Below, piece by piece: positions 1-32,786 of a DNA stretch of 32,786 nucleotides. The stretch's first letter is position 1; each line of letters opens with the position of its first letter. The position numbers were made by a program, and so were the translations under genes. The stretch is from Candidatus Poribacteria bacterium. GTDB lineage: Bacteria > Poribacteria > WGA-4E > WGA-3G. Below the pieces are notes generated by a model. That model did not search any database. It saw only the letters and a list, made by a program, of their open reading frames with translations, and was not told the origin of the DNA. The stretch is from the NCBI GenBank assembly GCA_022822085.1, contig JAJECK010000118.1, forward strand, positions 1 through 32,786, in the 5' to 3' direction.

Positions 1-1
1 T

Positions 2-124
2 ATGATCGAAACATTAAAAATACTTCCGCAAAAACCTGAACCTATTGTTATTCAGCAAATCAATGAACATCTGGGATCAATCGGTGCTATTCACTACACG
101 CAACCTGAATTAAAACCAGGATAA
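2..124 (+). CDS. C-terminal end of an unrecognised protein, cut by the window edge
   Basis: An open frame runs from the left edge to a TAA at 122-124 and encodes 40 residues, ending in ...YTQPELKPG. The first codon seen in this frame is an ATG at 2-4, but there is no room to see a ribosome binding site, so this may be an internal methionine of a longer gene. The peptide is proline- and isoleucine-rich with no motif I recognise. It is not co-directional with the gene block that follows (554-12936 is minus strand). Function unknown. Confidence 0.35.
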   Translation: MIETLKILPQKPEPIVIQQINEHLGSIGAIHYTQPELKPG

Positions 125-183
125 TTGGCGAAGGTATTGACAGTATAGACATATCTACATTGTATATAGCAGCATCAAAAATT

Positions 184-381
184 CTATCTATTGCTTTGTC
201 TGCTATGATTAGGGTTCTCTAATCTGACATTATCGTTAGTTAAGCCAATCCTGCTTACATAGTATTGAGACGTATTAAAGCCGAAATAGTTTACAAATTC
301 GTTAATTATTTCTCTATTTTTTGATTTACCAAAAATAGAGTCATTAATTAAGAAGAACGATAGTGGAACTCTCCTACATCT
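184..381 (-). pseudogene. Gene remnant: C-terminal fragment without a start
   Basis: On the minus strand a frame of 65 codons ends in TAG at 184-186 and opens just after an in-frame TAG at 382-384. It has no plausible start codon with a ribosome binding site. The translation looks protein-like, not random: it contains VPLSFFLINDSIFG, then REIINEFVNYFGF, then SRIGLTNDNVRLENP. The open frame stops about 10 bp before the left inverted repeat of the MITE-like element at 392, so the gene was probably broken near there. I do not recognise the family; the FLINDS segment slightly recalls the FLIHDS motif of DUF2326 proteins, which is only a guess. Confidence 0.4.
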
Positions 382-391
382 CTAATAATAT

Positions 392-540
392 GTCAGGACT
401 TGCGCAATTCTAAGGTTTTTTGGATAATCATATATCTTTAACATATTCCTAAGTTTCCAGCGCGCTTACAAAAGCACTAAATCAACGGTATGAATGCTGT
501 AAAGCATTCCCCACCTACAGTTTGTATGTAAGTCCTGGAC
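392..540. mobile_element. MITE-like element with imperfect terminal inverted repeats
   Basis: GTCAGGACTTGCGCAA at 392-407 is mirrored by the reverse complement of 521-540 (reads GTCCAGGACTTACATACAAA on the other strand), giving imperfect inverted repeats that enclose about 150 bp with no coding potential. The GTCAGGACTT core resembles the terminal repeats of small non-autonomous elements seen in many AT-rich genomes. I cannot see a convincing target-site duplication, so the boundaries are approximate. The element lies between a gene remnant and the end of the ABC exporter gene. Confidence 0.4.
479..512. repeat. Shared 17-mer plus hairpin, possible IS200/IS605-type end remnant
   Basis: AAATCAACGGTATGAAT at 479-495 occurs identically at 32396-32412. 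It is followed at once by a perfect hairpin, GAATGC-TGTAAA-GCATTC (492-509), and then a CCCCACC stretch. The distant copy has the same order: 17-mer, a hairpin with GAATGC/GCATTC arms, then CCCCGCC. On the minus strand this reads GGTGGGGAATGC...GCATTCATACCGTTGATTT, which resembles the hairpin-bearing right ends of IS200/IS605-group elements. No transposase or TnpB gene is visible nearby, so at most this is a remnant. Confidence 0.35.
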
Positions 541-553
541 GTTATATTTTGTG

Positions 554-2377
554 TTACTTTAACATTTGTTGTTCACAGAAATCGCGATAGAGACCGCCTT
601 TATCCATTAATTCTGCATGTTTCCCGCGTTCAACGATTTTACCATCGCTGATAACGAATATGTTGTCGGCTTGCATCACCGTTGAAAGTCGATGGGCAAT
701 AATAAAGCAAGTTCTACCTCCCATCAGGTTCGTTAATGAATCCTGTATTATTGCTTCAGATTGTGTATCCAATGCAGATGTTGCTTCATCTAACACGAGA
801 ATTGGTGCATTTTTCAAAATTGCGCGTGCAATGGATATCCGCTGTTTTTCTCCACCTGAAAGTGTTCCGCCTGCTTCACCGACTTCAGTACTGTACCCTT
901 CAGGTAATTTGTTAATGAAATTATGTGCATTTGCCTTTTTTGCTGCGTCAATGACCTGTTGTCTACTGGATTTGGGTGAGCCGTATTTTATATTATCCAA
1001 TACCGTTCCATCAAATAGAAATGTATCTTGTGGAACTAATGCGATATTTCTCCTTAAAGATTTTAATGATACTTCATTAATAGGCATGTCATCAATGAGA
1101 ATTCTACCTGAATCGACAGTATAGAATCGTTGTAAAAGGTTGAGCAGTGTTGTTTTCCCGCTTCCACTTGGACCGACTAAGGCAATAATTTCACCTTGAT
1201 TAGCAGTAAAACTCACATTATTAATCACAGGATTTTCACGATAGGCAAATGATATGTCTTGAAATTGAACAGTTCCCTGCACATCAGATATTTCTTTCTG
1301 CCCTCCAGATTCATTATCTATTTCACTTTCTAACTCAAGCAGTGGCAAAATGCGTTCTGCGGAAGCAAGACTTTGTTGTAATACATTATTGACGCTACCT
1401 ATAATTTTTATTGGTTTGTACATCATGGCAGCCAAAACCATATATCCTGCAAACCACCCTACAGTTAGTTTTCCTATAATTACGTTCCAACATACAAATC
1501 CCACAACAGTTACGATACCTACCGCTGCCAACCATTCAATAACTGGCGGAAGAAGAGATGCAAATCGGGCACGACGGATTGCTGAGCTGTATTGACTGGA
1601 TGTAATGGATTGAAATCGTTTTTTCTCAGTATTTTCTGATGTAAAACTCTTTATAATGTTTATCCCCGATAATGTTTCCTTGAGTTGTGAGTAAATGTTA
1701 GAACTACTCTGTTGAATTTCGGTACTTGCTTTGCGGACTTGTGCTCCTATACGTGAAATCAAATAGGCAACCAATGGTAGAACCAATATAGAAATGATTG
1801 ATATTAGGATATTTTGGATGAACATCATAGTTAGAAAAAAAACGACTTTAATAAAGGCACGCATTATAGATGCAGTTGCTGTTACAGACTGTTGTAACAT
1901 TTGCACGTCATCAGTAACGCGTGTCATCACATCGCCACTTTGATATTCCGATAGAGTGCCGAGAGGAGACGATATGACTTTTTCGTATAGGTCATTTCGA
2001 ACGAGAAAACTCAATTTATTTGCAACACGTTGCATCAAAAAATCGCTTCCATATACAAAAATACCTTTTAGAAAAAAAATACAAAGTAACCCAATAAAAA
2101 GCAAAAAAAAGAAACGGTATGCCTCCTCTACATTATTTAGGGTAATATCAATACCATCATATACGTACTTTATGTTAAAAAACCGGACAGAAACTGGATC
2201 AGTAGATTGACTGAATCCTTCTAAATGTTTTAGTGAATCAAGGGTTTCTGCCAAAATATGAAGCGGTCCATATTCACAAACTGAAACGATTAAAGCACAC
2301 CCCATAGCTAATACAATAGAAGCATTATAGGGAGCAAGATATTGGAGGAAACGAAAAAGGACGTTTTTTCGCTGCAA
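554..2377 (-). CDS. MsbA-type ABC exporter half-transporter (membrane + ATPase)
   Basis: A 607-residue fusion of a six-helix type IV exporter membrane domain (roughly residues 1-330) and an ATP-binding domain (about 365-607). Visible motifs are Walker A GPSGSGKTT, signature LSGGEKQRISIARAI, Walker B ILVLDEATSALD and the switch histidine in IIAHRLST. Such proteins dimerise in the inner membrane and export lipids, glycolipids or peptides. Position after phosphoglycosyl transferase, dehydratase and glycosyltransferase genes suggests a lipid-linked glycan substrate, but specificity cannot be read from sequence. The start is a TTG: an in-frame stop lies five codons upstream and no ATG precedes the conserved N-terminus. 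No good ribosome binding site is visible; a 9-bp hairpin ends 13 bases upstream. It is the last gene of the minus-strand block. Confidence 0.92.
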   Translation of the reverse strand: MQRKNVLFRFLQYLAPYNASIVLAMGCALIVSVCEYGPLHILAETLDSLKHLEGFSQSTDPVSVRFFNIKYVYDGIDITLNNVEEAYRFFFLLFIGLLCIFFLKGIFVYGSDFLMQRVANKLSFLVRNDLYEKVISSPLGTLSEYQSGDVMTRVTDDVQMLQQSVTATASIMRAFIKVVFFLTMMFIQNILISIISILVLPLVAYLISRIGAQVRKASTEIQQSSSNIYSQLKETLSGINIIKSFTSENTEKKRFQSITSSQYSSAIRRARFASLLPPVIEWLAAVGIVTVVGFVCWNVIIGKLTVGWFAGYMVLAAMMYKPIKIIGSVNNVLQQSLASAERILPLLELESEIDNESGGQKEISDVQGTVQFQDISFAYRENPVINNVSFTANQGEIIALVGPSGSGKTTLLNLLQRFYTVDSGRILIDDMPINEVSLKSLRRNIALVPQDTFLFDGTVLDNIKYGSPKSSRQQVIDAAKKANAHNFINKLPEGYSTEVGEAGGTLSGGEKQRISIARAILKNAPILVLDEATSALDTQSEAIIQDSLTNLMGGRTCFIIAHRLSTVMQADNIFVISDGKIVERGKHAELMDKGGLYRDFCEQQMLK

Positions 2378-2390
2378 GGGGTCACCATTT

Positions 2391-2422
2391 TAACCTGAAG
2401 CCATAATGTTCAGTTCAGGTTA
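2391..2422 (-). promoter_or_regulatory. Hairpin in the leader of the ABC exporter gene
   Basis: TAACCTGAA (2391-2399) and TTCAGGTTA (2414-2422) form a perfect 9-bp stem with a 14-base loop. It lies in the 68-bp gap between the Clp1-like kinase stop and the TTG start of the ABC exporter. No T-run follows on either strand, so it is not a typical intrinsic terminator. It could pause, process or attenuate the operon transcript, or act as a start-proximal control element. Confidence 0.45.
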
Positions 2423-2445
2423 TGTAAGAACAATAGTAGCTTGTA

Positions 2446-3570
2446 TTACACTTTATGGTCCAACTTATAATTACCAAACTGTAGCACCTTAATCTCTGAA
2501 GTAATTCCGGTTTTGCACCGAATAAGAAGGTTTTTCTTCTCAAAGTCAACGTTTTCAATGATTCCAACAGCTACCGTAGCACCAGAACCATCTATCATAC
2601 CCACGAGTCGTTGTTCAAAGTATGTAGTTATTTCAGATGCAACATAATTCAAACTGAGATAATCTTTCAGTTTTATTGTTGCATCTTGTGTCAGTTTTCT
2701 TCTTGCTATTAGGCTTACGGTTCGTTGTCCCCACTCAGCATGGACAACTTCGTTTACAGTCAGACCAGAGAGAATTTCCAATTCTTTTTCATTTGCCATT
2801 CTGCCATTAAAAAATGGGGTGCGTGCCCCCTTAATTTGTTCAAACGGAATTTCCTGAATTTCAGATTCTTCAAAATACACATTAAACTTTGTTTTACGAT
2901 TTCTCTTTCGCGCTTCATTACTTTTTGTCCGTACCAACTTATGTGGTAGTAAATAGTGAATTGTTAATATATTTAGGTTGTGATAACTACCGATAATCCT
3001 TTCCAATTCCTTTGAACGACCTATGCCTACAATATGATTTGGACAGATAAGCTCAATCTTTTGTTGCTTTAGCATTACTGCTGCACCATCATGAACATAT
3101 CCGGTTGTATCAATAATAATGAAATCCGCACCTGCATCTACTGCAGCATCTACCATCAAGCGTGTACCAGTTAATATTGGAAGTAAATTCCGTGGGGGAG
3201 ATATAGTGCCTACAAAGTATATTGCATCTGCAGATGAGTCTAATCCTATTTTGCTGTTTTCCTTCTTATTTTCAGATGGAGTTGAATCCGTTTCCAGATT
3301 CTTGTTTTCTGTTGGGTGTGTGTTAGCTGCATCTGCAGATTCATAGAGTTTCATACCGACGGTGGTAGGCGGACCGATTTGGGATTGCCCAATATCTGCA
3401 TCTACAAGAGCAACTTTCAACGCTGCAGTTCTGGCAGCATCTATAAGATAACGACAAAATGTTGTCTTTCCTGTATCTGAAGCACCAAGAACAAGCACAC
3501 GTTGGTTCGGTATTGCAATTTGATCTGCAAGCCGTTTCCAATCAGTATTTATCTGATATTCTTGAGTCAT
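2446..3570 (-). CDS. Clp1/Grc3/NOL9-family polynucleotide 5'-hydroxyl kinase
   Basis: A 374-residue P-loop protein. Walker A is GASDTGKTT (about 29-37). The Walker B region, DADIGQSQIGPPTTVG, is the DxDxGQ motif of the Clp1/Grc3/NOL9 RNA 5'-kinase family. IIDTTGYVHDGAAVMLK matches the clasp segment, and the arginine-rich RTKSNEARKRNRKTKFNVYF looks like the lid that closes over ATP. The family phosphorylates RNA or DNA 5'-OH ends; it is typical of eukaryotes and archaea, less common in bacteria. A polar insertion rich in N, T, E and K lies around residues 85-112, after the DxDxGQ region. The C-terminal 130 residues form a separate domain. The gene starts 12 bp after sppA ends, so they are likely co-transcribed. 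The substrate in this organism is unknown. Confidence 0.8.
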   Translation of the reverse strand: MTQEYQINTDWKRLADQIAIPNQRVLVLGASDTGKTTFCRYLIDAARTAALKVALVDADIGQSQIGPPTTVGMKLYESADAANTHPTENKNLETDSTPSENKKENSKIGLDSSADAIYFVGTISPPRNLLPILTGTRLMVDAAVDAGADFIIIDTTGYVHDGAAVMLKQQKIELICPNHIVGIGRSKELERIIGSYHNLNILTIHYLLPHKLVRTKSNEARKRNRKTKFNVYFEESEIQEIPFEQIKGARTPFFNGRMANEKELEILSGLTVNEVVHAEWGQRTVSLIARRKLTQDATIKLKDYLSLNYVASEITTYFEQRLVGMIDGSGATVAVGIIENVDFEKKNLLIRCKTGITSEIKVLQFGNYKLDHKV

Positions 3571-3582
3571 GACAGGTAGCCC

Positions 3583-4455
3583 TTAATTACCAAGGCTAAG
3601 TTCATATCGAAATGTAACACCGGAGAAGTTGAGGATTTCATCAAGGTGAGGATTGTGTTCTATACCGATAAGTTGTTCAAGTAAGGATGTTCTTCTCTCT
3701 TTACGCAATACTTTGGGAGTGCCTTCAATGTTACCAAGTTCACCTGCAACAATAATCGCATCTTGTAAGTTACCTAATTTATCTATTAACTTATGTGTGA
3801 GAGCCTGTTGACCTGTAAAGATACGTCCATCGGCTAACTGGACGATCTCGTCGCGCGTCAAAGTGTCGTTGCGTGATTCAGAGATAGCATCTACAAATTG
3901 ATTATATACATCATCAACGGTTTCTTGTAGTATAGCAATATCTTCTTCAGACATATCACGAAACATTGACCCAGCATCTTTGAACTTACCGCTTTTTATG
4001 ACCTGATGCTCAACACCAACTTTGTCTAATAAACCTCTCAGTTTGGTAAATTGCAGTATAACACCTATACTTCCAGTAAGGGTACCGGGGTTAGCCACAA
4101 TAGTATCTGCCGCACAAGCGATGTAATAACCACCAGAGGCTGCTGTGCTTGCCATTGATGCTACAATCGGTTTATCCAACTTCGTTAATTCACGATAAAT
4201 CTCCTGAACAGGTGCTACACTCCCTCCAGGTGTATTTATTCGGAGGATAATTGCCTTTACATTCGGATCGTCACGATATGCATGAATGAGTTTTATAGTG
4301 GCATCGGACTTAGTTATGATACCTCTAATATCAAGGACCGCCACTTTCTCACCAATAGAGGATGATCCACTTAAGAATCGGAATGTTTGAAACACAGTGA
4401 TGAGAAAGAGAATAACTATTATAAATATAATTATCAATACACGTTTCTGTTTCAT
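3583..4455 (-). CDS. sppA: Signal peptide peptidase SppA-like (S49 serine protease)
   Basis: A 290-residue membrane-anchored protease of the short, single-domain (Bacillus/archaeal) SppA type. Residues 6-24 are a single transmembrane segment with a short basic N-terminus. The nucleophile is Ser107 in TAASGGYY; the expected general base is Lys159 in KSGKFKDAGS, 52 residues later as in Bacillus SppA. LRINTPGGSVAPVQEIY is the typical oxyanion-side motif. SppA cleaves remnant signal peptides in the membrane after secretion, which fits an operon downstream of secA. No clear ribosome binding site is seen before the ATG at 4453-4455; the leader is AT-rich. Confidence 0.9.
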   Translation of the reverse strand: MKQKRVLIIIFIIVILFLITVFQTFRFLSGSSSIGEKVAVLDIRGIITKSDATIKLIHAYRDDPNVKAIILRINTPGGSVAPVQEIYRELTKLDKPIVASMASTAASGGYYIACAADTIVANPGTLTGSIGVILQFTKLRGLLDKVGVEHQVIKSGKFKDAGSMFRDMSEEDIAILQETVDDVYNQFVDAISESRNDTLTRDEIVQLADGRIFTGQQALTHKLIDKLGNLQDAIIVAGELGNIEGTPKVLRKERRTSLLEQLIGIEHNPHLDEILNFSGVTFRYELSLGN

Positions 4456-4507
4456 AATTTATACATAAGAATATAGAACTATAGGTAATGCTTACGATAC
4501 AAAAGTC

Positions 4508-5188
4508 TTAATTGTGAGTAGGTTTATTCTGTGCGATTGCCTGATTCTCTACCTTTTGTGGGAATACAATCACCCATAAGGTAATTAGCAACCACTTTAT
4601 ATCAGAAACAAAACTCTGTGTTACAACATAGTGAAGGTCTAGGGATAACTTCTTCGGCATTAACTCTGTTATGTAATAATGTTCAGGGTCTGTCTGTTCA
4701 GCCAATTTAATTTCTTCGTTTCGGTTTGCTATCTGTGAAGGTCCGGTTATCCCTGGTCGGACGAGCAAGACTTGTTTCTGCTCATCAGTGTAGTGTTTTA
4801 CATACATAGGAGATTCAGGACGAGGTCCAGTTAAACTCATATCTCCTTTAATTACGTTGAGGAAGTTTGGAAGTTCGTCCAATTTAATAAATCGCATTAA
4901 GCGTCCAATAGTTGTAACTCGGACATCATTATGTGTTGTCAAACCAATTCCAATCTGATCAGCATTCACCACCATTGTCCTAAACTTATACATTTTAAAT
5001 ATTCGTCCGTTTTGCCCGACACGTTTTGCTTTGTAAAATATAGGACCTGGGGATTGGATTTTGGAGAGAAAACAACCGAGTAAAAAAAGTGGAGAAAATA
5101 GAATAAGTATGATTGTTGACAGGATGAGGTCAAAAATGCGTTTTGTCCAATTGGAATGGATATGTAGACCTTCTGACATCACTAACAT
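4508..5188 (-). CDS. Small monotopic phosphoglycosyl transferase (undecaprenyl-phosphate sugar-1-P transferase)
   Basis: 226 residues, the size of the catalytic core alone (PglC-like), without the large N-terminal membrane region of WcaJ/WbaP types. One hydrophobic re-entrant helix spans about 17-41. Family motifs are KFRTM (68-72), the catalytic acidic pair D104-E105 in LDELPNFLNV, and GPRPESP (121-127). It moves a sugar-1-phosphate from a UDP-sugar to undecaprenyl phosphate, the first membrane step of surface-glycan assembly. The neighbouring 4,6-dehydratase gene probably supplies the sugar. GGAGG lies only 3 bases before the ATG at 5186-5188, so the true start may be the GTG at 5182 or the ATG at 5179. 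Confidence 0.9.
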   Translation of the reverse strand: MLVMSEGLHIHSNWTKRIFDLILSTIILILFSPLFLLGCFLSKIQSPGPIFYKAKRVGQNGRIFKMYKFRTMVVNADQIGIGLTTHNDVRVTTIGRLMRFIKLDELPNFLNVIKGDMSLTGPRPESPMYVKHYTDEQKQVLLVRPGITGPSQIANRNEEIKLAEQTDPEHYYITELMPKKLSLDLHYVVTQSFVSDIKWLLITLWVIVFPQKVENQAIAQNKPTHN

Positions 5189-5202
5189 CTACCTCCATTT
5201 AA

Positions 5203-5300
5203 TCTAATGCTTAGTCAAGTGCTAATTAATGGGCTTGAAAGGGACGGGAATCGGAGTTCCCTCGGATCCATAATCAACCATCGGTCCGAGCGATCTCCGA
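5203..5300 (+). repeat. Dispersed intergenic repeat A, copy 1
   Basis: About 98 bp in the 235-bp gap between the phosphoglycosyl transferase and CapD genes. It is clearly related, in the same orientation, to 15012-15111: both begin TCTAATGC, contain GTCAAG, TTGAAAG and an identical 19-bp core CGGGAATCGGAGTTCCCTC (5245-5263), and end CGATC-CGGA-like. The core folds on itself (GGGAA...TTCCC). No open frame is conserved between the copies. The rest of the gap shows nothing recognisable. Confidence 0.65.
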
Positions 5301-5423
5301 ATCTCAACAGACAATGATATGTTGGCAAAGCACTATAAGGATCATTCAACATTTTGATAGTCCGGGTTGCTTATGCATTCTCATTTACATTTTATGCAAC
5401 ATTTATCAATCAGTCTTAATTTC

Positions 5424-7403
5424 TTACTGTTTCGTTGTATTAGAATCCTCTACCTCTGGATCTTGGTTTGTATTGATAAGATGTCTTCTTATATCAGATT
5501 CAGTTTTGTCAACTGTTATCGTATCCTGGATAAATTCACGATTCGGTTTGTAAGTCGGCACTAACTCTTGGAATTTTGCGATTATCCCTTCAGTATCAAG
5601 TTCATCAGCAAATTGAGAAAGTTCACTGATATGGGAGAACAACTGTTCCTCCTCAATATGTTCCATTTGAGAAACAAAGATGCGTTGGTGTTTTGTTGCT
5701 GTTACCCCCTCTTGAGGTGTAAGTAGTTCTTCATACAACTTTTCACCCGCTTCTAACCCAGTGAAGTCAATCTTTATGTCTTTATCAATTTCTAAACCAG
5801 ATAATCTGATGAGATCGCGTGCAAGATCCAAAATCTTAATTGGTTCTCCCATATCCAACATAAGAATTTCGCCTCCATTTCCCATTGCTCCTGCTTGAAT
5901 TAGGAGTTGGACTGCTTCTGGAATAGTCATAAAGTAACGGGTTGCTTCACGATGTGTAACAGTAACAGGACCACCTTTAGCAATTTGTCTTTTGAAGTTT
6001 GGCAAAACACTTGCACGGCTCCCTATGACATTTCCGAATCTCACAGCGATAAATTTGGTGCCATTTTGATTAGCTTTACATTGGATTAGCATCTCGGTAA
6101 CCCGCTTAGATGCCCCGTAAACACTTGTTGGATTAACGGACTTGTCTGAAGATACAAGTATAAATGTCTCTACATGATTCTCTATAGCTGCATCAATCAA
6201 GTTTTTTGTGCCAAGTATATTATTTTTTACCGCTTCATCCGGATGTTTTTCCATAAATTTAACATGTTTGTGTGCAGCAGCATGAAAAATAATATGTGGA
6301 CGATACTTTTCTGTAATCTGAAAAACTTTAGAATTATCTCGGATATCTCCAATAATTAATTCACGGTTGAGATGTGGATCAGATTCACGCAATTCCATAT
6401 CAATATGATAAATGCTATTTTCTCCGCGTCCAAAGAGTATGAGAAGTTCCGGGTCAAGTTTTGCTACTTGTCTACACAGTTCTGATCCGATTGATCCACC
6501 AGCCCCCGTTACCATCACGCGTTTCCCGGATAGATTCTTAGATATTTCTGCTAAGTCTATTGGGGCTGTAGACCGATTAAGTAAATCTTCCAACTTCACT
6601 TCACGGATGTGGCTTGTACTAACTTTCCCTTCAAGTATTGCATGTATATTTGGGACAATCTTGAATTGACATCTGCGATATTCACACTGTCGGATAATAT
6701 CCCGAATTTTTCCACCGGGGGCAGATGGCATAGCGATGATTACTTCTTCAATCTCACGTTTACGTGCTATATATGTTAGATCCCGCGTTGTACCAAGAAC
6801 TTCAAGTCCCGCTACTGACTTCCCGACCTTCTGAGTATTATCGTCAATAAATCCAATAGGCAGATAACCTTTTTCTGGATGTGCACGCAATTCCTTTAGG
6901 ACACCTATGCCTGCCATACCAGCACCAACTATAAGAACTTTTCTTCGAGGAGGTGCAACTTCTTTTAACCGTCCTTCACGTAAAATTCCATGTGAAAATT
7001 TTATAAAACCGATTATTATTGCGCTATAAATGCCATCTATAAGAAAGAGTGTCCAAGTATCAAACCGTGTCAGAAGAACTGAAATACTTACAAGTATCAA
7101 ACTTGAAATACCTATTGCAGTAGCAAAAGCACGGAATTCTTTTACTCCTGCATATCGCCAAATTGGTTTATAAATACGGAAACATAAAAACGTAATGATA
7201 CGTACTAAAGTGACTGAAGTAGCTAATAAAAATAATAATAAGAATTCAGAAGTGATTTTAGATAGAAACGCTATCTGTCCAAAATGTGATAAAATATCAG
7301 GATTGAGTCGTGTGCAAGTAAAATAAGTTAATAAGAATGCAAAATATATAAGAAATATATCAACGACAACCGATGAACTCAATTTTATTTTGTATTTATC
7401 CAT
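5424..7403 (-). CDS. CapD/WbpM-type nucleotide-sugar 4,6-dehydratase, membrane-anchored
   Basis: 659 residues, the length of long-form dehydratases (PglF/WbpM/CapD). About four N-terminal transmembrane helices (10-140) lead into a CoA-binding-like domain with VGAGMAGIGVLKEL (159-172), then the SDR catalytic domain with VTGAGGSIGSE (298-308). The active-site segment is SSDK (418-421) with Y429-GASK433. It likely converts UDP-N-acetylglucosamine to the 4-keto-6-deoxy sugar used for bacillosamine-type glycans. Long forms often carry methionine where this has Tyr429. A strong ribosome site, GGAGG, sits 4 bases before the ATG at 7401-7403. The 60-residue C-terminal tail is acidic and polar with no motif. 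Confidence 0.92.
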   Translation of the reverse strand: MDKYKIKLSSSVVVDIFLIYFAFLLTYFTCTRLNPDILSHFGQIAFLSKITSEFLLLFLLATSVTLVRIITFLCFRIYKPIWRYAGVKEFRAFATAIGISSLILVSISVLLTRFDTWTLFLIDGIYSAIIIGFIKFSHGILREGRLKEVAPPRRKVLIVGAGMAGIGVLKELRAHPEKGYLPIGFIDDNTQKVGKSVAGLEVLGTTRDLTYIARKREIEEVIIAMPSAPGGKIRDIIRQCEYRRCQFKIVPNIHAILEGKVSTSHIREVKLEDLLNRSTAPIDLAEISKNLSGKRVMVTGAGGSIGSELCRQVAKLDPELLILFGRGENSIYHIDMELRESDPHLNRELIIGDIRDNSKVFQITEKYRPHIIFHAAAHKHVKFMEKHPDEAVKNNILGTKNLIDAAIENHVETFILVSSDKSVNPTSVYGASKRVTEMLIQCKANQNGTKFIAVRFGNVIGSRASVLPNFKRQIAKGGPVTVTHREATRYFMTIPEAVQLLIQAGAMGNGGEILMLDMGEPIKILDLARDLIRLSGLEIDKDIKIDFTGLEAGEKLYEELLTPQEGVTATKHQRIFVSQMEHIEEEQLFSHISELSQFADELDTEGIIAKFQELVPTYKPNREFIQDTITVDKTESDIRRHLINTNQDPEVEDSNTTKQ

Positions 7404-7476
7404 ATTACCTCCTTGGTTTCTTTATTACATATTGTCACCATAAAGATTGAATAATATCTAAATTAATTTAGTGGAT

Positions 7477-8691
7477 TTAGATTTCAGCATAAATCTGTTC
7501 AAGTTTTTCAACGAGTACGTTCCAATCATAACTTTCTTCTATCCTTTTTCTTCCTGCACTTCCAAACTGTTGCTGTATTTCAGGATTTTCGATCAGATGA
7601 ACGACATTGTCGGCAAAGTCTTGTGGATTATCTGCTGTTAAAAGTTCTTTTCCAACCTCTGCCTCTAAACCCATAGCACCGATAGAAGTCGTTACAACAG
7701 GAGTACCCATCGCCATCGCTTCTAAGTTTTTCGTTTGTATACCTGAACCTGCACGCATAGGGGCGACAAATACAGATGCTTTATCAAAATAAGGACGAAT
7801 ATCTGGAACATATCCAGTTACGGTCACTCCCTTGTTTTCAGCAAGACGACGGACCTGTTCTGTCGGATGGTTGCCGACAATAAAAAAGTGGACATCTGGA
7901 TGTCGCTTATGTATCAACGGAAATATTTCATTACAAAAGTAAATTACCGCGTCTGAGTTCGGAAAATAGTTCATCGTTCCTGTAAATAGCAGGTTCTTTG
8001 ATATATCAGATGAAACTGTTGTTTGCGATCCATTTGAATCATCTAAGGTATTGTGATGCGGATGAAAATACTTGAGATCAACACCCATCGGAACAACCGA
8101 TAAGTTCAAATTGTTGTCTTGGTTCAGCAGGTAATCCCTGTCAAAGTTTGCGACAACAGTACCCCTATCAAACGATTGCATAATCTCTACTTCATATCGA
8201 CGAACTCGTTTTTCCTCCAATTTTACCAAAAATCGTTTTGGCGTGCAATCTAATTCTGCACGTCGACTTAGGTTCAATGCTAATGAATCACATAAATCCA
8301 GAATCTTAACAACCCCTTCTGCTTTTGTAACATATTGACCCATTCGAAAGAGTTGAGCATGAATTAGATCAAACTTTTCCTCTTCAAGGAGTTGGTTGAT
8401 TTTCCGCTGCATTCCCAGTGAATTCCAATAATGTACCTGTAAGGGAATACGTGATAAACAGTGTAATGCAGTATTAATTGATGCGAAATATGGTCGAAAA
8501 CGAACCCACTCTATACGTTCACAGTAGGGCTGCAGATGTTGCACTGCCTCTATGTCAGCATCTGACTCTACAAAGAATACCAAAGTAATGTCATTTCGTT
8601 TTGATAGTTGCTTGATAAAATGGTATGAACGAATCTTATCACCGCGCTGAGGTGGATATGGACATCGCAAACATAGAAATAAGATTCGCAT
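7477..8691 (-). CDS. GT4-family glycosyltransferase, PEP-CTERM/EpsH-associated type
   Basis: 404 residues with the GT-B fold of family GT4. The N-terminus, RCPYPPQRGDKIRSYHFIKQL, is characteristic of the sugar transferases linked to exosortase/EpsH systems (TIGR03087-like). The C-terminal nucleotide-sugar domain has LLFTGTMNYFPNSDAV, FFIVGNHP, and the donor-binding loop PMRAGSGIQTKNLEAMAMGTPVV, where E in KNLEAMAMG is the conserved acidic residue. It adds a sugar from a nucleotide donor to a lipid-linked or surface glycan. No exosortase gene or PEP-CTERM protein is in this window. It lies 73 bp upstream of the dehydratase gene and is likely in the same transcript. Confidence 0.88.
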   Translation of the reverse strand: MRILFLCLRCPYPPQRGDKIRSYHFIKQLSKRNDITLVFFVESDADIEAVQHLQPYCERIEWVRFRPYFASINTALHCLSRIPLQVHYWNSLGMQRKINQLLEEEKFDLIHAQLFRMGQYVTKAEGVVKILDLCDSLALNLSRRAELDCTPKRFLVKLEEKRVRRYEVEIMQSFDRGTVVANFDRDYLLNQDNNLNLSVVPMGVDLKYFHPHHNTLDDSNGSQTTVSSDISKNLLFTGTMNYFPNSDAVIYFCNEIFPLIHKRHPDVHFFIVGNHPTEQVRRLAENKGVTVTGYVPDIRPYFDKASVFVAPMRAGSGIQTKNLEAMAMGTPVVTTSIGAMGLEAEVGKELLTADNPQDFADNVVHLIENPEIQQQFGSAGRKRIEESYDWNVLVEKLEQIYAEI

Positions 8692-8726
8692 TATTCTGTA
8701 ATACCAAAATCAAGCTATTTAAAGAC

Positions 8727-8924
8727 TTATTCTTTTGTTGGTAATTCTGCTTCATCAATCAACATCACTGGTATCCCATCACGAATCGGATATCGACGTT
8801 GACATTCACCCTGACAAACAAGTTTTTCTTCTGATTCAACATGTTCAATCTTACCTTTACAAGCTGGACATGCAAGAATATCAAGTAAGGTCTGAGAGAG
8901 AGTATACGATTTTTCTGATTTCAA
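8727..8924 (-). CDS. Trm112-like small zinc-binding protein (YcaR/UPF0434 type)
   Basis: 65 residues with four cysteines placed as in Trm112/YcaR proteins: C19-P-A-C22 near the N-terminus and C37-x3-C41 in the middle, followed by the hallmark RRYPIRDGIPVMLIDEA. In eukaryotes and archaea Trm112 activates methyltransferases; in bacteria the small homologues often lie beside cell-envelope genes and their role is unclear. The start is a TTG preceded by GGAG 7 bases upstream; no in-frame ATG exists. It lies between secA and the glycosyltransferase gene (35 bp gap), consistent with one transcript. Confidence 0.88.
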   Translation of the reverse strand: MKSEKSYTLSQTLLDILACPACKGKIEHVESEEKLVCQGECQRRYPIRDGIPVMLIDEAELPTKE

Positions 8925-8993
8925 AACTGCACTCCATAATTCCTACGAGCAGGACTATATGTATGTTGCAATACGTTTACGTAATTCTAACCG

Positions 8994-11690
8994 TTATCTG
9001 CCATGACATTTCTTAAATTTTTTACCACTACCACAGGGACACGGAGCATTTCGTCCGACTTTTTTCATAGTTCCCATTACCTCTTGTGATGCGAATTCAG
9101 CAGATGATTGCGATCCATCATTGGCTGCTGGAGCACGACGTGGTACAGCCCTACGCGATCCACTAGGTCTTCTATTAGGAACACGGCGTGGTGCTTCTGT
9201 ATTTACTGATGACTTAAAGATGAATTCACTTACCTCTTTTTCTATGTTCTGATACATAGATTCAAAGATTCCAAGTGCTTCACTTTTGAATACTACGATC
9301 GGATCCTTTCCACCATAACCAGCTAATCGCATATCTTGCTCAATAAAGTCAATATTATAAAGATGGTCTTTCCAATGGCTATCAATACGGTCTAATACGA
9401 GTAATCTTTCTAATAGACGCATCAATTCTGATCCCATTTCTTCCTCACGCTTCTGATATGTAACTTTGAGTGCATCAATGATCTGGTCATAAAGTTCGTC
9501 CGCGCCTATTTCATTTAGTGGTGTTTTGATAACAAGTTCAAATGGGAAAGTGGATGTCAACCATTTCGCAAATTGGTCTAATTCTTCTTCGTCACGAGGG
9601 CCTCTCTCAGGTATAACTTCATCAATCCGATCCGAAACTACATTCTCAATCATTTCCCAGACAATTTCTTTCGTGTCTTCTGCTGATAGGATGGAGTCTC
9701 TTAAGGAGTAAATCGTATCACGTTGTAACTCCATGACATCATCAAACTTCAGAATATTCTTACGGATATCAAAGTTTATCTGTTCCACACGGGTTTGTGC
9801 TTTTTCAATAGATTTCGTCATCCATGGGTGTTCAAGCGGAATGTTATCATCCATTCCTGCTCTCCCCATCAACCCTTGTAGGCGTTCAGATCCGAACTTT
9901 TTCATAAGATCGTCTTCAAGTGAAAGGTAGAATCGTGATGAACCGGGATCCCCTTGTCGTCCAGATCGTCCACGCAATTGATTATCAATGCGACGAGAAT
10001 CGTGTCGTTCAGTACCGACTATATGAAGTCCTCCAGCATTTAGAACTTGTTCTTGATTCTCTTTACAAATTGCTTCTGCTTCAGCAAGTGCTGTATCCCA
10101 CTCCTCAGTTTCTTGATAGGGTATGCTCATGTCTACTTTTTTCTTTCGGAGCATATCTCTTGCCATACCTTCAGGATTTCCACCCAATAAGATATCTACA
10201 CCCCTACCAGCCATATTCGTCGCGATTGTTACTGCCCCCGGTAAACCTGCTTGTGCAACGATGTCTGCCTCACGAGAATGCTCTTTAGCGTTCAACACTT
10301 GATGCTTGACATTCCGATGCCTTGCTCTGAGTAATTTACTTAATTTCTCCGAATTTTCTATCGATATTGTACCTACAAGGACAGGACGACCTTTCTCATG
10401 TTGTTCAGCAATATCTGATAGGACTGCGTTATATTTTGCTTCTTCTGTTCTGTATATCTGATCAGGGTGATCAATACGAATCATAGGTTCGTTAGTCGGA
10501 ACAACAACGACATCTAAACCGTAAATGTGGGCAAATTCATTTGCTTCGGTTGCAGCGGTACCTGTCATTCCTGCAAGTTTGTCATACATCCTAAAATAGT
10601 TTTGATAGGTGATTTTGGCAAACGTTTCATTTTCTTGAGCGATTTTCACACGTTCCTTTGCTTCAATTGCCTGATGAAGTCCCTCACTTAACCTACGGCC
10701 AATCTGTTTACGTCCAGTGAACTCATCAATCAATATTACTTGTCCGTTTTCTACAAGATAGTCAATATCGCGTTGGTAGAGATGATGTGCAGTTAAGGAT
10801 TGCTGTAGATGGTGAACAAGCATAATGTTGTTATGATCATATAAGTTCTCTACACCTAATAACCGTTGAACTTCTTCTATCCCATCATCCGTAAGAATAA
10901 CACTTCCACGAGATTTCCCCTTCTCATCAATTTCATAATGCATCTCATTTCGAAGTTGTGTCACGACATAGTTTATTTTGCGATAAAGTTCTGCAGGTTT
11001 GTTAGATGGATCAGAAATAATCAAAGGCGTTCGCGCTTCATCTATTAATATACTATCTACTTCATCAAGAATGGCATAGGGATGTCCACGTTGGTATTTT
11101 GTATCTAAGGTGTGGGCCCGGTTATCATTTAGATAGTCAAAACCGAATTCGCTATGCACACCATAAGTAATATCAGCTTTATATGCCAACTTTTTCTGTT
11201 CATGAGGCATCAAACTGAGCGTTAACCCAACAGATAAACCGAGAAAGTTGTATATTTTACCCATCCATTCAGCATCACGTCGAGCTAAATAGTCATTTAC
11301 TGTGGCGAGGTGTACACCCTTTCCTGAAAGAGCGTTCAGATAGACCGCAAGGGTAGAGGTCAACGTTTTACCTTCACCTGTTCTCATTTCAGCGATTGCG
11401 CCTTGATGGAGTGCAGCACCGCCTATAATTTGCACATCATAATGTCGTTGTTTCAGTGTGCGAACGGCTGTTTCTCGAACGACAGCAAACGCCTCAATCA
11501 TAATGTCATCAAGCGATGCCCCCGCATCTAATCGCCGACGGAAGTCTGGGGTCTTTGCTTGGAGTTTGGCATCATTTAATTTTTGGGTTTCATATTCAAG
11601 TTGGTTGACTGCATCAACAATACTCTGATATTTTTTAACATCACGGTCTTCCTTACTCCCAAAAACTTTTGTCATTACTTTATCTAACAT
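8994..11690 (-). CDS. secA: Protein translocase ATPase SecA
   Basis: 898 residues from the chosen start. SecA is the motor that pushes unfolded preproteins through SecYEG. Visible in order are the N-terminal region LDKVMTKVFGSKEDRD, Walker A MRTGEGKT, DYLARRDAEWMG, DEVDSILIDEARTPLIIS, GMTGTAATEANEF, GRGVDILLGGNPE, the RGRSGRQGDPG motif VI, and a C-terminal basic tail ending in the zinc-binding SEC-C motif CPCGSGKKFKKCHGR, which binds SecB and lipids. A longer frame begins at a GTG at 11756, but that codon overlaps the likely -35 box and the extra 22 residues do not look like SecA; ATG at 11688-11690 follows GAGA at a good distance and matches the family N-terminus. Confidence 0.97.
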   Translation of the reverse strand: MLDKVMTKVFGSKEDRDVKKYQSIVDAVNQLEYETQKLNDAKLQAKTPDFRRRLDAGASLDDIMIEAFAVVRETAVRTLKQRHYDVQIIGGAALHQGAIAEMRTGEGKTLTSTLAVYLNALSGKGVHLATVNDYLARRDAEWMGKIYNFLGLSVGLTLSLMPHEQKKLAYKADITYGVHSEFGFDYLNDNRAHTLDTKYQRGHPYAILDEVDSILIDEARTPLIISDPSNKPAELYRKINYVVTQLRNEMHYEIDEKGKSRGSVILTDDGIEEVQRLLGVENLYDHNNIMLVHHLQQSLTAHHLYQRDIDYLVENGQVILIDEFTGRKQIGRRLSEGLHQAIEAKERVKIAQENETFAKITYQNYFRMYDKLAGMTGTAATEANEFAHIYGLDVVVVPTNEPMIRIDHPDQIYRTEEAKYNAVLSDIAEQHEKGRPVLVGTISIENSEKLSKLLRARHRNVKHQVLNAKEHSREADIVAQAGLPGAVTIATNMAGRGVDILLGGNPEGMARDMLRKKKVDMSIPYQETEEWDTALAEAEAICKENQEQVLNAGGLHIVGTERHDSRRIDNQLRGRSGRQGDPGSSRFYLSLEDDLMKKFGSERLQGLMGRAGMDDNIPLEHPWMTKSIEKAQTRVEQINFDIRKNILKFDDVMELQRDTIYSLRDSILSAEDTKEIVWEMIENVVSDRIDEVIPERGPRDEEELDQFAKWLTSTFPFELVIKTPLNEIGADELYDQIIDALKVTYQKREEEMGSELMRLLERLLVLDRIDSHWKDHLYNIDFIEQDMRLAGYGGKDPIVVFKSEALGIFESMYQNIEKEVSEFIFKSSVNTEAPRRVPNRRPSGSRRAVPRRAPAANDGSQSSAEFASQEVMGTMKKVGRNAPCPCGSGKKFKKCHGR

Positions 11691-11724
11691 AATTTCTCGT
11701 ATATAATAAAGAACAATGTTCCGT

Positions 11725-11753
11725 GCTATAGTATATTGTAGATTGTTAATCAA
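11725..11753 (-). promoter_or_regulatory. Probable sigma70 promoter of secA
   Basis: On the minus strand TTGATT (11748-11753), a 17-bp spacer and TATAGC (11725-11730) lie 35 bp upstream of the secA ATG. It is downstream of the membrane-protein gene, so secA and the glycan genes behind it could be transcribed without that gene. Confidence 0.5.
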
Positions 11754-11784
11754 CACTGTTATACTACAAAGATGTTGTTCAATA

Positions 11785-12936
11785 CTATTTATCTCCTATA
11801 TGCTGTGGTGAGGGGAGTTCTTGGCCATCTGGACCGACTAACTGTATAAGATTTTGTCCGTCTATTCGCTGTCTTAGTATTGTGTAAATTAGCGTTGTCC
11901 CGACAGACGCTAATGAAAAGAGAAATGCAACTATTCCGCCAGCTATACATATTATCGTTAATGTTAGGAAGATGGCACATATTGTCGTTGAAAATGTTGA
12001 TGATGGTTGTTGAAATGTGGTATTGAAAATAGTTGTATCATCCAGAGAAAAAAGACCAGCAATTTTGTGTAGTCCTCCTCCCAACCAATTATTTGCAAGT
12101 CCCAAAGATTCTTCTATATATTCAGGATGTATGGAGTGTGTTAGTAGTAAAACAATAACAAATCCCGCGATACAGAAAACTGCCCAAATCGGAACAAACA
12201 AAAACTTAAAAAGTAACAAAAGCAACCCATAACCGATGAGTCGCCAAGGTTGATTCCATACCATAGCAAAAAGTTGATATAGGGTTTCAAAAGCATCTGT
12301 ACCTGTTGTGGCAACTACTGCAGGAACAAAAAACAGACTTGAAATAAAGACAGTGATAACAAATACGATTAGTAGACCGATAAAGAATGCAATTGGTGTG
12401 AATATAGAGGATAAGGTAAGGAGTGATTTACCAATATACGGAATTTTTCCAAGCAGTCCAACACTAACGGGTATCAATAGAAGTAATAATATAAAAGAAA
12501 GTAATCCAATAAACGATCCAAAAACCGTTAACCATTTATCTCTGATGAATTTTAATGAGTTACTAACAGAATAGAATTTATCACCGCGCAACTGTTCAAT
12601 AGTTATTTTTGATGCCATTGTGCTGACAAGGTAAAAGATAGATGCAAAGATCACAATCCCTAACCACATTGCCTTTGTTGTGTGGGGATTTAATCCTACA
12701 GGGACAAATGGTGGGATAGGTAAAATACCGTAGGAATTCCAGAACTGGGGTACTTCTGTTCTATCTACAATCACTAAACTGAGATAAACCAATATTTCAT
12801 ATATTAGGTATGCAAAAAGTATACCTATTAGATGAATCCCTATCCTTCTGCTACTGAAACCGTATCGTCTAACGCGAAAGATATCTGTGATCTTGAATTG
12901 GAACTGTTCCATGTTCTTTGCCAGATTCTCATACAC
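11785..12936 (-). CDS. Polytopic membrane protein of unknown function
   Basis: 383 residues with about six to seven hydrophobic segments: near 34-57, 90-108, 138-160, 180-205, 232-262 and 320-355. Between them are soluble loops, one with GLANNWLGGGLHKIAGLFSLDD. No catalytic motif or known family is apparent. The N-terminal 25 residues are polar and would lie in the cytoplasm. The frame opens at a GTG (12934-12936) with no clear ribosome site; an alternative is the ATG 24 bp further in (residue 9). It is the first gene of the minus-strand block, ending 32 bp before the secA promoter. The proximity to secA hints at an envelope role but proves nothing. Confidence 0.7.
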   Translation of the reverse strand: MYENLAKNMEQFQFKITDIFRVRRYGFSSRRIGIHLIGILFAYLIYEILVYLSLVIVDRTEVPQFWNSYGILPIPPFVPVGLNPHTTKAMWLGIVIFASIFYLVSTMASKITIEQLRGDKFYSVSNSLKFIRDKWLTVFGSFIGLLSFILLLLLIPVSVGLLGKIPYIGKSLLTLSSIFTPIAFFIGLLIVFVITVFISSLFFVPAVVATTGTDAFETLYQLFAMVWNQPWRLIGYGLLLLLFKFLFVPIWAVFCIAGFVIVLLLTHSIHPEYIEESLGLANNWLGGGLHKIAGLFSLDDTTIFNTTFQQPSSTFSTTICAIFLTLTIICIAGGIVAFLFSLASVGTTLIYTILRQRIDGQNLIQLVGPDGQELPSPQHIGDK

Positions 12937-12999
12937 ATAAACCGAAACAGATCGTTGTTGTCTAAATGAGTCTCATAATTCGGTATATGCTACCACTAT

Positions 13000-13027
13000 A
13001 TTATATGGTATTATAATACCATATAAT
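13000..13027. promoter_or_regulatory. 28-bp perfect palindrome, possible operator
   Basis: The half site ATTATATGGTATTA is followed immediately by its exact reverse complement, with no spacer, centred between 13013 and 13014. It lies 64-91 bp upstream of the membrane-protein gene and 136 bp upstream of the PorV -35 box. A symmetric site of this length could bind a dimeric or tetrameric regulator; a cruciform or a mobile-element scar is also possible. Confidence 0.55.
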
Positions 13028-13163
13028 GCCAATTCTGTCAAATATTATACGTGGAATTGTTGAGAATACAAGTATCGAAATTTTCTGTTTGTAGACAGAT
13101 TTTCTATTACATTATATCTCTCAGAATAGACAATTGAATTCTGTAGGGCAATATTAACTTTAA

Positions 13164-13192
13164 TTGACTAATGATTATTGATATGCTACAAT
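13164..13192 (+). promoter_or_regulatory. Sigma70-type promoter of the PorV gene
   Basis: TTGACT (13164-13169), a 17-bp spacer, and TACAAT (13187-13192) match the consensus closely. Transcription would start near 13199, leaving a leader of about 80 bases before the ATG at 13279. Confidence 0.65.
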
Positions 13193-13278
13193 TCCAATAT
13201 TAAATATGAACAAAACCAAAGTTCTTAACACTAACTCATCATAATTCCATACTAACTTTTTGGTTTCAAGAGAACAAT

Positions 13279-14211
13279 ATGAAACGAACTATTACATACC
13301 TATATATCATAGTTTTTATGCTTAGCAACGTTCCAGTTATGGCAGATAACTCTGACATCCACGAAAACGCGGGCACACGTGCCATGACATTTCTCAAAAT
13401 TGGTGTTGGTGCAAAAGCAATAGGAATGGGCGAGTCTCAAGTTGCTGCCACAGATGATCTTTACGCATCTTTTTGGAACCCCGCTGGACTCACTAAACTG
13501 CAAAGACCACAACTTGCATTAATGCACAATGAATGGTTCGCAGAAATAAATCAAGAATTTGTAGGCATGGCATTTCCCATTGGAAAAAGTAATACGGTAG
13601 GTATTAGTGCTAACTTTTTGTCCTTTGGAGATATACAAGGGCGCGATCAAGATGGCAATTTAACTGAAATCTTCCGTCCTTATGATATCGCTATGACATT
13701 ATCTTATGCCCGTGGGATTGGAGAATCGTTAGCATTAGGTATAAACGCAAAATATATGCGAGAACAGATTTCTGACGAAAACGGTACAGGTGTTGCATTT
13801 GATTTCGGAGGGATGTACGCCCCATCAAACCTGCCTATCTCATTTGGTATCAATGCACAAAATGTTGGTCCACGAGTGAAATATGTAGAGGATGCGTTTC
13901 AACTCCCATTCGTACTTAGATTAGGGACCGCATATAGATTTTTCAACGACAATGCAATCCTAACGATGGATTTCATTCGTCCCACCGACAACGATAATGC
14001 AATCGGTTTAGGTATAGGTTATACGATAGCGAATATATTGCAAATTCGGACAGGATATAAGTATCAACTCGGAGGCAACGATTTAGGCGCAATTTCTGGA
14101 TTAACAGGCGGTTTCGGACTGTCAATACTCAGATTCCAGATTGATTATGCACTCGTATCATTCGGAGATTTGGGATTAACACACCGTCTATCGCTGATCG
14201 CTCATTTTTAA
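13279..14211 (+). CDS. PorV/PorQ-family outer-membrane beta-barrel protein
   Basis: 310 residues. A signal peptide covers about 1-22 (basic MKR, hydrophobic core, VMA-D cleavage). The mature start carries the family hallmark: GTRAMTFLKIGVGAKAIGMGESQVAATDDLYASFWNPAGL. This is seen in PorV/PorQ (UPF0164) barrels related to FadL. Alternating hydrophobic strands follow to the end, finishing in LTHRLSLIAHF with the terminal aromatic residue expected of an outer-membrane barrel. In Bacteroidetes PorV shuttles type IX secretion substrates; many similar barrels outside that phylum have no known role. No other type IX component is in the window. It has its own promoter, and the start is preceded by AAGAGAAC. 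It ends 11 bp from the convergent amidotransferase gene. Confidence 0.85.
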   Translation: MKRTITYLYIIVFMLSNVPVMADNSDIHENAGTRAMTFLKIGVGAKAIGMGESQVAATDDLYASFWNPAGLTKLQRPQLALMHNEWFAEINQEFVGMAFPIGKSNTVGISANFLSFGDIQGRDQDGNLTEIFRPYDIAMTLSYARGIGESLALGINAKYMREQISDENGTGVAFDFGGMYAPSNLPISFGINAQNVGPRVKYVEDAFQLPFVLRLGTAYRFFNDNAILTMDFIRPTDNDNAIGLGIGYTIANILQIRTGYKYQLGGNDLGAISGLTGGFGLSILRFQIDYALVSFGDLGLTHRLSLIAHF

Positions 14212-14222
14212 CGATACCGATC

Positions 14223-14930
14223 TTACTTTGTTTTAGTTTTTGTAGCCTGTATAAACCCCTCAAATAATTTACGTCTGTGTTCCTTAAATTCAGGTGAACC
14301 GATCATTCTTTCAGGATGATATTGTACACCTAAAACAAAATCTTTGGATGGATTTTCTATCGCTTCTATAATACCATCGCTGGATCGGGCAGTCACAACA
14401 AATCCATCACCAATCTCATTCACCGCTTGATGATGTGCTGAGTTAACTTCAACGACTTTTTCTCCGATTATGCTGCCCAATTTACTACCAGGGACTATTT
14501 CAATATTATGTTTAGAATCCTTTTTATTCTCTGCGGGATGTGTTAGTGCCTGACTTGGATATACTGAATCTATATCTTGATATAGGTCTCCTCCCATTGC
14601 AACGCTCATTATCTGGATTCCTCGACATATTCCAAGAATAGGAATATCCTTATTGTATGCCTCTTCAAATAAGGTCAATTCCAAATCATCACGATCCTCG
14701 TCCACATATTTTATTTTCGGATGCCATTCCTGGTTAAAATTTTCCGGATGGATGTCACCGCCACCAGGAAGTAACAGTCCATTAATTTCTAAGATGAAAT
14801 CCTCATTCGAATTTGCATCTCTGACCAAAAAACATACCTCTCCACCATGTTCTTCAATCGCGTTTTTATAGTTATCAAAATTACCTTTCGCAGTTTCATC
14901 AACAACTGGAATACCAATTTTTGGAGCCAT
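14223..14930 (-). CDS. Class I glutamine amidotransferase, peptidase C26 (PuuD-like gamma-glutamyl hydrolase)
   Basis: 235 residues with the C26/class I GATase triad: Cys102 in GICRG, His205 and Glu207 in VQYHPER. The preceding LLLPGGGDIHPENF and the later NSAHHQAV are typical of gamma-glutamyl-GABA hydrolases such as PuuD. These release glutamate from gamma-glutamyl compounds in polyamine or other amine breakdown. No polyamine genes adjoin, so the true substrate is open. The ATG follows GTGAGGATGAT, a fair ribosome site. It is a single-gene unit that converges on the PorV gene with an 11-bp gap. Confidence 0.9.
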   Translation of the reverse strand: MAPKIGIPVVDETAKGNFDNYKNAIEEHGGEVCFLVRDANSNEDFILEINGLLLPGGGDIHPENFNQEWHPKIKYVDEDRDDLELTLFEEAYNKDIPILGICRGIQIMSVAMGGDLYQDIDSVYPSQALTHPAENKKDSKHNIEIVPGSKLGSIIGEKVVEVNSAHHQAVNEIGDGFVVTARSSDGIIEAIENPSKDFVLGVQYHPERMIGSPEFKEHRRKLFEGFIQATKTKTK

Positions 14931-15011
14931 ATCATCCTCACTATTCTATAAGATGCGTTAATTATTTTACATTATTTCAAATCAACTTTCCACATATTTA
15001 AAATAAGGGTG

Positions 15012-15111
15012 TCTAATGCTACGTCAAGCGTTAATTGATGGGTCTTGAAAGAAGTCGGGAATCGGAGTTCCCTCCGACCATAAGCAGGCCACCGGTTCGA
15101 TCGATCGCGGA
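15012..15111 (+). repeat. Dispersed intergenic repeat A, copy 2
   Basis: About 100 bp related to 5203-5300 in the same orientation, with an identical 19-bp core CGGGAATCGGAGTTCCCTC (15056-15074) and matching flanks. Both copies lie in non-coding DNA next to the 5' end of a minus-strand gene. Confidence 0.65.
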
Positions 15112-15148
15112 GTGTACGAATTGCATTCTGCATGATTGGTGCTGAGTG

Positions 15149-15178
15149 CCCTATTGTGTCCTATTGTGCCCTATTTTT
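15149..15178 (+). repeat. Short tandem repeat, three 10-bp units
   Basis: Units CCCTATTGTG, TCCTATTGTG and CCCTATTTTT follow one another without a gap. It is a small tandem duplication of unknown meaning, just after repeat A. Confidence 0.6.
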
Positions 15179-15323
15179 CGGATTTTTGGAATTACCCGAT
15201 CCTTGTACCGTCTATGTTTAGAGGGTTTTTTCGGTCACTTGTGACTCAGATTCGGGCACTGGTCTGGTGCTTCCCCTTCGAGCCGTTTTATGAATATATC
15301 CATCATATTCCTAAGTTTTTGCG

Positions 15324-15358
15324 TTCCCCCGCTAATAGGGGAAGACATCATCGGTGTC
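15324..15358 (+). other. Two adjacent small hairpins
   Basis: TTCCCC (15324-15329) pairs with GGGGAA (15338-15343). GACATC (15344-15349) then pairs with GGTGTC (15353-15358) with one G-T wobble and a 3-base loop. They abut with no gap and lie 20 bp before the large palindrome, so the three may form one structured unit or RNA. Confidence 0.35.
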
Positions 15359-15377
15359 AGTTCAAAAAGATTATCCC

Positions 15378-15478
15378 AACGTGAGCTTGATAATTCGACA
15401 TGACTGTCTCTGTCCGTTGGGTTTCGTGCCTCAATCCAACGGACAGAGGTTATTGAATTTAATTATCAAACTCACGTT
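15378..15478. repeat. 101-bp imperfect palindrome with perfect 13-bp inner stem
   Basis: AACGTGAG at 15378 is mirrored by CTCACGTT ending at 15478; TTGATAATT matches AATTATCAA inside that. The inner arms CTCTGTCCGTTGG (15408-15420) and CCAACGGACAGAG (15436-15448) are perfect and close a 15-base loop. The loop with part of the left arm (15412-15434) recurs in inverted orientation at 32307-32329 with 22 of 23 bases identical. It is probably a MITE-like or REP-like element; no T-run suggests a simple terminator. Confidence 0.6.
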
Positions 15479-15587
15479 AATATATGTGAAAACTTTGAAA
15501 ACAGACAATTAACTTGCACAAGTCGTATCATAAACTTCAATTTACTGGTTTATAGTTGTCTGCTGTTGATGTCTTTAGTCTTGATTT

Positions 15588-15634
15588 AATGCTACACAGG
15601 CATTTGGCGTTGAATTGATAGGGATTGAAAAGCG
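15588..15634 (+). repeat. Partial relative of repeat A
   Basis: AATGCTAC, GGCGTTGAATTGAT and GGATTGAAAAG occur in the same order and orientation as in repeat A copy 2, with about 9 extra bases in between. The segment GCATTTGGCGTTGAATT is also nearly identical to part of the palindrome at 32161-32254, linking the repeat families. Confidence 0.4.
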
Positions 15635-15772
15635 TAACACAAACCATCTAATCGTTGAGTTGACACTTGTGGGTTTCACTTTTTTATCAGACCTACGATG
15701 TAAACCCTTAGTAAATCACAATAAATTGACAAATTTTAAAACTAAATACCCCTGTTTCAACAACAAAACTTG

Positions 15773-15801
15773 TTGACAATTCCAAACAAAATTTGTAAAA
15801 T
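15773..15801 (+). promoter_or_regulatory. Sigma70-type promoter of the beta-hydroxyacid dehydrogenase gene
   Basis: TTGACA (15773-15778), a 17-bp spacer and TAAAAT (15796-15801). The start codon is at 15868, giving a leader of about 60 bases. This probably drives the whole plus-strand run 15868-22931. Confidence 0.65.
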
Positions 15802-15867
15802 AATCATTGATAAACCGCAAAAAATGAAATATGATTGTTCAATATTGATTAATGTCGGGAGGAAGTT

Positions 15868-16770
15868 ATGGCAAATGCAGATTATAAAATAGGCGTTGTA
15901 GGTGTTGGACGCATGGGGGCAAACATCGCACGACACTTAAACGATGAAGGATTCCAGGTTGTTGCAGTATATGATGTCGCAGGTGAACGCGCAAAGGAAT
16001 TAGCAGAAGAAATTGATGCCACAGCCAGTAGCAAATTAGCACAAGTTACAGAACTCGCGGATTATATCATCACCGTTGTCACAGATGATAATGCAATGCG
16101 TGAGATTTATTCTGATGATGCTGATGACAGTTTACTCAAATCGGCATCAGGTAAAGTCTTTATTAACTGTGCTACTATAAGTCCTAAAGTTCATGTTGAT
16201 ATTGAGAGTCTCGCTGCTAAACATGGTGCTGAAAGTCTTGAAGGGTGTATGGCAAGTAGTATCACACAAGCGCGGGAAGGCACACTTTATCTCATGTGTG
16301 GTGGAAAAAAAGAGACTTTCGACAGAGCACATCCAATTTTGGAATCGATGAGTGTTTCGCTACGTTATATTGGTGAAGCAGGTAAAGCAGCCCAGGTCAA
16401 AGCACTGGTCAATATGGTAATGAATATCAACACTGCCGGTCTTGCCGAAGGTCTTGGGTTGGGTGCTGCACTTGATTTAGACTTGGAAATGTTGCAAGAA
16501 GTCTTTGCACAGACAGGTGCAAACTCTCGTGTATTAGAAACTGATGGGGAAGATATGCAAATTCGCGACCATGAATGTTATTTTTCTGCTGCACATGCAT
16601 CCAAAGATTCTGGAATCGCCCTTGACCTTGCAAACGAAGCTGGAATCTCACTCCCACTCGCACAAGCGACCAAAGACCAATACGACCGTATGATTGAACA
16701 AGGATTAGGAGATTTAGACAAGTCTGGTGTTGCTGAATTGACTTTCCCAGGACGCGGCAAAAACGCATAA
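15868..16770 (+). CDS. Beta-hydroxyacid dehydrogenase (3-hydroxyisobutyrate dehydrogenase family)
   Basis: 300 residues. The N-terminal Rossmann fold has VGVGRMGANIARHL (11-24), the GxGxMG motif, and the Asp at the end of the second strand (VYDVAGERA) points to NAD rather than NADP. The all-helical C-terminal half has the catalytic lysine K178 and N182 in KALVNMVMN. The usual substrate loop DxPVSGG is replaced by EGCMASSITQAREGTL (125-140), so the substrate is probably not 3-hydroxyisobutyrate or tartronate semialdehyde as in well-known members. The ATG follows GGGAGGAAGTT, a strong ribosome site. It is first in the plus-strand run. Confidence 0.88.
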   Translation: MANADYKIGVVGVGRMGANIARHLNDEGFQVVAVYDVAGERAKELAEEIDATASSKLAQVTELADYIITVVTDDNAMREIYSDDADDSLLKSASGKVFINCATISPKVHVDIESLAAKHGAESLEGCMASSITQAREGTLYLMCGGKKETFDRAHPILESMSVSLRYIGEAGKAAQVKALVNMVMNINTAGLAEGLGLGAALDLDLEMLQEVFAQTGANSRVLETDGEDMQIRDHECYFSAAHASKDSGIALDLANEAGISLPLAQATKDQYDRMIEQGLGDLDKSGVAELTFPGRGKNA

Positions 16771-16834
16771 TCACATATCCACATAGAGGTTCTAATTTGA
16801 TAGTGTATCAACATATCTTCTTAGAAACTGATTG

Positions 16835-17578
16835 ATGTCTAATTCCAAAAATATAGAATGCCTTAAAGGAGTTATACTTGCGGGAGGTTTAGGGACACGT
16901 TTGTACCCTTTAACAAAGGTTACCAGTAAACACCTGCTACCGGTCGGAAATGAACCGATGGTTTTTCATTCCATTAAACTACTAATTGAAACTGGAATCA
17001 CCGATATTTTGATCATCACAAGTCCGATCCATATTGGTGACTTTGTGAGTGTATTAGGGAGTGGAAAAGATTTTGGTTGTGAATTCACCTACCGGGTTCA
17101 AGAAGAAGCCAAGGGTATTGCACATGCCCTTGAGTCGGCAGAAGGATTTGCTGCCGGAGGCAGCATCGTTGTCCTGCTTGCAGACAACATATTTGAATCT
17201 TCCATCCAACAACTTGTTTCCGATTACAAAATACAAAAAACTGGGGCACGGGTTTTATTAAAAGAGGTTGATGACCCTGAACGTTTTGGTGTTGCAAGTC
17301 TTAACGGAAACCATATAGATTCTATAGAGGAGAAACCGGTACAACCCAAAAGCAATTACGCTGTAGTTGGAGTCTATTGTTATGATTCTACGGTTTTTGA
17401 GATCATAAGATCAATTGAACCCTCATCACGAGGAGAATATGAAATTACTTCGGTCAACAATGTATATATAGATCGTGGACAACTTCAATACAGTTTTTTA
17501 CAAGGTGAATGGGTTGACGCTGGAACATTTGAAGCTCTTGTTGAAGCAAATAATTTACTAATGAATCGGAAGGAGTAG
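16835..17578 (+). CDS. RmlA-like glucose-1-phosphate nucleotidylyltransferase
   Basis: About 247 residues. Motifs are GVILAGGLGTRLYPLTKVTSKHLLPVGNEPM for nucleotide and sugar-phosphate binding, LLADNIF with the metal aspartate, EEKP, and the late GEYEITSVNNVYI and WVDAGTFEAL. These are the RmlA (glucose-1-phosphate thymidylyltransferase) pattern, but it lacks the C-terminal extension of the about 290-residue enzymes. It should make dTDP-glucose or a similar activated sugar. An in-frame TTG lies one codon upstream (16832), and the ATG at 16835 is preferred; neither has a clear ribosome site. The stop overlaps the ribosome site of the GT2 gene that follows, so the two are translationally linked. 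Confidence 0.9.
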   Translation: MSNSKNIECLKGVILAGGLGTRLYPLTKVTSKHLLPVGNEPMVFHSIKLLIETGITDILIITSPIHIGDFVSVLGSGKDFGCEFTYRVQEEAKGIAHALESAEGFAAGGSIVVLLADNIFESSIQQLVSDYKIQKTGARVLLKEVDDPERFGVASLNGNHIDSIEEKPVQPKSNYAVVGVYCYDSTVFEIIRSIEPSSRGEYEITSVNNVYIDRGQLQYSFLQGEWVDAGTFEALVEANNLLMNRKE

Positions 17579-17580
17579 CA

Positions 17581-18804
17581 TTGAACGCTACACAGAAACC
17601 ATATTTATCAATAGTTGTACCAGTCTACAATGAGGAGGAAAATGTCCGACCACTGTACGAGAAAATTAGTACGGTATGTGAGTCAATCGGAGTAACTTAT
17701 GAGGTGTTGTTTGTAGACGATGGGAGTAAAGACAATACCTATGAAGTCCTTACTGAATTACGAGAATCTACCCCACAACTATCTATAATAAAATTTCAAG
17801 AGAATGCTGGTCAAACTGCAGCGATGGCTGCAGGATTTGAATATGCGCAAGGTGAACGCATCATCAGTATGGATGGTGATCTCCAAAACGATCCTGCTGA
17901 TATACCAAAACTATTACTTAAACTCGATGAAGACTACGACTTAGTATGTGGTTGGCGAAAAGAACGTCAGGATAAATTTTGGTCCCGTAGGGTTCCGTCT
18001 GTAATTGCAAATTGGATAATCAGTTTAGTAACAGGGGTTGCGATTCATGATAACGGATGCTCCTTAAAGGCATATCGATCTGAAGTAATCAAACAAGTTC
18101 CACTATACGGTGAGATGCATCGCTTTATACCTGCCATGTCTACTATAGTTGGCGCACGGATCGCTGAAATAGTGGTGAAACATCATCCACGACGTTTTGG
18201 TACAAGTAAATATGGTCTGGGTAGAATATGGCGAGTTATTCTTGATATATTAGCGTTTAAATTAATCATATCTGTTTTTGCCCGTAGAGCTGCTCCAGAA
18301 AGTAATACAGACAGTCAACAATCCTATCATAAACATTTAAATCCAAGCATAAATTCCTATAGAGTCGGAACATTACTAAGCCTTCCTATTTTTGTTTTAG
18401 GGTTTTTTCTCATTAATCACGACATCAATTCGGCGGTTAGTTTTATAGCATTAGGGGTGTCGGTTATATTTATCAGTCTGATAACGGGATGGTCCCTTGG
18501 GATAGCGCAAACTTGTGTTGCGGATTTAAGCCCACTTGCATCATTTTTCATTCACCGTTGTTCTCGTCGTCCCATACGGTGTTTTGGTCCACCTGGCGTT
18601 TTGTTGGTTCTAATAGGAGGAATTCTAATTTTTATATTTCCATTTTATGGGCAAATAGTACTAAGTATAGGAATTTTCATTTTTGTCTTCGGATTATTCG
18701 GTGAAACGATATCTTATGCCAATGCAACACGTGTCGTAGATTACAAGGTAGATATTTTCTTGGATGCGAGAGATGAGGGTAAATCTGTTGACAACTATTA
18801 TTGA
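17581..18804 (+). CDS. GT2 glycosyltransferase, DPM1/GtrB-like, with membrane helices
   Basis: 407 residues. The GT-A catalytic domain (about 8-235) opens with SIVVPVYNEEENV, has FVDDGSKDNT for the nucleotide and MDGDLQNDPADIP with the metal-binding DxD-like acidic residues. RRFGTSKYGLGR is the typical end of the dolichyl-phosphate-mannose-synthase/GtrB group. Four hydrophobic helices follow (about 260-280, 285-308, 335-355 and 358-380). It probably moves a sugar from the nucleotide form to a polyprenyl phosphate at the inner membrane. The start is TTG at 17581, 2 bases after the RmlA-like stop, with AAGGAG overlapping that stop codon, so the translation is coupled. Confidence 0.9.
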   Translation: MNATQKPYLSIVVPVYNEEENVRPLYEKISTVCESIGVTYEVLFVDDGSKDNTYEVLTELRESTPQLSIIKFQENAGQTAAMAAGFEYAQGERIISMDGDLQNDPADIPKLLLKLDEDYDLVCGWRKERQDKFWSRRVPSVIANWIISLVTGVAIHDNGCSLKAYRSEVIKQVPLYGEMHRFIPAMSTIVGARIAEIVVKHHPRRFGTSKYGLGRIWRVILDILAFKLIISVFARRAAPESNTDSQQSYHKHLNPSINSYRVGTLLSLPIFVLGFFLINHDINSAVSFIALGVSVIFISLITGWSLGIAQTCVADLSPLASFFIHRCSRRPIRCFGPPGVLLVLIGGILIFIFPFYGQIVLSIGIFIFVFGLFGETISYANATRVVDYKVDIFLDARDEGKSVDNYY

Positions 18805-19924
18805 TAAGTGGCGAAGCGAATTTCCGGTGACCGATACTTTTGTTTATATGAATCACGCAGGTGTTGCTCCTTTATCTAAACGGGTCATGGAAGCAATGGT
18901 AGGATTCGTGCAGGATGCAACCGTCAACGGCGCGGTAAACGTAGATTCATGGGTGGAAACAGCAGAAATATGTCGGTCAGCGGCGGCACAACTTATCAAC
19001 GCGGATGCATCTGAAATAGCATTCATGAAGAATACAACGCAGGGAATACTCCTCGCTGCAAATGGTATTGATTGGAAAGAAGGGGATAACGTTGTTACTA
19101 CTGCCGTTGAATTTCCTGCTAATGTCTATCCTTGGTGGAGTTTAAATGAACGTTTTGGTGTTGAAACACGAATGGTTCCTGAACATGATGGACGTATCGA
19201 TCTTGATGATTTAGCTGTATTCATTGATAACAGGACACGAGTCGTTACAATCAGTCATGTGGAATTTGCTTCTGGATTTCGTAATGACCTCAAAGCAATT
19301 GGTGAGATATGTAGGGAACGCGATATCTGGTTTGTCGTTGATGCTATTCAGAGCCTCGGTGTGATTGAGGTAGATGTGAAATCATGCGACATTGATATAC
19401 TCGCTGCAGATGGACACAAATGGTTACTGGCACCAGAAGGCGCAGCGATTTTTTATTGCGCTAAAGACAAACTTGACCGACTTATCAACACAAATGTAGG
19501 TTGGTCGAGTGTAATAAATCCTCGCGAATTTCTTGACTACGACCTAACACAGAAACCCGATGCAACCAGATTTGAAGAGGGGTCTTACAATACCACAGGT
19601 TTATATGGACTCAATGCCGCGATTGATCTATTGTGTGAAGTTGGTATCTCTACAATTGAAGGACGTGTTCTTGAACTTACATCAAAATTAATCAAGGGTT
19701 TGGAAGATAAAGGCTATCGTGTGGCCACACCGAAAGATGATGCTGAACGTGCAGGGATTGTAATTTTTGAAAGTGGGACGCGGACACCAGAAGATATTGT
19801 TGAACGACTTCAAGACAATAATATAGTAACTGCTGATCGGGGAAGTGGTGTCAGAGTTTCTCCACATTTCTACAACACAGAGGCTGAAATAATACAATTG
19901 CTTGAAGTCCTACCTGACCAATAG
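18764..19924 (+). CDS. Class V aminotransferase (PLP; cysteine desulfurase/isopenicillin N epimerase-like)
   Basis: 386 residues from the first ATG. The PLP lysine is K219 in AADGHKWLLAPEG, with D193 in VVDAIQSLG binding the pyridine ring, and TISHVEFASGFRNDL near 162-176 is typical of the class V fold. MNHAGVAPLS near 29-38 marks the isopenicillin N epimerase/SufS-like branch. No obvious active-site cysteine loop shows it is a desulfurase, so the reaction is open (transamination, racemisation or elimination). The frame overlaps the GT2 gene end by 41 bp; a second ATG at 18773 and a TTG at 18788 are other possible starts. The first plausible conserved residues begin after both, so the start is uncertain. 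Confidence 0.87.
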   Translation: MREMRVNLLTTIIDKWRSEFPVTDTFVYMNHAGVAPLSKRVMEAMVGFVQDATVNGAVNVDSWVETAEICRSAAAQLINADASEIAFMKNTTQGILLAANGIDWKEGDNVVTTAVEFPANVYPWWSLNERFGVETRMVPEHDGRIDLDDLAVFIDNRTRVVTISHVEFASGFRNDLKAIGEICRERDIWFVVDAIQSLGVIEVDVKSCDIDILAADGHKWLLAPEGAAIFYCAKDKLDRLINTNVGWSSVINPREFLDYDLTQKPDATRFEEGSYNTTGLYGLNAAIDLLCEVGISTIEGRVLELTSKLIKGLEDKGYRVATPKDDAERAGIVIFESGTRTPEDIVERLQDNNIVTADRGSGVRVSPHFYNTEAEIIQLLEVLPDQ

Positions 19925-19998
19925 TCCTTTCCTGACTGAAACAAATAGAGATAAATATAGTGAACATACATCTAAACATAAAAAGAAATCAAAATTAT

Positions 19999-21393
19999 AT
20001 GAAACAGGGACTAATGTTAATGTCCTGTTTTCTAATTATAATGTCAAGTTGCACATTCCCCGGCGGTAAGCAGGATACAAACCGTATACGTTTTTCCATT
20101 CAAAACACCCTTCGCGCGGATAGAGAAAACATACCCATTGTCCTAACATTAGAACAACTTAAGAAAGTTAGTCCGGATTTTTCTCTAAATGCCTTTTCAG
20201 TGGTCACTGGGGAAGCACCCCGCGAGGCTATGATACCCGCACAAGCAGATGATATTGATTATGATGGAGTACGAGATCAGTTGATATTCCTATTAGATCT
20301 TAAATCTGAAGAAACAAAAGAGATTTCAATTCTGTACGACCCAAATGTAAAAGCAACTTTTACACTTGATGTTCAGAAACTGACTCGTGTCGGCATATTT
20401 CCTGAACTAAATGCTTCCGCAGCGATCGAATCAGATTTAGTTGCTTACATATTAATGCAAAACGGATCTGTCAATGCTTATGGGAAAAAGAGACAAAAAA
20501 TTTTTAGTGTTGATACGATGTTTCAGTCTGAATTAGATTTGGCTGAGCAGCTATCCCCAGATTTTAGACAACACTTTGCAAGTAAAAAGATTGCCCTAAC
20601 TCAAAATCCTCAAGCATTAAACATAGATGTTCAGAAAATGGAGCAAAGATGGGTTATAAACGATTTTGAAAATCAGGAGAACTATTATGTACGAAAATCT
20701 GATGAACAACTCAATCTTTACAAATCTATCGGTTTATCATTGAATGAACTTCTTGATTTAGAAAGTACTAACATGGTAGCATTGACAACAGAAAAAGGGC
20801 ACATAGGGTGTGGTGGGATTGCCCTCTGGCATAATGGTAGAAAAGAATTGATTCCCTTACCCATGGAAGGTGATTTTGTTCGTATACTCGCTAATGGTGC
20901 GATGCGATCAATCGTTCAACGGATACTACCGAACATCCAAATCGGTGGAGAAACATATTATTTAATAATAATGACCTCAATTTACGGTAAGAATTCATGG
21001 TTTGAACAAACCATTACGATTGACAGAGAATTACCTTCAGATTATGCATTTGTCGTTGGTATACCCAAAATTGGAGAACAGAATGAGATTGATCGTGATC
21101 AAGGAGTCTTATGGAGTTGGGGAAATGACCCTAAAAACGAACATCCACTTGGTTTGGCTCTGATCTATCCTAAAACTCAGGAAGGTGGTTTGATTGAAAC
21201 GGATCCATCTCAAATGTCATTGATATTAAATCCTGATCTTGAAGGAAAAATTACTTATAGGACAGCAGCAGTTTGGGATGGAGGAATAAATGGTGTGTCA
21301 TCTGAAACAGAATTTATGCAACATCTCCAATTATTGACGACTACAATTTTCAATCCACCGAATATAAAATTCATCAAGTCAGAGGAGAAGTAG
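19999..21393 (+). CDS. DUF4861-like secreted lipoprotein
   Basis: 464 residues from the ATG at 19999. MKQGLMLMSCFLIIMSSC is a lipoprotein signal with the lipidated cysteine in IMSSC. The segment SDLVAYILMQNGSVNAYGKKRQKI and later TTEKGHIGCGGIALWHNGR and YGKNSWFEQTI recall DUF4861 proteins, which are often found in polysaccharide-use loci and have no well-established activity. It would face the periplasm or be attached to a membrane. An alternative GTG start at 19960 adds 13 residues and has AGAG upstream. It lies 75 bp after the aminotransferase gene and 17 bp before the TPP enzyme gene. Family assignment is from memory of the pattern. Confidence 0.7.
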   Translation: MKQGLMLMSCFLIIMSSCTFPGGKQDTNRIRFSIQNTLRADRENIPIVLTLEQLKKVSPDFSLNAFSVVTGEAPREAMIPAQADDIDYDGVRDQLIFLLDLKSEETKEISILYDPNVKATFTLDVQKLTRVGIFPELNASAAIESDLVAYILMQNGSVNAYGKKRQKIFSVDTMFQSELDLAEQLSPDFRQHFASKKIALTQNPQALNIDVQKMEQRWVINDFENQENYYVRKSDEQLNLYKSIGLSLNELLDLESTNMVALTTEKGHIGCGGIALWHNGRKELIPLPMEGDFVRILANGAMRSIVQRILPNIQIGGETYYLIIMTSIYGKNSWFEQTITIDRELPSDYAFVVGIPKIGEQNEIDRDQGVLWSWGNDPKNEHPLGLALIYPKTQEGGLIETDPSQMSLILNPDLEGKITYRTAAVWDGGINGVSSETEFMQHLQLLTTTIFNPPNIKFIKSEEK

Positions 21394-21410
21394 CGGGAGA
21401 TGGAAAGAAC

Positions 21411-22010
21411 ATGCTCAATAAAGAAGAATGTCTACAGGTCCTAACATCACAACGAACAGATGAAATCGTCGTTACAACAATGGGAATGGCTGTCCCGTGG
21501 GCAAAAATCTCAACACATCCATTAGACTTTGCATCAGTCGGAAGTGCAATGGGACATGCTGCAGATTTAGCACTCGGTATAGCACTCGCAAAGCCTGACA
21601 AAAAGGTTGTCGTTCTAAACGGTGACGGAAGCATGTTGATGTGTTTAGGGACACTCGCAACGATTATAGGATTAAGAACACCGCCTACAAATTATCTGCT
21701 ATTTGTATGTGATAACGGGACGTATGAGGTAACAGGCAACCAACCTGTCCCAATAAATCCTCAGTTCAATTGGACGACAATCGCAAGTGGAACTGGATTC
21801 CAGAATGTATATGAATTTGAAGACATAGATACTTTTGAAACCGACCTACCGAAAATCTGGAATCAAGATGGTCCTACCTTTGTAAATCTCAAAATTGTTG
21901 AAGCGTCCGAACCACCACCAGATAGATGGGGTAATTTTGAATATCCTTATCTTCAAGAGTCTCTTGCAACATCAACACATAAGTTGAGAAAAACACTTAA
22001 AAGTATATAG
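21411..22010 (+). CDS. Half-size TPP-dependent decarboxylase subunit (ComE-like)
   Basis: 199 residues that cover only the PP (diphosphate-binding) domain of thiamine diphosphate enzymes. NGDGSMLMCLGTLATI (70-85) with N102 in FVCDNGTYEVTG forms the GDG...N magnesium/TPP motif. FASVGSAMGHAADLALGIAL (40-59) is the usual lead-in. Size and order match the beta subunit of sulfopyruvate decarboxylase (ComE) or the C-terminal half of phosphonopyruvate decarboxylase. No partner with the Pyr domain lies next to it, though the active site needs one, so it must pair with a subunit encoded elsewhere or have changed its role. The ATG follows GGAGATGGAAAGAAC. Confidence 0.82.
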   Translation: MLNKEECLQVLTSQRTDEIVVTTMGMAVPWAKISTHPLDFASVGSAMGHAADLALGIALAKPDKKVVVLNGDGSMLMCLGTLATIIGLRTPPTNYLLFVCDNGTYEVTGNQPVPINPQFNWTTIASGTGFQNVYEFEDIDTFETDLPKIWNQDGPTFVNLKIVEASEPPPDRWGNFEYPYLQESLATSTHKLRKTLKSI

Positions 22011-22034
22011 GAGCGTTTGTATTAGGAAGATATT

Positions 22035-22931
22035 ATGGCACAACAATTAGAAACTCGTAGAATGGGACGTACAGAAATGCAACCGAATGCATTAGCACTT
22101 GGTGCAGCATGGTTGTCCTCAAAACCAGATGAAGAGGTTATTGGCGCAATCAGAAGAGCAATTGAACTCGGTATTAACTATATTGACACCTATCCTGGAC
22201 ACAGGGAACATCTTTGGGGTGAAGCACTTTCTGGCGGTTTGAGAGAGAAGATATACCTACAAGCAAAAGTTGGCACACATCCAGAACGCAGAAAAGATTT
22301 CTCCGCAGATGGCACAAGGTGGAGCGTGACAAATAGTCTAAAAGACATGCGGACAGATTATCTTGATGCAGTGTTGATACATGACCCGTTGGACATGGAG
22401 AGTGTGTTAGGGAAAGGTCATGCATTAGATACACTTCTGGAGATGAAAGATGAAGGTTTAATCAAGAATATTGGTGCTGGTGTACGTTCACACGACTTTC
22501 ACAAAGAAATGATTGAAACCGGTCATATTGACCTCATTCTGACATTTTTGGACTATACTTTGCTCTCCCAATCTGTGGCAAAGACGACATTACCCTTAGC
22601 GCGCAAACACGACGTTGGAATTATCCTTGCAAGTCCATTAGGTATGGGAAGTCTTACAGGTACAGAACCAAACGTTGATGAGGAACGGAGACGAAATCCA
22701 GATGAGGAACCAAAAGCTCATGCTATGTGGAAGTGGTGTCAAGAACGCAATGTCAATATACGTCATTTAGCTTTGCAGTTTTGTCTCGCTGCACCGATAG
22801 ACGGCGTTGTGATGTTCGGTCCTGCAGATAAAGCACAAGTGGAAGATGGGTTTGAAGCGGCAACTGCTGACGTCCCAGAAGAAATTTGGCAGGAATTTGA
22901 GACGGAATTTGGAATAAAGCGAGGAATGTAA
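22035..22931 (+). CDS. Aldo/keto reductase
   Basis: 298 residues in an AKR TIM barrel. Catalytic tetrad candidates are D51 and Y53 in NYIDTYPG, K78 in YLQAKVG and H116 in VLIHDP. Tyr is two residues from Asp instead of the usual four to five, so the loop is shortened and the canonical DTAxxYG motif is altered. The NADP-binding end is present as RHLALQFCLAAPIDGVVMFGPADKAQVED. Similar proteins reduce or oxidise sugars and related aldehydes. GGAAG precedes the ATG by 5 bases, 24 bp after the TPP gene, consistent with one operon. The gene converges on trpA with a 14-bp gap. Confidence 0.9.
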   Translation: MAQQLETRRMGRTEMQPNALALGAAWLSSKPDEEVIGAIRRAIELGINYIDTYPGHREHLWGEALSGGLREKIYLQAKVGTHPERRKDFSADGTRWSVTNSLKDMRTDYLDAVLIHDPLDMESVLGKGHALDTLLEMKDEGLIKNIGAGVRSHDFHKEMIETGHIDLILTFLDYTLLSQSVAKTTLPLARKHDVGIILASPLGMGSLTGTEPNVDEERRRNPDEEPKAHAMWKWCQERNVNIRHLALQFCLAAPIDGVVMFGPADKAQVEDGFEAATADVPEEIWQEFETEFGIKRGM

Positions 22932-22945
22932 CTACAATATCTATG

Positions 22946-23746
22946 CTATGCCTTCACACCAGCTGCAAGTTCTGATGCAAACTGCTTCACTGCAGTAAGC
23001 AATTTTGCCTCGTCATTGATATGCTCTTCAACAACATTGATAATCGCACTACCCACAATCACACCATCAGCGACTTCTGCTACCTGCTTCGCCTGTTCAG
23101 GCGTTGATACGCCGAAACCCACACTAATCGGTTTGTCAGTATGTTTGCGGAGTTCTGCTATCATCGGTGCAACTTCGTCGGATAACGTATTTCGGACACC
23201 TGTTACCCCTGTTAACGATACACAATAGATGAAACCGGTGCTGGATGCCGCTATGTTTTTCATCCGTTCAGGTGGACTCGTAGGAGCAACCAAGAATATA
23301 GTCGCAAGATTATACATCGGTGCAACTTCCAGAAGAGGTTGTGCTTCTTCTACAGGTAGGTCGGGTACTATAACGCCATCAACTCCAGCATCTCGTGCTG
23401 CCTCACAAAATGCTCCTTCACCCATCCGAAAGATTGGGTTGTAATAACTCATCAGAGCAATAGGAATATCGGTCAGTTGACGAAGTTCTCTAACCAAATC
23501 AAGAATCTGATGGAGTGATGTCCTGTGTTTCAGTGCTCGTTCACTGGCACGTTGGATAGTTGGCCCGTCTGCTATCGGGTCGGAGAAAGGCACACCGAGT
23601 TCAATGAGATCTGCTCCTGCTTCTTCAAGTGTCAAAAGGAGTTTAGTGGTTAATTGTGGGGTTGGGTCTCCTGCACACAGATACGGCATAAATGCACGCG
23701 TATTTTCTCTGCGGAGTTCTTGGAATTTCTTATCAATTCGATTCAT
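22946..23746 (-). CDS. trpA: Tryptophan synthase alpha chain
   Basis: 266 residues, the family length. LIELGVPFSDPIADGPTIQRAS contains the two catalytic acids at their usual numbers, Glu49 and Asp60. GVDGVIVPDLPVEE and GFGVSTPEQAKQV complete the barrel's substrate sites. It splits indole-3-glycerol phosphate and passes indole to TrpB. The gene lies downstream of trpB but 1.16 kb away, with a HEAT-repeat gene and a small RHH-like gene between. It has its own consensus promoter with a leader of about 30 bases and no strong ribosome site. Confidence 0.97.
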   Translation of the reverse strand: MNRIDKKFQELRRENTRAFMPYLCAGDPTPQLTTKLLLTLEEAGADLIELGVPFSDPIADGPTIQRASERALKHRTSLHQILDLVRELRQLTDIPIALMSYYNPIFRMGEGAFCEAARDAGVDGVIVPDLPVEEAQPLLEVAPMYNLATIFLVAPTSPPERMKNIAASSTGFIYCVSLTGVTGVRNTLSDEVAPMIAELRKHTDKPISVGFGVSTPEQAKQVAEVADGVIVGSAIINVVEEHINDEAKLLTAVKQFASELAAGVKA

Positions 23747-23783
23747 GTATAATGTTTAGTCTTTCTATAAAATGATATTTTCA

Positions 23784-23812
23784 ATTATACTTTGTCCGAA
23801 TCGAATTGTCAA
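23784..23812 (-). promoter_or_regulatory. Perfect-consensus sigma70 promoter of trpA
   Basis: On the minus strand TTGACA (23807-23812), exactly 17 bp, then TATAAT (23784-23789). Both boxes match the consensus in all six positions. Transcription should start near 23777, about 30 bases before the trpA ATG. No leader peptide or attenuator fits in this gap. Confidence 0.8.
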
Positions 23813-23861
23813 GATGTGTTTTTTTACATCTCAAACCACAACCTATTGATTCACAGGGCAT

Positions 23862-24140
23862 CTAATTATCCTCTTGTTGCAGCAAATTCCCTGCTGCCTT
23901 GATACGTTCAACAACCCATTCTTGAATCAGATGTCTTGGCGGAATACCGCGTGCTTCTGCAAGTTCCAAAACCACCTCAATTTCTTCTTCAGATAGCCAC
24001 ACAGAGGCTTTATATCCGTCATGTGTCTCTACAATTGCCCCTTCGTATTCCGCCATTTCTTGGGCGGCTAAGTATTCACGTTCATCATAGACATCAAGAT
24101 ATTCTTCGTCTCCAGTGAGTATATATTCTTCACGGTTCAT
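23862..24140 (-). CDS. Small CopG/RHH-like protein (possible antitoxin or DNA-binding regulator)
   Basis: 92 residues. An acidic N-terminal half (MNREEYILTGDEEYLDVYDE...) leads to a C-terminal SVWLSEEEIEVVLELAEARGIPPRHLIQEWVVERI, which resembles the ribbon-helix-helix of CopG-type antitoxins (beta strand, helix, turn at GIPPR, helix). RHH proteins bind operators as dimers. No toxin-like gene is next to it. The ATG is preceded by GGAGAAACTA, a good ribosome site. It lies 54 bp after the HEAT-repeat gene and ends 49 bp before the trpA -35 box, so a role on that promoter is possible but unproven. Confidence 0.7.
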   Translation of the reverse strand: MNREEYILTGDEEYLDVYDEREYLAAQEMAEYEGAIVETHDGYKASVWLSEEEIEVVLELAEARGIPPRHLIQEWVVERIKAAGNLLQQEDN

Positions 24141-24194
24141 TAGTTTCTCCAGTGTGTTTTACGTTTTTTGAAAGACAATACCAAATTGAAAAGT

Positions 24195-24797
24195 TTACGG
24201 GTTCTGTTCATCAATTTGATGTATTGCTTCACTGATGTATCTACGGACCCACTCGCTTTCAGTTTTTTCTGCCAATGTATTGAGTGCAGAGACTGCTTGC
24301 GGATTCCCAATTCGTCCTAATGCTACGACAGCAGCAGAACATACCGATCTGTCCAAATCGTTGACACTCCCTATCAGTGCTTCTATGACCTGTTCGGGAG
24401 GATTTTCTACCCGTTCTTCAGTGAGCCCCAATTCCCCAAGTGCCACGACAGCAGCACATCGCATATCAGGTTCTTCATCATGTAGGAATGTAATGAGACT
24501 ATCAATAGCCCGCGCATCGCGTAGATGTCCGAGAGACGAAATTGCAAAACGTCGGACAGCTGTGTTGTCATCAGACAATGCAGCTATAAGTGGCGTAACA
24601 GCGAAAACGTCCCCAACATTTCCCAATCCTTCAGCAGCATAAGCACGTATTTCTGCGGAGTCTGATTGCAGTTTTCGGAGAAGCAACCGCGTTGGGAAAA
24701 ACCGCCAATTTCTGAGTGGACCGTCTTTGTGTACGAGAAGACGCACAAGTCTACTCAACTTATTACGAGTAATATTGTCTGATACTTCGCGTGCCAT
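24195..24797 (-). CDS. HEAT-repeat (PBS lyase-type) protein
   Basis: 200 residues that consist almost wholly of HEAT repeats of about 31-34 residues. Examples are SAEIRAYAAEGLGNVGD, NTAVRRFAISSLGHLRD, EPDMRCAAVVALGELG and DRSVCSAAVVALGRIGN, giving roughly five repeats after a 40-residue basic lead. HEAT solenoids are protein-binding scaffolds, and the same type acts as phycobilin lyase in some lineages; there is no pigment context here. It ends with acidic and polar residues. The ATG follows AGAGGTCCGAAG. It sits between trpB and the RHH-like gene and appears to have its own promoter. Confidence 0.85.
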   Translation of the reverse strand: MAREVSDNITRNKLSRLVRLLVHKDGPLRNWRFFPTRLLLRKLQSDSAEIRAYAAEGLGNVGDVFAVTPLIAALSDDNTAVRRFAISSLGHLRDARAIDSLITFLHDEEPDMRCAAVVALGELGLTEERVENPPEQVIEALIGSVNDLDRSVCSAAVVALGRIGNPQAVSALNTLAEKTESEWVRRYISEAIHQIDEQNP

Positions 24798-24840
24798 CTT
24801 CGGACCTCTATGACAAGAAATTTAGATGTATCATAGCAGT

Positions 24841-24869
24841 AGTTTAGATCAGTCGCATAATAGAGTCAA
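24841..24869 (-). promoter_or_regulatory. Possible promoter of the HEAT-repeat gene
   Basis: On the minus strand TTGACT (24864-24869), 17 bp, TAAACT (24841-24846). It lies in the 112-bp gap after trpB and 44 bp before the HEAT-repeat ATG. The -10 box is weak. Confidence 0.4.
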
Positions 24870-24909
24870 TAACAGTTGAATTGTCCCTATTGTCCGAATA
24901 TATTATCCA

Positions 24910-26103
24910 TTATAGGGTAATCCCTAATTCTTTTGCGATGGTGTAGACATCTTTATCGCCACGTCCAGACAAGCACACGGCTATAACTTTATCTTTCCCA
25001 AGTTGTGGTGCGAGTTCACGGAGATATGCAATTGCATGTGCAGATTCTAATGCAGGAATTATCCCTTCAGTCTCAGATAACAACTGAAATCCTTCCACTG
25101 CTTCTTTATCCGTAATTGGATAATACTCTGCTCTACCTGTTTCTCTGTAATAGCTATGTTCCGGCCCAACACCGGGATAATCTAATCCTGCTGAGATAGA
25201 GTGTGCTGGCGTAATCTGCCCGTCATCTTCTTGCAGCAAATAGCACTTTGCACCGTGGAATACACCGACACTCCCCGCAGTTAGCGGTGCAGCATGCCGT
25301 CCACTTCGGATGCTTTCACCTGCTGCTTCAACACCGATAAGTCTAACGGATTCATCATGGTAGAAGGGATAAAACATACCGAGAGAATTGCTACCACCCC
25401 CAACACAAGCGACGACACAATCAGGTAACTTCCCCTCCTGTTCCAATATCTGTGCTTTTGCTTCCTGACCAATAATAGCTTGGAAATCTCGGACAATCAT
25501 CGGATAAGGATGTGCCCCGACAACAGACCCGAGCAGTAGGTATGTCGTCCGAACATTGGTGACCCAATCTCTGAAACAAGCATTGATAGCATCTTTTAGT
25601 GTGCGTGAACCGGAGTTTACAGGAACAACTTTCGTACCCATTAACTGCATTCGGAATACATTGAGTGCTTGTCTTTCAATATCTTCTTCACCCATATAGA
25701 CTTCACATTCCATATCAAACTTCGCAGCGACTGTGGCAGTTGCGACACCGTGTTGTCCTGCCCCCGTTTCAGCGATGATCCGTTTTTTGCCCATCCACCT
25801 TGCAAGTAAGATTTGTCCGATGGCACTATTGATTTTGTGTGCCCCTGTATGATTTAGGTCTTCTCTTTTCAGGTAAATCTTAGCCCCGCCAAGTGTTTGC
25901 GTTAGCCGTTCTGCATAATACAACGGATTCGGACGACCTACATATTCTCTCAGATAGGACTGAAATTCTGTTTGAAAATCTGGGTTATCTTTAAGGGTAA
26001 CGTAAGCCTCTTCAAGCTCTAACAAGGCTGGCATAAGGGTTTCTGGGACATATCTTCCACCGAACTGTCCGAAGTGTCCTGATGCATCAGGAAGCTGTTG
26101 CAT
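24910..26103 (-). CDS. trpB: Tryptophan synthase beta chain
   Basis: 397 residues, the standard TrpB1 length. The PLP lysine is K90 in [20 protein letters not shown], with the GGGSNS phosphate loop ([10 protein letters not shown]) and [33 protein letters not shown] at the N-terminus is diagnostic. It joins indole and serine to make tryptophan, normally with TrpA as an alpha2beta2 complex. The ATG follows GGAGAACGTAC. It precedes the HEAT, RHH and trpA genes on the minus strand and follows the 2-hydroxyacid dehydrogenase gene with a 48-bp gap. Confidence 0.97.
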
Positions 26104-26151
26104 GTACGTTCTCCAATTTATATCATTTAGATTATTTCTCTGGTGAAATGT

Positions 26152-27162
26152 TCATTTCTTCATTAATGATTTTGCACGTAGATTAGGACGTTCTAATACA
26201 TAAGGGTTTACAGTAGAATCAGGCAATTTCCCTGTTAATACTTGTTTCACAGCCGTGGCTGCAGTTACCTGTAATTCAAGAATTGATTCTTCAGAAATAA
26301 AAGCAGCGTGTGGTGTTATAATAACATTTGGAAGTTTGAGCAGTGGATCATCAAATTCTGGTGGTTCGGTTTCCAATACATCTAACCCCGCTCCTGCAAT
26401 TTCGCCCTTTTTTAGTGCGTCGGTGAGTGCAGCAATATCTATGATGCCACCCCGGGCAGTATTTATTAAATATGCAGTTGGTTTCATGGCACGAAATTCG
26501 TGGTAACTGAACATATTGTGCGTCTCTGTGGTTAAAGGAGCATGAATAGAAACAAAGTCAGATGATTTTAGCATTTCTTCAAATGAGACTTTCTCTGCAT
26601 TGAATTGCGTTATAGAATCGTTAGAAGTTCGAGGTGAATAGACCTGAACTTTTAGACCTAATGCTATCACTTTAGGGATAATCGTCTTTGCAATGTTGCC
26701 AAATCCTACAATACCTATCTTTTTCCCACGGAGTCGATACATCTGATGACCAATATTTTGGTCCCAAGTGCCAGTCTTGACAGCAGTATTGTATATTGGT
26801 ATGTTTCTGGCACAAGACAGCAGTAGAGCAATTGCATGGTCAGAAACTTCATCAACACAATATGCAGGCACATTCGTAACAATAATGCCATTTATAGTTG
26901 CAGCGTCTACATCAATATTGTCTAATCCAATACCGTATCGTGCAATTATCCTGCATCTTGTTGCTTTAGTAATTACAGTTTCTCTAACGGGTTTCCAACA
27001 TGTCAGAATTCCATCAACCATGGGTGCGTAAGTCAATAGTTCTTTTTCATCACCTGTTTCTGCAACTACAATTTCAGCACCTATTTCCGAAAGTACCTGT
27101 CGTTCAGGTTCAATTGATGGCCACGCATAATCAGTTATAAGGATTTTCAAGATATTGGACAT
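26152..27162 (-). CDS. D-isomer-specific 2-hydroxyacid dehydrogenase (PGDH-like)
   Basis: 336 residues with the usual catalytic set: R237 in NTARGG, E266 in DVLETEPP and H285 in TPHAAF. The NAD-binding motif is GFGNIAKT (153-160), where the last glycine of GxGxxG is replaced by Ala. Length and fold match the 3-phosphoglycerate dehydrogenase/C-terminal-binding family without a regulatory domain. It reduces a 2-keto acid or oxidises a D-2-hydroxyacid with NAD. The 37-bp gap to the FAD oxidase gene upstream suggests co-transcription, and the two may act on the same 2-hydroxyacid. No ribosome site is obvious before the ATG; the leader is AT-rich. Confidence 0.9.
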   Translation of the reverse strand: MSNILKILITDYAWPSIEPERQVLSEIGAEIVVAETGDEKELLTYAPMVDGILTCWKPVRETVITKATRCRIIARYGIGLDNIDVDAATINGIIVTNVPAYCVDEVSDHAIALLLSCARNIPIYNTAVKTGTWDQNIGHQMYRLRGKKIGIVGFGNIAKTIIPKVIALGLKVQVYSPRTSNDSITQFNAEKVSFEEMLKSSDFVSIHAPLTTETHNMFSYHEFRAMKPTAYLINTARGGIIDIAALTDALKKGEIAGAGLDVLETEPPEFDDPLLKLPNVIITPHAAFISEESILELQVTAATAVKQVLTGKLPDSTVNPYVLERPNLRAKSLMKK

Positions 27163-27199
27163 TTTATTTGATATTTCTGTTAGTCTAATGCGTCTCAGA

Positions 27200-28585
27200 T
27201 TATGATAAAAAGAGTTTACCAGGATTCATTATATTTTGTGGATCTAAAGCGTGTTTTATTGACCGCATTATATCAACTGAAGATCCATGTTCTTTTGCTA
27301 ACGCCGATCGTTTACCGATACCTATGCCATGTTCACCTGTGCATGTACCTTCCATATCTAATGCAATATCTACAATTTGATCACTGATTATACGTGCTTC
27401 TGCTAATTCTTCATTATTGCCGGGTTCAAGTGGAAAAACGACGTGAAAGTTCCCGTCACCTACGTGACCAAGCATTGTAGCAAGTAGATTACTTTTGGTA
27501 AGAACGGACTTTGTTTTAGCAATGCACTCAGCGAGACGTGAAATTGGCACACATACATCCGTAACATATCCAACCGAACCGGGACGTAAGTTGAGTGCGG
27601 CATAGTAACTATTGTACCGGGCTTGCCAAAGTTTATTTCTTTCGTTTTCGTCAGTTGCCCAACGGAAATCTGAACTTCCATGGGCGGAAGCAATTATACC
27701 TGCGATCTCTGAACTATCTGCAACAGCATTTGCAGATCCGTGAAATTCAAAGAACAGTGTCGGTGCAACTTCATAATCCAAATCAGAATATTTATTAACA
27801 GCATCCATCTGAAGTTTATCTAAGAGTTCAATACGCGCGATACTAATTCCTACGTCCATCACTTTGATGACGGTGTTTACTGCTGCCTCAACAGTAGGAA
27901 ATGCACAGACAGCAGCTGCAATTGCTTCCGGTAACCGTGTTAATTTTACAGTTATCTCTGTAATAACACCTAATGTTCCTTCTGATCCAATGAAAAGTCT
28001 TGTGAGATCATATCCAGCTGCAGACTTACGGGCTCTTCCACCTGTGTCTATACGGCTGCCATCAGCAGTAATCACAGTTAAACCGAGAACATTTTCCATC
28101 ATAGTGCCATAGTGGACGGCACTTGTACCAGAAGCACGTGTTGCTACCATTCCACCTAATGAAGCATCTGCCCCCGGATCAACAGGAAAATGAAGTTGTG
28201 TTCCCAATTGGGTTAGATGATCATTTAATTGTCCTCGAGTGACCCCAGCTTGCACTTTGGCATCTCTATCAGTTTCGTTCACGTTGAGAATGCGGTTCAT
28301 TTCCTTCAAGGAGACACAGATTGTCCCTTCATTTGCAACCACTGCACCTTCAACACCTGTTCCAGTACCATAAGGTATAATCGGTATGTTGTATTTACTA
28401 CAGACTTTGACTATTGCGGAGACTTCTTCATCTGTTTCTGGGAATACAACTGCATCTGGACTTGTCCCGATGTGATATGATGCATCGCGCGCGTGTGTAT
28501 CTCTAACATCACTATCTGTGCTAAAACGTGCTCCCAAAAGTGAACAAAGTTCTCTATGATGTTGGTGTGATTTTCGGTCATTCAT
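27200..28585 (-). CDS. FAD-linked oxidase, GlcD/D-lactate dehydrogenase-like
   Basis: 461 residues. The N-terminal FAD-4 domain has PYGTGTGVEGAVVANEGTICVSL and DPGADASLGGMVATRASG, which bind the flavin pyrophosphate. The C-terminal domain has MLGHVGDGNFHVVFPL and ends with GTCTGEHGIGIGKRSAL and ALDPQNIMNPGKLF, a pattern of glycolate oxidase GlcD and D-lactate dehydrogenase (cytochrome). It oxidises a 2-hydroxyacid to a keto acid with FAD. No GlcE or GlcF partner is adjacent. The ATG sits at the edge of a short hairpin and lacks a ribosome site. It probably starts the transcript that runs to the 2-hydroxyacid dehydrogenase. Confidence 0.92.
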   Translation of the reverse strand: MNDRKSHQHHRELCSLLGARFSTDSDVRDTHARDASYHIGTSPDAVVFPETDEEVSAIVKVCSKYNIPIIPYGTGTGVEGAVVANEGTICVSLKEMNRILNVNETDRDAKVQAGVTRGQLNDHLTQLGTQLHFPVDPGADASLGGMVATRASGTSAVHYGTMMENVLGLTVITADGSRIDTGGRARKSAAGYDLTRLFIGSEGTLGVITEITVKLTRLPEAIAAAVCAFPTVEAAVNTVIKVMDVGISIARIELLDKLQMDAVNKYSDLDYEVAPTLFFEFHGSANAVADSSEIAGIIASAHGSSDFRWATDENERNKLWQARYNSYYAALNLRPGSVGYVTDVCVPISRLAECIAKTKSVLTKSNLLATMLGHVGDGNFHVVFPLEPGNNEELAEARIISDQIVDIALDMEGTCTGEHGIGIGKRSALAKEHGSSVDIMRSIKHALDPQNIMNPGKLFLS

Positions 28586-28605
28586 GCTTTGTGTATTTTA
28601 GCATG
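28583..28605 (-). promoter_or_regulatory. Small hairpin covering the start codon of the FAD oxidase gene
   Basis: CATGCT (28583-28588) and AGCATG (28600-28605) form a 6-bp stem with an 11-base loop. On the minus-strand transcript the second arm contains the AUG of the FAD oxidase gene. No Shine-Dalgarno sequence is visible. The stem is short, so any effect on initiation is uncertain. Confidence 0.3.
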
Positions 28606-28658
28606 ATTGGCGGGGTAAGGCAAGAAAAAAGGGACTTACAAATGAACAATAAGCCTAC

Positions 28659-29249
28659 TCATTCAGGAAATGTAACACGGTCATATATTTCCTGCAAAGG
28701 CACTTCACACTGAATGGAAGTAAGCGGAAGCTGCAAGTTAAATTCTTGATAATATGAAAATATCCATTCATCCATATTTCGCAGATAACGTTCTACATTC
28801 ACCTTATCTTGTGATACAAGGATGTATTCTTGTAGGGATTCAATTTGTCGGTAATGTGAGAATTTTTCGCCTCTATCATACGCTTCTGTTGAAGGAGATA
28901 ACACCTCAATAATAACAATTGGATTTAGGAGAATGTCAAATACATCATCTTCAAAACGTGGTTCATCACAGACAACACCGACATCAGGATAAAAATAGGA
29001 TGAAGTGTGAGGAGAACTGACGCGCATTTCGTTAGCAAAGGTTTCGCAACCACTTCCTTTCAATTGGACATGGAGAGCGGTTGATATATTCATAGTAATC
29101 ACATTGTGTGCAAAACTTGCGCCAGACATTGATATTAATCTCCCTTTGACGTATTCATTTCTAACGGTTTCAGCGTCAGGTATCCACTTACGTTCAAAAG
29201 CGATATATTGTTCAGGTGTGAGGTGTGTCTGGACTCCTACTGTTGTCAT
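28659..29249 (-). CDS. Uma2-family (DUF820) putative restriction-like endonuclease
   Basis: About 196 residues. The start chosen is the ATG at 29247-29249, which has GGAGGGG 5 bases upstream; a TTG four codons earlier would swallow that site. The PD-(D/E)xK core is visible as YPDVGVVCDEP (catalytic Asp) and IEVLSPSTEAYDRGEKFSHYR (Glu and Lys). TPEQYIAFERKWIPDAE and NEYVKGRLISMSGASFAHN are typical of the N-terminus. Uma2 genes are often present in many copies in Poribacteria-like and cyanobacterial genomes, and their cellular role is unclear. It follows the Fic gene on the same strand but has its own promoter. Confidence 0.88.
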   Translation of the reverse strand: MTTVGVQTHLTPEQYIAFERKWIPDAETVRNEYVKGRLISMSGASFAHNVITMNISTALHVQLKGSGCETFANEMRVSSPHTSSYFYPDVGVVCDEPRFEDDVFDILLNPIVIIEVLSPSTEAYDRGEKFSHYRQIESLQEYILVSQDKVNVERYLRNMDEWIFSYYQEFNLQLPLTSIQCEVPLQEIYDRVTFPE

Positions 29250-29278
29250 GATCCCCTCCAATGTTTATTAACATGACT

Positions 29279-29306
29279 ATTTTACCAAACAATACATTAA
29301 TTTCAA
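29279..29306 (-). promoter_or_regulatory. Probable promoter of the Uma2 gene
   Basis: On the minus strand TTGAAA (29301-29306), a 16-bp spacer and TAAAAT (29279-29284), 30 bp before the ATG. An inverted repeat CATTAAT/ATTAATG (29295-29301 and 29311-29317) overlaps the -35 box and might be an operator. Confidence 0.45.
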
Positions 29307-29324
29307 TTCTATTAATGTTTTTGG

Positions 29325-30452
29325 CTAACTTCTAAAGAGATTAAGGTACTTTTCCAAGACAAAGAGTCTGTTTCGAGAAAATCCTGTTTTCTCTTTTAGT
29401 ATTCCGAGTTCAACCAATAACTTAAGGAGTTGACTGGTACTTGAAAAAACCATTCCTAATTCCTGAGCAGCTGAATTGACATTGATAATTGGTTGTGCAA
29501 ACATAATCCTGAGTAGTTTGTGTGCGTTTTTGGCTCGTGATCCAAGTTTTAGTATCTGTTCTTCATAGTCTTGACGGAGTGATACAATTTCTCGAAATTT
29601 CTCAATACCGTGCTGGGCAGTGTCAATAATTCCATGAAGAAAAAATTCAATCCACTGTTCTAAATCATTAGATGATCTGACAATTGATAACGAATCGTAA
29701 TAGGAGACTCTATGTCTCTCAAAAAAAGTTGACATATACAACACTGGTTTATTCAATATCTGTGCATCAATTAGTTGCAATACAATTAACAATCTCCCAC
29801 ACCTACCGTTACCATCAAGAAAAGGATGGATAGTTTCAAACTGATAGTGCGTAATAGCAATTTTAATCAATATTGGAATCTGTAATGATTGGTTGTGCCA
29901 GAACTTTTCCAAGTCACTCAACAGGTCAGGTACTTCCTCTGGAGATGGCGGTACAAAAAATGCATTAGAAAGTGATGAACCACCGATCCAGTTTTGAATC
30001 TTGCGAATTTCACCAGGAGCTTTGTGTTTTCCGCGTACACCAGAAAGTAAAATATTGTGTGCCTCTTTTAGTAGTCGGATGCAAAGTGGAAGTTCAGATA
30101 ATTTGGCAATTGCGAAATTCGTTGCCCTTATATAGTTTTGCACTTCGTCCCAATCATCGCGTTTCTCTGGATCAATATCCTCTTGAGGCAGCAAAACTTC
30201 ATCAAGTTCTGTCTTCGTCCCCTCAATAAGATTAGAGTCTCGTGCTTCTTTAGCAACGTTCATTTTAATAAAAAAATCAACATCGGGTAATAGTTCTGCA
30301 AATGCGTTTAATTCCCCTAAAACATTCCCTGCCTGTTCTAAGAGAACATTTATTTGTGGATTTTTCCAGACAAAACGGTCATTTATAGGAGAAGGTGTGA
30401 AACTCTTATATTCTTGATGCTGCTTATATTCACCGGCGATGAAACTTTTCAT
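29325..30452 (-). CDS. Fic-family protein (AMPylase-type) with winged-helix C-terminus
   Basis: 375 residues. The Fic core is HPFLDGNGRCGR (209-220), an intact HPFx(D/E)GNGRxxR motif, so it should be able to move AMP or another nucleotide group to a protein hydroxyl. The N-terminal SNLIEG (73-78) matches the (S/T)xxxE(G/N) inhibitory helix, so the protein is probably self-inhibited (class II). PPSPEEVPDLLSDLEKFWHN is the usual flap and linker. The C-terminal 80 residues (NVNSAAQELGMVFSSTSQLLKLLVELGILKEK) form a winged helix-turn-helix, likely binding DNA. The ATG follows GAGAG 9 bases upstream. Tandem 40-bp repeats with dyads begin 18 bp before the start codon and probably serve as operators for self-control. 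Confidence 0.93.
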   Translation of the reverse strand: MKSFIAGEYKQHQEYKSFTPSPINDRFVWKNPQINVLLEQAGNVLGELNAFAELLPDVDFFIKMNVAKEARDSNLIEGTKTELDEVLLPQEDIDPEKRDDWDEVQNYIRATNFAIAKLSELPLCIRLLKEAHNILLSGVRGKHKAPGEIRKIQNWIGGSSLSNAFFVPPSPEEVPDLLSDLEKFWHNQSLQIPILIKIAITHYQFETIHPFLDGNGRCGRLLIVLQLIDAQILNKPVLYMSTFFERHRVSYYDSLSIVRSSNDLEQWIEFFLHGIIDTAQHGIEKFREIVSLRQDYEEQILKLGSRAKNAHKLLRIMFAQPIINVNSAAQELGMVFSSTSQLLKLLVELGILKEKTGFSRNRLFVLEKYLNLFRS

Positions 30453-30470
30453 GTTACGATTCTCTCAATT

Positions 30471-30576
30471 TCCGTAATATAGAATTTTATATTTTGAATT
30501 TTGCTGATTTTCCGTAATATAGAATTTTATATTTTGAATTTTGCTGATTTTTCGTAATATAGAATCCTGTATTTTC
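30471..30576. repeat. 40-bp tandem repeats with internal dyads upstream of the Fic gene
   Basis: Two identical 40-bp units (30471-30510 and 30511-30550) and a third, partial, diverged copy (30551 to about 30576). Each carries an inverted pair AATATA-6-TATATT (30476-30493, 30516-30533, and 30556-30573 with one mismatch). Forty bp is nearly four helical turns, so all dyads face the same side of the DNA. The array ends 18 bp from the Fic start codon. This is the arrangement expected of an operator array for the winged-helix domain of the Fic protein, though it could be a chance duplication. Confidence 0.75.
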
Positions 30577-30724
30577 AAAAACGATAAAAAAGAACACCAA
30601 ACTGACCAATCTCCTACAAGGTGTTAGTATAAAACTTGTGGTAAGTCTCAATGCTTAGGTAATCAACTACATCTATATATCTACGAACACAAATGTGATA
30701 CTTTAGGAATGTGCCAACAGAATC

Positions 30725-31774
30725 TTACCAGTTATCTCTTGTAACATACAATGAACGATTCTCCATCGGAAGTGTGACACGTTGTCCCCCCAAACGACTT
30801 GATTCAATCATACCCATCAACGTTTCTTGGCTGCGACGAGCAAGATGCGCAGGACCCTTTGTCTCTCTGTCTTCATCCAGTGCTTCTGCGATGTCCGTGA
30901 TACCCATCACAGTCCCTGTTGCACGAGATACATCGGGAAACGGAACTTCTTCATAGAATGTCCCCTGTTTCTTACGGAATTGGATTTCCCTGCTGTTATT
31001 TTGGATACGGATTTTACCACCTGTGCCACAGACTTCATATTCGGGGCCAGTACCAGCGGTGTTATATCCGTGGACTCCATTAGAATAACGGATATATCCA
31101 CAGTGTATTCCAGGATCAACATTCAAGCGGTTGCCATCCCAATCCGAGTCGTTACAAGAGATGGTGCCTTGAACAAAGTCAACTTCAGGGTCTTTAGCAA
31201 GAAACAAGAGCATGTCGGCAGCGTGTGTTAATCCCCAGAGTGCAGAACCAGCACCGTATTGTGCTATAGTGCACTGGATATCCCCGATTTCTCCTGCCTC
31301 TACGAGTTCACGCACCTTGCGATAAATCGGCATATATCGACGTTGTGTGCCATAGTTGAATTTGACACCGTGTTTCTCAACAATATCCACTATAGTATCA
31401 GCTTCTTCCATAGAACAGCAGAGCGGTTTTTCACAATAGATACCTTTAACTCCGTTTTCTGCAGCAAAGACGGTAATATCTGCATGTGGTCCGGGACGCG
31501 TTGCAATACACGCTATGTCAGGTTTTTCCTTCTCAATCATCTCCTGATAGTCTGTGTATGCGCGTTCAGCACCGTAGCGTTTACGTATTGTTTCTGCCTT
31601 CTCTTCAAAAACATCGGAAACTGCGATAAGATGTGTTCTTTCACAAGCAACAGCAGCTGCTGCATGTGAGAAAGGTTGCCAAATGAAACTATCGGGACGG
31701 TTTGCTACCTCATCATCAATCGTTGCTCCCATCCGTCCACATCCGATTAGAACGGTCTTATATGTATGTGCCAT
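30725..31774 (-). CDS. Gfo/Idh/MocA-family NAD-dependent oxidoreductase
   Basis: 349 residues. The Rossmann N-terminus is VLIGCGRMGATID (8-20) and the family signature EKP is at 115-117 in YCEKPLCCSMEEAD. HxxD-like catalytic residues are found as LTHAADMLLFLA in the second domain. Family members act on sugars, inositols and other polyols and their amino or acid derivatives. The tract FIWQPFSHAAAAVACERTHL is an insertion after the nucleotide-binding loop. The ATG follows GAGGAGAAAAC, a strong ribosome site. The gene is followed by the 272-bp gap with the Fic operators, so it is likely a single-gene unit. The substrate cannot be read from sequence. Confidence 0.92.
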   Translation of the reverse strand: MAHTYKTVLIGCGRMGATIDDEVANRPDSFIWQPFSHAAAAVACERTHLIAVSDVFEEKAETIRKRYGAERAYTDYQEMIEKEKPDIACIATRPGPHADITVFAAENGVKGIYCEKPLCCSMEEADTIVDIVEKHGVKFNYGTQRRYMPIYRKVRELVEAGEIGDIQCTIAQYGAGSALWGLTHAADMLLFLAKDPEVDFVQGTISCNDSDWDGNRLNVDPGIHCGYIRYSNGVHGYNTAGTGPEYEVCGTGGKIRIQNNSREIQFRKKQGTFYEEVPFPDVSRATGTVMGITDIAEALDEDRETKGPAHLARRSQETLMGMIESSRLGGQRVTLPMENRSLYVTRDNW

Positions 31775-31938
31775 GTTTTCTCCTCAATTAATTTACCTAA
31801 ATCATAAGTTTTACAATATTGGGTATGTCTTTAGCACTACTAATTCACCTGTTAACACTGATGCAATGATATGTATAAGATTTGCTTTTGTAATGTTAAC
31901 AAAACGGTGTGTGGATGTCAAGCAGATATTTAGAGATG

Positions 31939-31962
31939 GGTGTGTAAAGTATTTGAACAAGA
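31939..31962 (+). repeat. IS-end-like sequence, copy 1
   Basis: The 24-bp stretch starting GGGTGTGTAAAGTATTTG matches 32647-32670 in 21 positions and has the same orientation. No second inverted end or transposase is visible near it, so it is an orphan. Confidence 0.45.
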
Positions 31963-32160
31963 TGATTGAATTCTATTGTAACCTAAGTTGCAGGGTTATT
32001 TAGTTTTAAGAATTATCAGTTATTGAGTGTTACTATCCTATATTCCGCAGTTCTTTTTTTGTATTTTGACATTTATTGAGAAGCTATAGCCCCTTGTAGA
32101 TATTGAATTCCTCAATTTTTTGTGATCTGATTGAACCCTGGAATTAATTCAATATATAAG

Positions 32161-32254
32161 AGGTGCCAAACGCGCATTTGGCGTTAATTCCTGAGACTGA
32201 ACACATCCAAAATACAGATAATATTCCTTAAATTAACGCCTATGGGTGTCACCT
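32161..32254. repeat. 94-bp imperfect palindrome
   Basis: AGGTGCCA at the left mirrors TGTCACCT at the right, and GGCGTTAATT (32180-32189) mirrors AATTAACGCC (32231-32240) inside it. The segment GCATTTGGCGTTAATT is nearly identical to part of 15600-15615. It is probably a small non-autonomous element or REP-like hairpin. Confidence 0.5.
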
Positions 32255-32306
32255 GCATTCAACCCAACGGACAAGAACATGAATCACTAAATTGACAGTT
32301 ATGGGG

Positions 32307-32329
32307 TTGAGGCACGAAACTCAACGGAC
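32307..32329 (-). repeat. 23-bp motif shared with the palindrome at 15412-15434
   Basis: TTGAGGCACGAAAC followed by TCAACGGAC is the reverse complement of 15412-15434 with one mismatch. Nearby CAACCCAACGGAC (32261-32273) is a related half. It links this repeat patch to that at 15.4 kb. Confidence 0.55.
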
Positions 32330-32395
32330 GAAAACTACGGCATAACCTAAATGATGATTAAGAAAATAAATCGGTAATGTGGCGAGGTTAGGAAG

Positions 32396-32438
32396 AAATC
32401 AACGGTATGAATCATGGCGAATGCCATAGGCGCATTCG
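32396..32438. repeat. Shared 17-mer plus hairpin, second copy
   Basis: AAATCAACGGTATGAAT (32396-32412) is identical to 479-495. CGAATGC (32418-32424) and GCATTCG (32432-32438) form a hairpin, then CCCCGCC follows. As at the left edge, this resembles a decayed IS200/IS605-type end. Confidence 0.35.
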
Positions 32439-32646
32439 TCTTTAGTCATTCCCCGCCTTGCCAGCGGAGGAGGGAAACCTGCCTTGTAGGGATAAAAATT
32501 ACCGAATTAAAAAATTAATCCTCATACAGGTTATGCTACTGAAGAGACAATTGTGAGGTATTGGTATTTTTGAGAGTGGCGGTTTTTTCACGGTGATCGG
32601 GTGAAATTCTACGCTATTCGACTTTTTTTTGCAGATATAACTTGAC

Positions 32647-32670
32647 GGGTGTGTAAAGTTTTTGCACAAA
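32647..32670 (+). mobile_element. Probable left end of an insertion sequence
   Basis: GGGTGTGTAAAGTTTTTGCA begins here about 106 bp before the start codon at 32753, which is a typical distance from an IS end to the transposase start. TGTGTAAA-type termini are common in IS256/mutator-group elements. The right end lies outside the window, so the call rests on position and motif only. Confidence 0.4.
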
Positions 32671-32709
32671 TCTAAATTTAGGTATTTGTTGCGATGTACA
32701 TAGAAAAAT

Positions 32710-32751
32710 GGTATCCTTTCCAAATAATCTATTAGAATAGGAGAGGATACC
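32710..32751 (+). promoter_or_regulatory. Hairpin that hides the Shine-Dalgarno of the edge gene
   Basis: GGTATCCTTTCC (32710-32721) pairs with GGAGAGGATACC (32740-32751): twelve base pairs with one G-U wobble and an 18-base loop. The right arm is the ribosome binding site (GGAGAGG) and ends one base before the ATG at 32753. When formed it should block ribosome entry, as in several transposase genes that are protected from read-through transcripts. Confidence 0.65.
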
Positions 32752-32752
32752 A

Positions 32753-32786
32753 ATGATTAGTATAACATTAGATCGTTGTGAAATCA
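32753..32786 (+). CDS. 5' end of a gene, probably a transposase, cut by the window edge
   Basis: ATG at 32753 opens the frame MISITLDRCEI and runs off the right edge. GGAGAGG lies 7 bases upstream inside a hairpin. Eleven residues are too few to name a family; the transposase suggestion comes only from the IS-like end at 32647 and the hairpin. Confidence 0.5.
   Translation, partial: MISITLDRCEI

Follow-up and report, generated by a model that had tools for sequence, protein, structure and literature searches.

A helically phased array of inverted half-sites upstream of a SoFic-like fic gene of Candidatus Poribacteria, a probable autoregulatory operator

The window, by which we mean the whole stretch of 32,786 nucleotides analysed here, is one whole contig of a 5.63-Mb assembly of a Candidatus Poribacteria bacterium and carries a gene encoding a Fic protein (Table 1). 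Immediately 3' of fic lies a gene of the Uma2 family (28659-29261, minus strand; in Pfam a putative restriction endonuclease), which also hits the PADLOC candidate models PDC-S03; for E. coli Sofic, a small antitoxin gene is reported downstream (PMC12249575). The upstream neighbour, on the same strand as fic, is an oxidoreductase gene that ends at 30725. With the A of the fic ATG at 30452 on the minus strand, the intergenic DNA between the two genes measures 272 bp, and an array of inverted half-sites lies in its fic-proximal 125 bp.

Table 1. The fic gene and the half-site array upstream of it (positions in the window; orientation of each half-site in brackets)
Feature	Position	Strand	Remarks
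fic gene, 375 aa	29325..30452	-	Fic_N, Fic domain and C-terminal winged helix; Pfam PF13784, PF02661
Gap between array and start codon, 19 bp	30453..30471	-	from the sequence; putative ribosome-binding site here
Putative operator array	30472..30577		six half-sites, orientations alternating, 18/22/18/22/18 bp; predicted from sequence
Dyad 1, proximal	30472..30497		half-sites 30472-30479 (-, TATTACGG) and 30490-30497 (+, TATTTTGA)
Dyad 2	30512..30537		half-sites 30512-30519 (-, TATTACGG) and 30530-30537 (+, TATTTTGA)
Dyad 3, distal, diverged	30552..30577		half-sites 30552-30559 (-, TATTACGA) and 30570-30577 (+, TATTTTCA)

The encoded protein has a Fic domain (Pfam E-value 6.1e-20), the fold also found in Doc. 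Both signatures of class II Fic proteins are present, namely a Fic motif of the form HPFx[D/E]GNGRxxR (HPFLDGNGRCGR, from residue 209) and, N-terminal to the Fic core, an inhibitory helix of the form (S/T)xxxE(G/N), SNLIEG at residue 73, in which S73, I76 and E77 are unchanged in 30 of 30 sequences. An AlphaFold model (pLDDT 93.2) predicts a winged helix at residues 325-365 with a recognition helix at 336-348 that includes Ser337 and Gln341. This domain, with structural matches in SoFic and CbFic2, corresponds to the C-terminal HTH of CccR-type autorepressors. An intact Fic motif, the inhibitory helix and a winged-helix C-terminus had all been claimed from the sequence alone, and the present analysis agrees on each of them.

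The full-length domain order is that of SoFic from Shewanella (SO_4266; PDB 3EQX, 3ZCN) and of E. coli Sofic. SoFic is both the top structural match (Foldseek, 3zcn) and the top sequence match, yet with approximately 31% identity in the fold alignment. The PADLOC profile for SoFic, a model that has no curated cut-off in that library, matches over its full length (6.5e-116; profile positions 4-359 of 361), and the NCBIfam SoFic equivalog NF046030 gives 188.4 bits, below its cut-off of 550, so we call the protein SoFic-like rather than SoFic itself. Its closest named relative, among the best 80 of 585 matches in GTDB species genomes, is a Candidatus Poribacteria protein with 81% identity (locus L039). 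SoFic is said to have been first shown to act against phages in a screen of 2022. Members of the SoFic type are described as toxins directed against phages, with their control unclear (PMC12249575).

Within the intergenic region, TRF located a repeat at 30469-30565 with a period of 40, 2.4 copies, 98% matches and a score of 187, the runner-up among the 14 rows for the window scoring 53; the two 40-bp copies and partial third copy of the sequence-only reading were thus recovered. That reading had also placed an AATATA-N6-TATATT dyad in every copy, which holds exactly for copies 1 and 2 (30476-30493 and 30516-30533), whereas the third is one base off (AATATA-N6-TGTATT). Since comparison with orthologues shows a longer unit, AATATA/TATATT is the inner part of a half-site that reaches further outward (TATTTTGA, TATTACGG). 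Read outward from the dyad centre, it consists of TATT and then four clade-variable bases, which are ATCA, GTCA and similar in most Poribacterial orthologues and TTGA, ATGA, ACGA or ACGG in the window's own clade. The distances in Table 1 are exact distances between half-site centres, of which 18 and 22 bp add up to the 40-bp period. The label iteron, in its plasmid-replication sense, was dropped, since these repeats consist of inverted half-sites and adjoin a gene for a Fic enzyme.

Across the whole assembly, AATATA-N6-TATATT has six exact sites, two of them in the array; by eye, the remaining ones (L033, L036-L038) have no second copy 40 bp away. The wider, 26-bp form of the dyad matches exactly at the two array sites alone, and the 32-base repeat unit has no other occurrence in the genome at up to three mismatches. 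A match to the 26-base dyad pattern with two mismatches is found, identical, on three G000 contigs (C17:50303, C91:36966 and C104:40168), probably as part of a multi-copy element.

Repeats of this kind could be without function, the product of a chance tandem duplication in AT-rich DNA between genes. The DNA is indeed AT-rich, two of the copies are exact, as if recent, and neither of two comparisons of the window's upstream region with shuffled sequences was significant (best single inverted repeat, p = 0.38; copy number of 10-mers, p = 0.22). However, an equal period is found upstream of relatives despite other half-site sequences, and in 19 orthologues the identity from copy to copy is 0.84 at half-site positions versus 0.65 in the rest of the unit, which leaves a chance duplication with next to no credence. 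The long exact repeat, together with its conservation elsewhere, is beyond chance.

We examined this conservation among Poribacteria, where the protein has a match in 43 of 59 related genomes and, in a search of the phylum, in 47 of 84 genomes at E <= 1e-60. The half-sites of 34 orthologous loci can be placed, with shifts of at most 4 bases, on a lattice with positions at approximately -86, -68, -46 and -28 relative to the start codon. The lattice is complete at some of these loci and partial at others, an ATT core being counted at 98 of the 136 positions (34 loci with four positions each; L022 is misframed in this fit). A repeat lag of 40 bp was detected in 71% of the first 21 loci. In a subclade that has a consensus promoter, two clear half-sites remain.

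A wider search of GTDB species genomes, from which the best 80 of 585 relatives were retained, provided loci for the first set. Comparing the single best inverted repeat of each locus with shuffles gave a weak signal (p <= 0.05 at 31 of 110 loci, and at 3 of 21 orthologues), and copy counts and lag spectra were used in its place. At least four copies of a ten-mer were present in 34 of 109 upstream regions versus 4 of 297 controls. Among the non-Poribacterial loci, 77 of 78 were usable for lag spectra, one being too short upstream; 38% of them showed a lag of 40 and 42% a lag of 41, with other lags at 0-9%. In 300 control windows taken downstream of fic, each of these two lags was seen in 2%.

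For the second set, loci were taken from the phyla to which a Bacteroides, a Thiobacillus and a Lachnospiraceae genome belong. Of 158 loci fetched, three had no recognised frame and 10 of the remaining 155 upstream regions were already in the first set, leaving 145, a number that includes one residual duplicate without an array (L137, the same gene as L062) and near-identical rows that were kept, such as L143/L144 and L257/L266. Lag 40 was found in 42 and lag 41 in 48 of the 145, versus 2 of 84 and 0 of 84 in control regions (-400 to -200). Lags 30, 31, 51 and 80 were slightly raised (13, 11, 9 and 12 of 145), and the coding-region control peaked at lag 39 (25 of 145), with 0 and 3 loci at lags 40 and 41.

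By the criteria used, 66 loci have an array in each set, out of 121 in the first and 145 in the second, so arrays are common and, as far as this detection goes, not universal. Accepted periods were 39-42 and 50-52, with 30-31 added for the second set; start codons of database loci were assigned by rule, and L125 was left out of one analysis as its Fic motif was not matched by the regular expression. Several array-less loci of the first set look GC-rich by eye. Arrays occur in Staskawiczbacteria, Planctomycetota, Acidobacteriota, Gastranaerophilales and Verrucomicrobiales, and further in Bacteroidetes groups, Delongbacteria, Lentisphaerae, several proteobacteria and Lachnospiraceae. The letters of the half-site vary between these clades (TTATTTTACTT, TTATTTAAGTT, TTATTTCAATT and TATTTGCA, among others), so that the common period does not reflect shared ancestry of the letters alone. 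Dyads at 40-bp steps upstream of orthologues had been set beforehand as a check, and they were found, as the lattice within Poribacteria and as the lag of 40-41 bp across phyla.

Individual genomes outside these counts were also inspected. Upstream of fic in Thermus HB8 no half-sites were seen by eye, and Sinorhizobium 1021 has two half-sites alone, in the same orientation. The plasmids pAQ6 of Picosynechococcus PCC 7002 (L303) and pSYSX of Synechocystis PCC 6803 (L304) carry similar half-sites, TATTAACG and TATTATCG, upstream of fic genes that sit among toxin-antitoxin genes. Their spacings are 23, 28 and 12 bp, and residue 341 is Arg in PCC 7002 and Lys in PCC 6803; since the scan pattern includes a C at position 8, these two loci are no test of the base-residue code described below.

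Spacing was surveyed at the 126 loci for which a half-site consensus was available. Pairs with facing cores are mostly 18-19 bp apart (117 of 155), with a minor class at 27-30 bp (28 pairs), and outward-facing pairs are mostly 21-23 bp apart (110 of 138), with minor classes at 12-13 bp (11 pairs) and 33-34 bp (4 pairs); 23 pairs, 10 core-facing and 13 outward-facing, fall outside all classes. The minor classes differ from the main ones by about one helical turn. As the loci had been picked for periods near 40, 51 and 30, the sum of the two spacings is conditioned by the selection, whereas its split is not. This pattern fits a protein that would occupy one face of the DNA. In a subclade (L104, L107, L109, L112, L201 and L203), dyads of 29 bp stand in place of those of 18 bp, with a -10 TATAAT centred on the dyad, as though one turn had been inserted to hold the promoter.

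Promoter elements could be placed relative to the half-sites in a number of relatives. A perfect TTGACA-N17-TATAAT is present in 10 of the 34 Poribacterial orthologues, starting at -100 to -109, and the next half-site follows approximately 4 to 12 bases beyond its -10 box. At L013, L017 and L127, the -10 box coincides with a lattice position, and of the 16 loci among the 126 that combine a strong promoter match with a dyad, 12 have the -10 inside the array. These positions would suit repression. A sigma-70 scan of the window's intergenic region gave nothing convincing (one match, on the + strand, versus 2.5 expected).

Alternatively, the dyads might function at the RNA level, in the fic mRNA leader, where they would form hairpins or attenuators. 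The half-sites of the ten orthologues just described lie 3' of the consensus promoter and would therefore be transcribed there, as this explanation needs. However, many departures from the main spacings are steps of about one turn of DNA, the bases of the half-sites co-vary with protein residues, and the window's intergenic region contains no terminator-like site, and we regard an RNA role as very improbable.

The covariation between half-site bases and Fic residues was analysed by column scans. An earlier Mantel-type window scan had missed the recognition helix (r of 0.17 and -0.03 for windows starting at 331 and 341; best 0.32 at 218), which we think was dominated by phylogeny and by unsure half-site frames, and it was replaced by a common half-site frame and a column scan. 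Half-sites of the first set were aligned in one frame without protein data, and those of Poribacteria were framed by the lattice rule; frame assignment is uncertain in weak arrays, and the 76-row scan and the 124-row joint set leave out 7 of the 34 Poribacterial loci, which have fewer than two ATT-core half-sites. In the 76-row scan over all protein columns, R341 was the top partner of C at position 8 (C8; 0.97) and K337 that of C9 (0.86), and N337 paired with C7 and P337 with A7 (0.72 each).

The base-residue rules were written down before the second set was fetched; a frame-score cut of 2.5, which drops 18 of the 66 new arrays and leaves 48, was set later than the rules. Above the cut, the predicted base accompanied its residue in 2 of 2 rows for R341/C8 (versus 0 of 46 rows with other residues), 10 of 11 for K337/C9 (versus 5 of 37), 14 of 15 for P337/A7 (versus 3 of 33) and 4 of 4 for N337/C7 (versus 1 of 44). 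Over all 66 new arrays, without the cut, the corresponding figures were 4 of 7 versus 3 of 59, 10 of 15 versus 5 of 51, 18 of 20 versus 4 of 46 and 10 of 11 versus 3 of 55. When the 48 arrays were scanned alone, K337 was the top partner of C9 (0.70), P337 headed the listed partners of A7 (0.82) and N337 shared the value for C7 (0.88) with two further columns, R341 being too rare to scan.

A joint scan of 105 rows, with eight hand-picked Poribacterial loci, over 375 protein columns returned R341, N337, K337 and Q337 as top partners of C8, C7, C9 and C6, all four within the recognition helix. Position 6 maps to this helix for C with Q337 alone, in 4 rows of the joint set, and positions 10 and 11 showed no mapping to it in the column scan. 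In 124 well-framed rows, R341 and C8 agree in 123, with C8 in 30 of 30 Arg rows and in 1 of 94 others. The one exception is L016, with C8 and Leu341, possibly a recent substitution. Among ATT-core half-sites of Poribacteria, C8 is present in 61 of 66 with Arg341, and among the 32 with Gln341, as in the window, or Leu341, G8 is found 28 times and C8 three times.

Related rows are not independent, so that Fisher values overstate significance. Phylogeny-corrected pairs were in the predicted direction (same versus opposite, 4:0 for R341, 3.9:0 for N337, 6.6:0.6 for P337 and 1.7:0.1 for K337), in tests that are underpowered and gave no median p under 0.05; an earlier count of independent tree pairs was 3:0 in the same direction. 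Because the bases of the half-sites follow the residues of the recognition helix, the window's Fic protein very probably binds its own array.

Another transcription factor, encoded elsewhere, could occupy the array while the winged helix contacts the Fic domain instead. The C-terminal domain of E. coli Sofic does affect toxicity, and is reported to regulate it by contact with the AMPylase domain (PMC12249575). Against a factor acting in trans, two data sets link the half-site bases to the identity of residues 337 and 341 in the Fic protein encoded next to the array, and exact matches to the full dyad are absent elsewhere in the window's genome, so that no regulon of such a factor is visible there. 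We consider this explanation improbable.

A described relative, CccR of Yersinia pseudotuberculosis, offers a direct comparison. Footprinting, EMSA and lacZ assays are reported to show approximately 3.3-fold autorepression through inverted AGATAATCAT elements, for which dimerisation is needed; a dimer mutant lost repression and kept toxicity, and the two activities are reported as independent (PMC9755527). Like the window's protein, CccR is a class II Fic protein with an N-terminal inhibitory helix and a C-terminal HTH, and its footprint, AGATAATCAT-N26-ATGATAATCT, contains the TGATAAT half-site common to Poribacterial orthologues (PMC9755527). It differs in having a single pair of half-sites whose centres are 36 bp apart as printed, where the window has a repeating 18/22 lattice, in being a secreted effector, and in a back-to-back dimer unlike that of 3EQX (PMC9755527). 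CbFic2 of Coxiella burnetii (PDB 8CIL) is likewise class II with a DNA-binding C-terminal winged helix, a domain that is predicted in the window's protein; unlike the latter, it is reported with host histone targets, binding to DNA oligomers rather than a defined operator, and a DUF4172 N-terminus (PMC10628234).

Computation from the data shows the lattice, with its helical phasing and its conservation across phyla, and the covariation of bases with the recognition helix. The tie between an operator-like array and the Fic winged helix, proposed in the sequence-only reading, has gained from the orthologue lattice, from the base-residue covariation and from the existence of CccR (PMC9755527). 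The further idea of that reading, that transcription may be coupled to AMPylation state, gained no such support, and the CccR dimer mutant that had lost repression was still toxic (PMC9755527). Judged from the sequence comparisons, it is highly likely that the array serves as the operator through which a self-inhibited SoFic-like Fic protein regulates itself; the winged helix of the protein would read the half-sites in negative autoregulation. Each half-site would be read by one C-terminal winged helix, and we infer physical binding, cooperativity and a dimer on each half-site pair 18 bp apart with the AT cores facing. Neighbouring dimers, 22 bp further on, would lie on the same face of the DNA and give the 40-bp period. 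Fic bound to the array would block the fic promoter, and a potentially toxic AMP-transferase would thereby be kept low.

Repression is the most likely sign of this regulation, by analogy with CccR and from the promoters inside the arrays of relatives. Fic might alternatively bind the array to activate, titrate or allosterically control itself, with the DNA as a store or co-factor; the activity of CbFic2 reportedly changes on DNA binding (PMC10628234), and in places six or more half-sites are present, beyond the needs of simple repression. Weighed against the approximately 3.3-fold repression by CccR (PMC9755527) and the promoter elements that relatives' arrays overlie, with the -10 inside the array at 12 of 16 loci, such non-repressive binding appears unlikely.

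Autorepression by a Fic-HTH protein is already known from CccR; what appears to be new, as far as the open PMC papers listed show, is the iterated, helically phased lattice across phyla and the code. Among the matches listed from the open PMC literature, CccR was the sole Fic protein binding its own operator, papers on phd-doc also matching, and a family-wide lattice with a recognition code for SoFic-like genes was not found among them. The available text of PMC12249575 describes no operator of sofic itself. Class II accounts for 80% of Fic proteins (PMC9755527), and if the autoregulatory reading is true, many of them would carry a built-in transcriptional switch, visible from DNA alone through its 40-41-bp lattice and with a predictable half-site. 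It would also provide a handle on the silencing and release of SoFic-type toxins and a natural data set for a winged-helix code. More speculatively, and with considerable doubt on our part, SoFic-like Fic proteins across phyla may be one-component sensor-repressors, which would form phased multimers on the 40-bp lattice at their own promoters, with a simple 337/341 code that shifts between clades. The lattice would also keep the enzyme stored on DNA in an inactive form, and once the array or the bound state is lost, as might happen under phage attack on the DNA or a change in ATP, the toxin might be freed and the gene turned on.

One further observation concerns a non-coding stretch near the end of the contig (32150-32560). 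It contains the phrase 'aggttatgctac', which also adjoins fic in the related loci L008 and L016, and the stretch looks like a dispersed repeat.
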